Source: Micromonospora okii
GTDB lineage: Bacteria > Actinomycetota > Actinomycetes > Mycobacteriales > Micromonosporaceae
Direction: 5' to 3'
Assembly (NCBI RefSeq): GCF_020884795.1
Contig: NZ_BBZF01000027.1
Location: 1-64,000 of the forward strand
Length of the DNA stretch: 64,000 nt
Within the stretch, counting starts at the first letter, position 1; each line of letters starts with the position of its first letter. The position numbers were made by a program, and so were the translations under genes. The notes below the pieces were generated by a model. That model saw nothing but the letters and a program-made list of their open reading frames with translations. It ran no database searches and was not told where the DNA came from. Below are positions 1 through 64,000 of this stretch, piece after piece.

Positions 1-10
1 CCCCGTAGGC

Positions 11-36
11 GTTAACGGGGGGCCCTTCCTTACACC
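11..36. repeat. 3'-end repeat family A, copy 1
   Basis: GTTAAC followed by a GGGCCC-centred run and CCTTCCTTAC. Read from the neighbouring permease gene it begins directly after the stop codon as GTAAGGAAGGGCCCC and ends in GTTAAC. Related copies lie at 3849-3904 and 6422-6477. GGGCCC is self-complementary, so each copy can fold weakly; a 3'-end or terminator role is inferred only. Confidence 0.75.
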
Positions 37-882
37 TCAGCCGTCGCGCTTGGTGGTCCAGCGGAAGGTGGTCAGGCAGAGCACCAGGCCGATCACGCAC
101 CAGAGGGCGAGGACGAGAGCGACCCGGCCCAGCTCGAACGAGCCGCCGGGCTCCTGCGCACCGAAGCTCTCCGGCAGGAAGACCGCCCGCAGCCCCTGGC
201 ACATCCACTTCAGCGGGAACAGCGCCGCGACCTGCTGCATCCAGCTCGGCAGGCTGGTGAAGACGAAGAAGACGCCGGAGATGAACTGGAGGACCAGGGC
301 GACCGGGGTGACCACGGCCGAGCCGCTGCGCGCCGTCCGGGCCAGCGAGGAGATCGCGATGCCGCAGAGGGTGCACGCGGTGACGCCCAGGACGGAGACC
401 CAGCCGAAGGTGAGCCACCTGCCGGCCGTGCCGGGCAGTTCCAGGTCGAACAGGGCGACCGCGACGGCGAGCAGCAGGGCGGTCTCGGCGATGCCGATGG
501 CCACCACCATCAGCACCTTCCCGGCGAACCACACCCACTTCGGCATCGGGGTGCCCCGGTACCGCTTGAGCACCCCCCGGTCCCGCTCGATCGGGATCCA
601 GATGCCGAGGTTCTGGAAGCTGACCGTCATGAGGCCGGTGGCGATCATGCCGGTGATGAAGTACTGCGTGTAGCTCACGCCGGGGGCGATCTCGTCGCTG
701 AAGATGGCCGCGAAGATCAGGATCATGATGATCGGGAAGCCCATCGTGAAGACGACGGACTCCCGGCTGCGCAGGAACTGGGTGATCTCCAACCGCCCCT
801 GGCGCAGGGCGAGCGCGCCCGCCCCGAGCCGGCGGGCCGGTGCGGCGGCGACCGGGGCCGCCGGCCTCGTGGTGGTGGTCAT
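37..882 (-). CDS. ABC-2 type transporter permease
   Basis: A 281-residue integral membrane subunit of an ABC exporter. A cytoplasmic N-terminus of about 40 residues is followed by roughly six hydrophobic segments (near 44-62, 72-92, 121-145, 158-178, 190-209 and 253-272), the ABC-2 permease layout. The loop IPIERDRGVLKRYRGTP around 97-113 is the cytoplasmic coupling segment typical of drug and antibiotic exporters. Its ATG overlaps the end of the upstream ATPase gene by 4 bp (ATGA), so the two are translationally coupled and form one complex. The substrate cannot be read from sequence; the family exports hydrophobic compounds, polyketides or peptides. A family A repeat abuts the stop codon. 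Confidence 0.93.
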   Translation of the reverse strand: MTTTTRPAAPVAAAPARRLGAGALALRQGRLEITQFLRSRESVVFTMGFPIIMILIFAAIFSDEIAPGVSYTQYFITGMIATGLMTVSFQNLGIWIPIERDRGVLKRYRGTPMPKWVWFAGKVLMVVAIGIAETALLLAVAVALFDLELPGTAGRWLTFGWVSVLGVTACTLCGIAISSLARTARSGSAVVTPVALVLQFISGVFFVFTSLPSWMQQVAALFPLKWMCQGLRAVFLPESFGAQEPGGSFELGRVALVLALWCVIGLVLCLTTFRWTTKRDG

Positions 883-1727
883 GAGTGTCCGATCATCCGC
901 AGGTAGACGTCTTCCAGGGTCGGCCGGGTCACCGTGAGGCCGGGGACCTCGCCGCCGTAGCGCGCGGCCAGCTCCGCCACAAGGGCCGTCGGGGTCGCGG
1001 TCTCCGCCGCCTCCGGGGCCCCCTCCGGGGTACGCCAGGAGACCGTCGCCAGGGACTCCTGCCGGTTGCCGAGCCGGTTCGGCGGGGCCACCTCGACCAC
1101 CCGGCCGGCGGCGATCACCCCGACCCGGTCGGCGAGCGACTCGGCCTCGTCCAGGTAGTGCGTGGTGAGCACGATGGTGGTGCCGGCGGCGGAGAGGTCG
1201 CGGATCAGCTCCCAGAACTCGCGCCGGGCCTCGGGGTCGAAGCCGGTGGTCGGCTCGTCGAGGAAGAGCAGCTCGGGGCGGCCGATGATGCCCAGCGCCA
1301 CGTCGAGGCGGCGCTTCTGCCCGCCGGAGAGGGTGTGGGTGCGGGCCTTCGCCTTGGCCCCGAGGCCGACCCGCTCGACCACCTTCGCCGGGTCGTCGGC
1401 GTCGGGGTAGAAGCCGGAGAAGTGGCGGACCACCTCGGCGACGGTCAGCTCGTCGAACTCGCCGGTGCCCTGGAGGACGATGCCGACCCGGGAGCGCCAG
1501 CCGGCGTCGGGGCGGGCCGGGTCGGAGCCGAGCACACGTACCTCACCGGCGTCGCGCTGCCGGTAGCCCTCCAGGATCTCCACCGTGGTGGTCTTGCCGG
1601 CGCCGTTCGGGCCGAGCAGGGCGAACACCTCGCCCCGGCGGACGTCCAGGTCCACGCCCGCCACCGCGACGTTGTCGCCGTACGCCTTGCGCAGCCCCCG
1701 GACGGAGATCGCGAGCTCGTCATCCAT
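879..1727 (-). CDS. ABC transporter ATP-binding protein
   Basis: A 282-residue nucleotide-binding subunit that powers the adjacent permease. Walker A is GPNGAGKTT (39-47), the signature is LSGGQKRR, Walker B is LLFLDEPTTGFDPEA and the H-loop is in TTHYLDEAE. The C-terminal 60 residues form the extension common in DrrA/CcmA-type exporter ATPases. It overlaps the permease start by 4 bp, giving a two-gene operon transcribed away from meaA. The gap to meaA on the opposite strand is about 117 bp and must hold both promoters. The transported substrate is unknown. Confidence 0.94.
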   Translation of the reverse strand: MDDELAISVRGLRKAYGDNVAVAGVDLDVRRGEVFALLGPNGAGKTTTVEILEGYRQRDAGEVRVLGSDPARPDAGWRSRVGIVLQGTGEFDELTVAEVVRHFSGFYPDADDPAKVVERVGLGAKAKARTHTLSGGQKRRLDVALGIIGRPELLFLDEPTTGFDPEARREFWELIRDLSAAGTTIVLTTHYLDEAESLADRVGVIAAGRVVEVAPPNRLGNRQESLATVSWRTPEGAPEAAETATPTALVAELAARYGGEVPGLTVTRPTLEDVYLRMIGHS

Positions 1728-1815
1728 GCCGTCAAGTGTGCGCCGCGCGGGCGGGCCGGCGGCCCCCGGGGTGTCCGGCGCGACATGGGCCTGTGCGGTT
1801 TTTCACCCCCGCAGG

Positions 1816-1837
1816 TGACTTAACGGTAACTTAGACT
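1816..1837 (+). promoter_or_regulatory. Candidate operator and -10 box of meaA
   Basis: TGACTTAACGGTAAC (1816-1830) matches TTACTGAACGGTAGC upstream of ccr at 12 of 15 positions. It sits directly before TAGACT (1832-1837), a good -10 box 7 nt before the meaA ATG. There is no Shine-Dalgarno sequence, so the transcript is probably leaderless. A repressor bound here would cover the promoter core. The binding protein is unknown. Confidence 0.5.
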
Positions 1838-1844
1838 CCCGTCC

Positions 1845-3851
1845 ATGGACGAGAAGGCTCCCCCCGGCCGACTTCCCGAGCGCGACCGCCCCTGGGTGAT
1901 GCGCACCTACGCCGGGCACTCCTCGGCCGCCGCCAGCAACGCGCTCTTCCGGCGGAACCTGGCCAAGGGGCAGACCGGCCTGTCCGTCGCCTTCGACCTG
2001 CCGACCCAGACCGGGTACGACCCGGACCACGAACTGGCCACCGGCGAGGTCGGCCGGGTCGGCGTGCCGGTGACCCACCTCGGCGACATGCGGGCCCTCT
2101 TCGACGGCATCCCGCTGGCCGACACGAACACCTCCATGACGATCAACGCGCCCGCGATGTGGCTGCTCGCCCTCTACGGCACCGTCGGCGCGGAGCAGGG
2201 CGCCGAGCTGGCGCGCTGCGCCGGCACCACGCAGAACGACATCATCAAGGAATACCTGTCCCGGGGCACGTACATCTTCCCGCCGGCGGCGTCGCTGCGG
2301 CTGACCGCCGACGTCATCGCGTACACGCTGCGCGAGATGCCGCGGTGGAACCCGGTGAACGTCTGCTCGTACCACCTCCAGGAGGCCGGCGCGACGCCGG
2401 TGCAGGAGGTCGGTTTCGCCCTCGCCACCGCCGTGGCCGTGCTCGACGCCGTGCGCGACGCCGGCCAGGTGCCGGCCGAGCGGATGGGCGACGTGGTGCA
2501 GCGCATCTCCTTCTTCGTCAACGCCGGGGTGCGCTTCGTCGAGGAGAGCGCCAAGATGCGCGCGTTCTGCGCGCTCTGGGACGAGATCACCCGCGACCGG
2601 TACGGCGTCGACGACCCCAGGCGGCGCCGGTTCCGCTACGGCGTGCAGGTCAACTCGCTCGGGCTGACCGAGGCCCAGCCGGAGAACAACATCCAGCGCA
2701 TCGTGCTGGAGATGCTCGGCGTCACCCTGTCCCGCGACGCCCGCGCCCGCGCGGTGCAGCTCCCGGCCTGGAACGAGGCGCTCGGCCTGCCCCGCCCGTG
2801 GGACCAGCAGTGGTCGCTGCGGATGCAGCAGGTGCTCGCGTACGAGTCGGACCTGCTGGAGTACCCGGACCTCTTCGCCGGCTCGCACGTGATGACCGCC
2901 CTGGTCGACGAGATCGTCACCGGGGCCCGGGTCGAGCTGGACAGGGTGCTGGAGATAGGCGGCGTGGTGGCGGCCGTCGAGTCCGGGTACCTCAAGAGCG
3001 CGCTGGTCGCCTCGCTGGCCGAGCGCCGCCGCCGGATGGAGGCCGGCACCGACGTGGTGGTCGGCGTCAACCGGTTCACCGAGACCGAGCCGTCACCGCT
3101 GACGGCGGCCGGCGCGGAGGCGGTCGAGCAGGTGGACCCGGCGGTCGAGGCGGCGGCCGTGGACGCCGTACGCCGGTGGCGGGCCGACCGGGACGACGCG
3201 GCGGTCGGCGCGGCCCTCGACCGGCTGCGCGCGGACGCCGCGACCACCGCGAACCTGATGGCGGCCACGCTGGAGTGCGTGCGGGCCGGCGTGACCACCG
3301 GCGAGTGGGCCGGCGCGCTGCGCCAGGTCTTCGGCGAGTACCGGGCCCCCACCGGGCTGGCCGGCGGGGCCGGGGTGGGCGGCGACGCCGGCCTGGCCGG
3401 CGTGCGGGAGCGGGTCGCCGCCACCGCCCGCGAACTGGGCAGCGGGCGGCTGCGGCTGCTCGTCGGCAAGCCCGGCCTGGACGGGCACTCCAACGGCGCG
3501 GAGCAGATCGCGGTGCGTGCCCGCGACGCCGGGTTCGAGGTGATCTACCAGGGCATCCGGCTGACCGCCGGGCAGATCGTCGCCGCCGCCGTGGAGGAGG
3601 ACGTCGACCTGGTCGGCCTGTCCGTGCTCTCCGGCTCGCACCTGGCCGCCGTGCCGGCGGTGCTGGACGGCCTGCGCGCCGCCGGTCGGGGCGACCTGCC
3701 GGTGGTGGTCGGCGGCATCATCCCGGCCGCCGACGCCGAGGCGCTGCGGGCCGCCGGGGTGGCCCGCGTCTTCACGCCGAAGGACTTCGCGCTCACCGGC
3801 ATCGTCGACGACCTGGTGACCGTCATCCGCACCGCCAACGCCCTGGGGTAA
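1845..3851 (+). CDS. meaA: Ethylmalonyl-CoA mutase (MeaA type)
   Basis: A 668-residue coenzyme-B12 mutase with catalytic TIM-barrel domain (about 1-520) and B12-binding domain (about 530-660) on one chain. The cobalt-ligating motif D-x-H-x-x-G is D546, H548, G551. RTYAGHS (Tyr22) and SRGTYIFPP (Arg140) mark the MeaA/Ecm branch; the His in AGHS replaces the Phe of methylmalonyl-CoA mutase. The expected reaction is (2R)-ethylmalonyl-CoA to methylsuccinyl-CoA, downstream of Ccr (18608-19966). The N-terminus is short, as usual for Ecm. No Shine-Dalgarno is seen and TAGACT lies 7 nt upstream, so it is likely leaderless. The stop codon is inside a repeat. Methylmalonyl-CoA mutase is unlikely given these motifs and the length. 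Confidence 0.9.
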   Translation: MDEKAPPGRLPERDRPWVMRTYAGHSSAAASNALFRRNLAKGQTGLSVAFDLPTQTGYDPDHELATGEVGRVGVPVTHLGDMRALFDGIPLADTNTSMTINAPAMWLLALYGTVGAEQGAELARCAGTTQNDIIKEYLSRGTYIFPPAASLRLTADVIAYTLREMPRWNPVNVCSYHLQEAGATPVQEVGFALATAVAVLDAVRDAGQVPAERMGDVVQRISFFVNAGVRFVEESAKMRAFCALWDEITRDRYGVDDPRRRRFRYGVQVNSLGLTEAQPENNIQRIVLEMLGVTLSRDARARAVQLPAWNEALGLPRPWDQQWSLRMQQVLAYESDLLEYPDLFAGSHVMTALVDEIVTGARVELDRVLEIGGVVAAVESGYLKSALVASLAERRRRMEAGTDVVVGVNRFTETEPSPLTAAGAEAVEQVDPAVEAAAVDAVRRWRADRDDAAVGAALDRLRADAATTANLMAATLECVRAGVTTGEWAGALRQVFGEYRAPTGLAGGAGVGGDAGLAGVRERVAATARELGSGRLRLLVGKPGLDGHSNGAEQIAVRARDAGFEVIYQGIRLTAGQIVAAAVEEDVDLVGLSVLSGSHLAAVPAVLDGLRAAGRGDLPVVVGGIIPAADAEALRAAGVARVFTPKDFALTGIVDDLVTVIRTANALG

Positions 3852-3904
3852 GGAAGGGCCCCTTGTTAACGCATAACGTTGTACAAGGGCCCCTTCCTAA
3901 CACC
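3849..3904. repeat. 3'-end repeat family A, copies 2 and 3 in inverted orientation
   Basis: Two copies face each other: TAAGGAAGGGCCCCTTGTTA starts with the meaA stop codon, and GTACAAGGGCCCCTTCCTAA is its near inverted repeat (16-nt arms with one mismatch). The element lies between convergent meaA and the DUF1540 gene. It could fold into a long hairpin and end transcription from both sides; this is inferred. Confidence 0.8.
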
Positions 3905-3932
3905 TCGGGCCAGCGTCCGGGCCCGGCGGCGG

Positions 3933-4229
3933 TCAGCGACCGTCGTACGTCAGGCAGTCGGCCATGTCGTTGTCCGGGCCGACCCGGATCGCCGGGGCGT
4001 GGCACTCCAGGCCCGAGTTGTGCCGGCAGTCCGCGCGCTTGCACGCGCCGACCTGAGCGGTCATGGCCTCGACCCCGCCGCGTACCGGCATCTCGACGAA
4101 GGTGTGGCAGTGCGCGTGATCGGCGCTGCCGATCGTGATGGCGAACGCGTGACAGTCGCCGGTGTGGTTGTACGCGCAGGTCGCGACCACGCATTCCTGG
4201 ACGGGTGGCATCTCCATCGCCGTCGCCAT
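3933..4229 (-). CDS. DUF1540 domain protein, two domains
   Basis: A 98-residue soluble protein made of two tandem DUF1540 units. Unit one has C-x4-C-x7-C and a later Cys within AFAITIGSADHAHC (about 13-41); unit two repeats this as CKRADCRHNSGLEC and APAIRVG...DC (63-92). Eight Cys with nearby His suggest metal or redox binding, but the biochemical role of the family is unknown. I chose the ATG at 4229 because GGAGG lies 6 nt upstream and the conserved sequence begins just after it; the longer frame is Arg-rich and lacks support. It converges with meaA across the repeat pair. Confidence 0.85.
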   Translation of the reverse strand: MATAMEMPPVQECVVATCAYNHTGDCHAFAITIGSADHAHCHTFVEMPVRGGVEAMTAQVGACKRADCRHNSGLECHAPAIRVGPDNDMADCLTYDGR

Positions 4230-4317
4230 GACGACCTCCTCCGGGACTCTCGCCGAATCTCCTTCCGATATTAGGCTTATGCCCGGTTCTAGGCGGGGGA
4301 TCTGCCGAGCGGGTCGA

Positions 4318-5292
4318 TCAGCCGGGCCGGGACGGGTCGAGCACCTCCGACAGCGGCGCCGGCGACAGGCCACGGGCCGCGAGCCCCGCCAGGATGTGCG
4401 GCAGGGCCTCGTCCGTCATCGCCGCGTTCGCCTCGGTGACGTGCAGGACGACGACGGAGCCGGGACGAACCCGGGACAGCACCGCGTCGACGATCGGCCG
4501 CCAGGACTTCGCGAACGGATCTCCGCTGATCACGTCGCCGTCCACGACCGTGACGCCCAGCGGGGCGAGCTCCGTCAGCGCGGCCCGGTCGTGGCAGAGC
4601 CCGGGGAAGCGGAAGTACCGCGTCTGTCGCCCGCCGTAGGGGGCGATCACGTCGAACGTCCGGGCCACGTCGTCCGCCATCCGCCGCCGGGGGATCGCCG
4701 GCAGGCCGTAGCAGGCCGAGGTGAAGGCGAGATGGCCGTACGTGTGGTTGGCCAGCTCGAAGCGCGGGTTGGCGGCCAGGCGGCGGGTCACGTCGGGGTA
4801 CTCCTCGACCCACTTGCCCGTCAGGAAGAAGGTGGCCGGCACCCGCTCGCGCTCCAGTCGGTCCAGGATCGCCAGGTTCGCGTACGACCGGACGGCGCCA
4901 CTGCGCAACTGGTGCCGCATCGCGTCGGTCATGTCCGCGTCGAAGGTGAGCGCCACCCTGTTGCCGGTGCGAGGCCCGTGGTCGACCACCGGCGGGCGTG
5001 TTCCGGGCCGGCTCGCCCCCGGCACCGCCGTCGTCCCGGGCCCGCTCGACCCCGCCCGGTCGGGCGTCGGTGACTGTTCCGTCCGCTCCGTCCGCGGCGG
5101 TTCCGTCTGTCCCCGGCTGTCCCGGGCCGGCGGATCGCCCGCGGTCTCCGAGGGGGTCGGCAATCCGGCGAGGGAGGCGTGGCGGTCGTCGCGCAACGGG
5201 GTCGGCACAGCGAGCAGGGCGACGACACCGGCGAGGGAGGCGAGGGCGGCGACCGCCGCCAGCAGGGGGGCGCGGGAGTTCTTCGCGGGCAC
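4318..5292 (-). CDS. Polysaccharide deacetylase (NodB homology), membrane-anchored
   Basis: A 324-residue protein with a single N-terminal hydrophobic segment (about 9-30), a Pro/Thr/Arg-rich spacer to about 110 and a NodB-type domain from 112 to 310. Motif 1 is TFDADM (Asp118, Asp120) where TFDDG is usual, motif 2 is HTYGH (His183, His187), motif 3 is RFPGLC (228-233), and the C-terminal motif is VLHV (His284). These residues bind a metal and deacetylate N-acetyl groups on peptidoglycan or other cell-wall polysaccharide outside the membrane. The start is GTG without a clear ribosome site. It is a single gene, divergent from the secreted protein at 5754. Confidence 0.88.
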   Translation of the reverse strand: MPAKNSRAPLLAAVAALASLAGVVALLAVPTPLRDDRHASLAGLPTPSETAGDPPARDSRGQTEPPRTERTEQSPTPDRAGSSGPGTTAVPGASRPGTRPPVVDHGPRTGNRVALTFDADMTDAMRHQLRSGAVRSYANLAILDRLERERVPATFFLTGKWVEEYPDVTRRLAANPRFELANHTYGHLAFTSACYGLPAIPRRRMADDVARTFDVIAPYGGRQTRYFRFPGLCHDRAALTELAPLGVTVVDGDVISGDPFAKSWRPIVDAVLSRVRPGSVVVLHVTEANAAMTDEALPHILAGLAARGLSPAPLSEVLDPSRPG

Positions 5293-5753
5293 CGGAAGAT
5301 GATCTCAATCGAGTACGGATTGCGAGGCCCCGCCGCGACCCCGGCACCTGTCCCGCGTTTCCCCGACGTGCGTCGTATGGCCGATATGTCGGGAATCATG
5401 TCGTCCGGTTCTATCTCGTCTACGTCCCTCGGAAGGGGTTGGCCGGACGCTCGCTCAGGCGATGTGACCGGCGGCATCGTGGGGTCGGAATCGTGGCGGG
5501 CCCGGGGTGGTTACACATGGCGTACGACCGAGTAGCGCAGTGCCTCTGACCTGCGCCGACGCCCCCACCCCCCGGGTTGCCGCTTGGGAATGACGGTGGG
5601 TGGCCGGTCGTTACACATGGTCCCCGGGCCGCGAGTCGGCCGGGCGAAGACTTTCCCTCGTGATTTCTTGTTGGGCGCCGTGCGTGGTGCTCACACCCAC
5701 CCTGTGCTGATCCCCTTTGGGGTGGGTGTCGATCCCCCGAATGGAGCTTTGTC
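5293..5753. other. Long intergenic region with repeated motif and hairpin
   Basis: No convincing gene lies in these 461 bases. They hold a 10-bp direct repeat, TTACACATGG, at 5511-5520 and 5611-5620 (exactly 100 bp apart), and a hairpin just before the next start codon. I found no match to the c-di-AMP riboswitch consensus that often precedes cell-wall hydrolase genes. Confidence 0.7.
5693..5729 (+). promoter_or_regulatory. Hairpin in the leader of the transglycosylase-like gene
   Basis: ACACCCACCC (5693-5702) and GGGTGGGTGT (5720-5729) are exact inverted repeats of 10 bp. The loop contains CCCC-TTT-GGGG, which can form a competing small stem with the right arm. The hairpin ends 24 nt before the ATG at 5754, so it may act on translation or elongation. 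No ligand is suggested. Confidence 0.55.
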
Positions 5754-6356
5754 ATGAACACGATGCTGCGTAAGAGTGTGCTGGGTATCGCTGGTCTGGC
5801 CTTCGCCGGTGGTCTGGCCGCCGGTCCTCTGAACCACGACACCACCGCCCCCGCCGCTGCGGTGGATGCCCGGCCCGTCGCCGCCGCGGTGCAGGCCGAC
5901 AAGCCGGCGGTGGAGACCGGGAAGCTGGTTCCGCACGGTGTGCAGGGTGAGCAGTCGCGTATCGACCTTGACGACGAGCAGACGGCGAACGTGAAGGCGA
6001 TCATCGCCGCGACGAAGAAGGCCGGCATGGACGAGCGTGCCGCCGTGGTCTCGATCGGTACGGCGTTGCAGGAGTCGAAGCTGGAGAACCTGGGTCACCT
6101 GGGTGACCGCAACGACCACGACTCGCAGGGCCTGTTCCAGCAGCGCCCGTCGTCCGGCTGGGGCAGCGTGGAGCAGATCACCGACCCCGAGTACGCGACC
6201 ATGGCGTTCCTGAAGGGCCTCAAGCAGGTCGACGGCTGGCAGGACATGCCCCTGACCGAGGCCGCCCAGACGGTGCAGGTGTCGGCGTACCCCGACCACT
6301 ACGCCCAGTGGGAGCAGCAGGCCGCCGACCTCGTCGCCCAGCACTGGAACAGCTAA
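5754..6356 (+). CDS. Secreted transglycosylase-like protein
   Basis: A 200-residue secreted protein. The signal peptide runs to about residue 24-40 (hydrophobic SVLGIAGLAFAGGLAAG). The C-terminal half resembles small actinobacterial lysozyme-like domains: a helix with ALQESKLENL carrying a candidate catalytic Glu, then GDRNDHDSQGLFQQRPSSGWG, the usual segment in SLT-like and Rpf-neighbour proteins. The likely role is peptidoglycan cleavage during growth or germination, outside the cell. It stands alone with its own leader and a strong hairpin after the stop. Family assignment is by motif memory; an alternative is a non-catalytic wall-binding protein. Confidence 0.7.
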   Translation: MNTMLRKSVLGIAGLAFAGGLAAGPLNHDTTAPAAAVDARPVAAAVQADKPAVETGKLVPHGVQGEQSRIDLDDEQTANVKAIIAATKKAGMDERAAVVSIGTALQESKLENLGHLGDRNDHDSQGLFQQRPSSGWGSVEQITDPEYATMAFLKGLKQVDGWQDMPLTEAAQTVQVSAYPDHYAQWEQQAADLVAQHWNS

Positions 6357-6379
6357 GACCCACCCGCACCACCCCGCCT

Positions 6380-6415
6380 ACCGGCCGGACCCCGACCCAC
6401 GGGGGCCCGGCCGGT
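6380..6415 (+). terminator. Hairpin terminator after 5754-6356
   Basis: ACCGGCCGG and CCGGCCGGT form a 9-bp stem, with CCCC and GGGG able to extend it inside the loop. There is no T tract, which is common in high-GC actinobacteria. Confidence 0.65.
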
Positions 6416-6421
6416 TGGCGT

Positions 6422-6477
6422 GTTAGCAGGGGACCCTTCCTATACCGAAAGCGTTAACAAGGGGCCCTTCCTTACTA
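6422..6477. repeat. 3'-end repeat family A, copies 4 and 5 in tandem
   Basis: A diverged copy (GTTAGCAGGGGACCCTTCCT, 6422-6441) is followed by a good copy (GTTAACAAGGGGCCCTTCCT, 6453-6472). Read on the minus strand, the second begins right after the TAG stop codon of the DUF4126 gene, the same relation as at the other loci. Confidence 0.78.
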
Positions 6478-7080
6478 GGCGGCGCGGGCGGGGCGGCGGT
6501 CGCGGCGGCGGTCCCTGCGGCGTCGGACGAACCAGTACACGAAGAGGGCGAGGCCGACGAGGAACGCCAGCACCAGGGCGGGCAGGATGATCGCCACCAC
6601 GGACATCACCACGCTGGTGGCGTCCTCGGCGGTGCTGGCCACGGGGGCGCCGAAGCCGGCGGTGGTCGCGTTGACCACCGGGCGGGCGGCGGACTTGAGC
6701 AGGTGCACGCCGAGGGCGATGAGCACGCCGGTGACCACCGGCACCCACTGGCTCGACGTGAAGAACTGGCCGGGGTCGCTGACGGTGACGGTCTCGGAGG
6801 CGGAGCCCGCGCCGAAGGCGAGGCCGCCGGCGGTGGGGCGCACCACGGTCTGGACGACGTCGTTGACGTGGTCGACCACGGGCACCTTGTCGGCGACGAC
6901 CTCGACGGCGAGCAGCACCGCGAGGATGACGACGACCCACCCGTTGCCGAGCCACTGCCACCCGCTGGGCAGGTCGATCAGGTCGGTGTAGCGGGCCAGG
7001 AGCCCCATGGTGAGCAGGGGGATGTAGGCGTTCAGGCCCGCCGAGGCGGCCAGCCCGGTACCCGTCAACACTTCGAACAC
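6475..7080 (-). CDS. DUF4126 family membrane protein
   Basis: A 201-residue membrane protein of the DUF4126 family. The N-terminus [20 protein letters not shown] is the family hallmark. Hydrophobic segments lie near 5-35, 55-70, 110-130 and 165-190, and the tail is Arg-rich ([11 protein letters not shown]), hence cytoplasmic. I placed the start at the GTG of 7080 since the conserved block begins there. The function of the family is unknown. It is divergent from nucS with about 70 bp between the starts. Confidence 0.82.
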
Positions 7081-7139
7081 CGTCTCAGCATTGCACCGGC
7101 ACGCCAGTGCCGCTCGTCGGCGGACGGCGGGCACTCCGC

Positions 7140-7145
7140 TACCCT
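7140..7145 (+). promoter_or_regulatory. -10 box of nucS (leaderless)
   Basis: TACCCT ends 6 nt before the GTG start at 7152 and no ribosome-binding site is present, which fits a leaderless transcript. Confidence 0.5.
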
Positions 7146-7151
7146 CGTCGG

Positions 7152-7811
7152 GTGCGGCTGGTTATTGCGAAGTGCTCGGTGGACTACGTGGGACGGCTCT
7201 CGGCGCACCTGCCGCTGGCCACCCGTTTGCTCATGGTGAAGGCGGACGGCTCGGTGTCGATCCACGCCGACGACCGGGCGTACAAGCCGCTGAACTGGAT
7301 GAGCCCACCCTGCCGGCTGGAGGAGGCCCCCGGCGTGTGGCGGGTGGTGAACAAGGCCGGCGAGGAGCTGCGGATCACCCTGGAGGAGGTCTTCCAGGAC
7401 ACGTCGTACGAGCTGGGCGTCGACCCGGGCCTGCGCAAGGACGGCGTCGAGGCGCACCTTCAGGAGCTGCTGGCCGCCAACCCGGCCGTGCTCGGCGAGG
7501 GGTACACGCTGGTCCGTCGGGAGTACATGACGGCGATCGGGCCGGTGGACCTGCTCTGCCGGGACGCCAACTCCGGCGCGGTCGCCGTCGAGGTGAAGCG
7601 GCGCGGCGAGATCGACGGGGTGGAGCAGCTCACCCGCTACCTCGAACTCATGAACCGCGACCCGCTGCTCGCCCCGGTCACCGGCGTCTTCGCCGCCCAG
7701 GAGATCAAGCCGCAGGCCCGGGTGCTGGCGACGGACCGGGGCATCCGGTGCGTCGTGGTCGACTACGACAAGCTGCGCGGGATCGAGCGCGACGAGCTGA
7801 CCCTGTTCTGA
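7152..7811 (+). CDS. nucS: Mismatch-specific endonuclease NucS/EndoMS
   Basis: A 219-residue nuclease that cuts both strands at mismatches and carries out mismatch repair in actinobacteria that lack MutS/MutL. The N-terminal DNA-binding domain covers about 1-105. The C-terminal RecB-like nuclease has GPVDLLCRD (Asp133) and the E-x-K motif VAVEVKRRG (Glu147, Lys149). The chain ends in DELTLF, a candidate sliding-clamp-binding tail. The length is close to the roughly 220 residues of mycobacterial NucS. The GTG at 7152 matches the family N-terminus MRLVIA and follows a -10 box by 6 nt; the longer frame from 7107 adds unrelated residues. It converges with the aldehyde dehydrogenase gene. Confidence 0.93.
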
Positions 7812-7832
7812 CCGGGCCCGCCCGCCCGTCGG

Positions 7833-9332
7833 TCAGCGGCCCCGGCCGTACAGGAGCTTGGCGACCTTGACCAGGCGGGCGACGTCGGCGGGGGTGCGCT
7901 CGAAGGTCATCGCCGGCAGCAGCGACCGGGCCCGGCGGCGGGTCGTGGCCTTGCTCCGGGCGAACTCGCGCAGCCCGTCGTCGCCGTGGATGCGGCCGAA
8001 GCCGGAGTCGCCGACCCCGCCGAACGGCAGGGTGGACATCCCGACGAAGGTCAGGGTGGAGTTCACCGCGGCCATCCCGGAGCGCAGCCGCCGCGCGATG
8101 GACACGGCCCGCCGGCGGCCGAAGACCGAACCACCCAGGCCGTACGGGAGGGCGTTGACCCGGGCGACCGCCTCGTCGGCGTCGCGGACCCGGTTGACGG
8201 TCAGCGTCGGGCCGAAGGTCTCCTCCCGGACGGCGGCCGAGTCCTCCGGCACGTCCACCAGGACGGTCGGGTGCACGTACGGCGGCTGCACCGCGTCCGC
8301 GCCGCCGAGCACCGCCCGCCCGCCCCGGGCCAGCGCGTCGTCGATGTGCCGGCGGATCACGTCGACCTGGGCGGGCATGGTGATCGGGCCGATGTCGCCG
8401 TCGGCGCCGACGGTCAGCCGGCCGGCCTTCTCCACCACCTTGCCGACGAAGGCGTCGAAGACGGGCTCGACGGCGTACACCCGCTCGATGCCGATGCAGG
8501 TCTGGCCCGCGTTGGTGAGCGCGCCCCAGACGCACGCCTCGGCGGCGGCGTCCAGGTCGGCGTCGCTGTCGACGATCATGGCGTCCTTGCCGCCGGCCTC
8601 CAGCAGCACCGGGGTCAGCGACCGGGCGCACTCCGCCATGACCTTCCGGGCGGTCGCCGTCGAGCCGGTGAAGGCCACCTTGTCGACCCCGGAGCGGCAC
8701 AGCGCCGCGCCGACGTCGCCGAGACCGTGCACGGCCGTGAAGACGGGGTGCTCCGGCACGACCTCGGCGAAGGTGTCGACCAGCCACTGCCCGACGACGG
8801 GCGTGTACTCGCTGGGCTTGAGGACGACGGCGTTGCCGGCGGCCAGGGCGTACGCGCTGGAGCCGACCGGGGTCACGACGGGGTAGTTCCACGGGCCGAT
8901 GACGCCCACCACCCCGTACGGCTGGTATTCGAGGTGGCCGGAGAACTCGGCCAGGATCAGGCGGGATCGCACCCGGCGCGGCCCGAGTACCCGGGGGGCG
9001 TTGCGGGCGGCCCAGTCGATGTGCTCGACGGCGGACAGGACCTCGACGATCGCGTCGGCGACGGGCTTGCCGCCCTCGGCGTGCATCAGCTCCGCCAGTT
9101 CCTCGATCCGGCGGGCGATGGCGCCGCGCCAGCGCAGCAACCGCTCCCGGCGGCGGGCGAAGCCGAGCCCGGCCCACCAGGCCGCCGCCTCCCGGGCCCG
9201 CGCGACCGCCCGCGCGACGTCCTCCGCCGACGCCGCCGCCGGCCGCCCGACCTCCGCGCCCGTGGCGGGGCTGGTCGAGATCAGCAGCCCGTCCTCGACG
9301 ATCGGGGTACCCGCCACACGCGCAGCCGTCAT
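7833..9332 (-). CDS. NAD(P)-dependent aldehyde dehydrogenase
   Basis: A 499-residue soluble enzyme of the aldehyde dehydrogenase superfamily. It has IGPWNYPV, KPSEYTP and FTGST for cofactor binding, catalytic Glu in LEAGGKD and catalytic Cys in NAGQTCIG, and the family end motif LPFGGVGDSG. It is closest in style to succinate-semialdehyde and coniferyl-aldehyde dehydrogenases; the substrate is open. A TAGACT box ends 6 nt before the ATG, so it is probably leaderless. A palindrome shared with the ccr and meaA promoters covers the -35 region (9355-9368), suggesting regulation with C2/C4 acyl-CoA metabolism. Its own neighbours give no pathway clue. Confidence 0.9.
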   Translation of the reverse strand: MTAARVAGTPIVEDGLLISTSPATGAEVGRPAAASAEDVARAVARAREAAAWWAGLGFARRRERLLRWRGAIARRIEELAELMHAEGGKPVADAIVEVLSAVEHIDWAARNAPRVLGPRRVRSRLILAEFSGHLEYQPYGVVGVIGPWNYPVVTPVGSSAYALAAGNAVVLKPSEYTPVVGQWLVDTFAEVVPEHPVFTAVHGLGDVGAALCRSGVDKVAFTGSTATARKVMAECARSLTPVLLEAGGKDAMIVDSDADLDAAAEACVWGALTNAGQTCIGIERVYAVEPVFDAFVGKVVEKAGRLTVGADGDIGPITMPAQVDVIRRHIDDALARGGRAVLGGADAVQPPYVHPTVLVDVPEDSAAVREETFGPTLTVNRVRDADEAVARVNALPYGLGGSVFGRRRAVSIARRLRSGMAAVNSTLTFVGMSTLPFGGVGDSGFGRIHGDDGLREFARSKATTRRRARSLLPAMTFERTPADVARLVKVAKLLYGRGR

Positions 9333-9338
9333 GGCGGC

Positions 9339-9368
9339 AGTCTAGACCCGGAAGCTACTGATCGGTAG
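9339..9368 (-). promoter_or_regulatory. Promoter and candidate operator of the aldehyde dehydrogenase
   Basis: The -10 box TAGACT (plus-strand 9339-9344) is 6 nt from the ATG. CTACTGATCGGTAG (9355-9368) is palindromic except for one base pair and matches 12 of 14 bases of the site before ccr. It overlaps the expected -35 position. Confidence 0.5.
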
Positions 9369-9431
9369 GCACTTGGCCGGCACCCCGGTGGAGGGGCGGG
9401 CGGCCCGCCCGGCGACGGCGGGGTGACCGAA

Positions 9432-9443
9432 CCGGTTAACCGG
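9432..9443. promoter_or_regulatory. Perfect 12-bp palindrome upstream of the FHA gene
   Basis: CCGGTTAACCGG is fully self-complementary and lies about 100 bp before the FHA start. It may be an operator; no binding protein is indicated. The rest of 9369-9546 shows nothing clear. Confidence 0.35.
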
Positions 9444-9546
9444 AGTTGACCGGCCGGTGACGCGGCGGTGTCCGCGCGGCTCTGGGGGTCGTTACCACGG
9501 GATGGCAGGCTGACGCCGGATCTCGCTGGCTGGAGGCTGACCGTCC

Positions 9547-9951
9547 ATGGAAGACCTTCCCGAACTGATGCCGCTGCTGACGGTGGTGGCCGGGCCGATG
9601 CGTGGGGCCAGCTTCCGGCTCAGCGTGGTGCCGCAGGTGATCGGCCGTTCGGCGCGGGTGGACATCGTCGTCGACGACCCGCACCTGAGTCGTCGGCACG
9701 CCAGCGTGCGGCTGGCCGGCGACGGGGTGGCCCTGGAGGACCTGGGGTCCACCAACGGCACCTGGCTCAACGACCGACGGGTCGACGGGACGGAGCAGCT
9801 CTGCGACGGGGACGTGGTCCGGCTGGGCCGCACCGAGCTGCGCTTCTTCGACCCGGGCCTGGCCCGCACCGAACCCGTCGGGCTGTGGCTGGGCACCGGC
9901 CGCCGGGACCGCCGCCCCACCCTGCCGCTGCCCATCGCTGCCCGGGTCTGA
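9547..9951 (+). CDS. FHA domain protein
   Basis: A 134-residue protein that is almost entirely one forkhead-associated domain, which binds phosphothreonine peptides in Ser/Thr kinase signalling. Key residues are in IGRS (33-36), LSRRHASV (near 49-56) and STNGTWLN (near 68-75). It lacks the N-terminal phosphorylation motif of GarA, so regulation of glutamate dehydrogenase by this protein is not supported. The tail of about 30 residues is Arg/Pro-rich. A strong hairpin follows the stop. Confidence 0.9.
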   Translation: MEDLPELMPLLTVVAGPMRGASFRLSVVPQVIGRSARVDIVVDDPHLSRRHASVRLAGDGVALEDLGSTNGTWLNDRRVDGTEQLCDGDVVRLGRTELRFFDPGLARTEPVGLWLGTGRRDRRPTLPLPIAARV

Positions 9952-9958
9952 CGCCCCG

Positions 9959-9985
9959 ACGGGCCGCCCCACGCGGGCGGCCCGT
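9959..9985 (+). terminator. Hairpin terminator after the FHA gene
   Basis: ACGGGCCGCCC and GGGCGGCCCGT pair over 11 bp around a 5-nt loop, directly after the FHA stop codon. Confidence 0.7.
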
Positions 9986-10047
9986 GAAATATCCCACCGC
10001 ACCTCGACAACGCAGCGTGGGGTGGCAGACTCGCGCGCAGAACCTAG

Positions 10048-10065
10048 GGACCGTTCAGGCGGTCC
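10048..10065. promoter_or_regulatory. Candidate operator before the double dehydrogenase
   Basis: GGACCG and CGGTCC are inverted arms around TTCAGG. Read on the minus strand it contains CTGAACGGT, identical over 9 bases to the ccr site. It lies 24 nt before the GTG start. Confidence 0.42.
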
Positions 10066-10088
10066 TGCCGACATCGGGGAGGCCGGTC

Positions 10089-11987
10089 GTGGCGCGCGAG
10101 TTCACCAGCGTGGGTGTCGTGGGGCTGGGCACCATGGGCGCGGGCATCGTGGAGGTCTTCGCCCGAAACGGCGTCGACGTCGTCGCGGTCGAGATCTCCG
10201 AGGCCGCCCTGGAGCGCGGCCGGGCCAACCTGACCGGCTCGACCGACCGGGCCGTCGCCCGGGGCAAGCTCGCCGAGGCCGACCGGGACGCCCTGCTGTC
10301 CCGGGTGAACTTCCAGGTCGGGCTGGACGCGCTGCACTCGGTGGACCTGGTGGTCGAGGCGGTTCCCGAGCACCTCGACCTCAAGCAGCGGCTCTTCGCG
10401 GAGCTGGACCGGGTCTGCCGGCCCGAGGCGATCCTGGCCACCAACACCTCGTCGCTGTCGGTCACCGAGATCTCGGTCGCCACCGGTCGGCCCAACCAGG
10501 TCATCGGCATCCACTTCTTCAACCCGGCCCCGGTCATGAAGCTGGTCGAGGTGGTCCGCACGGTGGTCACCTCCGCCGAGGTGGTCGCGGACGTCGAGGC
10601 GCTCTGCGCCCGGCTCGGCAAGGTCGACGTGACCATCAGCGACCGGGCCGGCTTCATCGCCAACGCGCTGCTCTTCGGCTACCTCAACCACGCCGTGTCG
10701 ATGTTCGAGGCGCACTACGCCACCCGCGAGGACATCGACGCCGCCATGAAGCTCGGCTGCGGCCTGCCGATGGGCCCGCTCGCCCTGATGGACCTGATCG
10801 GCCTCGACACGGCGTACGAGATCCTGGACACCATGTACCGGCGGGGCGGGCGGGACCGCCGGCACGCCCCGGTGCCGCTGCTCAAGCAGATGGTCACGGC
10901 GGGGCTGCTCGGCCGCAAGTCCGGCCGGGGCTTCTACACGTACGAGCGGCCGGGCTCGCCGAAGGTCGTACCGGACGAGCGGACGCCCGTGGCCGCGCAG
11001 CCGGCGGCCACCGACGGCGCGCGCGCCATCACCAAGGTCGGGGGCGGGAGCGCGAGGAGTGAGCTTGCGAGCCCCGCAGTCGTGACCAAGGTCGGCATCG
11101 TCAGCGCGAGGAGTGAGCTTGCGAGCCCCGCAGTCGTGACCAAGGTCGGCATCGTCGGGTCCGGGACGATGGCCACCGGGATCATCGAGGTCTTCGCGAA
11201 GGCCGGCTACGAGGTCGTCTCGGTGACCCGGGGCGCGGAGAAGTCCGCGAGGGTCTGCGAGGCCGTCAAGACCTCGCTCAACAAGGGCGTGGTGCGGGGC
11301 AAGCTCAGCGAGGCCGACCGGGACGCCGCGCTGGGCCGCATCAACTGGTCGGCCACCCTCGACCACCTCGCCGACGTCGACCTGGTCGTCGAGGCGGTGG
11401 TCGAGGAGCTGAGCGTCAAGAAGGCCCTGTTCGCCAGCCTCGACGAGATCTGCAAGCCGGGCGTCGTGCTCGCCACCACCACCTCCTCGCTGCCGGTGAT
11501 CGACGTGGCCATGGCCACCCAGCGGCCGGCCGACGTGGTGGGGCTGCACTTCTTCAACCCGGCCCCCGTCATGCCGCTGGTGGAGATCGTGCGGACCATC
11601 CGCACCTCCGACGAGACCGTCGCCACCGCCCGCGCCGTCTGCGACCGGCTCGGCAAGACCGGGGTGGCCTGCGCCGACCGGTCCGGCTTCATCGTGAACG
11701 CGCTGCTCTTCCCGTACCTGAACGACGCGGTGCGGATGCTGGAGGCCAGCTACTCCACGGCCGACGACATCGACCACGCGATGAAGCTGGGCTGCGGCTA
11801 CCCGATGGGCCCGTTCGAGCTGCTCGACGTGGTAGGCCTGGACGTCGCCCTGGCCATCCAGCGCGAGCTGTACCTGGAGCTGCGCGAGCCCGGCTTCGCC
11901 CCCGCGCCGCTGCTGGAGCACCTGGTGACGGCTGGCTACCTGGGCCGCAAGAGCGGGCGCGGCTTCCGCGACCACACCCACCGCTGA
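10089..11987 (+). CDS. hbd: Tandem-fused 3-hydroxybutyryl-CoA dehydrogenase (two modules)
   Basis: A 632-residue protein with two complete 3-hydroxyacyl-CoA dehydrogenase modules; the usual enzyme has one module of about 285 residues. Module 1 (about 1-290) starts with GVVGLGTMGAG, module 2 (about 351-632) with GIVGSGTMATG. Both keep the catalytic HFFNPAPVM segment and the C-terminal MKLGCGxPMGP helix. The reaction is acetoacetyl-CoA to 3-hydroxybutyryl-CoA, between thiolase and crotonase in the ethylmalonyl-CoA route. The GTG at 10089 follows GGGGAGG by 6 nt. The linker holds two exact 54-bp repeat copies (residues 321-356) derived from an interspersed element. Module 2 has GLHFFNP where module 1 has GIHFFNP; no obvious loss of active-site residues in either. 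Confidence 0.9.
   Translation: MAREFTSVGVVGLGTMGAGIVEVFARNGVDVVAVEISEAALERGRANLTGSTDRAVARGKLAEADRDALLSRVNFQVGLDALHSVDLVVEAVPEHLDLKQRLFAELDRVCRPEAILATNTSSLSVTEISVATGRPNQVIGIHFFNPAPVMKLVEVVRTVVTSAEVVADVEALCARLGKVDVTISDRAGFIANALLFGYLNHAVSMFEAHYATREDIDAAMKLGCGLPMGPLALMDLIGLDTAYEILDTMYRRGGRDRRHAPVPLLKQMVTAGLLGRKSGRGFYTYERPGSPKVVPDERTPVAAQPAATDGARAITKVGGGSARSELASPAVVTKVGIVSARSELASPAVVTKVGIVGSGTMATGIIEVFAKAGYEVVSVTRGAEKSARVCEAVKTSLNKGVVRGKLSEADRDAALGRINWSATLDHLADVDLVVEAVVEELSVKKALFASLDEICKPGVVLATTTSSLPVIDVAMATQRPADVVGLHFFNPAPVMPLVEIVRTIRTSDETVATARAVCDRLGKTGVACADRSGFIVNALLFPYLNDAVRMLEASYSTADDIDHAMKLGCGYPMGPFELLDVVGLDVALAIQRELYLELREPGFAPAPLLEHLVTAGYLGRKSGRGFRDHTHR
11049..11156 (+). repeat. Family B repeat, two exact 54-bp copies inside a coding sequence
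   Basis: Copies at 11049-11102 and 11103-11156 are identical and codon-aligned, each encoding SARSELASPAVVTKVGIV. The first 36 bp (GCGCGAGGAGTGAGC... GAGCCCCGCAGTCG) match the intergenic element at 22066-22123. The last 18 bp are the native beginning of module 2, so element and native strand were duplicated together. The reading frame stays open. Confidence 0.9.
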
Positions 11988-12017
11988 GGCGAGCGGACGG
12001 CCTCCACCCACCGACCG

Positions 12018-12023
12018 TAGGCT
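12018..12023 (+). promoter_or_regulatory. -10 box for the 12032 gene (leaderless)
   Basis: TAGGCT ends 8 nt before the GTG at 12032, with no ribosome site. Confidence 0.4.
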
Positions 12024-12031
12024 TGACGGCC

Positions 12032-12358
12032 GTGAGCCCCCGCCGCAACCGACCCCGCCGGGACGAGCACGCCCACCTGGACTCCGACCGGGCCCGCCAG
12101 GGCGTGCCCACCGTGCAGCAGTGGCGTGACGGCGACTGGCAGGTGCGCGGGGTCAGCGGCGGGGCGTCGGTGAAGACGTACCGCTGCCCCGGCTGCGACC
12201 AGGAGATCCGCCCCGGGGTGGCGCACCTGGTGGCCTGGCCGGCCGACGACCGGGGCGACCTCACCGACCGCCGCCACTGGCACAGCGGCTGCTGGCGGGC
12301 CCGGGACCGGCGCGGGCCGACGGTCCAGCGCGGCCGGGGCGCGCCCCGGCACGGCTGA
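12032..12358 (+). CDS. Conserved actinobacterial protein with Cys-x2-Cys motif
   Basis: A 108-residue basic protein. It has YRCPGCDQEIRPGVAHLVAWP followed by DRRHWHSGCWRARDRR, so two Cys, two His and a further Cys that could bind zinc. It ends in the Arg-rich VQRGRGAPRHG. I recognise this as the small conserved protein often labelled ATP/GTP-binding in Streptomyces, a label with no visible nucleotide motif. The start is GTG 12032, giving MSPRRNRPRR; a TTG at 12023 is possible. It is followed after 94 bp by a hydrolase gene on the same strand. The role is unknown. Confidence 0.78.
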   Translation: MSPRRNRPRRDEHAHLDSDRARQGVPTVQQWRDGDWQVRGVSGGASVKTYRCPGCDQEIRPGVAHLVAWPADDRGDLTDRRHWHSGCWRARDRRGPTVQRGRGAPRHG

Positions 12359-12440
12359 GTGACGCCCCGGCGGCCGGGGGCGCGGCGGACCGGGACGGCC
12401 GGGTGACGCCCCCGGTTGGGCGGAGCGGTCGGGGGCGCGG

Positions 12441-12446
12441 CAGACT
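12441..12446 (+). promoter_or_regulatory. -10 box of the 12453 hydrolase (leaderless)
   Basis: CAGACT ends 6 nt before the GTG at 12453. The first base departs from TANNNT. Confidence 0.35.
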
Positions 12447-12452
12447 GGGGCG

Positions 12453-13253
12453 GTGAGCACCCCGATCCGTGCGTCGTCGATCCTGCCCGGGCACCGCGAG
12501 GACATCGAGCTGCACACCGCGGACGGCCTGCGCCTCGTCGGTGAGCTGGCCCGCCCGGTCGACCGGGAACCGGTCGGCACGCTCGTCTGCCTGCACCCGC
12601 TGCCCACCCACGGCGGGATGATGGACAGCCACGTCTACCGCAAGGCGGCCTGGCGGCTGCCGGCGCTGGCCGGCCTGGCCGTGCTGCGGTTCAACACCCG
12701 GGGCACGAGCAGCCTGCGCGGCACCAGCGAGGGCGCGTTCGACAACGCGGTCGGCGAGCGCTTCGACGTGGCCGCCGCCATCGAGTACGCCGAGTTCGCC
12801 GAGCTGCCGAACGTCTGGCTGGTCGGCTGGTCGTTCGGCACCGACCTGGCGCTGAAGTACGGCTGCGACCCGGCGGTGGCCGGGGCGATCCTGCTCTCCC
12901 CGCCGCTGCGCTACTCCCACCCCGACGACCTCACCCGCTGGGCGGAGTCGGGCAAGCCGCTGACCGCCCTCGTGCCCGAGTTCGACGACTACCTGCGCCC
13001 CGACGAGGCCCGCGAGCGGTTCGCGGTGGTGCCGCAGGCCGAGGTGGTCGGGGTGCCCGGCGCGAAGCACCTGTGGGTCGGCGACGCCGAGACCGTGCTC
13101 GACGAGATCGTCCGCCGGGTCGACCCGGCCGCCTCGCTGCCCCTGCCGCGCACCTGGGACGGGCCGATGGAGACCGGCGATGCCAGCGCGTACGCCGACC
13201 GGACCGTGGCCGCGTTCGCCGACACCCCGAGGCCGGGTCCGAGCGTCGACTAG
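12453..13253 (+). CDS. Alpha/beta hydrolase
   Basis: A 266-residue cytoplasmic alpha/beta hydrolase of the small dienelactone-hydrolase or acyl-peptidase-like type. The oxyanion segment is CLHPLPTHGGMMDSH, the nucleophile elbow is GWSFG (Ser near 129), and the late acid and His are within PGAKHLWVG. RFNTRGTSSLRG is typical of this subfamily. The substrate is unknown; there is no signal peptide. It is probably leaderless (CAGACT 6 nt before GTG). It converges with the AI-2E permease gene. Confidence 0.87.
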   Translation: MSTPIRASSILPGHREDIELHTADGLRLVGELARPVDREPVGTLVCLHPLPTHGGMMDSHVYRKAAWRLPALAGLAVLRFNTRGTSSLRGTSEGAFDNAVGERFDVAAAIEYAEFAELPNVWLVGWSFGTDLALKYGCDPAVAGAILLSPPLRYSHPDDLTRWAESGKPLTALVPEFDDYLRPDEARERFAVVPQAEVVGVPGAKHLWVGDAETVLDEIVRRVDPAASLPLPRTWDGPMETGDASAYADRTVAAFADTPRPGPSVD

Positions 13254-13267
13254 CGACCGGGGCCGGG

Positions 13268-14491
13268 TCAGCGGGAATTCTGGCGGGGCAGGACCACCTC
13301 GCGCAGGATCAACTGGAAGGCGGCCACCGTCGGGATCGCGATCAGCGCGCCCACCACGCCCAGCAGCGACGCGCCGAGCAGCGCGGCGAGCAGGGCGGCC
13401 ACCTCGTTGACCTCGACCGCCCGGCGCATGATCTTCGGGTAGACCAGGTAGTTCTCCACCTGCTGGTAGATCACGAAGAACACGACGCAGGCGATGCCGA
13501 CCGGCAGGGCCGTGGCGACGCCGACGAGGCTCACCACCACCGCGCCCAGCGTCGCGCCGATCTGCGGGATCAGGTCGGTCACCGCGACCACCACGGCCAG
13601 CGCGAACGGGTACGGCAGGCCGACGGCGAGGGCGAACAGGAAGGTCGCCGTGCCGGCCAGCACGGCGATGCTCAGCGCGCCGACCAGGTACGCGCCCACC
13701 CGGGTGAGGATCTCGTCGCCGATGAGCCGCACCCGCTCCCGGCGGGAGCGGGGGACCAGCGCGTACCCGAGGCGGCGCAGCCGGTCGAAGTACGCCAGGA
13801 AGTAGATCGTGAGCACCAGCACGGTCAGCACCCGGAAGAGGGTGCCGAAGACCAACTGGGCCCCGCCGAGCACGCCGCCCAGCGCCCGCCCGATCGTGTC
13901 GGCGTTCGCCGCGGCCTGGACCTTCTCCGCCACCTTGAACCGCACGACGAGGTCGTTGACGGTCTCGTTGCGCCGCAGCTCCTCCACGTAGCTGGGTAGG
14001 TGCGCGAGGAACTGCCCGGACTGGGTGACCACGGGCGGCACCAGCGCGACCAGCCCGCCGACGATCAGCAGCAGCACGGAGAGCGCCACGACCGCCACGG
14101 CCAGCCCGTTCGGCAGGCCCCACGAGCGCAGCCGGACCACCGCCGGGTTGAGCCCCACGGCCAGGAAGAGCGCGATGACCACCAGCACCAGGATGCCGGC
14201 CGCGTTGCGCACCCCCAGGAAGACGGCGTACGCCAGCAGCACGCCGAGCGCGCCGGTGAAGCCGACCAGGAAGCTGCTGCGGCGCAGGGGCCGCCCCGGC
14301 TCACCGAACCGCCCGCCGCTCCCCGCGTCGTCGGGCCGGTCGCCGTCGGCCCGTGCCTGGTCGGGCCGACCGCCGGTGGCCCGTCCTCCGCCGGACCGGT
14401 CGCCACTGGCCCGTGTCTCGTCGGGCGGCCGGTCGCCGGCCTCCGGCGCGTCGCCGGGGCCGTCGCCGGCCGCCGGCCCGTCCTGGGTCAC
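13268..14491 (-). CDS. AI-2E family transporter (PerM/TqsA type)
   Basis: A 407-residue membrane protein. A hydrophilic Gly/Asp/Arg/Pro-rich N-terminal region of about 70 residues (low complexity) precedes eight expected transmembrane segments; the family core appears as ARTVGLNPAVV-like sequence near AVGLNPAVVRL and DLIPQIGATLGAV, which is the family signature. The GTG at 14491 is chosen because GGAGGAGG lies 4-5 nt upstream. Family members export autoinducer-2 or act in sodium/proton exchange; the substrate here is not inferable. It lies between the hydrolase and the scy-like gene. Confidence 0.85.
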   Translation of the reverse strand: MTQDGPAAGDGPGDAPEAGDRPPDETRASGDRSGGGRATGGRPDQARADGDRPDDAGSGGRFGEPGRPLRRSSFLVGFTGALGVLLAYAVFLGVRNAAGILVLVVIALFLAVGLNPAVVRLRSWGLPNGLAVAVVALSVLLLIVGGLVALVPPVVTQSGQFLAHLPSYVEELRRNETVNDLVVRFKVAEKVQAAANADTIGRALGGVLGGAQLVFGTLFRVLTVLVLTIYFLAYFDRLRRLGYALVPRSRRERVRLIGDEILTRVGAYLVGALSIAVLAGTATFLFALAVGLPYPFALAVVVAVTDLIPQIGATLGAVVVSLVGVATALPVGIACVVFFVIYQQVENYLVYPKIMRRAVEVNEVAALLAALLGASLLGVVGALIAIPTVAAFQLILREVVLPRQNSR

Positions 14492-14589
14492 CGGACCTCC
14501 TCCGCGGGTTCCGCCTCGCCGGCCGCCCGCCACCGCCCCCCGTGCGGGCGGCGGGCGTGGCCGGGGCCGGACGCCGGCCGAGGGGGAGT

Positions 14590-14611
14590 GGGCGGCCCGG
14601 ACGGGCCGCCC
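14590..14611 (-). terminator. Hairpin terminator after the scy-like gene
   Basis: GGGCGGCCC and GGGCCGCCC form a 9-bp stem with a 4-nt loop, directly after the scy-like stop codon. Confidence 0.65.
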
Positions 14612-14614
14612 GCC

Positions 14615-16828
14615 TCACTCGGACTCGACGCGCACCTTGCTCGGCTTCGCGCTGCGCTCGTCGGTGGTCGGCTTGCTCGGCCGCTTGCCGTTCTCGCCGG
14701 TACTGGTGATCTTCGTGGGGGTGGCCCCCCGGCCGCCCTCGCCCGGCACGGCCGCCACCGTGGGCTCGCCGTCCACCCCGGCGCTCGCCGCCGAACCGTC
14801 GACCGTGGTGACCGGCTCGGCCACGGGGCGGGCCGGGGCCGGCCCCGCGCCCTCGGCGGGCGTCACCTTCGCCGCCCCCTCGGCGGGCGCAATCTTCGCC
14901 GCGCCCGCGTCGGCCGTCGCCTTGACGGTCGCGGCCTTCACCGGCGCGACCCCGGGCTTCGCCGGCCTGCCGCCCGGCAGCCCCGGGCCGTCCCCGTCGG
15001 CGGCCGGGTCCGCCCCGTTGGTCGCCCTGATCGGGGCCACCCCGTTCGTGGCCTTGACCGGGACCGCGCCGCTGGCACCCTTGGCGGGGCCCGCCCCGTC
15101 GAGCGCCGGCGCAGAACCCGCGCCGTCCACCGCCTTCGCCGGGCCCGCGCCGTCGAGGGCCTTCGCGAGGCCCGCCCCGTCTGCGGTGGCGGCCGGGGTC
15201 GGGGCCGACAGGCGCGCGCCCGCGAGCTGCTGCCGCAGGTCGAGTAGTTGTCCCTGGAGTTCGTCGGACTCCTGCCGGGACTGCCAGGTCTCCTGCCGCA
15301 GGTCGGCGAGCTGCTGCTGGGCCTGGGCGATGTCCAGCATCACCTGGGCCAACTGTTGGCGGCCGGCGGCCACCTCCTGCTGGGTGGCCGCGAGGTGCTG
15401 CTGGGTCGTGGCGAGGTGCTGCTGGGTGGTGGCCGCGTACTCCTCGAACTGGCGGCGGGACGTGGCGACGTGCTCGTCGGCCCGGCGGCGCTTGTCGGTC
15501 GCGTCGGCCTCGGCCCGGCTCAGCAGCTCGGCGGCCTCCTCCTCGGCGCGGCGGCGCATCGTCAGGGCGTCCTGCTCGGCGGCGCGCCGGATCTCCGCCG
15601 CGCCCTCCTCGATCTCCGCCCGCCGGGCGGTGTACTGCTCCTCCAGTTCGGCCTGCCGGGCAATGTGCTGGGTGTCCAGCTCGTCGCGGCGCTCGGCGTA
15701 CCCCCGCTCGGCGGCGGCCTTGCGCTGGGCCAGCTCCCGGTCGGCGGCCTCCCGCCGGTCGTTGACCTCCTTCTCCACGCCGGCCCGCCAGGCGCCCAGT
15801 TCCTGCTGGGTCTGCGCCCGCGACTGCTGCACGTACGCCTCGGTCTCGGCGCGCATCCGCTGCACGTACGCCTCGGTCTCGGCGCGCTGGCGCTTGCTGG
15901 ACTCGGTGGCCTGCGTGGTGAGCCGCTCGGCCTCCTGCCGGGCCCGGTCGCGGGTGCCCTTCGCCGCCTCCTCGGCCTCGTCGGTGATCCGCTTGGCCTC
16001 CTGCAACGCCTTGGCGTGGGTGGCGCGGCCGGCCTCGGTGGCGGAGTCGGTGAGCCGCTTCGCCTCCTGCTGGGCCTTGGCGTGCACCTCCTTGGCGGCG
16101 TCCCGGAGCTGGGTGGCCTCCTGCTGGGCCTTGGCCAGGGCCTCCTTGGCCGCCTCGCGGAGCTTGGTCGCCTCCTGCTGAGCCCGCGTGTGGATCTCCT
16201 TGGCGGCGTCCCGGAGCTGGGTGGCCTCCTGCTGGGCCTTCGCGAGGGCCTCCTTGGCGGCCTCGCGGAGCCGCTCGGCCTCCTGCCGGGCGGCCTCGCG
16301 GAACCGGGCCGACTCCTCCTGGGCGGCCTTCAGCGTGGCGTCCGCCTCGGCACGGCGGGCGGCGGTGTGCCGCTCCTCCTCGGCGCGCCGGGCGGCCAGG
16401 GCGATCTCGAAGTCCTTGAGCGCGTGGGCGGCCTGCTCCTTGGCCTCGGCGACGATGTGCTCGGCGGCGGCCCGCCGGGCCTCTATCTCCTCGCTCGCGG
16501 CGGCCAGGATGTCGTCGGCCTGCTCCTCGGCGAGGGCGAGGATCTGCTCGACGCGCGGGCCGAGGTGCCGGAACGAGGCCCGGTCCACCACGCCGGCATG
16601 CTTGCGCACCTGGGCCAGGTCGCGTTGCAGCACCTCGACCTGGCCGGCCAGCTTGTGGATCTGTGTGTACGCCTGTTCCCGCTCGGCCGCCAGTGTCGCG
16701 ATCTCGTGCTCGGCGCGAGCGACGTACCGGTCGACCTGTCGTTTCTCGTACCCCCGGAGCGCGGACTCGAAGCTGGGCTCCGTGGTCACGTCCCCCCCGA
16801 GCGCGAACAGTTCCTCGCCGTGCGACAT
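14615..16828 (-). CDS. scy: Scy-like coiled-coil polarity protein
   Basis: A 737-residue protein, nearly all coiled coil from about 40 to 540. The N-terminus FESALRGYEKRQVDRYV (20-36) is the DivIVA-like motif shared with FilP, followed by LGPRVEQILALAEEQAD (89-105). Residues 190-261 consist of four 18-residue repeats of the type AAKEALAKAQQEATQLRD, fitting a 7+11 heptad/hendecad pattern. Residues from about 545 on are Ala/Gly/Pro/Thr-rich. Scy of Streptomyces (about 1,300 residues) organises the tip polarisome with FilP and DivIVA; this one is much shorter. The ATG at 16828 is chosen because the motif starts near it. Its neighbour filP supports the assignment. An alternative is a paralogue of FilP with a separate role. 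Confidence 0.75.
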   Translation of the reverse strand: MSHGEELFALGGDVTTEPSFESALRGYEKRQVDRYVARAEHEIATLAAEREQAYTQIHKLAGQVEVLQRDLAQVRKHAGVVDRASFRHLGPRVEQILALAEEQADDILAAASEEIEARRAAAEHIVAEAKEQAAHALKDFEIALAARRAEEERHTAARRAEADATLKAAQEESARFREAARQEAERLREAAKEALAKAQQEATQLRDAAKEIHTRAQQEATKLREAAKEALAKAQQEATQLRDAAKEVHAKAQQEAKRLTDSATEAGRATHAKALQEAKRITDEAEEAAKGTRDRARQEAERLTTQATESSKRQRAETEAYVQRMRAETEAYVQQSRAQTQQELGAWRAGVEKEVNDRREAADRELAQRKAAAERGYAERRDELDTQHIARQAELEEQYTARRAEIEEGAAEIRRAAEQDALTMRRRAEEEAAELLSRAEADATDKRRRADEHVATSRRQFEEYAATTQQHLATTQQHLAATQQEVAAGRQQLAQVMLDIAQAQQQLADLRQETWQSRQESDELQGQLLDLRQQLAGARLSAPTPAATADGAGLAKALDGAGPAKAVDGAGSAPALDGAGPAKGASGAVPVKATNGVAPIRATNGADPAADGDGPGLPGGRPAKPGVAPVKAATVKATADAGAAKIAPAEGAAKVTPAEGAGPAPARPVAEPVTTVDGSAASAGVDGEPTVAAVPGEGGRGATPTKITSTGENGKRPSKPTTDERSAKPSKVRVESE

Positions 16829-16936
16829 GCCCTCATCCTCACACGCATCCGCTCCGGCTGGGGCGATACGGACGCCCCGGATGGGAGCTACTTCACGGGT
16901 GTCGCCGACCCCCGTGTCAGTGGGTGGGAAACGGAT

Positions 16937-16980
16937 ACGGCGCGGGGTCCCACCGGTCACCCGGTGTCACCCCGCGCCGT
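16937..16980 (-). terminator. Hairpin terminator after filP
   Basis: ACGGCGCGGGGT and ACCCCGCGCCGT form a 12-bp stem. An inner CACCGG/CCGGTG stem sits in the loop. It follows the filP stop and precedes the scy-like gene, so the two may be transcribed separately. Confidence 0.75.
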
Positions 16981-17004
16981 GTCCGTGCCCCGGCCGTCGG
17001 TGGG

Positions 17005-18264
17005 TCAGCCGGCGGGCTCCGCGGTCGCCCGCTCGTCCTTGGCGTCGGTCTTGGCCGGCTCCGGCTTGGCCTGGGCCGGCGCCGACGGCACGCCCGGCAC
17101 GATGCCGGCGAGGCCGGAGAGCATCTGGCCGAGCTGCGAGGTGACGGCGTCCTTCTGGCGGGTCAGGTCCTCGACCTCGCGGCGGGCGGCCTGGGTGGTC
17201 AGGTCGGCCTCGGTGCGGGCCTCGGTGAGCAGCCGCTTCGCCTCGGCCTTGGCCTCGTTGAGGGTCTTCTCGGCCAGCGACTTGGCCTTCTCGACGGTCT
17301 CGTTGGCGGTGCGCTCGGACTCGACCCGGCGGGCCTCGGCGCGCTGCTCGATCTCCTTGGCCCGTTCCTGGGCGCCCCGGGCCCGCTGCTCGGCCTCGCC
17401 GACCAGCTTCTGGGTCTGCGCCACCTGGGCGGCGTGCCGCTCGGACTCCTCGCGCTCGGCCTTCTCGCGCCGCTCGGCGAGCTGGAGCTCCAGGGCCTGC
17501 AGGTCCTTGTCGCGCTTGTCGCGGGCGTCGGTGAGCAGCTTGGTCGCCTCGGCGCGCTTCTCCTCGGCCTCCCGCGCGGCCTTCGCCCGCTGCTGGGTGA
17601 TCTCCCGCTCGGCGGTGGCGCGCAGCGTGGCGACCTCCCGCTCGACGGTCGACTTCAGCTCGGCGACCTCGTGCGCGGTGACGGTGCGGAGCTGCTTGGT
17701 CTCCCGCTCGGCGTCGGTGCGCAGGGTGTCGGCCTCCCGGCGGGCCTGCACGCGGACCTCGGCGGCCTCCCGCTCGGCGGCGGTGCGGACGCTGCCGGCC
17801 TCGCGCTCGGCGGTGGCCTTCATCGCGGCGGCCTCGGCGCGGGCCTTGTCGGTGATCTCGCGGGCCTCCAGGCGGGCCGCGGAGAGGATGCCCTCGGACT
17901 CGCGCTTGGCCTCGTTGCGGTGGTCGTTGGCCTGCTCCTCGGCCAGCCGCAGGATCTGCTCGACGCGCGTGCCGAGCCCGGAGAGGGTCGGCCGGCTGTT
18001 CTCCTCGAGCTGCTTGTTGGTCTCGGCGAGCTTCTGCTCCAGCGCGGTCTGGCGCTGCTCGGCCTGGCGGAGCCGACGCTGGGCGTCGTTCATCCGCTGC
18101 TCGGCCTCGGCGCGGGCCTGCTCGGACTGCGTCAGCGCTGCGGTCAGCCGGCCGATGAAGTCGTCGACCTGCCCGACGTTGTATCCGCGCAGGCCAACGG
18201 TGAAATCTGGCTGCGAGTTCGCGTTATCGAAGAACGCGAGAGGGGAGGGCTGCTGCTGGGGCAT
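17005..18264 (-). CDS. filP: FilP-like intermediate-filament-type coiled-coil protein
   Basis: A 419-residue protein with FTVGLRGYNVGQVDDFI (21-37) at the N-terminus, LGTRVEQILRLAEEQAND (near 96-113) and a continuous charged coiled coil to about 365, ending in LTRQKDAVTSQL. These blocks match Streptomyces FilP, which assembles into filaments behind growing hyphal tips and gives stiffness. The chain is about 100 residues longer than Streptomyces FilP, mainly in the rod and a Pro/Ala tail. It acts in the cytoplasm with the Scy-like protein and DivIVA. In Streptomyces this pair lies near epimerase, thiolase and icmA, as here, which supports the identification. Confidence 0.82.
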   Translation of the reverse strand: MPQQQPSPLAFFDNANSQPDFTVGLRGYNVGQVDDFIGRLTAALTQSEQARAEAEQRMNDAQRRLRQAEQRQTALEQKLAETNKQLEENSRPTLSGLGTRVEQILRLAEEQANDHRNEAKRESEGILSAARLEAREITDKARAEAAAMKATAEREAGSVRTAAEREAAEVRVQARREADTLRTDAERETKQLRTVTAHEVAELKSTVEREVATLRATAEREITQQRAKAAREAEEKRAEATKLLTDARDKRDKDLQALELQLAERREKAEREESERHAAQVAQTQKLVGEAEQRARGAQERAKEIEQRAEARRVESERTANETVEKAKSLAEKTLNEAKAEAKRLLTEARTEADLTTQAARREVEDLTRQKDAVTSQLGQMLSGLAGIVPGVPSAPAQAKPEPAKTDAKDERATAEPAG

Positions 18265-18607
18265 TGGGACATACTCGCAGACCCCCCGGGGTGCTTCGCA
18301 AGAGCGGTACGGGGCTTTCGTGTCCTCTTTACATGGTCAACAGGCCACCGTCACCCCGGCCGGACGGACAGCGATCTTGGCAGCTCCCGGGCGGGGTGAT
18401 CCGGCCGCCGGACGGGCGGCGGGCCGGCGGGAAAAGTGCCTCGGGTGTGACCCGCGACCCTTTGTCGACCCGTAGCGGTATCGCGCGAAACGGCGGTCTG
18501 GCGGGCCGGTGGAAAGTGCAATGCGCCGACCACCGCAATGGCCGTGCGGGCCTGCCCCGGCCGCCGGGCCGCGCCGCCGTTCGGGTGACGCGGCCGGGCG
18601 GGACGGG
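18265..18607. other. Intergenic region between filP and ccr
   Basis: There are 343 bases without a credible gene. A loose GC-rich inverted repeat near 18401-18430 could end ccr transcription. I see no repeat family member and no clear regulatory motif. Confidence 0.5.
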
Positions 18608-19966
18608 TCACCGGCCCCGGAACCTGTTGATGGCGTCCTCGTGCCGGGAGCGCAGCTCGGCGTCGCGCACGCCGAGGCCGTCGGTGGGGGCGAGGCAGCG
18701 CACCCCGACCTTGCCCTGGTGCAGGTTGCGGTGCACCTCGTACGCGGCCTGGCCGGTCTGCTCCAGCGGGTAGGTCCGGGACACGGTCGGGTGGATCTGG
18801 CCGAGCGCCACGAGCCGGTTGGCCTGCCACGCCTCGTGGTAGTTGGCGAAGTGGCTGCCGACGATCCGCTTGAGGTGCATCCACAGGTAGCGGTTGTCGT
18901 ACTGGTGCTGGAAACCGCTGGTCGAGGCGCAGGTGACGATCGTGCCGCCGCGCTTGGCGACGTAGACGCTCGCGCCGAAGGTCTCCCGGCCGGGGTGCTC
19001 GAAGACGATGTCCGGGTCCTCGCCGCCGGTCAGCTCCCGGATGCGCTCGCCGAAGCGCCGCCACTCGTCCGGGTCCTGGGTGTGCTCGTCGGACCAGAAC
19101 CGGAACCCCTCGGCGGCCCGGTCGATGACCAGCTCCGCGCCCATGCGGCGGCACAGCTCGGCCTTGTCGGGAGAGGACACCACGCAGACCGGGATCGCGC
19201 CGCCGTTGAGCGCCATCTGGGTGGCGTATCCGCCGAGCCCGCCGGAGGCGCCCCAGATCAGCACCACGTCGCCCTGCTTCATGTTCGCCCCGTGGTGCGA
19301 GACGAGCTGCCGGTACGCGGTGGAGTTGACCAGCCCCGGGCTGGCCGCCTCCTCCCAGGACAGGTGGCGGGGCTTGGGCATGAGCTGGTTGGCCTTGACC
19401 ACGGCCAGCTCGGCCAGCCCGCCGAAGTTGGTCTCGAAGCCCCAGATCCGCTGCTGCGGGTCGAGCATGGTGTCGTCGTGGCCGGGGGCGTCCTCCAGCT
19501 CCACCGACAGGCAGTGCGCCACGACCTCGTCGCCGGGGGACCACTTCGTCACCCCGGGCCCGGTGCGCAGCACCACGCCGGCCGCGTCCGAACCGACCAC
19601 GTGGTACGGCAGGTCGTGCCGGGCGGTCAGCGCCGAGAGCCGGCCGTACCGCCGGAGGAACCGGAACGTCGACACCGGCTCGAAGATGCTGGTCCAGACG
19701 GTGTTGTAGTTGATCGCGCTGGCCATCACGGCGATCAGCGCCTCGCCGGGCCCCAGCTCGGGGGTCGGCACCTCCTGGACGTGCAGCGACGTGCGCGGGT
19801 CCTTGTCGCGGGCGGCCAGGCCCTCGAACATCCGGGTCTCCTCGGCCCGCACCACCACGCCCCGGTAGCTCTCGGGCACGGGCAGGCCGGCGAGGCCGGC
19901 GAGTTCCCGTCCGGGCTGCTCCGAGCCCTCCGCCGCCATGATCGCTTCGAGGATGTCCTGCACCAT
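18608..19966 (-). CDS. ccr: Crotonyl-CoA carboxylase/reductase
   Basis: A 452-residue NADPH enzyme of the medium-chain reductase family that reduces and carboxylates crotonyl-CoA to ethylmalonyl-CoA, the key step of the ethylmalonyl-CoA pathway. The nucleotide site is WGASGGLGGYA (238-248). The four CO2-pocket residues known from Kitasatospora Ccr (Asn81, Phe170, Glu171, His365) fall here at Asn88, Phe177, Glu178 and His372 with a constant offset of 7. The start ATG at 19966 has AGGGGAGG 4 nt upstream. It also supplies ethylmalonyl-CoA for polyketides. Here it is not adjacent to meaA (16 kb away), unlike in Streptomyces. A shared operator-like site lies about 150 nt upstream. Confidence 0.95.
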   Translation of the reverse strand: MVQDILEAIMAAEGSEQPGRELAGLAGLPVPESYRGVVVRAEETRMFEGLAARDKDPRTSLHVQEVPTPELGPGEALIAVMASAINYNTVWTSIFEPVSTFRFLRRYGRLSALTARHDLPYHVVGSDAAGVVLRTGPGVTKWSPGDEVVAHCLSVELEDAPGHDDTMLDPQQRIWGFETNFGGLAELAVVKANQLMPKPRHLSWEEAASPGLVNSTAYRQLVSHHGANMKQGDVVLIWGASGGLGGYATQMALNGGAIPVCVVSSPDKAELCRRMGAELVIDRAAEGFRFWSDEHTQDPDEWRRFGERIRELTGGEDPDIVFEHPGRETFGASVYVAKRGGTIVTCASTSGFQHQYDNRYLWMHLKRIVGSHFANYHEAWQANRLVALGQIHPTVSRTYPLEQTGQAAYEVHRNLHQGKVGVRCLAPTDGLGVRDAELRSRHEDAINRFRGR

Positions 19967-20117
19967 GTGCCCTCCCCTTCGTCCGCGCCACGCCGCGGCC
20001 CGGCGGGTGCGCCCGCCGAAGCGTCCGGTCACCCGCCCTCGCGGGCGCGGTACGCATCGACGGTCGTGCCGACGCGCGACGCGTCCGGCGCAGGCCGAGC
20101 CCTTGTTGGGGGCGGAC

Positions 20118-20132
20118 GTTACTGAACGGTAG
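20118..20132 (-). promoter_or_regulatory. Candidate operator of ccr
   Basis: GTTACTGAACGGTAG. The core TACTGAACGGTA is a near-palindrome (TACTG against CGGTA) and is the best match to the sites at 9355, 1816 and 25240. Confidence 0.5.
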
Positions 20133-20226
20133 CTAGGGCGGGAAGGGCTCTGTGAAAAACCGCATCGGCCGATGCGTGGAGCTGCCCGTAGGGTCGCTCC
20201 ACCGCGCAGCGGCGCGCTCGCCGTAT

Positions 20227-20303
20227 CGATCGACGCCGTGTCGGCGACCCGGGGGTGTCCCGCCCGCTGGGTGCCGCGCTGTCGCCGACATCGGGTCGAT
20301 CGT
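20227..20303. repeat. Family C palindromic repeat, copy 1
   Basis: CGATCGACGCCGTGTCGGCGAC at the left end and GTCGCCGACATCGGGTCGAT near the right end are imperfect inverted arms around about 35 nt. Other copies are at 23678, 53024 and 59441. Confidence 0.7.
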
Positions 20304-20320
20304 GCGTCGACGGAGGTCGT

Positions 20321-20791
20321 TCAGTCCCGGGCCGGCTCGACGAGTTCCACCAGCACGCCGCCGGCGTCCTTGGGGTGGACGAAGTTGATCCGGGAGTTCG
20401 CGGTGCCCCGCCGGGGGGTCTCGTAGAGCAGCCGCAGGCCGCGCTCGCGCAGGGCGGCGCAGGCGGCGTCCACGTCCGCGACGGTGTACGCCACCTGCTG
20501 GATTCCCGGCCCCCGGCGGTCGAGGAACTTGGCGATGGCCGACTCGGGGGTCAGCGGGGCGAGCAGTTGCACGCGACCGCCCTCGGCGGTCGGGCCGACG
20601 GCCAGCATCGCCTCCCGCACGCCCTGCTCGGTGTTGGTCTCGATGTGCACGCAGCGCATCCCGAAGGTGCGCTCGTGGAAGTCGATCGCCGCGTCCAGGT
20701 CGGTCACGGCGATCCCGACGTGGTCGATGCGGAGCAGGCCGACGTCTGTGAGAAAGTCGGCAGCGGCCTCGGCGGGGGAGTCGTCAGTCAT
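20321..20791 (-). CDS. mce: Methylmalonyl-CoA epimerase
   Basis: A 156-residue enzyme of the vicinal-oxygen-chelate fold that interconverts the 2R and 2S forms of methylmalonyl-CoA, and often of ethylmalonyl-CoA. Metal ligands lie in LRIDHVGIAV (His near 24), a central VAYTV-preceded QQ segment, and VLVELVEP (Glu near 151). Length matches the family (about 145-160). The ATG at 20791 follows CAGACT by 6 nt, so it may be leaderless. It is divergent from the thiolase gene across 80 bp, which suggests co-regulation. This gene and thiolase also sit near filP in Streptomyces. Confidence 0.92.
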   Translation of the reverse strand: MTDDSPAEAAADFLTDVGLLRIDHVGIAVTDLDAAIDFHERTFGMRCVHIETNTEQGVREAMLAVGPTAEGGRVQLLAPLTPESAIAKFLDRRGPGIQQVAYTVADVDAACAALRERGLRLLYETPRRGTANSRINFVHPKDAGGVLVELVEPARD

Positions 20792-20803
20792 GGAGTTAGT
20801 CTG

Positions 20804-20835
20804 ACCGAACACCCCGGTAACCGAACAATCGTTAA
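20804..20835. promoter_or_regulatory. Shared mce/thiolase control region
   Basis: ACCGAACA occurs twice, 16 bp apart (20804-20811 and 20820-20827). TAACCGAACAATCGTTA (20819-20835) is an imperfect palindrome. ACCGAAC resembles half of the ccr-type operator (ACTGAAC). It lies between divergent promoters. Confidence 0.4.
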
Positions 20836-20871
20836 GGTGTACAGCTCGGCATCCCCCCTCGGAGGCAGGCA

Positions 20872-22068
20872 ATGGCTTCGGTGATCGTCAGCGGCGCGCG
20901 GACCCCGATGGGTCGCCTGCTCGGCAACCTCAAGGACCTCCCCGCGACCAGGCTCGGCGGCGTCGCCATCAAGGCCGCGCTGGAGCGCGCCGGGGTGGCG
21001 CCCGAGCAGGTGCAGTACGTGATCATGGGGCAGGTGCTCCAGGCCGGCGCCGGCCAGATCCCCGCCCGGCAGGCCGCCGTCGAGGCGGGCATCCCGATGT
21101 CCACCCCGGCGCTGACCATCAACAAGGTCTGCCTCTCCGGCCTGGACGCCATCGCCCTGGCCGACCAGCTCATCCGGGCCGGCGAGTTCGACATCGTGGT
21201 GGCCGGCGGCATGGAGTCGATGACCAACGCCCCGCACCTGCTGCTCGGCCAGCGCTCCGGCTACAAGTACGGCGACGTGACCGTGAAGGACCACATGGCG
21301 CTCGACGGGCTCACCGACGCCTGGGACTGCTGCTCCATGGGCGAGTCCACCGAGCGGCACGGCGCGCGGCACGGCATCACCCGCGAGGAGCAGGACGCGT
21401 TCGCCGCCGCCAGCCACCAGCGGGCCGCCGCCGCGCAGAAGGACGGCCGCTTCGCCGACGAGATCACCCCGGTGATCATCCCGCAGCGCAAGGGCGACCC
21501 GCTGGTGATCAGCGAGGACGAGGGCATCCGCCCAGACACCACGGTCGAGTCGCTGGGCCGGCTGCGCCCGGCGTTCGCGAAGGACGGCACCATCACCGCC
21601 GGCAGCGCCTCGCCGATCTCCGACGGCGCCGCCGCCGTGGTCGTGATGAGCAAGGCCAAGGCCAAGGAGCTGGGGCTGACCTGGCTGGCGGAGGTCGGCG
21701 CGCACGGCAACGTGGCGGGCCCGGACAACTCCCTGCACTCGCAGCCCTCGAACGCGATCAACCACGCCCTGAAGAAGGGCGGCCTCGGCGTCGAGGACCT
21801 GGACCTCATCGAGATCAACGAGGCGTTCGCCGCAGTCGGCATCCAGTCCACCCGCGACCTGGGCGTCAGCCCGGACAGGGTGAACGTCAACGGCGGCGCG
21901 ATCGCGCTCGGCCACCCGATCGGCATGTCGGGCGCGCGGCTGGTGCTCACCCTCGCGCTGGAGCTCAAGCGGCGCGGCGGCGGCACCGGCGCGGCGGCGC
22001 TGTGCGGCGGCGGCGGCCAGGGCGACGCGTTGATCATCCACGTCCCCAGCGCGGGCGAGAACCAGTGA
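20872..22068 (+). CDS. Acetyl-CoA C-acetyltransferase
   Basis: A 398-residue biosynthetic thiolase that condenses two acetyl-CoA into acetoacetyl-CoA. Active-site residues are Cys87 (NKVCLSG), His348 (GHPIGMSG) and Cys378 (LCGGGGQG), and NEAF precedes the active loop. Length is normal. The ATG has GGAGG 6 nt upstream. It begins the pathway completed by the dehydrogenase at 10089 and Ccr at 18608. The stop codon overlaps a family B repeat that fills the gap to meaB. Symbols thlA, atoB or phaA would all fit; none is forced. Confidence 0.93.
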
Positions 22069-22123
22069 GCGCGAGGAGTGAGCGGGGTGTGCGAGCCCCG
22101 CAGTCGCGAACGAAGGTCGAAGA
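22066..22123 (+). repeat. Family B repeat, intergenic copy
   Basis: TGAGCGCGAGGAGTGAGC begins with the thiolase stop codon. GCGGGG and CCCCGC arms inside can form a small hairpin. The sequence continues GCAGTCGCGAACGAAGGTCG up to the meaB start. The same element sits in frame at 11049-11156. Confidence 0.85.
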
Positions 22124-23128
22124 GTGAGCGAAGCCGTCGGGCCGGGCCCGGCCGGGGGCGCGCCGTCGGTGCGTCGCAGCCGGGACGTGCCGATGCTGGT
22201 GGAGCGGGCCCGCGCGGGTGACCCCCGCGCCGTGGCCCGGCTGATCACCCTGGTCGAGTCCGGCGACGAGGTGCTGCCGCGCGTCGCGGCGGCGCTGGCC
22301 CCGTACGCCGGTCGGGCGCAGGTGGTCGGGCTGACCGGCTCGCCCGGGGTGGGCAAGTCCACCACCACCAACGAGCTGGTCCGGGCGCTGCGCGCGCGTG
22401 GGCACCGGGTCGGGGTGCTGGCCGTCGACCCGTCCAGCCCGTTCACGGGCGGGGCGATCCTCGGCGACCGGGTGCGGATGCAGGACCACGCGACGGACCC
22501 GGGCGTCTACATCCGGTCGATGTCCAGCCGGGGCCACCTCGGCGGGCTGTCGGCGGCCACCCCGCAGGCGGTGCGGGTGCTGGAGGGCGCCGGCTGCGAC
22601 GTGGTGCTGGTGGAGACCGTCGGCGTCGGGCAGGCCGAGGTGGAGGTCGCCTCGCTGGCCGACACCACGCTGGTGCTGCTCGCCCCCGGCATGGGCGACG
22701 CGATCCAGGCGGTCAAGGCCGGCATCCTGGAGATCGCCGACGTGTTCGTGGTCAACAAGGCCGACCGGGACGGCGTCGACGCCACCGTGCGCGACATCCA
22801 GGGCATGATCGCCCTGGGTGAGCGCGGCCCCGGCGAGTGGCGACCGCAGGTGGTCCGCTCCGTCGCCGCGCGGGGCGAGGGGATCGACGACGTCGCCGCC
22901 GCGATCGACAAGCACCGCGACTGGCTGGAGCGCCACGACGAGCTGCGCCGCCGCCGGGAGGCGCGGGCCGCCGCCGAGATCGAGGCGATCACCCTGGGCG
23001 TGCTGCGCGCCCGGATCGGTTCGCTGCGCGACGGTACGGAGCTGCCGGCGCTCGCCGCGAAGGTGGCCTCGGGGGCGCTCGACCCGTACGCCGCCTCCGC
23101 CGAGCTGCTGTCGCAGATCGGCTCCTGA
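22124..23128 (+). CDS. meaB: MeaB GTPase, acyl-CoA mutase chaperone
   Basis: A 334-residue G3E P-loop GTPase that loads and protects coenzyme B12 on acyl-CoA mutases. The P-loop is GSPGVGKST (near 71-79), switch regions include VDPSSPFTGGAILGDRVRM and ETVGVGQAEVE, and the base motif is NKAD. The C-terminal helices are for dimerisation. GTG is the start, preceded by AAGGTCGAAG. It is 55 bp after thiolase, with the gap fully occupied by a repeat. Its clients are likely MeaA, IcmA and a methylmalonyl-CoA mutase elsewhere. Confidence 0.94.
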   Translation: MSEAVGPGPAGGAPSVRRSRDVPMLVERARAGDPRAVARLITLVESGDEVLPRVAAALAPYAGRAQVVGLTGSPGVGKSTTTNELVRALRARGHRVGVLAVDPSSPFTGGAILGDRVRMQDHATDPGVYIRSMSSRGHLGGLSAATPQAVRVLEGAGCDVVLVETVGVGQAEVEVASLADTTLVLLAPGMGDAIQAVKAGILEIADVFVVNKADRDGVDATVRDIQGMIALGERGPGEWRPQVVRSVAARGEGIDDVAAAIDKHRDWLERHDELRRRREARAAAEIEAITLGVLRARIGSLRDGTELPALAAKVASGALDPYAASAELLSQIGS

Positions 23129-23212
23129 CCTGTCCAACCTGGATCTACGACGAGTACGCTCGCACCGCTTCACGGCAGCCGTGGGGCGGTGCTTGCGTAC
23201 TGGGGGAGAGCG

Positions 23213-23635
23213 ATGGGCGACGAGGCGACGCGCGAGCTGTCGGTGACGCCGGATGCGGTGGCGGGCGGGACCACCCACGTCTCGGACGAGGTGGTGGAGA
23301 AGATCGCGGTGGCCGCCGTGAAGTCGGTGCCCGGGGTGGCGGAGCTCGGCGGCGACGTGGCCCGGTTCTTCAATGCCGTGCTCGACAAGGTCGGGCTGGA
23401 CCAGGTGGGCGACGCCCGGCGCGGCTGCTCGGCGCACGTTACCAATGGCGCGGCGGTGGTCAACCTGGTCCTCGTCATCGAGGCGGGCCGGCCGGTGCCG
23501 CAGGTGACCCAGGAGGTCCGGGCGGCGGTCACCAAGGCTGTCGAGGCGTACGGACTGCGGGTCGACGAGATCAATATCCGGGTGGACGACGTGGCGTTGG
23601 GCGATCCCGTCGTACCGGCCGGGCCGCTCGCCTGA
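23213..23635 (+). CDS. Asp23/Gls24 family protein
   Basis: A 140-residue protein with the Asp23/Gls24 (alkaline-shock) fold: THVSDEVVEKIAVAAVKSVPGVAELGG, then VNLVLVIEAGRPVPQVTQEVRAAV, and VDEINIRVDDV. In other bacteria members sit at the membrane through partners and respond to envelope stress; the exact role is unclear. The ATG at 23213 follows GGGGAGAG. It stands alone after meaB (about 85 bp gap) and before a hairpin. Confidence 0.83.
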   Translation: MGDEATRELSVTPDAVAGGTTHVSDEVVEKIAVAAVKSVPGVAELGGDVARFFNAVLDKVGLDQVGDARRGCSAHVTNGAAVVNLVLVIEAGRPVPQVTQEVRAAVTKAVEAYGLRVDEINIRVDDVALGDPVVPAGPLA

Positions 23636-23653
23636 GTCAGTGTTGGGCGGCTG

Positions 23654-23675
23654 GCAGCCGATCGTGATCGGCTGC
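23654..23675 (+). terminator. Hairpin terminator after the Asp23-like gene
   Basis: GCAGCCGATC and GATCGGCTGC are perfect inverted repeats; an 8-bp stem with a 6-nt loop is realistic. It lies 18 nt after the stop. Confidence 0.7.
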
Positions 23676-23677
23676 AT

Positions 23678-23731
23678 GCCGGCGACATGGGGTGGCCTGA
23701 GACGGGCCGAAGGTCCAATGTCGCCGACATT
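23678..23731. repeat. Family C palindromic repeat, copy 2 (short)
   Basis: CCGGCGACAT on the left and AATGTCGCCGACATT on the right are the family core in inverted orientation. The outer GATCGAC occurs only on the right side (about 23744). It sits between convergent genes. Confidence 0.6.
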
Positions 23732-23770
23732 GCGTGGACCCCGGATCGACTGGGTGTTGCTACCCCTGAA

Positions 23771-24328
23771 TCAGTGCTCCGGGCCCAGGTGACTGCGTTC
23801 GCCCTCGTGGTCGAGGATGCATAGGATCTCGGCCGGGCCGCCGTGCGCGCCGAACGCGTGCGGGACCAGGGTGGAGAACTCGGCCGCCTCGTTCGTGCCG
23901 ACGAGGATCGTGCGCTCGCCGAGGCGCAGCTCGATCGTGCCGGAGAGCACGGTGAACCAGTCGCGCCCCGGATGCACCCGCAGGTCGGCCGGCACGCCTC
24001 GGGTGACCCGCATCTTGCTGACGGTCTGGTTGCTGTCGCGGGACAGCAGCCACGTGGTGATGCCGCGTTCGTCGTTGCGGTGCGGGCGGATCACCACGTC
24101 GTCGTCGGCGTCGGACTCGACCAGCCGGTCGAGCGTGGTGCCCAGCACCCGGGCGATCGTGGCGATCTGGTCCAGGGCGATGCGCCGGTGACCGGTCTCG
24201 ATCCGGCTGAGCGTGGACGGGCTGATCAGACAGCGGCCGGCCAGCTCCTCCAACGACCAGCCGCGCGCCATGCGCAGGCTGCGGATTCGCCGCCGGACCA
24301 GGGCCTCCAGATCCGCGTCTTGCTTCAT
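23771..24328 (-). CDS. XRE-family regulator with C-terminal cupin
   Basis: A 185-residue regulator. The helix-turn-helix covers about 10-65 (RSLRMARGWSLEELAGRCLISPSTLSRIETG) and a cupin domain about 100-180 (PADLRVHPGRDWFTVLSGTIELRLGERT). Such proteins sense a small ligand in the cupin and often control an adjacent operon. The ATG at 24328 follows TAGCAT by 7 nt, so it is likely leaderless. It is divergent from the methyltransferase gene, with only 48 bp between starts, so it probably controls that gene and itself. Confidence 0.88.
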   Translation of the reverse strand: MKQDADLEALVRRRIRSLRMARGWSLEELAGRCLISPSTLSRIETGHRRIALDQIATIARVLGTTLDRLVESDADDDVVIRPHRNDERGITTWLLSRDSNQTVSKMRVTRGVPADLRVHPGRDWFTVLSGTIELRLGERTILVGTNEAAEFSTLVPHAFGAHGGPAEILCILDHEGERSHLGPEH

Positions 24329-24335
24329 ACGCAAT

Positions 24336-24369
24336 ATGCTATGCCGATCCAGCAAGAGCTGGCTACTGT
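24336..24369. promoter_or_regulatory. Overlapping divergent leaderless promoters
   Basis: On the minus strand TAGCAT (plus 24336-24341) is 7 nt from the XRE ATG. On the plus strand TACTGT (24364-24369) is 7 nt from the methyltransferase ATG. The two -10 boxes are about 22 bp apart, so one bound regulator would block both. Confidence 0.5.
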
Positions 24370-24376
24370 CGCCGGT

Positions 24377-25162
24377 ATGGCACACGACCACATGATCGAG
24401 TTGCTCGACCTGGACGCCGAGGTCCTCAGCGACTACTTCCGCGAGGTGATCGGCTGGGTCGGCCGCGAGGCTGTCGATCGTCCCCGCATCGTCGACCTGG
24501 GTGCCGGCAGCGGCACCGCCTCTCTGGCACTGGCCCGGCAACTACCCGGCGCCACGGTCACCGCGGTCGACATGTCCCCGGAGATGCTGGCCCACCTGCG
24601 CGGCCGGGCCGCCGCTGCCGGGCTGGGCGACCGGATCCAGACGGTCGAGGCCGACCTTGACCAGCCCTGGCCCGATTTCGGGCCGACCGACGTGATCTGG
24701 GCTGCCGCCTCGATGCACCACCTGGCCCACCCCGCGACGGCGCTCGCGTCGGCGTACGGGGCGCTGCGGCCGGGCGGGCTGCTGGTGATCGCCGAGCTGA
24801 AGTCGTTCCCGCGCTACCTCGCCGGCACAGCGGGCGAGGACGTGGAGCTGCGCGGCCATGCCGCAGCGGCGGAGCGCCGACACGAGGCGGGCATGCACAT
24901 GCACGAGAACTGGGGTGACCGGGCGACCCGGGCCGGGTTCGCGTCGGTGATCGAGCGGCACTTCGACATCGACCTGCGCCCGCCGCTGCCCGCCGCCGCC
25001 ACGCGCTACGCCCAGCTCTCGCTGGCTCGGATGCGGCACGGACTGACGGACCGGCTGTCGGAGGCCGACCTCGCCGCACTGGACGCGATCGTCGCGGGTC
25101 TGGCCGACCGCGACGACCTCGGCGTCCGCACCGAGCGAACGGTCTGGCTGGCCCGCCGCTGA
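24377..25162 (+). CDS. Class I SAM-dependent methyltransferase
   Basis: A 261-residue enzyme. Motif I is VDLGAGSGTASLAL, then AVDMSPEML, a late acidic motif IQTVEADLDQPWPD and DVIWAAASMHHLAHP, which is the SAM fold of the methyltransf-11/25 group. RPGGLLVIAELKSFP follows. A C-terminal region of about 90 residues with several His (RRHEAGMHMHENWG) may form the substrate pocket. The substrate is unknown. I prefer the ATG at 24377; an ATG at 24341 in frame would add 12 residues. A cupin-XRE regulator is divergent. Confidence 0.86.
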   Translation: MAHDHMIELLDLDAEVLSDYFREVIGWVGREAVDRPRIVDLGAGSGTASLALARQLPGATVTAVDMSPEMLAHLRGRAAAAGLGDRIQTVEADLDQPWPDFGPTDVIWAAASMHHLAHPATALASAYGALRPGGLLVIAELKSFPRYLAGTAGEDVELRGHAAAAERRHEAGMHMHENWGDRATRAGFASVIERHFDIDLRPPLPAAATRYAQLSLARMRHGLTDRLSEADLAALDAIVAGLADRDDLGVRTERTVWLARR

Positions 25163-25201
25163 CCGCACGTCCCCGCTCTCTTCGGCCACCGAGGCCACCG
25201 T

Positions 25202-25235
25202 CTCCGGGCGCCCCTGCTGCCGGGTGCGCCCGGAG
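25202..25235 (+). terminator. Hairpin terminator after the methyltransferase
   Basis: CTCCGGGCGC and GCGCCCGGAG form a 10-bp stem with a 14-nt loop. Confidence 0.65.
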
Positions 25236-25239
25236 CCGG

Positions 25240-25292
25240 TTACCGGACGGTACAGGTTTCCTTATCGATCGTTCAGGATCGGGCTCTACACT
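25240..25292 (+). promoter_or_regulatory. icmA control region: two operator-like sites and -10 box
   Basis: TTACCGGACGGTAC (25240-25253) is palindromic (TACCG/CGGTA) and matches the ccr-type site. GATC-GTTCAG-GATC (25267-25280) carries CTGAACGATC on the other strand, a second match. TACACT (25287-25292) is the -10 box, so transcription should start near 25300 and leave a leader of about 30 nt with AGGAGG. Confidence 0.5.
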
Positions 25293-25330
25293 CGGTCCTG
25301 ATGACGAGGACCCGAGGAGGAGCCCCGCGC

Positions 25331-27019
25331 ATGAACGCCGACGAGATCGCCGCCGGACGGGACCGCTGGCAGGCCCGCTACGACGCCGCGCGCAAGCGGG
25401 ACGCCGACTTCACCACGCTCTCCGGGATGCCCGTCGACCCGGTCTACGGCCCGCCGGAGGGCGTCGCGTACCCCGGGTTCGAGCGGATCGGCTGGCCGGG
25501 CGAGTTCCCGTACACCCGGGGGTTGCACCCGACCGGCTACCGGGGGCGGACCTGGACCATCCGGCAGTTCGCCGGCTTCGGCAACGCCCGGCAGACCAAC
25601 GAGCGCTACAAGATGATCCTCGGCGCGGGCGGCGGCGGGCTCTCCGTCGCGTTCGACATGCCCACCCTGATGGGCCGCGACTCCGACGACGCGCAGTCGC
25701 TCGGCGAGGTCGGTCACTGCGGCGTGGCGGTGGACTCGGCCGCCGACATGGAGGTGCTCTTCGACGGCATCGACCTGGCCGGCGTCACCACCTCGATGAC
25801 CATCTCGGGCCCGGCCGTGCCGGTGTTCTGCATGTACCTGGTCGCCGCCGAGCGGCAGGGCGCCGACCTGTCCACCCTGGACGGCACCCTCCAGACGGAC
25901 ATCTTCAAGGAGTACATCGCGCAGAAGGAGTGGCTGTTCGACCCCGAGCCGCACCTGCGCCTGATCGGCGACCTGATGGAGTACTGCGCCCAGCAGATCC
26001 CCCGGTACAAGCCGCTGTCGGTCTCCGGGTACCACATCCGCGAGGCGGGCTCGACCGCCGCGCAGGAGCTGGCGTACACCCTCGCCGACGGCTTCGGCTA
26101 CGTCGAGCTGGGGCTGTCGCGCGGCCTGGACGTGAACGTCTTCGCCCCCGGGCTCAGCTTCTTCTTCGACTCGCACGTGGACTTCTTCGAGGAGATCGCC
26201 AAGTTCCGGGCCGCCCGCCGGATCTGGGCCCGCTGGCTGCGCGACGTCTACGGCGCGACCAGCGAGAAGGCGCTCTGGCTGCGGTTCCACACCCAGACCG
26301 CCGGGGTGTCGCTGACCGCCCAGCAGCCGGTCAACAACGTGGTCCGCACCGCCGTCGAGGCGCTCGCGGCGGTGCTCGGCGGCACCAACTCGCTGCACAC
26401 CAACGCCCTCGACGAGACCCTGGCCCTGCCCACCGACGAGTCCGCCGAGATCGCCCTGCGCACCCAGCAGGTGCTGATGGAGGAGACGGGCGTCGTCAAC
26501 GTGGCCGACCCGCTCGGCGGCTCCTGGTACGTCGAGGCGCTCACCGACCGGATCGAGGCCGAGGCGGAGGAGATCTTCGCGCGGATCCGGCAGCTCGGCG
26601 GCGACGGCCCGCACAAGATCGGCCCGATGACCTCGGGCATCCTGCGCGGCATCGAGGACGGCTGGTTCACCGGCCACATCGCCGAGTCGGCCTTCGTCTA
26701 CCAGCAGGCGCTGGAGAAGGGCGAGAAGAGGATCGTGGGGGTCAACTGCCACACCGGCACCGTCGCCAAGGACCTGGAGATCCTGCGTATCTCGCACGAG
26801 GTGGAGCTGGAACAGCGCCGGATGCTGGCCGAGCGCAAGGCGGCCCGGGACGACGCGGCGGTCACGGCGGCCGTGGCGCGGATGGTCGAGGTCAGCCGCA
26901 CCGGGGAGAACATGATCCCGGCCATGCTCGACGCCGTGCGCGCCGAGGCCACCCTCGGCGAGATCTGCGACGCGCTGCGCGCCGAGTGGGGCGTCTACCG
27001 CGAGCCGGCCCGCTTCTGA
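25331..27019 (+). CDS. icmA: Isobutyryl-CoA mutase large subunit
   Basis: A 562-residue catalytic subunit that interconverts isobutyryl-CoA and n-butyryl-CoA with coenzyme B12. With this start, the diagnostic residues fall exactly at Phe80 (RQFAGFG) and Gln198 (IAQKEWLF), the IcmA positions that replace Tyr89 and Arg207 of methylmalonyl-CoA mutase. It lacks the B12-binding domain, which in this enzyme is the separate subunit IcmB; no such gene is in the window. The ATG at 25331 has AGGAGG 10 nt upstream; the in-frame ATG at 25301 is at the expected transcription start and adds 10 residues. It feeds valine catabolism into the butyryl-CoA pool. A strong terminator follows. Confidence 0.93.
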
Positions 27020-27026
27020 ACGGGTG

Positions 27027-27057
27027 GTCGCCGCACCCTCGGTGGGGGTGCGGCGAC
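27027..27057 (+). terminator. Hairpin terminator after icmA
   Basis: GTCGCCGCACCC and GGGTGCGGCGAC pair perfectly over 12 bp with a 7-nt loop, 8 nt after the stop. Confidence 0.8.
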
Positions 27058-27143
27058 ACGCCCGGTGACCAGCCGCGAGAGTCACATTTGTCGCCGTCGC
27101 GGTTGATCTGAGTTGGGCGGCGGGCGTGCGAGACTAGGTAACC

Positions 27144-28067
27144 ATGAGCGACCCACGGATCACCTCGTCGATCTTCACCCGCGGCGCGGTCGACCTCAGC
27201 GCACTGCGCGGCACCGCACCGGCCTCCACCCGTTCCAGCACCCCGGCCCAGGCCGGTTCACCGTCCGGCCTGCCCGGTGGCGGCGCCCCCGGCGGCAGCG
27301 CCGCCGTGCTCGACGTGACAGAGGCGACCCTCCAGTCCGAGGTGCTCGAACGCTCCATGGCCATGCCCGTCGTGGTCTTCTTCGGCGCGGCCGGCTACCC
27401 GGAGAGCGACGAGTTCGCGCCGGTGCTGGAGCGGCTGGCGGTCGAGGGTGGCGGCGCGTGGGCGCTGGCCCGGGTCGACGTCCAGGACAACCCCCGCATC
27501 GCCCAGATGTTCCAGGTCCAGGGCATCCCCACCGTCTACGCGGTCGTCGGCGGGCGGCCGGTCGACGCGTTCTCCGGGGTGGTCCCCGAGGCCCAGTTGC
27601 GGCAGTGGATCGGCGCCGTGCTCAAGGCCGGCGGGGTCAGCGTCGCCGAGCCGGAGGACCCGCGCCTCGACGAGGCCGACGACGCCCTGATGAGCGGCGA
27701 CCTGGACGCCGCCGAGCGCGCGTACCGGAAGATCCTGGCCGAGTCGCCGGCGGACGCCGCCGCCGAGGCCGGGCTGGCCCAGGTCGGCCTCGCCCGCCGG
27801 GTCGCCGGGGCTGACCCGGGCGCGGCGCTGGCCGCCGCCGACGCCGACCCCGACGACGTGGCCGCCCAGCTCCTCGCCGCCGACGTCGAGGTGCTCAGCG
27901 GCATGGCCGAGCAGGCGTACCAGCGCCTCGTCGGCCTGGTCCGCCGCACCTCCGGCGAGGACCGGGAGAGGGCACGCCAGCACCTCGTCGGCCTCTTCAC
28001 CGTCGCCGGGCCGGACGACCCCGCCGTCGCCTCCGCCCGCCGGGCCCTGGCCAGCGCCCTGTTCTGA
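27144..28067 (+). CDS. Thioredoxin-fold/TPR protein (CnoX/YbbN-like)
   Basis: A 307-residue cytoplasmic protein. After a disordered N-terminus (about 1-50), a thioredoxin fold covers about 55-165 (VVVFFGAAGYPESDEFAPVLERLA, VQGIPTVYAVVGGRPVDAFSG). The CxxC active site is absent: GAAGYPES stands where WCGPC is expected, so it is not a disulfide reductase. TPR-like helices fill 170-307 (ALMSGDLDAAERAYRKILAESP). The layout is that of YbbN/CnoX, a holdase that hands clients to chaperonin or protects them from oxidation. No SD is clear; ACC-ATG follows a TAGGTA. Confidence 0.85.
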   Translation: MSDPRITSSIFTRGAVDLSALRGTAPASTRSSTPAQAGSPSGLPGGGAPGGSAAVLDVTEATLQSEVLERSMAMPVVVFFGAAGYPESDEFAPVLERLAVEGGGAWALARVDVQDNPRIAQMFQVQGIPTVYAVVGGRPVDAFSGVVPEAQLRQWIGAVLKAGGVSVAEPEDPRLDEADDALMSGDLDAAERAYRKILAESPADAAAEAGLAQVGLARRVAGADPGAALAAADADPDDVAAQLLAADVEVLSGMAEQAYQRLVGLVRRTSGEDRERARQHLVGLFTVAGPDDPAVASARRALASALF

Positions 28068-28085
28068 GTTCCGCCGCACGCCAGC

Positions 28086-28109
28086 GCGGGCCGGCGTTCG
28101 CCGGCCCGC
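28086..28109 (+). terminator. Hairpin terminator before the arginase-fold gene
   Basis: GCGGGCCGGCG and CGCCGGCCCGC form an 11-bp stem around TT (9 bp with a realistic loop). Confidence 0.65.
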
Positions 28110-28131
28110 CCGACCACGAGGACGGGAGCCC

Positions 28132-29208
28132 ATGATGCGCCGGATCGCCGTCCTCGACGCGCCGTCCAACCTCGGGCTGCGCCCGCCCACCCCCACCGCC
28201 GTCCCCGGCTGCGCCAAGGCCCCGGGGGCGCTGCGCGACCAGGGCCTCGTGCCCCGGCTGCGGGCCCGCGACGCCGGCTGCCTCACCCCGCCCCGGTACG
28301 ACCCGGGCGACTGGCGTCCCGGCGACGGGGTCTGCCACGCCCCCGAGATCGCCGGGTACTCGGCCGCGCTGGCCGACCGGATCGGGGCGGTCATCGACCG
28401 GGGGGAGTTCCCGCTGGTGCTCGGCGGGGACTGCTCGATCCTGCTCGGCTCCGCGCTGGCCATGCACCGCCTCGGCGAGGCGGTCGGCGGGCGGATCGGG
28501 CTCGTCTTCGTCGACGGCCACTCCGACTTCCGGCACCCCGGCAACGCCTCGTACGTGGGGGCGGCGGCGGGGGAGGACCTGGCCCTGGTGACCGGGCGCG
28601 GGCAGGCCGACCTGGCCGCGATCGAGGGGCGGCGGCCGTACTTCCGGGACGTCGACGTGGTGGTCCTCGGCATCCGCGCCCAGGACGAGTACCGCCTGGA
28701 CCTCCAGGCCGCCGGGATCACGACCCGGCCGGTGCCGGCGCTGCGCGCCGAGGGGGCCGCCCGCACCGCCCAGTGGGCGCGGGAGGAGCTGGCCGACTGC
28801 GCCGGGTACTGGGTGCACATCGACGTGGACGTGCTCGACCCGGCGGTGATGCCGGCGGTGGACGCCCCGGACCCGGGCGGGATCGCCTTCGCCGAGCTGG
28901 AGATCCTGCTCGGCGGGCTGGTGGACACCCCGCACTGCCTCGGCGTCGAGCTGACCGTCTTCGACCCGGACTACGACCCCGACGGGGTGTACGCCGCCGA
29001 GATCGTCAACACGGTCGTGGCCGGGCTGGCCCCGGTGACCGCCCCGGCCGCGCCCCGGCCCCGCCTGTTCCCGGCCGCCCCCCTCGCGTCCGCGCCGCGC
29101 CCCGGGGGCGGGGCGTCGGGCGGCGGGGCCGCTCCGGACGGCGGGGGGCTTCCGCCCGGCCGGGCCGACGCGCCGGACGCCTCGCGGCCCGCCCCCGAGA
29201 TCGCCTGA
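28132..29208 (+). CDS. Arginase/agmatinase-fold ureohydrolase with altered metal ligand
   Basis: A 358-residue enzyme of the ureohydrolase fold. Metal motifs are GGDCS (98-102), FVDGHSDF (126-133, Asp128, His130, Asp132) and HIDVDVLDP (229-237, Asp231, Asp233). The first motif is GGDHS in arginase and agmatinase, so Cys101 replaces one manganese-binding His; DAH is DGH. The fold should act on guanidino or amidino compounds, with substrate uncertain. A Gly/Pro-rich tail of about 45 residues is unusual for the family. GGGAG precedes the tandem ATG. It converges with the oxygenase gene, so it is not in that operon. Confidence 0.8.
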   Translation: MMRRIAVLDAPSNLGLRPPTPTAVPGCAKAPGALRDQGLVPRLRARDAGCLTPPRYDPGDWRPGDGVCHAPEIAGYSAALADRIGAVIDRGEFPLVLGGDCSILLGSALAMHRLGEAVGGRIGLVFVDGHSDFRHPGNASYVGAAAGEDLALVTGRGQADLAAIEGRRPYFRDVDVVVLGIRAQDEYRLDLQAAGITTRPVPALRAEGAARTAQWAREELADCAGYWVHIDVDVLDPAVMPAVDAPDPGGIAFAELEILLGGLVDTPHCLGVELTVFDPDYDPDGVYAAEIVNTVVAGLAPVTAPAAPRPRLFPAAPLASAPRPGGGASGGGAAPDGGGLPPGRADAPDASRPAPEIA

Positions 29209-29267
29209 CCCCCGAAATCGCCTGACCACCGGACCCGCCTGTCTTCGCGCGCCGGGGCCGGCGGCGG

Positions 29268-30062
29268 TCAGGCGAACAGGACCAAGGGCTGCGTCGCGGT
29301 GCGGACGCCGACGAAGCAGGCCGCGGTGACCCGGGCGCCCCGCTCCACCCGCCGGACGCCGTGCACCCGCGCCGCGTCGAACATCAGCAGGTCGCCCTGG
29401 CCCGGCCGGCAGGACCAGACGGGCTCGCCCAGGGCGTCCCGGTCGAGGCCGTAGTCGGCGCGCCGCTCGGCGTCGTACGACCGCTCGTCGCGGTACACGC
29501 CCCAGAAGTCGACGTGGCCGCCGTCCTCCGGCGGGGGCACCTCCAGGTACACGTTCGTGCCGATCCGCCGCCGCAGCCCGTACCCGGCCAGCAGGGGCAC
29601 GTCCCGCTGGTCGATGTGCGGGTTCGCGTGCCCGCCCGCCGGCCACCGCCGGATGATCCCGGGCAGCAGCATCGCGCCCTCGTGGCGGGCCACGGTCGCG
29701 CCGGCCGGCCAGAGCTCGTCGAGGACCAGCCGCAGCCGGTCGAGCGGGGAGAGCCGGCCGGCGAAGATGCGGCCCCGGATCAGCTCGCAGGTGGCGGCGG
29801 CGGTGCGCAGGTAGCGCCGCCGGTTCTCCGCCGACTCCGCCGCCTCCCCCATCGAGGTGCCGATGCTCTGGAAGTCGTCGGTCAGCGTGTAGCTGGCCCG
29901 CTCGCACGCCTCGATGATCGGGGGCAGCGCGGCGCGGCACTCCTCAGCGGGGTGGAAGGCCCGGACCCAGATGGCGTCGACGACGCCCTCGGCCAGGTCG
30001 AGCAGGGTGGCCGTGGTCAGCTCGTCGGCGTGGCGCAGGCCGGCGACCGGCTCAGACCGCAA
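29268..30062 (-). CDS. 2-oxoglutarate/Fe(II)-dependent oxygenase
   Basis: A 264-residue enzyme with the jelly-roll facial triad: His149 and Asp151 in NPHIDQRD, His234 in ARVHGVRR, and Arg244 (ERGARV) to bind 2-oxoglutarate. TNVYLEVPPPEDGG and GDLLMFD are the flanking strands of the fold. It probably hydroxylates an amino acid or peptide; there is no direct evidence for the substrate. The first possible start is TTG at 30062, which overlaps the end of the PhzF gene by 11 bp, so translation is coupled; a later start is possible. It is the last gene of a three-gene operon with the 80-residue ORF and PhzF. Confidence 0.78.
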   Translation of the reverse strand: MRSEPVAGLRHADELTTATLLDLAEGVVDAIWVRAFHPAEECRAALPPIIEACERASYTLTDDFQSIGTSMGEAAESAENRRRYLRTAAATCELIRGRIFAGRLSPLDRLRLVLDELWPAGATVARHEGAMLLPGIIRRWPAGGHANPHIDQRDVPLLAGYGLRRRIGTNVYLEVPPPEDGGHVDFWGVYRDERSYDAERRADYGLDRDALGEPVWSCRPGQGDLLMFDAARVHGVRRVERGARVTAACFVGVRTATQPLVLFA

Positions 30063-30834
30063 GGCGGCCCTCCCAGACCGTGACCGCCTGCCCGGCCAGC
30101 CGGACCCGGTCGCCCCGCCGGGAGAGGCGCAGCGTCCCGCCGCGCGGGGAGAGCTGCGCGGCGAGGAGGTCGTCGGCCTGTCGCCGGGCCGACCACCAGC
30201 TCGCCAGCGTGCAGTGGGCGGAGCCGGTGACCGGGTCCTCCGGCACGCCCACCGCCGGGTAGAAGCACCGGCTGACCACGCGGTCCCCGGCGTCGTCGTA
30301 CGCGGTGACGATCACGCCGCGCACGGGTATCCGGGCGAGCGCCGCGAGGTCGGGGCGCACGCCGCGCACGTCGTCCGGGCCGGGCACCTCCACCAGCAGG
30401 TCGGACACGCCACGGGCCACCGCGACCACGGGCGTCCCGCCGAGCGCCGCCGCCAGCCCGTCCGGCGCGTCGACCGGGGTGGGCGGATCGGCCGGGAAGT
30501 CCATCTCGATCCAGCCGTCGTCTGTGACCGTGCACGTCAGCCGCCCGCTGCGGGTCTCGAACGAGCTGGTCCCGCCGAGCACGTGGGCGGTGGCGAGGGT
30601 GGCGTGCCCGCAGAGGTCCACCTCGACGGCGGGGGTGAACCAGCGCAGGTGCCAGCCGCCGTCCCCGGCGGGCCGGACGAACGCGGTCTCGGAGTGGCGC
30701 ATCTCGGTCGCCACCGCCTGCATCCACTCCGCGTCCCGCTCCTCGTCGAGCAGGACCACCCCGGCGGGGTTGCCCCGGAACGGGGCGTCGGTGAAGGCGT
30801 CGACCACGAAGGCCCGCGCACCCGGGGCCGTCAT
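30052..30834 (-). CDS. PhzF-family isomerase/epimerase-like protein
   Basis: A 260-residue protein of the PhzF fold, two DapF-like lobes. It has VDAFTDAPFRGNPAGVVLL at the N-terminus, the catalytic Glu49 in MRHSETAFV, CGHATLATAHVL in the first lobe and EDPVTGSAHCTLASWW in the second. PhzF acts in phenazine synthesis; most relatives are isomerases of unknown substrate. Start ATG at 30834 overlaps the stop of the 80-residue ORF by 4 bp (ATGA). With the oxygenase it suggests modification of an amino-acid-derived small molecule. The rest of a phenazine cluster is not present. Confidence 0.86.
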   Translation of the reverse strand: MTAPGARAFVVDAFTDAPFRGNPAGVVLLDEERDAEWMQAVATEMRHSETAFVRPAGDGGWHLRWFTPAVEVDLCGHATLATAHVLGGTSSFETRSGRLTCTVTDDGWIEMDFPADPPTPVDAPDGLAAALGGTPVVAVARGVSDLLVEVPGPDDVRGVRPDLAALARIPVRGVIVTAYDDAGDRVVSRCFYPAVGVPEDPVTGSAHCTLASWWSARRQADDLLAAQLSPRGGTLRLSRRGDRVRLAGQAVTVWEGRLAV

Positions 30835-31073
30835 CGGCCCGAGCCGCCCGGCCCGTCGACCGACGCCCAGCCGGCCGCCCGGGGCGCGCCGACCGCGTGC
30901 AGGCCCGGGTTCAGTTCCAGGGTCGACTCGTACGCGTCCGACATCTCCCGGGCGATCTGTCGGGCCAGCTCCGTCTCCCACCCGAGGTGCTCCGTCGGAA
31001 CCGGGCCCGCGACGGGATTCGGAACGATCAGCAGCGGCGCATCGGTGAATGCCCCGTTCTCGCCTGTGGACAT
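30831..31073 (-). CDS. Unrecognised 80-residue protein, first gene of the PhzF operon
   Basis: I do not recognise this 80-residue protein. It is soluble, with LLIVPNPVAGPVPTEHLGWE (14-33), a helix-like middle ELARQIAREMSDAYESTLEL (34-53) and a Gly/Ala-rich end WASVDGPGGSGR. It has no Cys, which argues against a lanthipeptide. The ATG at 31073 has a G-rich sequence (GGGGGGC) 3 nt upstream, and the stop overlaps the phzF-like start as ATGA, so it is almost surely translated. Its place before two modifying enzymes makes a precursor peptide or small partner protein possible, but this is inference. Confidence 0.68.
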   Translation of the reverse strand: MSTGENGAFTDAPLLIVPNPVAGPVPTEHLGWETELARQIAREMSDAYESTLELNPGLHAVGAPRAAGWASVDGPGGSGR

Positions 31074-31246
31074 GGTGCCCCCCGGGTCGCGTCGACGTGG
31101 AAACGTGATACCAGCGTGGCGGTGCTCGATGACCGCGGGCAACGGTCGACTGGTCGGATTATGCGCCGACGGCGGTCGGTGGGATGGCATTCATCCGACA
31201 CCGGCGGGTGCTTGCGCCATTCCCGCAGCGACCCGCGCGCCTTTCC

Positions 31247-34153
31247 TCAATCCTCATCCTCGTCGCCCGCCGCGACGCGCGGAGCGGGCAGCTTGCGCAG
31301 CGTCGCCTCGGTCTCCAGCGTCTCCGGGTGGGCCTCGCCGAGCACCCGGCGGCGGTCCTGCCAGAGCCGGGACAGCTCCGCGCGGGCCTGCGCGGTCCGC
31401 CCCTGGGCGAGCAGCACCTGGGTCCAGGTCCAGCGCAGCCACAGCACCTGGGTGCGGTCCCGGTCCCGCTGCTCCGGCCGCACCGTGTCGAGCGCGTTGC
31501 GCACCTCCCGGTCGGCCTCCTCCAGGCGGTCGAGTTCGTAGAGGCAGCGGCCCAGGCTCTGCCGCACGAAGAGGGTCTCCGGGTCGTCCGGCGCCCAGAG
31601 CCGCAGCCGCACCGCGAGCACCTCGCGCAGCATCGCCTCGGCCTCCTCCGTCCGCCGTTGCAGCAGGACGGCGCGGGCCAGGCTATGCCGGACGACCATC
31701 GTGTCGGAGTGCTCCGGCCCCCGCACCTCCCGCTCGGCCTCCACGATGGCCCGCAGCTCGGCCTCGGCCTCGGCCCAGCGGTTCTGCGCCATGATCGCCC
31801 GGGCCAGCTTGTGCCGGCTGGCCAGGGTGTCGGCGTCGTTCGCGCCGAGCACCGCCTCCCGCCCCTCGATGACCCCGCGCAGGAGCTTCTCGGCCTGGGC
31901 CGGGCGGTGCTGCTCCAGCGCGCTGCGGGCCAGCTCGTGCCGCAGCGCCAGCAACTCCCGCTCGCCGGGGTCGAAGCCGTACGACCCGCAGGCCGCGACC
32001 ACCGGCGCGAGCAGCTCCTCGGCGATCACCGTCAGGCCGGTGGCGAGCAGGTAGCGGGCGGTCAACCGGCCCAGTTCGAGCGCCGCGCGGACGGCCCGGC
32101 GGTCGTAGCGGATGCCGCTGGCCAGCAGGTAGTCGCGCACTGCGCCGACGGTGTGCGGGGCCAGCAGGTCCCAGCCCTGCCAGGCGTCCGGAGCGTCCGG
32201 GTCGCGGCCCCGGACGGCGGCGGTCAGCATCTCCATGATCAGGCTGTAGTACTCCGGCCCGCGCCGGCGGATGTCCGGGTGGTTGCGCATCATGCCGTGC
32301 ACCAGCGGGTGCAGCGTGAGCACATGGCGGAAGTCCCGGTTCTCCGCCCGGATGTCGGTCATCTCGTACGGCTCGATCATGGCCAGGCCGGCGAGCCCCT
32401 CCAGCACGGTCAGCCGCTGCTGGCCGGTCAGCTCGGTGAACAGCGGCGAGCGGACGAGCGCCTCCTGGTTCAGGACCACGTGGTACGGCACCGGGGCCAC
32501 GTTGAGGCAGGCGAGGACCCGCAGCAGGTTGCCCGCCTGGGTGAGCCCGCGCCCGGCGAGGAGGTCCAGCGAGATGTCGAAGACCTGCCGGATCATCTCC
32601 AGCCCGCGCGGCTCGTCGAGGTCGGCACCCCGGTCGCCCGGGGGCAGCTCGAAGCGGTGGTGCAGCGCGGAGCGGTAGCTGCCGTAGTCCCGCAGCACGT
32701 GGTCGCCCTGCCACACCCGGGTGGTGTGCACCGACTTGAGGTAGTCGCCGACCGCGCGCAGGGCCAGCGGCAGCCCGCCGAGGGCGCGGGACAGCTCGCC
32801 CGCCTCGGCGGCGGTACCGGCCGCCGTGCCGGCCCGGTCGAGCAGGACCAGGGCGCCGTCCTCCGCGCCGAGCGGCTGCACCGCGTGCGGTGTCGTCCAG
32901 GACGGCCAGCGGGTGGGGTCGCCGTCGCGGGTGGTGACGACGACCATGTTCTCCGAACTGGCCGGTGGGCGCAGCCAGCCCGTGCCGTCGCCGACCTCCC
33001 CGGTGTCGGGCGCGAGCAGCCCGGGCTGGTCGACGTTGTCGATGATCAGCACCCAGCGCACGGTGGCGTCGTTGAGGAAGCGCCACACCAGGTCGGTCGC
33101 GCTCGCCCCGCCGGACCAGGCCCGGTCGATCAGGCTGGCCGGCGCGCCGAGCTGGCTGGCGACCTCCCGCATCCCCGAGCTGAGCCGCAGCGCCTGCACC
33201 CACCAGACCAGCCGGCCCGCGCGCTGGAAGCGACGGGCCACCTCCAGCGCGACGTGGCTCTTGCCGGAGCCGGCCAGCCCGTGCAGGACGTGCACCGGCG
33301 GCTGCCCGGTCAGGACGCCCCGGCCGGACATGATCTCGCCGATCAGCTCCTCCCGGCCGTAGAGCGGCGAGTCCAGCCGGCCGACGGGCGGCTCGACCGA
33401 GACCCCGGCGGCCCGCTCGGCCCGGTCGGCGGCCGGCTGCTCGGGCGCGCCGGGCGTCTCGCTCACCGCCAGGATCTCCGCCCTGAGCGCCTTGTACCGC
33501 GAGTCGTCGCGGTTCGCGGGCCGGATCACCGTGAAGTGGTCGCCGTCGAGCACCCCCGTCAGCGGGAACGTCCAGTTGGCCACCGCCGGGGGGACGATGT
33601 TGTCGGACATCCCCGCGTACGTGGAGAGCGGGATCGGCCACTCGTGCGGGCCCCGCCGGCGGGCCTCGACGACGCCCCGGGCCACGGCCCGGTGGGTCTC
33701 GATAATGGACTCCTGCAAGGGGCGCAGCTCGCGTTCCTGGGGGTTGCGCCAGCGCATGGTGAGCCGGCGCAGCGAGCCGAGGAACTCGGAGCCGGAGTTG
33801 GGGCAGGCGAACATCACCACCCGCCGGATCGGGGCCAGCTCCGCCCCGCCGCCCCGGGCCAGCGTCCGGGCCAGGAACCGCTGGACCACCAGGCCGCCCT
33901 GGCTGTGGGTCACCAGCACCACCCGGCTGTCGGCGTCGAACTCGCCCCGCAGGTAGGTGTGCAGCCGGTCGGCGATGTCGTTGAGGTGCGGGATGCGCCG
34001 GTCCGGCCGGAGCTGGATGACCCGGGAGTCGTACTCGAAGTGGTGGAGGGTCACGTGGGTCAGGGCCGGGTCGCCGGTCAGCAGCTCGGTCATCGGCGCC
34101 CACGCCCGGCGGGAGGAGAAGAGGCCGTGGACGAAGACGACGGAGACGCTCAC
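31247..34153 (-). CDS. Alpha/beta hydrolase-NB-ARC-TPR protein (bacterial NLR-like)
   Basis: A 968-residue three-part protein. Residues 1-225 are a lipase/esterase-like hydrolase: VVFVHGLFSSRRAW, nucleophile Ser84 in THSQGG, candidate acid Asp184 (GMSDNIVPP) and His206 in DGDHFTV. Residues 262-550 are a STAND NTPase: P-loop GLAGSGKS (292-299), Walker B VLIIDNVD (368-375), sensor TTRDGDP and GLPLAL (460-465). From about 690 come repeated TPR-like helices of the kinesin-light-chain type (PAQAEKLLRGVIEGREAVLG and similar). An effector-NTPase-repeat layout is that of NLR immune receptors and bacterial Avs-like systems; the N-terminal domain resembles the SesB hydrolase of fungal NLRs. Its start overlaps the membrane-protein gene by 4 bp. 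Function in defence is inferred. Confidence 0.82.
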   Translation of the reverse strand: MSVSVVFVHGLFSSRRAWAPMTELLTGDPALTHVTLHHFEYDSRVIQLRPDRRIPHLNDIADRLHTYLRGEFDADSRVVLVTHSQGGLVVQRFLARTLARGGGAELAPIRRVVMFACPNSGSEFLGSLRRLTMRWRNPQERELRPLQESIIETHRAVARGVVEARRRGPHEWPIPLSTYAGMSDNIVPPAVANWTFPLTGVLDGDHFTVIRPANRDDSRYKALRAEILAVSETPGAPEQPAADRAERAAGVSVEPPVGRLDSPLYGREELIGEIMSGRGVLTGQPPVHVLHGLAGSGKSHVALEVARRFQRAGRLVWWVQALRLSSGMREVASQLGAPASLIDRAWSGGASATDLVWRFLNDATVRWVLIIDNVDQPGLLAPDTGEVGDGTGWLRPPASSENMVVVTTRDGDPTRWPSWTTPHAVQPLGAEDGALVLLDRAGTAAGTAAEAGELSRALGGLPLALRAVGDYLKSVHTTRVWQGDHVLRDYGSYRSALHHRFELPPGDRGADLDEPRGLEMIRQVFDISLDLLAGRGLTQAGNLLRVLACLNVAPVPYHVVLNQEALVRSPLFTELTGQQRLTVLEGLAGLAMIEPYEMTDIRAENRDFRHVLTLHPLVHGMMRNHPDIRRRGPEYYSLIMEMLTAAVRGRDPDAPDAWQGWDLLAPHTVGAVRDYLLASGIRYDRRAVRAALELGRLTARYLLATGLTVIAEELLAPVVAACGSYGFDPGERELLALRHELARSALEQHRPAQAEKLLRGVIEGREAVLGANDADTLASRHKLARAIMAQNRWAEAEAELRAIVEAEREVRGPEHSDTMVVRHSLARAVLLQRRTEEAEAMLREVLAVRLRLWAPDDPETLFVRQSLGRCLYELDRLEEADREVRNALDTVRPEQRDRDRTQVLWLRWTWTQVLLAQGRTAQARAELSRLWQDRRRVLGEAHPETLETEATLRKLPAPRVAAGDEDED

Positions 34154-34623
34154 CGTGGCCCGTCCCCGGCGGCCGGGTCGGGCGCGGCCCGTGGGGGCTG
34201 CGGTCGCGGCCCGGGGGCGGCCGGCGCGGCGGGTGCGTCGAGGCGCGCGGCGGTCGCGGCGGGCTCCGGGGGGTCGAGGCGTGCGGTGGCCGCGACGACG
34301 TCCACCACGATGCGGGTCAGCAGCGTGGCGAGGGCCAGCACCATGCAGCCGGTCAGCGCCGCGCGCACCGCCGGGGCGTCCGGCACCGCGCCGGCCAGCA
34401 CGAGCACCGCCACGCCCGTCCCGCCGAGCAGCACGGCGGCGACCGAGATCGAATACGCGCGCACCCGGGGCCGGGTCCAGAATCGCACGCCGGCGATCGG
34501 GTCCTCCCGCCGCGACAGTCGTCGATCGTCACTCAGTTTTTCCAGGAAACGGGATTCCCATATCAGGGCGAGCATCAGGACCGGCAGCACCTGGGCCGTC
34601 GTCGAATAGAATTCGAGGGACAC
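34150..34623 (-). CDS. Small membrane protein coupled to the NLR-like gene
   Basis: A 157-residue protein with three predicted membrane segments (about 5-20, 50-75 and 82-108) and a disordered Pro/Ala tail of about 50 residues. I do not recognise a family. GTG at 34623 is chosen for its GGAGGAGG site; the in-frame start further upstream lacks one. Its stop overlaps the following gene's start by 4 bp, so the two are co-translated and probably work together, perhaps as membrane anchor or effector pore. It is not seen elsewhere in the window. Confidence 0.72.
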   Translation of the reverse strand: MSLEFYSTTAQVLPVLMLALIWESRFLEKLSDDRRLSRREDPIAGVRFWTRPRVRAYSISVAAVLLGGTGVAVLVLAGAVPDAPAVRAALTGCMVLALATLLTRIVVDVVAATARLDPPEPAATAARLDAPAAPAAPGPRPQPPRAAPDPAAGDGPR

Positions 34624-34709
34624 CGAAAACCCCTCCTCCGCGTGGGCCGGGCCCATTGTCCGGCGGTTATCGGACGCGCAGGCTCACACGAATGGATGCT
34701 AATGCATAG

Positions 34710-34758
34710 GCGCACGTCCCCCCGCGCGCCGATTTCCGGCGGGCGGGGGGACGTGCGC
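34710..34758 (-). terminator. Hairpin terminator after the penicillin-binding protein gene
   Basis: GCGCACGTCCCCCCGC and GCGGGGGGACGTGCGC pair perfectly over 16 bp with a 17-nt loop. It lies about 40 nt after the stop codon of the PBP gene. Confidence 0.85.
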
Positions 34759-34798
34759 TGAAACAATCGGCGGACGGAACGCCGGACCGATCGGCCGT

Positions 34799-36760
34799 TC
34801 AGTCCTTCGCGGCGAGGGCGCGCAGGAAGCGCTCGCTGATCGGCACCGCGCTGGCCGTGCTCGACCCGCCCTGCTCCACGAAGACCGCGAACGCCACGTC
34901 GCCCTGCCAGCCGACGAACCAGGAGTGGGTGTGCGCGGGGTCGTTGTCGTACTCGGCGGTGCCGGTCTTGCCGTGCACCGGGCCGCCGGGGGCGTCCCTG
35001 AGCGCGCCGGCGGTGCCCTTCGTGACGACCTCGCGCATCATCGTGCGCAGCGGCTCGACCGACTCCGGCTTGAGCTGCGGCCCGGCGGGCGCGGCCTTCG
35101 CGGGGGCCGGGTCCGCGACCAGCTTCGGCTGCTCCCAGCGGCCCCGGGCCACGGCGGCGGTGGCGGCGGCCATGGCCAGCGGGCTGACCACGGTGGTGCC
35201 CTGCCCGAACGCGGCGGCGGCCTGCTCGGCCGGGGCACCGTTGGCGGCGACCTTGCCGGCGAACGCGTCGAGGCCGAGGTCCCACTCCGCCCCCAGGCCG
35301 AGCGACCGGCCGGCCTGGGCGAGGCCGTCGGGGCCGAGCTTCGGGGCGAGGGCGGCGAAGGCGGTGTTGCAGGACTTCGCGAAGTCGGTGCGGAACGGCA
35401 CCGAGCCGAGGGCGAAGTTGTCCGAGTTCTTGAACGGGCGACCGTCCACCGTGAACGTCTTCGGGCAGGCGACCGGGCCGTCCAGGGTCACCGCGCCCCG
35501 GTCGAGCAGGCCGAGGGCGCTGACCATCTTGAACGTCGAGCCGGGCGGCACCTGGGCGGTGAAGGCCAGGTTCTCCCCGGCCGCGCCGGGCCCGTTGGCG
35601 GCGGCCAGCACCGCGCCGTCGGCGACCCGCACCGCCACCAGGGCGGAGCGGCGCTTCTCGCCGCGCAGCGCGGCGTCGGCCGCGTTCTGGGTGGCGACGT
35701 CCAGAGTGGTGCGCACCGCCTGGCCGGGCTTCGGCTCCTCGCGGAACAGCTCCGCCCCGGTCGGCACGAGGCTGCCGTCCGGGCCCGGCCGCTCGCTGAA
35801 CACGGTCAGCCCCGGCGCGCCGCGCAGCCGCTCGTCGTACCGGCCCTGGAGGCCGCCGTGGCCGACCAGGTCGCCCCGCTGGTACCGGTCGGGGTGGGCG
35901 GCCAGGTCGTCGGCCTGGGCCTGGTCCACCGAGCCGAGCAGCGCGCGGGCGAACTCGCGGGTCGGGGCCAGGTCGAGCTTCTCGGACCGGAACTTGGTGC
36001 CGGGCAGCTCGTAGACCCGGGACCGGATCTGCCGGTACGCCTCCTCGCGCAGCGTCACCACCTCGACGAACGCACCCGGGTCCGCCTCGCGGAGGCGCTC
36101 GGGCAGGTCGGAGAGGTCCACCGGCGGGGTGATGGCCGGCCGGACCGCCCGGAACGCGGCGTCGAGCTGCCGCGACACCTTCTTCGCGTCGGTGACCTCG
36201 CTCGGTTGCAGCCCGACCCGGACCACCGGGCGGGGCGCCACGAGCGGCTGGCCCTTGCCGTCGAGCACCCCGGCGCGGGGCGCGGCGTCGCGGCGCACCG
36301 CGAGCCGGTCGCCCCGGGTGAGCTGCTCGTGCACCACCTGCGGCTCCCAGATCACCCGCCACCCGTCGCCGCCCCGGGTGAGCCGCACCGGCCGCTCGTA
36401 CGCCCAGCGGGCTCCGCCCGGCAGCGCCCACTCCACCCGCACCCCGGCGGTCGCGGTGTCGGCGTCGACCTTCGGGTCGCCGACGCGGCGCAGCACCGGC
36501 GGGGTGGGCGCCAGCTCACCGGCCAGCTCCCTGATCTCCCGCGCCACGTCGGCGGCGGGGAGCTTCGCCCCGGTCGGGTCGACGAGGCCCACCGACTGGA
36601 GGTCGCCCGTCTTCCAGCCTGTCAGGAAGGCGTCGACGGTGGCTTCCGGACCGTCGTCGGCCGAGCAGGCGACCAGCGCGCTGGCGGCCAGCACGGTGGC
36701 CGCCAGCGCCGCCAGCGGCGGCCGGAAGCGGGCGTGACGAATGGGGTGCGGCAGGCGCAT
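34799..36760 (-). CDS. Penicillin-binding protein, MecA-type with NTF2-like domain, lipoprotein
   Basis: A 653-residue class B transpeptidase that cross-links peptidoglycan outside the membrane. The N-terminus is a lipoprotein signal with lipobox ASALVAC (Cys32). An NTF2-like MecA N-terminal domain covers about 35-150, a dimerisation domain 155-340, and the transpeptidase about 345-650. Active-site motifs are STFK (Ser408, Lys411), SCN (463-465) and KTG in HGKTGTAEY. The ATG at 36760 has GGAGGG upstream. Most class B enzymes carry a transmembrane helix instead of a lipoprotein signal, which is a variation seen in actinobacteria. Whether it gives low beta-lactam affinity is unknown. A strong terminator follows. 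Confidence 0.9.
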   Translation of the reverse strand: MRLPHPIRHARFRPPLAALAATVLAASALVACSADDGPEATVDAFLTGWKTGDLQSVGLVDPTGAKLPAADVAREIRELAGELAPTPPVLRRVGDPKVDADTATAGVRVEWALPGGARWAYERPVRLTRGGDGWRVIWEPQVVHEQLTRGDRLAVRRDAAPRAGVLDGKGQPLVAPRPVVRVGLQPSEVTDAKKVSRQLDAAFRAVRPAITPPVDLSDLPERLREADPGAFVEVVTLREEAYRQIRSRVYELPGTKFRSEKLDLAPTREFARALLGSVDQAQADDLAAHPDRYQRGDLVGHGGLQGRYDERLRGAPGLTVFSERPGPDGSLVPTGAELFREEPKPGQAVRTTLDVATQNAADAALRGEKRRSALVAVRVADGAVLAAANGPGAAGENLAFTAQVPPGSTFKMVSALGLLDRGAVTLDGPVACPKTFTVDGRPFKNSDNFALGSVPFRTDFAKSCNTAFAALAPKLGPDGLAQAGRSLGLGAEWDLGLDAFAGKVAANGAPAEQAAAAFGQGTTVVSPLAMAAATAAVARGRWEQPKLVADPAPAKAAPAGPQLKPESVEPLRTMMREVVTKGTAGALRDAPGGPVHGKTGTAEYDNDPAHTHSWFVGWQGDVAFAVFVEQGGSSTASAVPISERFLRALAAKD

Positions 36761-37009
36761 ACGGGCGGTCCCTCCGGTCGCGAGCTGTCGCCACGGTAGT
36801 ACGCCCCCGCTTCGCGCACCGCCCCGCTCCGCGCCGACGTGCGGAAAGTCGGCCTGCGGGGGTGTGATGAACGTCCCGCGTTCGGGGTACTCCTCTTCCG
36901 GTCGACCGTGAATGTGCAACGGGCGAAGGGGCACATGTCTCGAACCGGACGTCCAGCCTGTGGTCCACCGACCATGCGCCAGAAGAGGGCATAGGCTGGG
37001 CGGCAGAGT

Positions 37010-37029
37010 GATCCACAACGCAGTGGATC
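37010..37029 (+). promoter_or_regulatory. Inverted repeat in the leader of the NAD-GDH gene
   Basis: GATCCAC and GTGGATC are exact 7-bp inverted repeats around AACGCA, directly before the ribosome site GAGGGGAG of the gene at 37046. A TAGGCT box lies about 15 nt upstream. It could be an operator or an RNA hairpin that affects translation. Confidence 0.45.
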
Positions 37030-37045
37030 GAGGGGAGTGGCACCG

Positions 37046-40000
37046 ATGGACCGGCGTCCGGCGATCAAACCGGGACCCGACTTCCGGCAGGATGACACCA
37101 GCCGGGATGACAGCTTCGACTCGGCGACCGACGGGGACGGCTTCGGCCGGCTCGACTCGGGCGCGACCGGGGTGACCGGTTCGAGTATCGACACGCTCTA
37201 CGATCTCGGCCTGCCCGCCGAGGCACTGGCCGACGACGCCGAGGACGCCGAGCTCGACGAGCCGGTGCCGAACGCGGAGCGCCTCGTCGCCCAGGCGGTC
37301 ACCGCCGCCGGTGACGACCACGACGCGGCGGCGCTGGTCAGCCGCTTCTGGCGGTTCGCGCCGGACGAGGAGTTGATCGGCTTCACCGCCGAGGAGATGC
37401 TGGAGGCGGCCCGGGCGCACCGGGACCTGGCCCAGCAGCGGGTGCCGGGCGAGCTGAAGCTGCGCATCCACGAGCCGGACGCCGACCAGCACCACACGGT
37501 CATCGAGATCGTCACCGACGACATGCCGTTCCTGGTCGACTCGGTGACCTCCCTGCTCAACTCCCACCACCTCGACGTGCACCTGCTGGTCCACCCGCTG
37601 GTGGTGGTGCGCCGGGAGCCGCTGGGCCGGCTGACCGGGGTCTCGGCCGACGTGGAGCCCGACGACGCGGTCGACGGGGACCTGGTCGAGAGCTGGATGC
37701 GGATCGAGATCGACCCGGTCCGCGACGCGGGGGAGCGGGAGAAGCTGCGCCGCGAGTTGCAGCGGGTGCTAACCGACGTGCGGGAGGCCGTCGAGGACTG
37801 GCCGAAGATGCGCCAGCGGGCGCTGGCCCTCGCCGAGGAGCTGGCCTCCGCGCGCACCTCCGAGCGCCGCCCGCCGGTGCCGGAGAAGGACATCACCGAC
37901 TCGGTGGAGCTGCTGCGCTGGCTCGCCCACGACCACTTCACGTTCCTCGGCTACCGGGAGTACCGGCTGGTGGACGCCCCCGAGGGCGAGGGGCCGGCGC
38001 TGGAGGCGGTGCTCGGCACCGGGCTGGGCATCCTGCGCTCGGACTCCCCGGACACGCGGGCGCTGTCGTCGATGACCCACGAGGCGCACGAGAAGGTGAT
38101 GGAGAAGCGCCTGCTGATCATCACCAAGGCGAACTCCCGGGCCACGGTGCACCGCTCGGCGTACCTGGACTACATCGGCTTCAAGGTCTTCGACGACGCC
38201 GGTCAGGTGGTCGGCGAGCGGCGCTTCCTCGGGCTGTTCTCCACGGCGGCGTACCGGACCAGCGTCCAGGAGCTGCCGGTGGTCCGCCGCAAGGTCGCCG
38301 AGGTGCTGGACCGCTCCGGCCTGAGCCAGCGCAGCCACTCCGGCAAGGACCTGTTGCAGATACTGGAGACGTACCCCCGCGACGAGCTGTTCCAGATCAA
38401 GACCGAAGACCTCTACCACGCGGCGGTCGGCGTGCTGCGGATGGCCGGCCGCCGGCAGTTGCGGGTGTTCCTGCGCCGCGACGCGTACGGGCGGTTCATC
38501 TCCTGCCTGATCTACCTGCCCCGGGACCGCTTCACCACGCAGAACCGGCTGCGGATGCAGGACATCCTGCTGCGCGAGCTGAACGGCATCGGGGTGGACT
38601 ACACCACCCGGGTCACCGAGTCGATGCTCGCCCGGGTGCACTTCATCGTCCGTACCGACCCGACCCGCCCGCCGGGCGACATCGACGCGGACCTGCTCGC
38701 CGAGGAGCTGGCCGACGCCACCCGGCTGTGGGACGACGACTACCGCCTCGTGCTGGAGCGCAAGCTCGGCGACGAGCAGGCCAAGCACCTCTTCTCCCGG
38801 TACGCCGACGCGTTCCCGGAGGGCTACAAGGACGGGCACACGCCGTACGAGGCGATGAAGGACCTGGCCAAGCTGGAGCTGCTGGAGGAGCCCGGCCAGC
38901 TTGAGATGCACCTGTTCCGCAAGCAGCTCGCGCCCCGCGTCAACGCCGCCGGCCGCCCGGCCGACGCCGACGAGCCGATGGACGTCCGGTTCAAGGTCTA
39001 CCGGTACGGCGAGCCGATGATGCTCTCGGCGGTGCTGCCGGTGCTGCACTCCCTCGGCGTGCGGGTGGTCGACGAGCACCCGTACGAGGTGGAGCGCGTC
39101 GACGGCCGGATCTGGCTGTACGACTTCGGCCTGCGGCTGCCCGAGGGCCACCAGGACCTGGCCGAGGTGCGCCCGCACGTGGAGAACGCCTTCGCGGCGG
39201 CGTGGCGGGGCGAGGCCGAGGTGGACGGCTTCAACGAGCTGGTGCTGCGCGGCGGCCTCACCTGGCGGCAGGTCGTGGTGCTGCGGGCGTACGCGAAGTA
39301 CCTGCGGCAGACCGGGGCCGTCTTCTCCCAGGAGTACATGGAGCAGACGTTCATCGCCTACCCGCGCGTCGCCGCACTGCTGGTGGAGCTCTTCGAGGCC
39401 CGCTTCGAGCCCGGTGAGTGGACCGACGAGCAGCGCAAGGAGCGCAGCGGCGAGCTGGTGGCGGCGATCGGGTCGGCGCTGGACGACGTGACCAGCCTCG
39501 ACCAGGACCGCATCCTGCGGTCGTACCTGACGCTGATCCAGGCCACCCTGCGGACCAGCTTCTACGCCAAGCCGGTCGGCGGCCGGCCGAGGTCGTACGT
39601 GGCGCTCAAGCTGGACCCGCAGGCCATCCCGGACCTGCCGGCCCCCCGGCCGAAGTTCGAGATCTTCGTCTACTCGCCCCGCTTCGAGGGCGTGCACCTG
39701 CGGTACGGGCCGGTGGCCCGGGGCGGGCTGCGCTGGTCCGACCGGCGGGAGGACTTCCGCACCGAGGTGCTCGGCCTGGTCAAGGCGCAGATGGTGAAGA
39801 ACGCCGTGATCGTGCCGGTGGGCGCCAAGGGCGGCTTCGTGCTCAAGCAGAAGCCGGGGGACCGGGACGAGGCGGTGGCCTGCTACAAGGAGTTCGTCGG
39901 CGCGATGCTCGACGTCACCGACAACATCGTCTCCGGTGAGATCGTGCCGCCGGAGGACGTGGTCCGGCACGACCCGGACGACCCGTACCTGGTGGTGGCG

Positions 40001-42103
40001 GCGGACAAGGGCACCGCCACGTTCTCCGACATCGCCAACGAGATCTCCGAGTCGCACGACTTCTGGCTCGGCGACGCGTTCGCCTCCGGCGGCTCCGCCG
40101 GCTACGACCACAAGAAGATGGGCATCACCGCCCGGGGCGCGTGGGAGTCGGTGAAGCGGCACTTCCGGGAGCTGGGCCACGACACCCAGAGCCAGGACTT
40201 CACGGTGGTCGGCGTCGGCGACATGTCCGGCGACGTGTTCGGCAACGGGATGCTGCTGTCCGAGCACATCCGGCTGGTGGCCGCGTTCGACCACCGGCAC
40301 ATCTTCCTCGACCCGGACCCGGACGCCGCCACCTCGTACGCCGAGCGCCGGCGGCTGTTCGACCTGCCCCGCTCGTCGTGGGAGGACTACGACGAGAAGC
40401 TGATCTCGGAAGGCGGCGGGGTGTACCCGCGCGCGGCGAAGTCGGTGCCGATCTCGCCGCAGGTGCGGGCCGTGCTCGGGCTGGACGACGACGTCACCCA
40501 GCTCTCGCCGCAGGAGCTGATGAAGGCGATCCTCACCGCGCCGGTCGACCTGTTCTGGAACGGCGGCATCGGCACGTACGTCAAGGCGTCCTCGCAGACC
40601 AACGCGGAGGTGGGCGACAAGTCCAACGACGCGATCCGGGTCAACGGCAAGGACGTGCGCTGCCGGGTGGCCGGCGAGGGCGGCAACCTGGGCTGGACCC
40701 AGCACGGCCGCATCGAGTACGCCCGCGCGGGCGGCCGGATCTACACCGACTTCATCGACAACGCGGCCGGGGTGGACTGCTCCGACCACGAGGTGAACAT
40801 CAAGATCCTGCTCAACACGGCGGTCGCCGACGGGGCGCTGACCCGGCCCGAGCGCGACGAGCTGCTGGCCGGGATGACCGACGAGGTCGCCGAGCTGGTG
40901 CTGCGGGACAACTACGACCAGGCCCGCGCGGTCAACAACTCCCAGGCGCAGGCGGCCTCGCTGCTCCCGGTGCACCGGCGGATGATCACCGACCTGGAGC
41001 GCTCGGGCGCGCTGGACCGGGCGCTGGAGGGGCTGCCGTCGGACGAGGAGCTGGCGACCCGCACCGAGTGCGGGCTGACCGCGCCGGAGTTCGCGGTGCT
41101 GCTCGCGTACACGAAGATCGTGCTGGAGCGGGAGATCCTGGCCGAGGGGCTCGCGGACGAGGACTGGACGACCGACGTCCTGGTCAACTACTTCCCGACC
41201 CCGATGCGCGAGCGGTTCGCCGACCGGATGGGCCAGCACCGGCTGCGCCGGGACATCGTCACGACGGTGCTGGTGAACGAGGCGATCAACCGGGGCGGCA
41301 TCACGTTCGTCTTCCGGGTGGTCGAGGAGACCGCGGCGTCGGCGGCCGACGTGATCCGCGCGTACGTGGTGGTCCGCGAGGTGTTCGGGCTGCGCGAGCT
41401 GTGGGACGCCGTCGAGGCCCTGGACAACAAGGTCGCGCCGGAGTTGCAGACCGCCGTCTACCTGGACACCCGGCGGCTGCTCGACCGGGCGGTGCGCTGG
41501 CTGGTGACCAACCGGCGGTCGCCGATCGACGTGCCGGCGGAGATCGCCCGGCTGCGCGACGGGGTGGCCCGGCTGCTGCCCGGCCTGGAGAACCTGTTCC
41601 ACGGCAGCGAGCGGGAGGCCATCGCCGCCCACGCCGACGAGATGGCCTCGCGCGGCCTGCCGCGCGGGCTGGCCGAGCAGGCGACCCGGCTGATGTACAG
41701 CTTCGGCCTGCTCGACATCGTGGAGACGGCGACGGGCGGCGGACGGGACGTCGGCGAGGTGGCCTCGGTCTACTTCGTGCTCTCCGACCGGTTCCGCGTC
41801 GACTCGCTGCTGTCGAAGATCTCCCTGCTGCCCCGGGAGGACCGCTGGCAGACGCTGGCCCGGATGGCGCTGCGCTACGACCTGTACGCCGCGCTGGCCG
41901 CGCTCACCGATGAGGTGCTCAACTCCACCCCGGCCGGGCTGCCGCCGCTGGAGCGGGTGCTCCAGTGGGAGCAGTCGAACACCACCTCGATCCACCGCGC
42001 GCAGCGGGCGATGGGGGAGTTCGACGACTCGCGGGGCGACCTGGCAGCGCTGTCGGTGCTGCTGCGCCAGATCCGCACGCTGGTGCGGACCTCCGCGGCC
42101 TGA
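37046..42103 (+). CDS. gdhB: NAD-specific glutamate dehydrogenase, large (180 kDa) class
   Basis: A 1,685-residue enzyme that deaminates glutamate to 2-oxoglutarate with NAD. It has N-terminal ACT-like regulatory segments and a central catalytic domain near 890-1350 with GGLRWSDRREDFRTEVLG and KAQMVKNAVIVPVGAKGGFV, followed by DVFGNGMLLSEHIRLVAAFDH and the NAD-binding GEGGNLGWTQHGRIEYA. Length fits the L_180 class known from Streptomyces and mycobacteria. The ATG at 37046 has GAGGGGAG upstream. The gene is unaccompanied and ends in a bidirectional terminator. In mycobacteria the enzyme is controlled by GarA; no GarA is in this window. Confidence 0.94.
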   Translation: MDRRPAIKPGPDFRQDDTSRDDSFDSATDGDGFGRLDSGATGVTGSSIDTLYDLGLPAEALADDAEDAELDEPVPNAERLVAQAVTAAGDDHDAAALVSRFWRFAPDEELIGFTAEEMLEAARAHRDLAQQRVPGELKLRIHEPDADQHHTVIEIVTDDMPFLVDSVTSLLNSHHLDVHLLVHPLVVVRREPLGRLTGVSADVEPDDAVDGDLVESWMRIEIDPVRDAGEREKLRRELQRVLTDVREAVEDWPKMRQRALALAEELASARTSERRPPVPEKDITDSVELLRWLAHDHFTFLGYREYRLVDAPEGEGPALEAVLGTGLGILRSDSPDTRALSSMTHEAHEKVMEKRLLIITKANSRATVHRSAYLDYIGFKVFDDAGQVVGERRFLGLFSTAAYRTSVQELPVVRRKVAEVLDRSGLSQRSHSGKDLLQILETYPRDELFQIKTEDLYHAAVGVLRMAGRRQLRVFLRRDAYGRFISCLIYLPRDRFTTQNRLRMQDILLRELNGIGVDYTTRVTESMLARVHFIVRTDPTRPPGDIDADLLAEELADATRLWDDDYRLVLERKLGDEQAKHLFSRYADAFPEGYKDGHTPYEAMKDLAKLELLEEPGQLEMHLFRKQLAPRVNAAGRPADADEPMDVRFKVYRYGEPMMLSAVLPVLHSLGVRVVDEHPYEVERVDGRIWLYDFGLRLPEGHQDLAEVRPHVENAFAAAWRGEAEVDGFNELVLRGGLTWRQVVVLRAYAKYLRQTGAVFSQEYMEQTFIAYPRVAALLVELFEARFEPGEWTDEQRKERSGELVAAIGSALDDVTSLDQDRILRSYLTLIQATLRTSFYAKPVGGRPRSYVALKLDPQAIPDLPAPRPKFEIFVYSPRFEGVHLRYGPVARGGLRWSDRREDFRTEVLGLVKAQMVKNAVIVPVGAKGGFVLKQKPGDRDEAVACYKEFVGAMLDVTDNIVSGEIVPPEDVVRHDPDDPYLVVAADKGTATFSDIANEISESHDFWLGDAFASGGSAGYDHKKMGITARGAWESVKRHFRELGHDTQSQDFTVVGVGDMSGDVFGNGMLLSEHIRLVAAFDHRHIFLDPDPDAATSYAERRRLFDLPRSSWEDYDEKLISEGGGVYPRAAKSVPISPQVRAVLGLDDDVTQLSPQELMKAILTAPVDLFWNGGIGTYVKASSQTNAEVGDKSNDAIRVNGKDVRCRVAGEGGNLGWTQHGRIEYARAGGRIYTDFIDNAAGVDCSDHEVNIKILLNTAVADGALTRPERDELLAGMTDEVAELVLRDNYDQARAVNNSQAQAASLLPVHRRMITDLERSGALDRALEGLPSDEELATRTECGLTAPEFAVLLAYTKIVLEREILAEGLADEDWTTDVLVNYFPTPMRERFADRMGQHRLRRDIVTTVLVNEAINRGGITFVFRVVEETAASAADVIRAYVVVREVFGLRELWDAVEALDNKVAPELQTAVYLDTRRLLDRAVRWLVTNRRSPIDVPAEIARLRDGVARLLPGLENLFHGSEREAIAAHADEMASRGLPRGLAEQATRLMYSFGLLDIVETATGGGRDVGEVASVYFVLSDRFRVDSLLSKISLLPREDRWQTLARMALRYDLYAALAALTDEVLNSTPAGLPPLERVLQWEQSNTTSIHRAQRAMGEFDDSRGDLAALSVLLRQIRTLVRTSAA

Positions 42104-42108
42104 GCGAG

Positions 42109-42146
42109 GCGGACGCGCCGCGGCCGACCGGCCGCGGCGCGTCCGC
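42109..42146. terminator. Bidirectional hairpin terminator
   Basis: GCGGACGCGCCGCGGCC and GGCCGCGGCGCGTCCGC are perfect 17-nt inverted repeats around GACC. It serves the convergent NAD-GDH and sortase genes. Confidence 0.85.
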
Positions 42147-42152
42147 GCGGAG

Positions 42153-42833
42153 TCAGCCCGTCATGGTCGCGAAGACGACGACGTTGTCCACGTAGCTGCC
42201 CGCCTCCTCGTCGAACTGGCCGCCGCAGGTGACGACCCGCAGGCCCGCCCGGTCGCTGGGGCCGTAGACCAGCTCGCTGGGGAAGTCGTTCTTCGGGTAC
42301 GACCGCACGTCGTCCACGGTGAACGTGAGGCGGCTGCCGTCGTCCCGGGAGACAGCGATCGTGTCGCCGGTGCGCAGCGCGCCGAGCTGGAAGAAGACGG
42401 CGGGCCCCCCGACCTTCGCCGAGTCGACGTGGCCGACGAGCACCGCGTTGCCGATCTCGCCGGGGCTCGCCCCCGGGGAGTACCAGCCGGCGCTCATGGC
42501 CTGCTCCAGCGGCGGCACCTGGACCGTGCCGTCCGGGTTGGTGCCCAGGGTCATGACCGGGGCGTCGACCCCGATCCGGGGGATCGAGACGGTGGTCGGG
42601 GCGGCCCGGCCCACCCCGACCGCCGGCTGCCCACCGCTCGTCACCGGCCGCTCCACCCCGGCCTGGGCCAGCGGCTGGGGCGGGCGGGGCGCGGGGACGT
42701 CGCGCAGGGAGACGCCGAGCGTCCCGACGCCGGCCAGGGCGAGCAGGACGACGACGGCCGCGCCGGCGGCGCGCCACGGTCTCCCGTGACGGCCGCCGGC
42801 CGGTGTCGCCGTCACGTCAGGCGAGGGACCCAT
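42153..42833 (-). CDS. Class F-like sortase
   Basis: A 226-residue membrane-anchored transpeptidase. An N-terminal transmembrane helix (about 22-42) and Pro-rich linker precede the sortase barrel. Catalytic His135 lies in LVGHVDSAK and Cys203 in VVTCGG. I could not place the third (Arg) residue with confidence: AGSYVDNVVVFA shows no Arg. Its gene overlaps the end of the surface-protein gene by 17 bp, so the pair is an operon of substrate then enzyme. The substrate ends in LATTG, a motif more typical of class E sortases, so the match is to be tested. Confidence 0.83.
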   Translation of the reverse strand: MGPSPDVTATPAGGRHGRPWRAAGAAVVVLLALAGVGTLGVSLRDVPAPRPPQPLAQAGVERPVTSGGQPAVGVGRAAPTTVSIPRIGVDAPVMTLGTNPDGTVQVPPLEQAMSAGWYSPGASPGEIGNAVLVGHVDSAKVGGPAVFFQLGALRTGDTIAVSRDDGSRLTFTVDDVRSYPKNDFPSELVYGPSDRAGLRVVTCGGQFDEEAGSYVDNVVVFATMTG

Positions 42834-44178
42834 TGGTCCGACGCCGCCGCATCAGCACGATCCCGCCGAGCGTCGCGGCGCCCAGCATGCCGGCCCCGGT
42901 GGTGGCCAGCCCGCGGTCGACGCCGCCGGTCGCGCCGCCGTCACCGCCGTCGACGCCCCCGCGCGGGAGCACGACCAGCTCGCCCTCGCCGCAGGAGCCG
43001 TGGATCTTGTAGCGGCCCGGCTCGGCGTCCGAGTCGACCCGGGCCTCGCCGTAGTAGACGAAGTCCTTCCCGTGCTCCCAGGAGTCCTCGTCCTCGCCGT
43101 GGCGGCCCGACTCGTCGTCGTTGTCGCCGTTGTCCTTGCCGTGGCGGTCGGACTCGCCGTTGTCCTTGCCGTGGCGGCCGGACTCGCCGTTGTCCTTGCC
43201 GTGGTGGTCCGACTTGTCGTCGTTGTTGCCGTGGCGGCCCGACTTGTCGTCGTTGTTGCCGTGGCCGCCGGACTCGCCGTTGTCCTTGCCGTGGCGGTCC
43301 GACTTGTCGTTGTTGTTGCCGTTCTCCTTGCCGTGGCGGTCGGACTCCTCGTCCTTCCCGTTGCGGTTCGACTCCTCGTTCTTGCCGTAGCCGGAGCCCC
43401 CGCTGGTGTTGCCGTACTCCTTCTCGGACTGCTGGTCGGACTCGTAGCCGCTCCACTCCTCCTCACCGTAGGAGTCGTCGGGGGCCCCGCCGCCCTTGCC
43501 GTCCTGCTTGCCGTTCTCGTTGTCCTTGCCCTGGTCCTCGCCGGGCTTGCCGTGCCCCTCGCCGGGCTTGCCCTGCTCGTTGCCCTTGCCCTGCTCGTCG
43601 CCGGGCTTGCCCTGCTCGTTGCCCTTGCCCTGCTCGTCGCCGGGCTTGCCGTTCTCGTTGTCCTTGCCCTGGTCCTCGCCGGGCTTGCCGTGCCCCTCGC
43701 CGGGCTTGCCCTGCTCGTTGCCCTTGCCCTGCTCGTCGCCCGGCTTGCCGTGCTCGTCGCCCCGGCCCTGGTCCTCGCCCGGCTTGCCGTGCTCGTTGTC
43801 CTTGCCCTGCTCGTCGCCGGGCTTGCCGTGCTCCTTGCCGTCCTCGCCCTGGTCCTCGCCGGGCTTGCCGTGCTCGTTGCCACCCCGGTCTTCGTCGCCC
43901 CGGTCACCCCGGTGGTCGCGGCCCTCGGCCGGGCGCAGGTCGACCTTGCCGGTCACCTTGGACCAGACGAAGACGTCCTCCTTGCGCTCCGTGCAGATCT
44001 CCAGGAGCGTGACCTTCTCGCCGGGCTTGACGACGTGCGGCTTGGCGTAGATCTTGCCCTCGCGGGCCTCGCCGTCCTGGTGCCCGTCCGCGAACGCGAT
44101 CCCCGGCGTGAACACCAGCAGGGACGCGCCGCCGAGGGCCGCACCCGCGACAACCTTCCCGAGCATCTTGTTTGCCAT
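42817..44178 (-). CDS. Repeat-rich cell-surface protein with LATTG sorting motif
   Basis: A 453-residue secreted protein. It has a signal peptide (about 1-32), a small folded N-terminal part (KPHVVKPGEKVTLLEICTER, 50-80), a very hydrophilic middle of over 300 residues built from repeats such as HGKPGEDQGKDNE and SDRHGKDNGES, and a second small folded segment (EPGRYKIHGSCGEGELVVL, near 380). The end is LATTG, a hydrophobic segment and RRRR, the standard sortase sorting signal. It is thus a wall-anchored stalk that holds its N-terminal domain away from the surface. I chose the ATG at 44178; a GTG at 44190 is in frame. The partner sortase follows. Confidence 0.85.
   Translation of the reverse strand: MANKMLGKVVAGAALGGASLLVFTPGIAFADGHQDGEAREGKIYAKPHVVKPGEKVTLLEICTERKEDVFVWSKVTGKVDLRPAEGRDHRGDRGDEDRGGNEHGKPGEDQGEDGKEHGKPGDEQGKDNEHGKPGEDQGRGDEHGKPGDEQGKGNEQGKPGEGHGKPGEDQGKDNENGKPGDEQGKGNEQGKPGDEQGKGNEQGKPGEGHGKPGEDQGKDNENGKQDGKGGGAPDDSYGEEEWSGYESDQQSEKEYGNTSGGSGYGKNEESNRNGKDEESDRHGKENGNNNDKSDRHGKDNGESGGHGNNDDKSGRHGNNDDKSDHHGKDNGESGRHGKDNGESDRHGKDNGDNDDESGRHGEDEDSWEHGKDFVYYGEARVDSDAEPGRYKIHGSCGEGELVVLPRGGVDGGDGGATGGVDRGLATTGAGMLGAATLGGIVLMRRRRTNGSLA
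43100..43900 (-). repeat. Tandem coding repeats of the surface protein
   Basis: Short degenerate units encode GKPGEDQGKDNE-like (about 43500-43870) and RHGKDNGESD-like (about 43110-43360) peptides. The units are in frame and vary by substitution, as expected for a length-variable stalk. Confidence 0.8.
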
Positions 44179-44765
44179 GACCTGCGTCACTCCATCCCTC
44201 TTCGTCCTGAGCCCGACGTCAGTCGAGCTACTGACGACGTTAGACCTTTTCGCGAGCTATCAGGGGAAAGATTCGCGTTTTACGTTATGCGGGCATTGAT
44301 CAGAAAGGAGTGTTAGGGGCGGTTCGCCCCTGCTGGTGGCCGTCGCATCCGGGCCGGCGGGTTGCCGACCGCCTGGGCGTGCCGCACTCTTTCGGGCACC
44401 GGGGGTGCAGCCGCGCGCGCCACCCCGTTCGACGGCTGGCCGGCCCCGCTCGGCGACACTGTCCGGTTCTCCAACCTGCGGACGCTCATAGAGCCATTGC
44501 TATGGAAGCGCTCCCATGCAAGAATTCCCCTACGCGGTACGGGGAGCCACACCGCGCGGCGCGGACGTCGAGGGCACCGGTCGCCACCGGACGACGTCGG
44601 CCTTCCGACCGGCCTGGAGCGCCGGTCGCGCACCACCACCACAACGCCCGTCCGGGTCGGGCAACCCGAACCCCCATTGGCACGCGTCGGCCGTCCGCAA
44701 CCAGCGACGCACGCGCGCCGTTCCGCCGGGCCGCGAGTCCGGTCTCGCCCAAGGAGATCAGTGGC
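44179..44765. other. Long control region between the surface protein and GH6 genes
   Basis: There are 587 bases between divergent genes and no credible CDS. It contains a CebR-type box (44503-44516) and an A+T-rich stretch at 44225-44300 that probably holds the surface-protein promoter. Nothing else is clear. Confidence 0.65.
44503..44516 (+). promoter_or_regulatory. CebR-type operator for the cellulase
   Basis: TGGAAGCGCTCCCA differs by one base from the CebR consensus TGGGAGCGCTCCCA. CebR represses cellulase genes in actinobacteria until cello-oligosaccharides bind it. It lies 250 bp before the GH6 start. Confidence 0.7.
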
Positions 44766-46559
44766 ATGAGTATGAGGAAGAGGCTGTCCGGTAGTCGCCG
44801 GGCGCTCGCACTGTCCGGTGCGGGTGTCCTGGTCGCTGGCGGCATGGTGGCCATCCCGGTCACCGCGGCCCAGGCCGCGACCCAGTGCAGCGTCGACTAC
44901 ACCACCAACGAATGGCCCGGCGGAATGACCGGCAACCTCACGATCAGGAACCTGGGCGACGCCCTCAGCTCCTGGAACCTCGGGTTCACCTTCCCGAACA
45001 GCGGCCAGCGGGTCGTGCAGGGCTGGGCGGCGAAGTGGAACCAGAGCGGGCAGAACGTCACCGCCGCGAACGAGTCGTACAACGGCGCGCTTCCCAGCGG
45101 CGGGAGCGTCAGCATCGGCTTCAACGGCACGTGGAGCGGGAGCAACCCGAAGCCCACCTCGTTCACCCTGAACGGGGTGGTCTGCAACGGCGGCAACCCG
45201 AACCCCACCACGCCGCCGCCGACCACGCCCCCGCCGACGACCCCGCCGCCCACCACGCCACCGCCCACCACGCCGCCGCCGACGTCGCCCCCGCCGGGGC
45301 AGAAGGTGGACAACCCGTACCTGAACGCCAAGGGGTACGTGAACCCGGAGTGGAAGGCCAAGGCCGAGTCCGTGGCCGGCGGCAACCGGGTGTCGAACAA
45401 CCCGACCGCCGTCTGGATCGACCGGATCGCCGCCATCAACGGCACCCCGGACAGCAGCTCCAACGGCGCGATGGGCGTGCGTAACCACCTGGACGAGGCG
45501 CTGAAGCAGGGCGCGAACTACATCCAGTTCGTCATCTACAACCTGCCCGGCCGGGACTGCTCCGCCCTCGCCTCCAACGGCGAGCTGGGCCCGAACGACC
45601 TGCCCCGGTACAAGGCCGAGTACATCGACCCGATCGCGGCGATCCAGCGCGACGCGAAGTACGCCAGCCTGCGGATCATCAACATCATCGAGATCGACTC
45701 CCTGCCGAACCTGGTGACCAACACCTCGGGCAACCCCGGCGGCACGGCGATGTGCGACACGGTCAAGGCCAACGGCGCGTACGTCAACGGGGTCGGCTAC
45801 GCCCTGGCCAAGCTCGGCGCGATCGGCAACGTCTACAACTACATCGACGCCGGCCACCACGGCTGGCTGGGCTGGGACAGCAACTTCAGCCCGAGCGCCA
45901 CGATCCTGCGGGAGGCCGCCGGCGCGTCCGGCAGCACCCCGGCCAACGTGCACGGCTTCATCGTCAACACCGCGAACTACTCGGCCCTCAAGGAGCCGCA
46001 CTTCAAGGTCACCGACTCGGTGAACGGGACCACCGTGCGGCAGTCCAAGTGGGTCGACTGGAACTTCTACGTCGACGAGCTGTCGTTCGCCCAGGCGTTC
46101 CGCAACGAGCTGGTCTCCAAGGGCTTCGACTCGAAGATCGGCATGCTGATCGACACCTCCCGCAACGGCTGGGGCGGCTCCGCCCGGCCCACCGGCCCGG
46201 GCGCGACGACCAACGTGGACACCTACGTCAACGGCGGTCGGGTGGACCGGCGCATCCACGCCGGCAACTGGTGCAACCAGGCCGGCGCGGGCCTCGGCGA
46301 GCGTCCGAAGGCCGCTCCCGAGCCGGGCATCGACGCCTACGTCTGGGTGAAGCCCCCGGGTGAGTCGGACGGCTCCAGCAAGGAGATCCCGAACAACGAG
46401 GGCAAGGGCTTCGACCGGATGTGCGACCCGACCTACACCGGTAACCCCCGCAACGGCAACAACCCGAGCGGCGCCCTGCCGGACGCCCCGATCTCCGGCG
46501 CCTGGTTCGCGGCGCAGTTCGCCCAGCTCATGCAGAACGCCTACCCGCCGCTCTCCTGA
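44766..46559 (+). CDS. Secreted GH6 cellulase with CBM2
   Basis: A 597-residue secreted enzyme. Signal peptide to about residue 38 (VAIPVTAAQAA), then a CBM2 cellulose-binding domain (about 38-135, with Trp in WPGG, SSWNLGF and GWAAKWNQ), a TPPPT linker of about 30 residues, and a GH6 domain (about 175-597). GH6 hallmarks include IQFVIYNLPGRDC with the catalytic Asp region, NYIDAGHHGWLGWDSN and DTSRNGWGG, giving inverting cleavage of beta-1,4-glucan; the loop-rich form suggests a cellobiohydrolase. AAGGAG lies 10 nt before the ATG. A CebR-type box upstream indicates induction by cello-oligosaccharides. Confidence 0.93.
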   Translation: MSMRKRLSGSRRALALSGAGVLVAGGMVAIPVTAAQAATQCSVDYTTNEWPGGMTGNLTIRNLGDALSSWNLGFTFPNSGQRVVQGWAAKWNQSGQNVTAANESYNGALPSGGSVSIGFNGTWSGSNPKPTSFTLNGVVCNGGNPNPTTPPPTTPPPTTPPPTTPPPTTPPPTSPPPGQKVDNPYLNAKGYVNPEWKAKAESVAGGNRVSNNPTAVWIDRIAAINGTPDSSSNGAMGVRNHLDEALKQGANYIQFVIYNLPGRDCSALASNGELGPNDLPRYKAEYIDPIAAIQRDAKYASLRIINIIEIDSLPNLVTNTSGNPGGTAMCDTVKANGAYVNGVGYALAKLGAIGNVYNYIDAGHHGWLGWDSNFSPSATILREAAGASGSTPANVHGFIVNTANYSALKEPHFKVTDSVNGTTVRQSKWVDWNFYVDELSFAQAFRNELVSKGFDSKIGMLIDTSRNGWGGSARPTGPGATTNVDTYVNGGRVDRRIHAGNWCNQAGAGLGERPKAAPEPGIDAYVWVKPPGESDGSSKEIPNNEGKGFDRMCDPTYTGNPRNGNNPSGALPDAPISGAWFAAQFAQLMQNAYPPLS

Positions 46560-46616
46560 TCAGGCGGAAGGCCCGTCCGCCGTCGCGGGAGTGAGGCACC
46601 GCGGCGACGGGCACCC

Positions 46617-46655
46617 GGCCCCTGGTCCGACCGCACACCGGTCGGGCCAGGGGCC
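46617..46655 (+). terminator. Hairpin terminator after the GH6 gene
   Basis: GGCCCCTGGTCCGACCG and CGGTCGGGCCAGGGGCC pair over 17 bp with one G-T pair and a 5-nt loop. Confidence 0.8.
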
Positions 46656-46716
46656 ACCCCCTGTCCGCCGCCCCGCGTCCCCGGAAGACTGCGGGCGGGA
46701 GGAGGCAGGCGGACGG

Positions 46717-47085
46717 TCAGGGGACGGTCCGCTCCACCGCCTCCCGGCCGTGCTCGGCCAGGTCCCGGCGGGCCCGCTCGACGTTGCCCGGCGTCACGTC
46801 CTGGCCCCGGGCCCGCACCAGGTCCTCCGGCTCCCACGGCTGCTCCGCGCCGGTGCGGATGTTGTCCCCACCGGCACCCGTGCCCGCCCCGTACGGGTCG
46901 CCGATCAGGTCCTCGGTCGAGCCGGCGCCCTCCGGGGCGTCCCCCGGCTCGGCGAAGGACGGGGTGTCCCGGTCGGCCCCGCCGCCGGTGCGCAACTGCG
47001 GCACGGTGCTCTCGTCGTCCACCGCGGCGGCCACCTCGGGGCTCTCCTCCAGCGGCGGCCCGCTGTTCCGGTCGCGTCCGGTCAT
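46717..47085 (-). CDS. Unrecognised small acidic protein
   Basis: A 122-residue, hydrophilic, mostly disordered protein rich in Glu, Asp, Gly and Pro, with a more ordered C-terminus (GNVERARRDLAEHGREAVERTVP). No signal peptide, Cys or membrane segment. I do not recognise a family. The ATG at 47085 has GGAGG 8 nt upstream, which supports a real gene. It converges with the GH6 gene and is not coupled to neighbours. Confidence 0.6.
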   Translation of the reverse strand: MTGRDRNSGPPLEESPEVAAAVDDESTVPQLRTGGGADRDTPSFAEPGDAPEGAGSTEDLIGDPYGAGTGAGGDNIRTGAEQPWEPEDLVRARGQDVTPGNVERARRDLAEHGREAVERTVP

Positions 47086-47202
47086 CCTGCTGCCCTCCTG
47101 TCCGCAGGCGTTGCCTGATCCCCCCGGCCTACCCTCCAGCGTCGCGAACATGCCGTCGGCGCGGCCCAGCGACCCGGACCCGGTGAGGGAGCGGCGGACG
47201 GC

Positions 47203-47505
47203 TCAGCCCCGGTCACCGGTCGACTCGGGCGGCTCGGCCGGCCGGAGCCACTGCCAGAGCAGGAAGAGCAGACCGAAGGCGAGCATCGCCAGCCCGGCCC
47301 ACAGGTTGATCCGTACCCCCTGGGCCTTGTCGATCTCCGCCGGCCCGTCGAAGATCCCGACCACGCCCACGACCAGCCCGTACGCGACGAAGAGCCCACC
47401 GATCACCCGGCGGATGTCGAACAGCCGTGCGGCGGCCGACCTGCTCCGCTCCGCCTCGGTCTCCTCCACCAGCGGGTCGTTCGCCTCCTCGGCGTTCTCC
47501 GACAC
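47203..47505 (-). CDS. Small membrane protein of the symporter operon
   Basis: A 100-residue protein with an acidic N-terminus (about 1-30), two membrane segments (about 34-52 and 68-86) and a short tail. The GTG start has AAGGGAGG upstream. It follows the symporter gene by 33 bp and probably is its accessory subunit, as small two-helix partners are known for some solute:sodium symporters. I do not recognise the family by name. Confidence 0.7.
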   Translation of the reverse strand: MSENAEEANDPLVEETEAERSRSAAARLFDIRRVIGGLFVAYGLVVGVVGIFDGPAEIDKAQGVRINLWAGLAMLAFGLLFLLWQWLRPAEPPESTGDRG

Positions 47506-47538
47506 GGCTGGCCTCCCTTCTGATCGTTGCGCGACGGG

Positions 47539-49200
47539 CTAGAAGACCGGCAGGTAGAGCAGGGCGGCCAGTACCAGGGCGATGCCGCCGAGCAGCACCG
47601 GGGAGCGGTACCAGGCGGTGTCGCCGGCCAGCACGTCGCCCTTGAGGTCGACGCCGCCCATCCCGTACACGAGGCCGCGCAGCTCGTCGTCGCGCTTCGG
47701 CGCGGTCAGCGGGGTGAGGACCAGCGCGACGACGGCCGCCGTGACGAACGCGATCCCCGCGCCCCAGAAGCTCTCCTCCAGGTCCGAGTTGAAGTGGATC
47801 ACCCCGCCCTTGTAGAGCAGGTACGTCGCCAGCGCGGCCAGGGTGCCCAGCAGCAGCGACCAGAAGCCGGCCACCGCGCTCATCCGCCGCCATAACATGC
47901 CGATGATGAACGTGGCGAAGAGGGGGGCGTTGAAGAGCGAGAACAGCGCCTGGATGTAGTTCATGATGTTGCTGAACCCGGCCGCGATGAAGGCGGTGCC
48001 GATGCCCACCACGACGCCGCCGACGGTGGCGTACCGGCCGATGCGCAGGTAGTACTCGTCGCTGCGGTCGCGCCGCACGTACGCCTGCCAGATGTCGTAC
48101 GTGAAGACGGTGTTGAAGCCGCTCACGTTGGCCGCCATGCCGGCCATGAAGGAGGCGAGCAGGCCGGTCACCGCCACCCCGAGCACCCCGTTGGGGAGCA
48201 GGTCGCGCATCAGCAGCGGGATGGCGTTGTTGTAGACCAGGTCGCCGGACTCGGCCCCCAGCCCCTTCACCGTGACCAGGGCGATCAGGCCGGGGATCAC
48301 CGTGACGGCCGGGATCACCAGCTTCGGGTACGCCGCGATGATCGGCGTGCGCCGGGCGGCGCTCATGTTCCGGGCCGACAGCGCCCGCTGCACCTCGGCG
48401 AAGTTGGTGGTCCAGTACCCGAAGGAGAGCACGAAGCCGAGGCCGAAGACGATGCCGATCCAGTGCGCGCCCAGCGGGTTGTCGGTGGTGCCGGTGCCCT
48501 GCCAGGCGTGCAGCCCCGCCTCGCCCAGCTTCGAGCCGCGCACCGCGTCCATCAGGCCGCCGACCCCGCCCACCTTCACCAGGCCGATCACGGTGATCGG
48601 GATGAGCCCGGCCAGGATCACGAAGAACTGGAGCACCTCGTTGTAGATCGCCCCGGACAGGCCGCCGATGGTGATGTACGCCAGCACGATGGCCGCCCCG
48701 ACGATGATCGCGATCCACAGCGGCCAGCCGAGCAGCGCCTGCATCACCAGCGCCAGCGCGTACAGGTTGACCCCGGCGATGAGCACCTGGGCGACCGCGA
48801 AGCTGAGCGCGTTGAGCAGGTGGGTGGGGCGGTTGAACCGCAGCCGCAGGTACTCGGGGACGCTGCGGACCTTGGAACCGTAGTAGAAGGGCATCATCAC
48901 GATGCCGAGGAAGACCATCGCCGGCACGGCGCCGATCCAGTAGTAGTGCACGGTCATCATGCCGTACTGCGCGCCGTTGGCGGCCATCCCGATGATCTCC
49001 AGCGCGCCCAGGTTGGCCGAGACGAAGGCCAGGCCGGTGACCCAGGCGGGCAGCGAGCGCCCGGAGAGGAAGAAGTCGACGCTCGTGCGGATAGCCCGGC
49101 GGGCGGCGAACCCGACGCCGAGGACGGTGACGAAGTACAGCGCCAGGATGCCGTAGTCCAGCGCGTTCATGCTCAGCCGCAGGCCGCCGCCGTCGCCCAT
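47539..49200 (-). CDS. Sodium:solute symporter
   Basis: A 553-residue membrane protein of the SSS family with about 13 membrane segments. It has ASANLGALEIIGMAANGAQYG, FYYGSKVRSVPEYLRLRFN and a GWTT-like SFGYWTTNFAEVQRALSAR segment (near 260-280), the last being a family signature. The ATG at 49200 has GAGGGG 7 nt upstream; the longer frame adds 24 unsupported residues. Relatives carry sugars, nucleosides or carboxylates; the YWTTNFAEVQRAL signature leans to the sugar group. It is the first gene of a two-gene operon. Confidence 0.9.
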   Translation of the reverse strand: MGDGGGLRLSMNALDYGILALYFVTVLGVGFAARRAIRTSVDFFLSGRSLPAWVTGLAFVSANLGALEIIGMAANGAQYGMMTVHYYWIGAVPAMVFLGIVMMPFYYGSKVRSVPEYLRLRFNRPTHLLNALSFAVAQVLIAGVNLYALALVMQALLGWPLWIAIIVGAAIVLAYITIGGLSGAIYNEVLQFFVILAGLIPITVIGLVKVGGVGGLMDAVRGSKLGEAGLHAWQGTGTTDNPLGAHWIGIVFGLGFVLSFGYWTTNFAEVQRALSARNMSAARRTPIIAAYPKLVIPAVTVIPGLIALVTVKGLGAESGDLVYNNAIPLLMRDLLPNGVLGVAVTGLLASFMAGMAANVSGFNTVFTYDIWQAYVRRDRSDEYYLRIGRYATVGGVVVGIGTAFIAAGFSNIMNYIQALFSLFNAPLFATFIIGMLWRRMSAVAGFWSLLLGTLAALATYLLYKGGVIHFNSDLEESFWGAGIAFVTAAVVALVLTPLTAPKRDDELRGLVYGMGGVDLKGDVLAGDTAWYRSPVLLGGIALVLAALLYLPVF

Positions 49201-49290
49201 GCCGTCACCCCTCGTGCCGCCGCTGGTTCGCGCCCTATTACCCAGGGTGCAAACTTTCATGCTCTGCGTCACGGTCGCGGCGTGGCTTCC

Positions 49291-50493
49291 TCAGGCCGCC
49301 CCGAGCGCGGCGGCGAGCTGGACGATCCTGGCCGGGGCGTGGGGGTCGCGCGTCAACCGGGCGAGCAGCTCCCGGGCGGCGGGGCGGTGGCGCACCTCGG
49401 CCGGCGCGGTGCGTTCGGCGTCGAGCACCGCCCGGCCCGCGCCCGCCGGGTCGTCGGCCGCGAGGTACGCGCGGGCCGCGTCGAGCAGGTGGGCCGCGCG
49501 GTGCTCGGCGGGCAGCCACCGCCAGGCGTCCCGCCGGACCGTCCTCTCGTGCCAGCCGACCGCCCCGCCCGCGTCGCCCAGGTCGAGCGCGGCGGCGACC
49601 CGGGCCAGGTCGACCGCCGTCGGCCCGAAGGCGGTCCGGTGGTGGTCGTGCCCCTCGCCCACCCGCCCCGCCAGCTCGGCGGCCTCGCCGAGCAGGTCGG
49701 CGGTGGAGTGCTCGTCGCCGTCCCGGGCCGCCGCCAGGGCCGCCTGGGCGAGCAGCGTCCCGCACAGCGACAGCTCCGCCGGGCCGGCGGCGTCCGGCAC
49801 GGGCGGGGCGATCCGGTACGCGGCGGCCAACGCCGCCGACATGGCCGCCCGCGCCCGCCCCGACGCGCGCAGCGCCTGACCGAGCTGCACGGCGGCGGCG
49901 GCCACCAGCACCGGGTCGCCGGCCGCCACGGCCATCGCCCGGTCGGCGGCCAGCCAGCCCAACTCGGCCTCGCCGAGCTTCACCAGCAGCGCCGCGACGA
50001 TCCGGTACGCCTCGACCAGCGGCGCGCGCCCCGCCCCCGGGACGTCGGCGTGGCAGCGCTGCGCGTCGGCCAGCACCCCTGGCACCAGCGCGACGACCTG
50101 CGGGTACCGGGCGTGCTGGAAGGTGGTCCAGGCGTGCGCGACCTCCTGCGCCAGCCGCTCGGGCGGCAACCGGGGCAGGTGGGCCGCCCCCGACACACCC
50201 ACGACCGTCTCGTACGCCGACAGCGCCGCCCGGACGCGCTCGACGCCCTCGGCGCGCGTGGTCACGTCGGCGGGGCGGGCGTCCCGGCCGAGCAGCACCG
50301 CCGGGTCGATCCGCAGCACGGCGGCGATCTCGTGCAGGGTCGACACCTTGTCCAGGGCGCGGACCCCGCGCTCGACCTTGTCGACCCAGCTCTTCGACTT
50401 GCCGACCCGGTCGGCGAAGACCTGCTGCGACAACCTCCGCCGCGCCCGCCAGTACGCCACCCGCCGACCGACGGGGAGGTCACTTCTGTCCAC
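49291..50493 (-). CDS. XRE-family regulator with TPR-like C-terminus
   Basis: A 400-residue protein. An N-terminal helix-turn-helix (about 10-65, RARRRLSQQVFADRVGKSKSWVDKVERG) precedes about 300 residues of Ala-rich helices that look like TPR repeats. The GTG at 50493 overlaps the end of the previous gene by 14 bp. It is a paralogue of the protein at 51197-52393: both have WLAADRAMA and RAA-LLDAARA-L segments. Proteins of this type act in development and secondary metabolism with DUF397 partners. It is the third gene of an operon with two small unrecognised genes. Confidence 0.86.
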   Translation of the reverse strand: MDRSDLPVGRRVAYWRARRRLSQQVFADRVGKSKSWVDKVERGVRALDKVSTLHEIAAVLRIDPAVLLGRDARPADVTTRAEGVERVRAALSAYETVVGVSGAAHLPRLPPERLAQEVAHAWTTFQHARYPQVVALVPGVLADAQRCHADVPGAGRAPLVEAYRIVAALLVKLGEAELGWLAADRAMAVAAGDPVLVAAAAVQLGQALRASGRARAAMSAALAAAYRIAPPVPDAAGPAELSLCGTLLAQAALAAARDGDEHSTADLLGEAAELAGRVGEGHDHHRTAFGPTAVDLARVAAALDLGDAGGAVGWHERTVRRDAWRWLPAEHRAAHLLDAARAYLAADDPAGAGRAVLDAERTAPAEVRHRPAARELLARLTRDPHAPARIVQLAAALGAA

Positions 50494-50827
50494 GCCGCCA
50501 CCGCCGGTCGGGCACCGCCCGGGTGGTCTCCTCGGCCGGTATCCGCTCGGCCTCGGCCAGGTCGAGGATCCGCCGCCGGGCCGCCTCCCGCTCCGCCTCC
50601 TGGATCTGCTCGCCCACGCTGCCCACGCTGCCCTCGCGGGGAGGCGCGTCGATCGTGCGGCGTCGCGCCTGCCGATCCCGCCAGGTCTCCAGCGTTCTGC
50701 GCGCCCACGCGAGCCTCGGGCATCCGTCGTCGGTGCACTTGGAGCAGGCGTTGCGGCTGTGGAAGTCGAGCGCGTAGCCGGCCAGGATGACGCTGAAGGG
50801 CTTCCCCGACGGGCTCCGGCTACCCAC
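50480..50827 (-). CDS. Small protein with three-Cys motif
   Basis: A 115-residue hydrophilic protein. It has FHSRNACSKCTDDGCPRLAW (22-41), giving C-x2-C-x4-C plus His23 as a candidate metal site, then a long charged helix (AWARRTLETWRDRQARRR and ESVGEQIQEAEREAARRRILDLAEAE-like sequence). I do not recognise the family. The GTG at 50827 has AAGGGG upstream. It overlaps the 62-residue ORF before it by 8 bp and the XRE gene after it by 14 bp, so it is in a tight operon. Confidence 0.72.
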   Translation of the reverse strand: MGSRSPSGKPFSVILAGYALDFHSRNACSKCTDDGCPRLAWARRTLETWRDRQARRRTIDAPPREGSVGSVGEQIQEAEREAARRRILDLAEAERIPAEETTRAVPDRRWRRGQK

Positions 50828-51008
50828 GCCGCCCCTTGCCCCGGTTGCGATCCGTGACGTCCGGGCACGCGCGCTCGACGGCGTTCGGTTCTTCGGGCTG
50901 TTGTGGGGGACCCGCTTCGCCGTACGCCCGGGACTTTCGGGAAGACGTCGAGCTTTCGACGACGTCGATTGGCTCGTCCTGACGCTGGAACCATTTGACC
51001 TTTGCCAC
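50820..51008 (-). CDS. Unrecognised 62-residue protein, first gene of an XRE operon
   Basis: A 62-residue charged protein: MAKVKWFQRQDEPIDVVESS at the N-terminus and DVTDRNRGKGRRG at the end. No membrane segment and a single Cys. The GTG at 51008 has GGAGG 6 nt upstream, and the stop overlaps the next start by 8 bp, which supports translation. Its role is unknown; it may be a partner of the XRE regulator. Confidence 0.6.
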   Translation of the reverse strand: MAKVKWFQRQDEPIDVVESSTSSRKSRAYGEAGPPQQPEEPNAVERACPDVTDRNRGKGRRG

Positions 51009-51196
51009 CTGCGGCCTCCCGGAAAAGAGGGGCGCGGCGGCGGGATTCTCGGGGAAGGGAATGACGACCGCCGCGCCCGGCTGAGGGACGCGGTTGGCAG
51101 CCGTACCAGTTGGGAGATTCGTGCCAGTCGCGCCCGGAACTGGACGTTACGGGCGTCGACCAGGTGCGACGGTGATGATCCGTACCCCTGTGGTTA

Positions 51197-52393
51197 CTAC
51201 CAGTTGATGCCCATTGCCAGCGCCAGTTCTCGGGCATCCTCGCCGGTCGTGCCGCGTCGGCTCGTTAGTTCCAGGGTGGCGGCTCGCGCGAAGGGGTTGT
51301 ACCGGACCGTGTCCGTGCTCTCGCGCAAGCCCCGCCCGAGCAGGTGCACGGCGGCAATCTCCTCACGGCGCGCCAGGTGTGCCCGGGCTGCGTCGATCAA
51401 TGCGGCGGCTCGACGGGTCCGGGACGGCAAGGCCAGGTAGTCGATGGCTGCCGCGCGGCGGATGGACTCGCCTGGCCTGCACAGGTCCGCCTCCATCGTC
51501 GCTGCGGAGATCGCGCAGACGGTCTCCCCGAACATCAACCAGGGATGCGCGTAGCCGCTGCCGAGCCGTCTGGCGGATTCCTCGGCGAGGTCCCAGGCGC
51601 GCCATGCCTGTCCGGCTCGGCCAGCCTTGCTATGCCCGAGCGCCACCCCCAGGTGTAGCTGACCCCAGCGGGCGCGAGAGTCAGCGTCGGCGTCGGGATC
51701 AACGGCGGTCAGCGCCTCCCTCAGTACTTGCTCCGCTGCGTCAACCATGTTGGACGATCGGTAGACGTGGGCGTAGTACCAGGCGGCGACGGCGACCGCT
51801 CCCGGATCGTCGGCCTCCTGTGCCGCGGCCATTGCGCGGTCGGCTGCCAGCCACACCAACTCCGGGTACGGCTGGTGGGCGAGGTACAGCTGGGCGAGAT
51901 GGTAGACACGGGCCAACTCGACCAGGGCGCGCCGCCGTTCGACACCCTCCAGCCGCCAGGTGCTACGACGCGCGTCGTCGAGCAGACTCGGCAACACCCC
52001 GGCGATGGCGGTCCTTTCCGTGGTGGATCCGTGCCAGATGCGCCATGCCTGGTCGACCAGGCCCGTCAATGTCTCCGCCGGGGCCGGGGTGCCCGCCGGG
52101 GCGGAGGGGCGCTGCATGGTGGTAGCGATCTGGGCGATGTCGGGATGCCCGGCCCTCGTGACCGACGCAACCGGAAGAGACTGCTCGCCGGTCAGGTCGG
52201 CCAGGTCGGAGATACCGAGCACTTCGGCGAGACGAAGAAGCATCGGCAGCCGAGGGACGAGCAGGCGGCCCGTCTCCAGCGCCTTGACCCACTCGCTGCT
52301 GCGTCCGACGAGCCCGCCGAGGACTGCTCTCGTCTTGCCGACTCGTTCGCGGTGGGCACGTAGACGAGCACCAAACGTCTCAGCATCGCTCAT
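51197..52393 (-). CDS. XRE-family regulator, DUF397-linked
   Basis: A 398-residue protein with an N-terminal helix-turn-helix (about 8-65, RLRAHRERVGKTRAVLGGLVGRSSEWVKALETG) and helical repeats from about 115 to 390. The ATG at 52393 has GGGAG 7 nt upstream. It is divergent from the DUF397 gene at 52625 across 231 bp. This pairing is the arrangement of WhiJ-type regulators in Streptomyces, where the small DUF397 protein controls the DNA-binding protein. It is a paralogue of the gene at 49291-50493. Targets are unknown. Confidence 0.87.
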   Translation of the reverse strand: MSDAETFGARLRAHRERVGKTRAVLGGLVGRSSEWVKALETGRLLVPRLPMLLRLAEVLGISDLADLTGEQSLPVASVTRAGHPDIAQIATTMQRPSAPAGTPAPAETLTGLVDQAWRIWHGSTTERTAIAGVLPSLLDDARRSTWRLEGVERRRALVELARVYHLAQLYLAHQPYPELVWLAADRAMAAAQEADDPGAVAVAAWYYAHVYRSSNMVDAAEQVLREALTAVDPDADADSRARWGQLHLGVALGHSKAGRAGQAWRAWDLAEESARRLGSGYAHPWLMFGETVCAISAATMEADLCRPGESIRRAAAIDYLALPSRTRRAAALIDAARAHLARREEIAAVHLLGRGLRESTDTVRYNPFARAATLELTSRRGTTGEDARELALAMGINW

Positions 52394-52624
52394 GACGTCG
52401 CTCCCAGGTAAGCGGGCTCGGCGGCGGCACCGCACATTTCCAGCGGGCCACCACTTCGGACGGTACACCGGATACGTCCGAGGTGGTGACACTGCGCACT
52501 CGGAGGGAAACAATGGGGTATGGGTCCACGTCGGCGTGGCGCGGCAGCCCTGATCGCGCTTCGCGCCGCCCAAAGGCCACACGTCGCGCGTGGTGCCTGG
52601 GGGATTGATCGAGAAGAGGTTGCG

Positions 52625-52822
52625 ATGACTGATCTGGCCGGCGCGTCCTGGCGTAAGAGCAGCCGTAGCGGTAACGAGGGTGAATGCGTCGAGGTGGCCG
52701 ACAACCTGTCCGGCGTTGTCGGCGTGCGGGACAGCAAGGACGCCAGCGGCCCTGCTCTCGTCTTCGCCCCCGCAGTCTGGTCGGCTTTCGTCAGGGGTGT
52801 GCGGGCAGACGCCCTGAGCTGA
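52625..52822 (+). CDS. DUF397 domain protein
   Basis: A 65-residue protein, entirely one DUF397 domain: WRKSSRSGNEGECVEVADN and VGVRDSKDASGPALVFAPAVWSAFV are the family blocks. Its ATG at 52625 follows GAAGAGG. DUF397 proteins bind or antagonise a neighbouring XRE protein, here the divergent gene at 51197-52393. The longer frame that starts at 52520 adds Arg-rich residues that are not part of the family. Confidence 0.92.
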   Translation: MTDLAGASWRKSSRSGNEGECVEVADNLSGVVGVRDSKDASGPALVFAPAVWSAFVRGVRADALS

Positions 52823-53180
52823 ACGCCGACAACAGTCGAGCTGGCCGAGGGCGGGCCGGGCTCCGTCAGCGGGGTTCGGCCTGCCCTCGACTCGCGCTGC
52901 TCAGGGGCTGCGCAGGCGGCTTCGGGCTCGGAGTAGGGCGGGTCGCGGGTGCGGCAAGGGCATTTCGGGCGCGCTCTCATGTCGCGGCCCCTGGCTGACG
53001 CTGGATCGTCCCGCGTCAGCCCCTTGATCGACTCCGTGTCGGCGACATTGCGCCTTCATCCGTTTTTGATCGCCCCATGTCGGCGACACGGAGTCGATCA
53101 ACGGAGTCGCTACGGCTTCCGGCCGCGCGGTGCGCCCCGGCCGCGCGGCCGGAGCGTACGGCGCGGCCGGTGCCGCCCCG
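52823..53180. other. Intergenic region with a family C repeat
   Basis: These 358 bases between convergent genes contain no gene. The repeat at 53024-53101 is the main feature. A partial hairpin near 52995-53020 (CTGACGC/GCGTCAG) may help terminate the DUF397 gene. Confidence 0.65.
53024..53101. repeat. Family C palindromic repeat, copy 3 (best)
   Basis: The left arm (53024-53048) reads TTGATCGACTCCGTGTCGGC plus GACAT, and the right arm (53077-53101) is its reverse complement with one mismatch over 25 bp. The 28-nt loop is AT-richer (CGTTTTTGATC). Confidence 0.88.
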
Positions 53181-54326
53181 TCAGGGCCGGGCGTCCTCGT
53201 CGTCGAACTCGGGCGGGAGGTCCCCGGAGAGCAGGTCCTCGGCGTGGCCCTCCACCATTGTGGCGAACTCGGCGGAGCGCGGCAGCATCGTGCTCTCGTA
53301 GGTCTGGACGGCCTCGTCGACGGTGGTGGAGCCGGCGAGCGCGAGCGCGAGTTCGCTGGCGTCGAGCATGGCGAGGTTGACCCCGAGGCCGAGCGGCGGC
53401 ATGAGGTGGGCGGCGTCGCCGAGCAGCGTCACGGTGGGGTTGCGCTCCCAGGTGTGCGGGGCGGGGAGCGCGAAGATCGGCCGGTCGACGTACGCACCCT
53501 CGTTGTCGGTGATCATCTGCTTCGTCCGCGGTCCCCAGGCGGCGAACTCGGCGAGCAGGTGGGCGCGGATCCCGGCGGTGTCGTCGGGCCGGAGGCCCGC
53601 CCGGGTGATCCAGTCGACCGGGGCCTTGCGCAGGACGTAGACGCGGATGTGGTCGCCGCTGTTGCGCTGGCCCCAGAGGGCGCGCTCGCCGTCGGCCGCC
53701 GAGGCGCTGCCCGGGCCGACCAGCGCGGCGAGTTCCGGGTGCCGGTTCTCCACGTCGTGGAACCAGGCTTCGGTGAAGCTGATGCCGACGTACCGGGGGA
53801 CGGCCGGCGAGACGGTCGGGCGAACCCGGGAGAACGCCCCGTCGGCGCCGATGACGAGGTCCGTCCCGACGGTCGTGCCGTCGGCGAAGTGCAGGGTGCG
53901 GGGGCCGGCGGCGGGGCCGCCGACGCTGCCCAGTTCGTGGCCCCACCGTACGGTGCCGGGCTCCAGGGAGTTGAGCAGCAGGTCGCGGAGCTGGCCCCGG
54001 TCGATCTCGGGCTTGAACAGCTCGCCGTCGTCGGGCACCAGGTGCGCCCGCAGCTCGCCGTGGACGTCCATGATGCGGTTCTCCTGGCCTTCGGGGCGGC
54101 ACAGCCGGAAGAACTCGTCGAGCAGGCCGGCCTCGCGGAGCGCGATCTGGCCGTTGTCGGCGTGCAGGTCCAGGGTGCCGCCCTGATTGCGCGCGTCGGG
54201 GTCGGGGTCGCGGTCGTAGACGGTCACCGCGAGGCCGTGCCGTTGCAGGATGCGGGCGCAGGTGAGCCCGCCGGGCCCCGCGCCGACGATGCTGATCCTG
54301 GCCTGCCGGGGGTCTGGTGAGGTCAT
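53181..54326 (-). CDS. TetX-like FAD monooxygenase
   Basis: A 381-residue flavoprotein of the aromatic-hydroxylase group. FAD motifs are GAGPGG (15-20), DLVIGADGAFSRVR and LLGDAAHLMPP. The N-terminal third (ARILQRHGLAVTVYDRDPD, GGTLDLHADNGQIAL, EIDRGQLRDLLLNSLE) is very like TetX, which hydroxylates tetracyclines. The conserved GQGVN is GLGVN here, and MPP-to-GVN is one residue shorter than in TetX. Rifampicin hydroxylases and biosynthetic enzymes are alternatives. A TetR gene lies divergent with 189 bp between starts, suggesting inducible expression. The substrate is unproven. Confidence 0.8.
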   Translation of the reverse strand: MTSPDPRQARISIVGAGPGGLTCARILQRHGLAVTVYDRDPDPDARNQGGTLDLHADNGQIALREAGLLDEFFRLCRPEGQENRIMDVHGELRAHLVPDDGELFKPEIDRGQLRDLLLNSLEPGTVRWGHELGSVGGPAAGPRTLHFADGTTVGTDLVIGADGAFSRVRPTVSPAVPRYVGISFTEAWFHDVENRHPELAALVGPGSASAADGERALWGQRNSGDHIRVYVLRKAPVDWITRAGLRPDDTAGIRAHLLAEFAAWGPRTKQMITDNEGAYVDRPIFALPAPHTWERNPTVTLLGDAAHLMPPLGLGVNLAMLDASELALALAGSTTVDEAVQTYESTMLPRSAEFATMVEGHAEDLLSGDLPPEFDDEDARP

Positions 54327-54503
54327 GCGCTGTCCTTCCGTGGGCCCGGACGTCGTCCCCTGACGGAGACGGCCGGGGAATCTGGGGCGCGCGCTCCCGC
54401 CGAGCGGCAGGTCGAGGTGGCTCGGGGTGTCGCGCCGATCCAGAAAACCATACTGAGTTCAAAAGTGCAACGAGTCAACTTATTGCCTCATGCCGCGATC
54501 GAC

Positions 54504-54509
54504 TACACT
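54504..54509 (+). promoter_or_regulatory. -10 box of the tetR gene (leaderless)
   Basis: TACACT ends 6 nt before the ATG at 54516. The stretch 54440-54505 is AT-richer than its surroundings, as expected for a control region shared with the divergent monooxygenase. Confidence 0.5.
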
Positions 54510-54515
54510 CGGCTC

Positions 54516-55163
54516 ATGACCCAGAACCCCGTCGGTCGGCGCGAACGCAAGAAGGCCGCCACCCGGCAGGCGATCGCCGACGCCGCCCTGCGCCTCTTCC
54601 TGGAGCGGGGCTACGACCAGGTCAGCATCCGTGACATCGCCGATGCGGCCGACGTCTCGACCACCACGCTGTTCAAGCACTTCACCGGCAAGGAGGCACT
54701 GGTCTTCGACCAGGACCAGGAGAACGAGGCGCAGTTGATCGCCGTCGTGCGGCAGCGCCCCGACGGGCAGGGCATCATCGACGCCCTCCGCGAGTACGTC
54801 CTGGGCGCGCACCTGTCGACCGCACTCCACCCGCAGATGGCGGAGTTCAATGAGCTGGTGGAGTCCGTGCCGGCGCTACGCGCGTACGCGGAACGCATGT
54901 GGACCCGGCACACCGACAGCCTCAGCACGGCCATCGCCGGCGAGCTCGGCGTCGCGCCGGACGACGTCGCCTGCGTCGCCCTGGCCCGGTTCGTGCTCCA
55001 GATCCCGAGCCTCACGCGCGGGCGGGCCGACCGCCGCGCCGCCGTCGAGACGGTCTTCGATCTCCTCGCCAACGGCTGGGCGTCCCTGAAGGGTCCGGCA
55101 CCCGCCTCCCCGCCGCCCGCCGGTCCACCGGCAGGCAGCAAGTTCACTGAAAGTGGGTCCTGA
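54516..55163 (+). CDS. TetR-family regulator
   Basis: A 215-residue regulator. The N-terminal helix-turn-helix (about 12-60) includes QAIADAALRLFLERGYDQVS and IADAADVSTTTLFKHF. The ligand-binding C-terminal part has no recognisable specificity. The ATG at 54516 follows TACACT by 6 nt. It is divergent from the TetX-like gene and probably represses it until a drug-like ligand binds. The last residues (KFTESGS) and the stop codon are encoded by a family D repeat, so the native C-terminus may have been replaced. Confidence 0.88.
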   Translation: MTQNPVGRRERKKAATRQAIADAALRLFLERGYDQVSIRDIADAADVSTTTLFKHFTGKEALVFDQDQENEAQLIAVVRQRPDGQGIIDALREYVLGAHLSTALHPQMAEFNELVESVPALRAYAERMWTRHTDSLSTAIAGELGVAPDDVACVALARFVLQIPSLTRGRADRRAAVETVFDLLANGWASLKGPAPASPPPAGPPAGSKFTESGS

Positions 55164-55400
55164 ACGGCGGAGATGGCAGCACTTACCGTGAACTTGCGGG
55201 GATCGTGCCGGGCACGGCGGGACGCGCGCCGAAGGAGGGCGGGTACGGCCCGGCCATGCCCTGAGCAGAACCGCGTCCGAGGCGTGCGAAAAGCTGCGCG
55301 CCGTCGCTGTGCCGGTCGGTCGGCCGCAGCCGACACTTTCACTGAAACTGTGCCCTCAAGCGGCGGAGATGACGACACTTTCCCTGAAGTTGTGCGGATC
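55142..55400 (+). repeat. Family D repeat, two copies
   Basis: Copy 1 (55142-55204) contains TTCACTGAAAGTG and CGGCGGAGATGGCAGCACTT; copy 2 (55338-55400) contains TTCACTGAAACTGTG and CGGCGGAGATGACGACACTT. Both end in GGATC. They lie 196 bp apart in the same orientation; copy 1 overlaps the last codons of tetR. Confidence 0.72.
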
Positions 55401-55538
55401 TTGACCTGTCGCGGGGGTGCTCGTGGGGAGAGTGGGGCGGCGCGGGGTGCGGACGCGCACACGCCCCGGCCAACGTTGGCCGGGGCGTGTGATCGCGCCC
55501 AACGCGAGCACTGCTCGGTGAGGTCGAAGGAGTCGACC
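55164..55538. other. Intergenic region after tetR
   Basis: The 375 bases hold most of the two family D repeat copies and the terminator of the sigma operon. No credible gene. Confidence 0.6.
55458..55491 (-). terminator. Terminator of the sigma factor operon
   Basis: CACACGCCCCGGCCAACG and its mirror form a perfect 34-nt palindrome centred on AACGTT, about 50 nt after the stop at 55539. Confidence 0.75.
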
Positions 55539-56558
55539 TCACCGACCGCGCGGTGCGACGGTGACCTGGGCGGCGACGGCCGCGACCTGCTCCTCGGTCA
55601 ACAGCGCCGGCGCCTGAAGGTGGAAGGCGGTCCCGTCGGGCAGCGGAACCTGGAGGAACCACCCGTCGAGCGTCTGCACCAGATCGCTGTCCCTGCCGTT
55701 GACCTGCACCGTGCCGACCCGCTTCGCGCCACTCACCAGGCTCATCGGATCTTCCGCGGGAGCCTCGACGAGATTGACGCTGAGTTCCTCGCCGGACGCG
55801 GGATCACGGAGGGTCACGGTCTTGTTGTCCTTGAAGGCCGCCAACTGCCAGCCGACCGGAGCGAGACGCACCTGCAACGGCACCGGCTGGCTGTCGTCCA
55901 CCACGGTCGAGGCGAGCGCCCGCACCGCCGTTTCGCTGCCGAAGCGACCATTGCCGGTGAGCGTGACCCACTGACCGGGCCGGCGCTCCCAACTCAGCAC
56001 CACCGACCTGCCGGACTGCGCCTGACGCTCGACCACGAAGCCGGGCTCGTCGCCCTTCACCGAGACGGGCCGGACCCGCTCAGCCGCGTCCGGGGGCACG
56101 TACCGATCGCCGACGGCGAGGTATACGTCGCTGACGCCATCAGTCGCCAGGAAGACCGCCGTCATCACCGGCCGTTCGTTTCCCTGCTCGTCGCGGGCGA
56201 CACCGCCACTGAAGGTCGGCGCGGCCAGGCCACCGGGGCGAGCCTGCAAGCCGATGGGATACACCGGCGCGTCGAACGCCACGAGCTGCACGGCCGTCGA
56301 CCGGTCCGCCGGCGCACGATGCTCCGACAACACGAACAGACCGCCGGCCGCCGCGGCGACCACGACAGCAGCGGCGAAGCCGAGGCCGACCCGCCGATGG
56401 TGAAGCCCTCCACCCGCACGTCCCCAGCCCCACCGACGGCGGGCCGACGCGGCCGGGGCCACCTCGGCCATCAGTCGGCGGCGAGCACCGGACAGGGCCG
56501 CCGAAGACGCCTCCGGCGCGTCCGGACCATAGTCGCGCAGCAGTTCGAGATCGTTCAC
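55539..56558 (-). CDS. Probable membrane regulatory partner of the ECF sigma factor
   Basis: A 339-residue protein. A cytoplasmic N-terminal part of about 55 residues (NDLELLRDYGPDAPEAS) is followed by one membrane segment (about 58-78) and a large extracytoplasmic part of about 260 residues without known motifs. This is the layout of the actinobacterial CU044_5270-type sigma-linked proteins; the N-terminal part lacks an obvious zinc anti-sigma motif. Start GTG at 56558 overlaps the sigma stop by 4 bp (GTGA). It likely senses an envelope signal and holds or releases the sigma factor. Anti-sigma activity is inferred from the operon alone. Confidence 0.78.
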   Translation of the reverse strand: MNDLELLRDYGPDAPEASSAALSGARRRLMAEVAPAASARRRWGWGRAGGGLHHRRVGLGFAAAVVVAAAAGGLFVLSEHRAPADRSTAVQLVAFDAPVYPIGLQARPGGLAAPTFSGGVARDEQGNERPVMTAVFLATDGVSDVYLAVGDRYVPPDAAERVRPVSVKGDEPGFVVERQAQSGRSVVLSWERRPGQWVTLTGNGRFGSETAVRALASTVVDDSQPVPLQVRLAPVGWQLAAFKDNKTVTLRDPASGEELSVNLVEAPAEDPMSLVSGAKRVGTVQVNGRDSDLVQTLDGWFLQVPLPDGTAFHLQAPALLTEEQVAAVAAQVTVAPRGR

Positions 56559-57232
56559 AGCAACTCCTCATTGATCATCGCCGAGCTGAGGGATTCACGG
56601 GTCAGGCGTCGCGCCCGGTTGAGTCGGGACCGGACGGTGCCGACAGGTATGGCGAGCGCCGCGGCAATCTCGACGTAGGACAACCCGGCCCACGCCGTCA
56701 GCAACAACACGTCCCGGTCCCCGCGTTTCAACCGCGCGAGAGCCGCAGCCAACTGCTGGCGCAGGGACTGCGCATCGACGCGTTCGACCGCCTCGTCGTC
56801 GTTCGACATCGCATCGTCGGTGGCAACGGTCAACCGGGCCAACATGCGGTAGCGGCGCTCCTCCTGCCGCCTATGCCGATGCAGCACGTTCGTCGCAATG
56901 CCGTACAACCAGGCCCGCGGATCGGCGCCCTGCGATCGATAGGTCGCTCTCCGCCTGAAGGCGATCAGGAACGTCTCGGCCAGCAGATCGTCGGCCGCGC
57001 TACCGACCCGCCGCGCCAGATATCGGTGTACGGCCACAGCATGCCGGTCGAACAGCGTCGCGAACCGCTCCGGACACCCGACCGACTCGCGCATCAACAC
57101 GTCGTCGTCCACGAGCTGCGACGGTGCCACGAGCTGCGACGGTGCTACGAGCTGCGACGGTGGAGGTCGCTCCGACCGAGGGCCGAGCGGCTCACCCAAA
57201 GAAAGATCCCTCACCTCGTACGTTGCGCTCAC
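56555..57232 (-). CDS. ECF-family RNA polymerase sigma factor
   Basis: A 225-residue sigma-70 family protein. Region 2 is near 58-125 (ATLFDRHAVAVHRYLARRVG, AETFLIAFRRR, WLYGIATNVLHRHRR) and region 4 near 160-215 (LLLTAWAGLSYVEIAAALAIPVGTVRSRLNRARR). The GTG at 57232 gives an unusual N-terminal extension with PSQLVA repeated three times, from an 18-bp tandem repeat (57111-57164); an internal start after it, such as the ATG at MRESVG, is possible. It directs transcription of an unknown regulon and is coupled with its partner gene by a 4-bp overlap. Confidence 0.9.
   Translation of the reverse strand: MSATYEVRDLSLGEPLGPRSERPPPSQLVAPSQLVAPSQLVDDDVLMRESVGCPERFATLFDRHAVAVHRYLARRVGSAADDLLAETFLIAFRRRATYRSQGADPRAWLYGIATNVLHRHRRQEERRYRMLARLTVATDDAMSNDDEAVERVDAQSLRQQLAAALARLKRGDRDVLLLTAWAGLSYVEIAAALAIPVGTVRSRLNRARRLTRESLSSAMINEELL
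57111..57164 (-). repeat. Three tandem 18-bp units in the sigma gene
   Basis: ACGAGCTGCGACGGTGCC occurs three times with changes only in the last two bases. It is in frame (PSQLVA) and could vary in number by slippage. Confidence 0.85.
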
Positions 57233-57285
57233 ACCTGTTCATGCCCGCAGAGCCCGACCGGGTTCACGACGGCGGCTGGCAACGC

Positions 57286-57320
57286 CGCACGCCCCGGCCG
57301 TCAGGGGGCCGGGGCGTGCG
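57286..57320 (-). terminator. Terminator after the 57342 gene
   Basis: CGCACGCCCCGGCC and GGCCGGGGCGTGCG pair over 14 bp around a 7-nt loop. Confidence 0.75.
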
Positions 57321-57341
57321 TGGAGCGGTGTCGGGAGGCGG

Positions 57342-58583
57342 TCAGCGGCCGAGCACCCGGTCGAGGAAGTCGCGGTACCGGCGTACCGCGATCCGGAGCT
57401 GCTCCGTGTCGTCGCCGTCGCCCTGCTGCCAGTCGCCCAGCTTGTTCTTCTGGGCGGCGAGCGCGTCGGCGAGCGCCGCGATGGCCTCCTCGACCAGCGA
57501 CTCGGCCTGCCCGGCGGCGGCCTTCGGGTCGTCGACGAAGCGGAGCTGGACGTCGCGCCAGCGGTCCCGGAAGCCCTGGGCGGCGTCCGGCTCGAAGAGG
57601 GTGGTGGCGTCCGCCGGCACCGCGCCGGGCGTCGACCGGGCCGCCTCCGTGACCCCGGCCGCACCCGTGCCGACCTGGCCCGCACCCGTGCCGACCTGGC
57701 CCGCACCCGTACCGAGCCGGCCCGCACCTGTGGCGACCCGGCCCGCGCCGGGCGCGTCGGTGCCCGTCGCGCCCGCCCCGGCCACGCCCGCACCGGCGGC
57801 GGCGGAGGCGCTGTCCGGGTCGACCATGCCCGACTCGGCCTGGCCGTAGCCGGCCGCGCCGGAGGCGACGGCGGCCCGGGTGTCCCGGTCCGCACGGTCG
57901 TGCCCCGCCGTGTGGCGGACGTGCTCGGGCCCGCGACCGGCGTGCTCGTGCCCCTCGCGTACCTGGCTGTGCTCGCCGTGCTCCCGCAGCCCCTCGCCGT
58001 GTTCGCGTCCCTCGCCGTGCTCCCGCAGCCCCTGGCCGTGTTCGCGCCCCTGGCCGTGCTCGCGCCCCTCGGCGGCGTGGCGGGCCCCGGCGTGCTCGCC
58101 GGCCTCCCAGCGGTCGCGGTCGTGCAGGCGGTCGGCGGCGGTCGGGTCGGCCCGCTCGGCGTCGAACGCGTCGGTGCGCCCCGGCGCGCCGTCGCCCGGC
58201 CGGGCGGTGTCCTCGTTGCGGGGGTCGCGCTTGTCCTCCGGCCGGCCGCCGGCCATCGCCGAGGCGGCCACCGCGTCCCCCACGGTCGTCGCGCCGAACG
58301 CGGTCGGCAGCGGGGCCGGCTCGTGGAACTCGGGCGTGCCGTCGCGGTCGGCGTCCCGCACGTCGTACGGGCGGGTGTCGTCGCGGTCGTCCCGGCCGCG
58401 CTCGCCGGGCACGACCGGGCTGTCGAAGGTGCCCCGGTCGTCCAGCACGTCCTCGGGGACCTCGCTCCGGCCGTCGGCGTCGCGGCCCCGGCGGGCCGCC
58501 GCGTCGCCCGGGGGCGGCACGGGCACCGGCGCGGACCGGACGGCCTCGGGGTGGTCGCTGCTCACCTGCTGCTCCTGGCGCAT
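57342..58583 (-). CDS. Unrecognised protein with REHG repeats and a C-terminal domain shared with its neighbour
   Basis: A 413-residue hydrophilic protein. Residues 1-200 are disordered and charged, with REHGQG and REHGEG repeats (near 170-205), then an Ala/Gly-rich part with GTGAGQV repeats. The last 95 residues (FRDRWRDVQLRFVDDPKAAA to YRDFLDRVLGR) form an ordered helical domain that is also found in the next gene (AAWEELQVRFVDSPAETVSDADELVGRLI). I do not know the family name. The ATG at 58583 has GAGGAG upstream. It is 11 bp from the neighbour, so one operon. Confidence 0.7.
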   Translation of the reverse strand: MRQEQQVSSDHPEAVRSAPVPVPPPGDAAARRGRDADGRSEVPEDVLDDRGTFDSPVVPGERGRDDRDDTRPYDVRDADRDGTPEFHEPAPLPTAFGATTVGDAVAASAMAGGRPEDKRDPRNEDTARPGDGAPGRTDAFDAERADPTAADRLHDRDRWEAGEHAGARHAAEGREHGQGREHGQGLREHGEGREHGEGLREHGEHSQVREGHEHAGRGPEHVRHTAGHDRADRDTRAAVASGAAGYGQAESGMVDPDSASAAAGAGVAGAGATGTDAPGAGRVATGAGRLGTGAGQVGTGAGQVGTGAAGVTEAARSTPGAVPADATTLFEPDAAQGFRDRWRDVQLRFVDDPKAAAGQAESLVEEAIAALADALAAQKNKLGDWQQGDGDDTEQLRIAVRRYRDFLDRVLGR

Positions 58584-58594
58584 CGTGGCTCTCC

Positions 58595-59317
58595 TCAACG
58601 GCTCGTGGCGTCGTGCGGGCGGGCGGTCGGGGCGTCCTCCGGCCGGTGCGCGGAGGTCTCCTGCGGCCGGTGCGCCGGGGCGTCCTCCAGCCGGTGCGCC
58701 GGGGTCTCCTGCGGCCGGTGCCCGCCGGTCTCCTCCGGTCGGCGCGTCTCCTCCGGTCGGCGCGGCTGCGGCGCGGTGGGCACCGGGTCGTCGCCGAGCA
58801 GGTCGGCGAAGAGCGCCCGGTAGTGGACGACCGCCTGGCGCAGCTCCTCGGTGCCGGCCTCGCCCCGCTCGTTGCGCAGCCGGATCTCGTGGGCGTCGCG
58901 GTAGTGGGACAGCGTGCGGGCGTGCTCGACCGAGAGGTGGGCGACCTGGTCGGAGAACTCCCCGGTCGGGTACCCGCGCTCGGCGATCAGCCGGCCGACC
59001 AGCTCGTCGGCGTCGCTGACCGTCTCGGCGGGGGAGTCGACGAACCGGACCTGGAGCTCCTCCCACGCGGCGGCGTACCGGGCCCGGGACTCGGGGGTGA
59101 GCGGGGTGAGCGTCAGCTCGGCGTGCCGGCGTTCCCGGTCGCGCAGCTCCCGCTCAGCGGCGGAACGGCTCTCCCGCTCCGCGACCACCCGGTCGTACTC
59201 GGGGCCGAACCGGTCCCGCAGCGCGCGGCGGCGGGCGGCCTGCCGGAGGACGACCGCGAGGGCGGCGACCACCACGAGTACGACGAGAACGATGACGATT
59301 ACCTGCGTGGGCGACAT
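58595..59317 (-). CDS. Membrane-anchored protein with the shared helical domain
   Basis: A 240-residue protein with one N-terminal membrane helix (VIVIVLVVLVVVAALAVVL, 6-24), a charged helix (RDRFGPEYDRVVAERESR), the shared domain (about 65-170, RYAAAWEELQVRFVDSPAETV to VVHYRALFADLLG) and a Pro/Glu/His tail with HRPQETPAHRLED repeats. The shared domain is the same as in the 57342 gene, so they are paralogues by domain. ATG at 59317 has GGAGG. The topology suggests that one member sits in the membrane and the other is soluble. Function unknown. Confidence 0.75.
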   Translation of the reverse strand: MSPTQVIVIVLVVLVVVAALAVVLRQAARRRALRDRFGPEYDRVVAERESRSAAERELRDRERRHAELTLTPLTPESRARYAAAWEELQVRFVDSPAETVSDADELVGRLIAERGYPTGEFSDQVAHLSVEHARTLSHYRDAHEIRLRNERGEAGTEELRQAVVHYRALFADLLGDDPVPTAPQPRRPEETRRPEETGGHRPQETPAHRLEDAPAHRPQETSAHRPEDAPTARPHDATSR

Positions 59318-59440
59318 GGCTCCTCCTTCGCACTCCGGTATTCCCTCAGGCCACTGATCGCCAATCCCGATCCGGTCGATTTTCCCGGTCGATCCCGGGT
59401 GGCGGGGGCGATTTGGGCGGATGCTGCCCCGCCGCGCCGG

Positions 59441-59527
59441 TTGATCGACACCTTGTCGGCGACATGGCGGCATCCCAGCGGCGGGGAAGCCGCCATGTCG
59501 CCGACATCGCGCCCGCAGTCGATCAAG
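59441..59527. repeat. Family C palindromic repeat, copy 4
   Basis: The outer TTGATCGAC ... GTCGATCAA pair and an inner perfect 18-bp stem (TGTCGGCGACATGGCGGC at 59454-59471 with its complement at 59489-59506). Confidence 0.85.
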
Positions 59528-59630
59528 GCCGGGCAGCGAGGCCGGGCAGCGAAGCCGGGCGGCAGGGCTGGGCGGGCCGGCGGAGCGGGCCGGCGAGGCC
59601 GGGGCATGACGCGAGGCACACCCCGAAAAC

Positions 59631-59659
59631 TTGACTCGTTCCAGAAAGCGAGCCAGGGT
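59631..59659 (+). promoter_or_regulatory. Promoter of the Fur-like gene (leaderless)
   Basis: TTGACT (59631-59636), a 17-bp spacer and CAGGGT (59654-59659), ending 6 nt before the ATG at 59666. The AT-rich AAAACTTGACTCG could include a Fur-type operator for self-control. Confidence 0.55.
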
Positions 59660-59665
59660 TGGGGC

Positions 59666-60103
59666 ATGCCGGTCGAATCAGACGTCGAGCGCCTCCGGGC
59701 GGCCGGGCTGCGGGTCACGCGGCCCCGCCTCGCGGTGCTCGCGACGGTGCGCGACCGGCCGCACCTGGACGCCGACACGATCACCCGTCTCGCCCGCAGC
59801 AGCCTCGGGCGGCTCTCCGGGCAGGCGGTCTACGACGTCCTGCACGCCCTCACCGGGGCGGGCCTGCTGCGCCGGTTCGCCCCGGCCGGCGGCCCCGCCC
59901 GGTACGAGGTGAGCGGGGCGGACCACGACCACCTGGTCTGCCGGGAGTGCGGCGCGATCAGCGACACCGGCCGCGGCCCCGAACCCGGGCCCTGCCTCGA
60001 CCCCTCGGTGGCGGCCACCTTCGCGGTGGAGACGACCGAGGTCACGTACTGGGGGCGATGCCCCGACTGCCAGCAGCGACAGCGAACCGGAGGAGAGCGA
60101 TGA
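59666..60103 (+). CDS. Fur-family regulator next to catalase
   Basis: A 145-residue Fur-fold metalloregulator. The winged helix is about 1-80 ([30 protein letters not shown]). The dimer/metal region has [10 protein letters not shown] (about 91-100) with a CxxC and a second CPDC near the end. This is the pattern of CatR/PerR-type peroxide sensors, which release DNA when iron-catalysed oxidation occurs. The ATG overlaps none upstream; its stop overlaps the catalase start by 4 bp (ATGA), so both genes are one operon that it probably controls. Confidence 0.88.
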
Positions 60104-61590
60104 GCGACCCGCAGGCCAGCAAGCCGATCCTCACGACCCGTCAGGGTCACCCCGTGCACAACAACCAGCAGCAGCGGACGGTCGGCTCACGCGGCCCGGC
60201 CACGCTGGAGAACTACCACTTCCTGGAGAAGATCAGCCACTTCGACCGGGAGCGCATCCCCGAGCGCGTGGTGCACGCCCGCGGCTTCGTCGCGCACGGC
60301 GAGTTCGAGGCGTACGGGACGATCGGCGACGAGCCGGCCTCGAAGTACACCCGCGCCAAGCTGTTCCAGACCAAGGGCGAGAAGACCCCGGTCACCATCC
60401 GGTTCTCCACCGTCATCGGCGGCCGGGACTCCTCCGAGGCGGCCCGCGACCCGCGCGGCTTCGCGGTCAAGTTCCGCACCGAGGACGGCAACTGGGACAT
60501 GGTGGGCAACAACCTCCAGGTCTTCTTCATCCGCGACGCGATCAAGTTCCCCGACGTGATCCACTCGCTGAAGCCGGACCCGGTGACCTTCCGCCAGGAG
60601 CCGAACCGGATCTTCGACTTCATGTCGAACACGCCCGAGTCGATGCACATGCTGACCTGGCTCTTCTCGCCGTACGGCATCCCGAAGAACTACCGGACCA
60701 TGCGCGGCTCCGGGGTCAACACGTACCGGCTGGTCAACGCCGAGGGCGAGGCCGTGCTGGTCAAGTTCCACTGGATGAGCCAGCAGGGCGAGCACAACCT
60801 CACCGAGGCCCAGGCCGCCGAGATCCAGGCCAAGGACCTCGGCCACGCCTCGAAGGACCTCTACGAGGCCATCGAGCGCGGCGACTTCCCGAAGTGGGAG
60901 CTCAACGTGCAGGTCATGAGCGACGACGAGCACCCGGAGCTGGACTTCGACCCGCTGGACGACACCAAGATCTGGCCGGAGGAGGACTTCCCGTACCTCC
61001 CGGTCGGCATGATGACGCTCAACCGCAACATCACCGACCACCACAACGAGAACGAGCAGATCGCCTTCGGCACCGGCGTGCTGGTCGACGGCATCGACTT
61101 CTCCGACGACAAGATGCTGGTCGGCCGGACGTTCTCCTACTCGGACACCCAGCGGTACCGGGTCGGCCCGAACTATCTCCAGCTCCCGGTCAACCGCCCC
61201 CGCGAGGACGTGCAGGTCAGCACCAACCAGACCGGCGGCCAGATGTCGTACGGGGTGGACAACCGGGGCGGCAACCCGCACATCAACTTCGAGCCGTCCT
61301 CGGTGGCCGGCCTCCAGGAGGCCGACGAGTCCTACCGGGAGTACCGCCCGTTCGTCTCCGGCCACGTGGTGAAGGCCCCGATCGAGCGGGAGAACAACTA
61401 CTCGCAGGCGGGCCGGCGCTACCGCGAGATGGCCGACTGGGAGCGGGACGACCTGATCCTCAACCTGGTCACCAACCTGGCCCAGTGCGACAAGCACATC
61501 CAGGAGAAGATGGTGTGGCACTTCAGCCAGTGCGACGCCGACTACGGCCGTCGCGTCGCCGAGGGCCTCGGCCTCCCCGTCGACGCCTGA
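60100..61590 (+). CDS. katA: Monofunctional haem catalase (small-subunit clade)
   Basis: A 496-residue catalase that breaks hydrogen peroxide into water and oxygen. The distal His is His59 in [17 protein letters not shown] (usual VVHARGSGAHG; FV for SG is a small change), NNLQVFF holds the distal Asn, and the proximal haem ligand is Tyr347 in [14 protein letters not shown]. Small-subunit size is about 480-500 residues. AGGAG precedes the ATG. It is translationally coupled to the Fur-like regulator. A strong terminator follows. Confidence 0.95.
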
Positions 61591-61642
61591 CGGAGCCGGC
61601 CACCTGCCCGACGACGCCGGCCCACCCGAGACCGGCGCCCAC

Positions 61643-61673
61643 GAGCGCCCCGCCCGCACCGGGCGGGGCGCTC
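61643..61673 (+). terminator. Terminator after catalase
   Basis: GAGCGCCCCGCCCG and CGGGCGGGGCGCTC form a perfect 14-bp stem with a CAC loop. Confidence 0.9.
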
Positions 61674-61878
61674 GCGTCGTCGGCGGGGCTCGCGTCGTCC
61701 GGACGGTCCACGGCGGAGACCGGCGGGGGTGGCGTGGCCCGGCGCAAGGGCCGGTACCGCAACCGGCGACGATTACGTATCCTGCCCAAGGCGCCCGTGC
61801 CGGTGCCCCGGTGCCGTGGCCGGCGAAGCCCGGTCGACGCCGGTGCCACCCGCTGCCACACCTTCCGGGCGAGGTCTG

Positions 61879-64000
61879 ATGAACACCCGCGACTGGCCGA
61901 TTCGCTGGAAGCTGACCGCGTTGGTCGTCGCCCCGGTGAGCGCGCTCCTGGCGCTCTGGATCTTCGCCACGTCGCTCACCCTCGGACCGGCGCTGGACCT
62001 GCTCTCCGCCCGCACCCTCCTGACCGACCTCGGCCGCCCCGGCGAGGCGGTCGTCGCCGAGCTGCAACGCGAGCGCCGGCTGACCGTGGTGCAGCTCGCC
62101 GGCACCGGGGAGCTGCTGGCCCTGACCGAGCAGCGGCGGCGCACCGACACCGCCATCGCCGAGCTGCGCGGCCGGGTCTCCCACGAACGGCTCCGCGACG
62201 CGACCGGCGACGTCCTCGACGCCCGCATCGACCTGCTCCTGGGCGAGCTGGGCTCGCTGCCCGTCGGCCGGGGGTTCATCGACCGGCGCGCGGTCGACCG
62301 GGCCGGCGCCATCGGTCTCTACAGCGGCATGGTGGGCGCGGCCTTCCAGGCGTTCACCGAGCTGGCCGCGCTGCCCGACGACGACCTCAACCGGCAGGCC
62401 CGCGCGTTGACGGCGCTCGGCCGGTCCCGGGAGCTGCTCTCGCAGGCGGACACGCTGCTCGCCGGGGTGCTGGCCGCCGACCGCCTCACCAGGGGCGAGC
62501 ACGCCCAGCTCGTGCAGATCATCGGCAACCAGCGGTTCCTGACCGAGATGGCGGTGGCCGACCTGCCGGCGGATGCCCGCACGGCGTACCAGCGGCTGGC
62601 CGGCGGCGGCGGCTTCGCCCGGCTGCGGGCCCTCCAGGACTCGCTGGTGCGGGCCGAGCCGGGCCGCGCCCCCGACCTGGACGTCCCGGACTGGCAGGCC
62701 AGTCAGGAGGCGGTCCAGAAGGGCCTGCGCGAGTTCGAGATGGCCCAGGCCGACGGGATCGCCGACCGCACGGTGCCGGTGGCCACCGGCATCCTGGTCC
62801 GGCTCGGCGCGGCCGGCGTGCTCGGGCTCGCCGCCGTCCTGGTGTCCGTGGTGGTCGCGCTGCGGGTCGGCCGGTCGCTGGCGCGGCGGCTCTCCGGCGT
62901 ACGGACCGACGCGCTGGAGATGGCCGAGCGCCGGCTGCCGGACCTGGTCGCCCGGCTGCGCCGGGGCGAGGAGGTCGACGCCGAAGAGGAGGCACCCCCG
63001 CTGGAGTACGGCGCGGACGAAATCGGCCAGGTCGGCCACGCCTTCAACGAGGTGCGCCGCACGGCCGTGCGGGCCGCCGTCGACGAGGTCACCCTGCGGC
63101 GCGGGCTCAACGAGGTCTTCCTCAACATCGCCCGGCGCAGCCAGGGGCTCGTGCACCGGCAGCTCGCCCTGCTCGACCGGATGGAACGGAAGGTGGAGGA
63201 CCCGGACGAGCTGGCCGAGCTGTTCCGGGTGGACCACCTGGCCACCCGGCTCCGCCGGCACGCCGAGGACCTGGTCATCCTCGCCGGGGCCGCCCCCGGC
63301 CGGGGCTGGCGCAACCCGGTCGCGATGTTCGACCTGGTCCGGGGCGCGATCTCCGAGGTGGAGTCGTACGACCGGGTGGACATCGCCGACGTGCAGCCCG
63401 CCGCCACCGCGGGCCGGGCCGTCGGCGACGTCATCCACCTGCTCGCCGAGCTGATCGAGAACGCCACCGCCTACTCCCCGCCGGGCACCCGCGTGACCGT
63501 GCGCGGGCAGAACCTCCCCAACGGGTACGCCATCGAGATCATCGACCGGGGGCTGGGTATGCCCGAGGCGGCGATGGAGGAGGCCAACGGCCGGCTGGCG
63601 ACGCCGCCGGAGTTCGACCCGGCCGACAGCGCCCGGCTCGGGCTGTTCGTGGTGGCCCGCCTCGCCGCCCGGCACGGCGTCCGGGTCCGGCTGCGGCCCG
63701 CCGCCGAGGGCGGCGTCAAGGCCGTGGCGCTGATCCCGCCGGACCTGGTGACCACCGAGCCGCCGCTCCCGAAGCCCGGGGCGGGGCCGCGCGACTCCGC
63801 CGACGACCGGCGGATGGCCAAGGTCACCCGGCTCAGCACCGTGCCCCGGCCCCGGGGCGGCCGGACCGGCCGGGAGCGCGTCGAGGCGCAGACGGCGGTG
63901 GTGCCGCTGGTGCCCAGCCGATCCTCGGTAACCGACGCCGACGGCCTGCCCCGCCGGGTGCGCCGGCGCGGCCCCGCCGCCCGGTCCTGGCCGGTCGCCC
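61879..64000 (+). CDS. Sensor histidine kinase, CvnA-like (runs off the window)
   Basis: At least 707 residues, cut by the window edge. A membrane helix at about 10-35, an extracytoplasmic helical sensor (about 40-300, HERLRDATGDVLDARIDLL), a second membrane helix (VPVATGILVRLGAAGVLGLA, about 302-330), a HAMP linker and an ATPase domain with N-box ELIENATAYSPP (near 522-533), IIDRGLGMPE and RLGLFVVARLAARHG. No phospho-accepting His of H-box type is obvious, as in the conservon kinases of actinobacteria (CvnA). In that case the next genes, outside, would be roadblock, DUF742 and GTPase genes. The tail is Arg/Pro-rich and has no stop before 64000. Confidence 0.85.
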   Translation, partial: MNTRDWPIRWKLTALVVAPVSALLALWIFATSLTLGPALDLLSARTLLTDLGRPGEAVVAELQRERRLTVVQLAGTGELLALTEQRRRTDTAIAELRGRVSHERLRDATGDVLDARIDLLLGELGSLPVGRGFIDRRAVDRAGAIGLYSGMVGAAFQAFTELAALPDDDLNRQARALTALGRSRELLSQADTLLAGVLAADRLTRGEHAQLVQIIGNQRFLTEMAVADLPADARTAYQRLAGGGGFARLRALQDSLVRAEPGRAPDLDVPDWQASQEAVQKGLREFEMAQADGIADRTVPVATGILVRLGAAGVLGLAAVLVSVVVALRVGRSLARRLSGVRTDALEMAERRLPDLVARLRRGEEVDAEEEAPPLEYGADEIGQVGHAFNEVRRTAVRAAVDEVTLRRGLNEVFLNIARRSQGLVHRQLALLDRMERKVEDPDELAELFRVDHLATRLRRHAEDLVILAGAAPGRGWRNPVAMFDLVRGAISEVESYDRVDIADVQPAATAGRAVGDVIHLLAELIENATAYSPPGTRVTVRGQNLPNGYAIEIIDRGLGMPEAAMEEANGRLATPPEFDPADSARLGLFVVARLAARHGVRVRLRPAAEGGVKAVALIPPDLVTTEPPLPKPGAGPRDSADDRRMAKVTRLSTVPRPRGGRTGRERVEAQTAVVPLVPSRSSVTDADGLPRRVRRRGPAARSWPVA

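Follow-up and report, generated by a model that had tools for sequence, protein, structure and literature searches.

A short dispersed repeat of Micromonospora at stop/start gene overlaps, with tandem in-frame copies in the linker of a double dehydrogenase

Introduction

The closest known kind of element to the repeat described here is the Rickettsia palindromic element (RPE), a short dispersed repeat of ~150 bp that, according to one review, lies in frame within protein-coding genes unrelated to one another (PMC10969869). MITEs and REP/RAYT elements are dispersed, too short for a transposase gene, and accompanied by a short target duplication, whereas BOX, RUP, ERIC, and similar elements are grouped with our repeat simply as small dispersed repeats; the same review mentions that large BOX elements and intragenic ERIC elements carry open reading frames (PMC10969869). 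Stop/start overlaps, in turn, are the common arrangement of coupled genes, and gene distances of ~20 nt nearly abolish coupling in the pairs tested (PMC10666635).

The element considered here was encountered in a Micromonospora okii genome. It shares with RPEs its occurrence in frame in unrelated genes (encoding a dehydrogenase, a phosphomannomutase, and a helicase). Unlike RPEs, which are taken here as that review describes them (PMC10969869), it has a unit of about 54–63 bp, lacks a fold beyond chance (three sequences) where RPEs are palindromic by name, and has its main home at gene-overlap junctions. With MITEs and REP/RAYT elements it shares dispersal, shortness, and a short target duplication; unlike them, it shows no hairpin beyond chance in the three sequences folded, and its insertion at NTGA overlaps keeps the frame. 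What sets it apart from BOX, RUP, ERIC, and their like is a chain of stop/start overlaps leading from gene to gene in 36 of the 40 junction arrays tested. Among the papers listed in open-licence PubMed Central, none deals with the element, judging by its title or the opening of its abstract; both core strings and their peptides were likewise unmatched there, four partial matches sharing only a reverse-complement 13-mer and bearing titles off the subject.

The repeat in the linker of a double dehydrogenase

The window (the whole stretch of DNA analysed, 64,000 nucleotides of contig NZ_BBZF01000027.1) contains a frame of 632 codons, counted from its GTG, that encodes a tandem two-module 3-hydroxyacyl-CoA dehydrogenase (Table 1). 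A profile search found Pfam 3HCDH_N and 3HCDH twice each, giving two complete modules with one such pair apiece, and NCBIfam 3-hydroxybutyryl-CoA dehydrogenase models match the same frame.

Table 1. Coordinates of the dehydrogenase gene and of the repeat copies in the window
Feature	Position	Strand	Remarks
Double 3-hydroxyacyl-CoA dehydrogenase CDS	10089..11987	+	ORF, GTG start 10089, stop TGA 11985-11987; Pfam, NCBIfam models
Left flank repeat, ACCAAGGTCGG plus 7 diverged bases	11031..11048	+	corresponds to empty site of relatives, e.g. ATCGCGAAGGTCGGCGTGGTG
Repeat unit copy 1, 36 bp element part plus 18 bp tail/flank repeat	11049..11102	+	core 11052-11082
Repeat unit copy 2, identical to copy 1	11103..11156	+	core 11106-11136
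Ordinary junction copy	22065..22126	+	GTG/TGA overlap 22065-22068; next GTG 22124-22126, 59 bp on

An earlier note on this DNA had claimed two identical in-frame copies of 54 bp at codons 321–356, which we confirm; TRF reports an array at 11031–11156 with a period of 54 and 2.3 copies. The note had further matched the first 36 bp of the unit to an element at 22066–22123, between genes that we take, from their protein ends, to be thiolase-like (upstream) and MeaB-like (downstream). The core at 22071–22106 does belong to the same family as the dehydrogenase copy (its middle reads GGGGTGT vs TT), but the likeness runs past 36 bp, with GTCGCGAACGAAGGTCG at 22103–22119 similar to GTCGTGACCAAGGTCG of the dehydrogenase copy.

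The predicted structure of the whole dehydrogenase is mediocre (mean pLDDT 65.1, pTM 0.44, 24 sequences). Residues 301–350 have the lowest block-mean pLDDT (24–39) and neither helix nor strand in the model, in which the linker looks unstructured, a reading weakened because residues 181–300 and 521–632 are likewise poorly predicted (pLDDT mostly 33–58). Enzymes fused in this way through a short linker are found widely among Actinobacteria (80 loci of named relatives). Judged by this comparison of sequences, the fusion and its short linker long pre-date the repeat, which would therefore lengthen a linker rather than make one. The note's idea that a non-coding repeat has become a protein linker accordingly survives in part: an interspersed repeat does lie here in frame, but the linker is older, and at gene junctions the repeat forms an open chain of mini-ORFs.

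Dispersal of the element

The core was searched for as GCGAGGAGTGAGC-N0..12-GCGAGCCCCGCAGTCG, with the reversed pattern as a control. The M. okii genome (6.44 Mb) holds 28 matches in 14 arrays and none to the control, and every one of the genus's 160 genomes contains the core. A sample of the order, 298 genomes in size, yielded 45 carriers, namely 44 of the genus (the M. okii genome included) and a single genome of another genus of the same family (G217). Searched for by itself, the 17-base head was present in 22 of the 71 family genomes and in 15 of 44 genera, Micromonospora included. Five loci of other genera were read, three of which start at the TGA that closes a frame of 320, 400, or 499 open codons within the stretch read, and two of which do not. 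The head is abundant in g103 and g107, two further genera of this family (genomes G444, G440, and G464), which might have versions of the element of their own. At E ≤ 1e-5 no match to the element was found in a phage collection, and in a plasmid collection one Micromonospora plasmid matches, at two places.

The unit, usually of 54–62 bp, is built from four parts: a GAGCGCGAGGAGTGAGC head, a middle that varies, a CCCCGCAGTCGCGAAC part, and a tail resembling a ribosome-binding site. There are two core types, of 31 bp and 36 bp, whose peptides differ in their second half, after SE (SELASPAVANE vs SEPVLRAPQSR). Because the two types read differently there, the peptide is not the conserved feature, and a conserved mini-peptide was ruled out as a general explanation.

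Gene junctions as the usual home

The junction set comprised 75 arrays at 74 loci (L183 has two), taken from the M. okii genome and from regions of G001, G002, G006, G008, G016, G017, and G024; the counts from it are not independent because orthologous junctions recur among genomes. In 49 of these arrays the stop of the upstream gene lies exactly at −5 (TGA-GC|GCGAGG), within a 4-nt stop/start overlap, and 53 arrays have GTGAGC as the six bases at their left. Two loci, L196 and L214 (in G002 and G017), have the left edge GTGTAC, outside the overlap pattern.

Translation paths were traced through 40 of the 49 arrays with the stop at −5, leaving aside nine with no clear downstream frame or start as well as the 26 arrays with the stop elsewhere; each path began at the overlapping GTG and could restart only at overlaps of 1 or 4 nt. 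The distance from the first GTG to the next start is 56 bp in 9 of 11 arrays with the 31-bp core, and 59 bp in 19 and 62 bp in 5 of the 29 with the 36-bp core, the unit length being 2 mod 3 in 35 of the 40. Units of 56, 59, or 62 bp rebuild the overlap, so that an array is a chain of mini-ORFs. Besides the 36 arrays whose path reaches the next gene, there are two in-frame fusions and two failures (L002 and L021, both of the M. okii genome). After an artificial deletion of 1 nt, 27% were still coupled, 2% fused, and 67% failed; after an artificial insertion of 1 nt, the figures were 20%, 55%, and 24%. The 104 distinct tandem periods among the matches listed (54–63 bp) were 2 mod 3 in 55 cases, 0 mod 3 in a further 43, and 1 mod 3 in only 6, a count that covers 102 tandem arrays in 26 genomes, ignores kinship, and omits matches spaced 107–124 bp (G002, G091, and G444). 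The same arrangement can be read from RefSeq annotation of the M. terminaliae plasmid pLB1, on which an acyltransferase CDS ends at GTGA and a glycerol-3-phosphate dehydrogenase CDS starts 59 bases past that GTG.

One junction, that of the MeaB-like gene, gives the exact extent of an insertion. Empty relatives (e.g. G088 and G001) read ...CAGTGAGCG..., and the M. okii sequence is longer by exactly 59 bp, with AGTGAGC on either side; a similar insertion is present in G151. The set comprised 30 loci, 28 of them readable, and among 19 loci of the genus, M. okii included, we counted by eye 2 intact, 5 relic-like (G140, G085, G136, G070, and G107), and 12 empty. Across the 40 arrays, left and right sides match at the three bases preceding NTGA more often than shuffled pairs do (0.68 vs 0.32, 0.70 vs 0.50, and 0.45 vs 0.30), and the next seven bases show no excess agreement. 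A target-site duplication, as in MITEs, is thus seen both in these three bases and in the paired AGTGAGC; the flank repeated in the dehydrogenase is longer than the ~7 bp found at junctions.

We propose that the element would insert at the 4-nt stop/start overlap (NTGA) of two genes of the same direction, duplicating about 3 locus-specific bases plus NTGA. The mini-ORF of the unit would start in the upstream overlap and end in the rebuilt downstream overlap, and translation could then pass from gene to gene. That coupling depends on overlaps, as reported (PMC10666635), gives the junction pattern a meaning. Both the mobility of the element and the actual translation of its mini-ORFs are presumed here.

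Copy number in the linkers of relatives

Of the genus's 160 genomes, 148 were fetched and their dehydrogenase linkers read: 134 are empty (31–34 residues), 8 have one copy, 2 have two (M. okii and G109), 1 has three (G140), and 3 hold likely remnants (G065, G031, and G144), always at the same place. The linker of G106 (L289), counted as empty, ends in ASPAAVTK and is perhaps another remnant. Among named relatives with a readable linker, the element occurs only in Micromonospora sp. KC606 (L089), and none of the readable linkers of named loci outside the genus carries it. The earlier note had suggested comparing copy number among relatives, and the comparison bears it out, with 0, 1, 2, or 3 copies at one place and absence from most genomes; the outcome that it held to speak against its reading, the same linker in all relatives and no genomic copies, did not occur.

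In all 11 filled alleles the element lies at the same place, and in 9 of them the first copy has GGGAGC at its left edge. The 31-bp core is identical in six of them, although the third codon positions of module 1 differ among these six by 22% on average and by 10.7% at the least. An identical core in such diverged genes speaks against a single old insert that changed as fast as the gene around it, but homogenisation could produce the same picture. On the gene tree (a quick tree, with the three remnants excluded), filled alleles are scattered, requiring at least 9 changes, 8 of them forced by well-supported branches; shuffled labels gave a mean of 10.7 changes and were as low in 13–15 of 500 cases, so the filled label is slightly clustered.

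The note had read the last 18 bp of the unit as the native start of the second module, duplicated after insertion. Alleles with two and three copies do fit tandem amplification after insertion; the flank repeat alone, however, is no proof of it, since one-copy alleles already carry the flank motif on both sides, and a purely native origin of the 18 bp is, from the sequences compared, doubtful. In empty alleles the native site itself resembles the element tail (median rank 15 of ~1810 positions, and within the top 1% in 77 of 134, in a weak test that takes the best of 7 offsets), and for this reason tail and native flank are inseparable. As proof of homology-driven insertion this likeness was rejected, the rank test being too weak.

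Origin of the linker copies

We consider it likely that the repeat is a dispersed short element of Micromonosporaceae with its home at junction overlaps, which entered the linker in frame and was amplified in tandem afterwards. The element would have entered at a site resembling its own tail, and the unit of element plus flank would then have multiplied in some lineages. Entry into this linker probably happened more than once, and we read the scatter of filled alleles as repeated gains rather than losses; in the dehydrogenase protein the copies would be neutral. Its main competitor, which we regard as unlikely, holds that a single insertion pre-dated the diversification of the genus, was lost many times by precise recombination between the flanks, and survives in alleles homogenised by other genomic copies. 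The common position of all 11 filled alleles, the left edge kept by 9 of them, the likely remnants, and the direct flank repeats, which would permit precise deletion, agree with it; it must nevertheless invoke homogenisation for the six identical cores, and it has to accommodate 134 empty linkers out of 148 as well as the element-free linkers of named loci outside the genus. A simple tandem duplication of native coding sequence on the spot, with no relation to the intergenic copies, would account for two identical tandem blocks, but is refuted by the occurrence of the same core at 14 places in the M. okii genome and the absence of the block from 134 of 148 orthologues, and we give it practically no credence.

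As to the junctions, the arrays might be kept for tuning the ratio of coupled genes, as a leader or re-initiation device that is neither selfish nor neutral, the linker copy being a by-product. The overlap chain in 36 of 40 arrays, an array of 6 copies in G004 (among the matches listed), and the dependence of translational coupling on overlaps (PMC10666635) favour such a role; we nonetheless think it rather less probable than not, given the patchy presence of the element (only 2 of 19 MeaB-like junctions intact by eye, with 5 relic-like and 12 empty) and the different peptides encoded by the second halves of the two core types. A palindromic element of REP or MITE type, moved by a RAYT or an IS transposase, appears improbable. 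Such an element would be short, dispersed, and bordered by a short target duplication, as ours is; yet an RNA hairpin was dismissed for folding no better than chance (z of 1.3, −0.05, and −0.5 in three sequences), the window has no Rfam match at gathering scores, and the M. okii genome has no match to the Y1 transposase family PF01797 expected of REP/RAYT systems, a search whose control was positive in 5 of 14. A CGCGA/TCGCG pair noticed by eye is a candidate for terminal inverted repeats.

Going beyond the likely origin outlined above, we tentatively entertain the possibility, at not quite even chances, that this is a minimal mobile element whose target is the 4-nt stop/start overlap between coupled genes and which persists because its far end re-forms the overlap. 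Such an element would be transparent to translation, and because it would be read through harmlessly it could also keep seeding extra residues into protein linkers, repeatedly at the same codon. If true, this would be a route for dispersed DNA through compact operons without breaking translation, and the 0, 1, 2, and 3 copies among relatives would form a natural record of a repeat becoming protein.

Copies inside other proteins and other repeats in the window

The unit also lies, in the same frame as in the dehydrogenase, within variable loops of what we take from the protein sequences to be a phosphomannomutase (G002, G017, and G151) and, in the M. okii genome, a UvrD-like helicase; since the unit is open in this frame, it may be tolerated inside proteins. 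Among 17 readable of 23 helicase relatives fetched, none has the element. The M. okii allele is 18 residues longer than, for instance, L402, with no clear duplication, and its tail looks like the element's own, unlike a copied flank, which is why a purely native origin of the 18 bp in the dehydrogenase seems doubtful to us.

For the mutase, 24 loci were fetched (L398 and L399 unreadable, L391 and L400 the same gene), and L377 proved to be filled besides the two first found, with L378 and L379 as possible relics. In L383 and L385 the same loop is occupied by other simple repeats (a Ser-Gly run and a GTGVAGA repeat), so that it seems to be a hot spot where growing repeats are tolerated.

Elsewhere in the window, 15809–17835 contains repeats with periods of 33, 54, 66, and 108, possibly in a repetitive protein, and 43090–43903 is dense with tandem repeats (periods 30, 39, 90, 99, and 138), perhaps as a low-complexity coding region.
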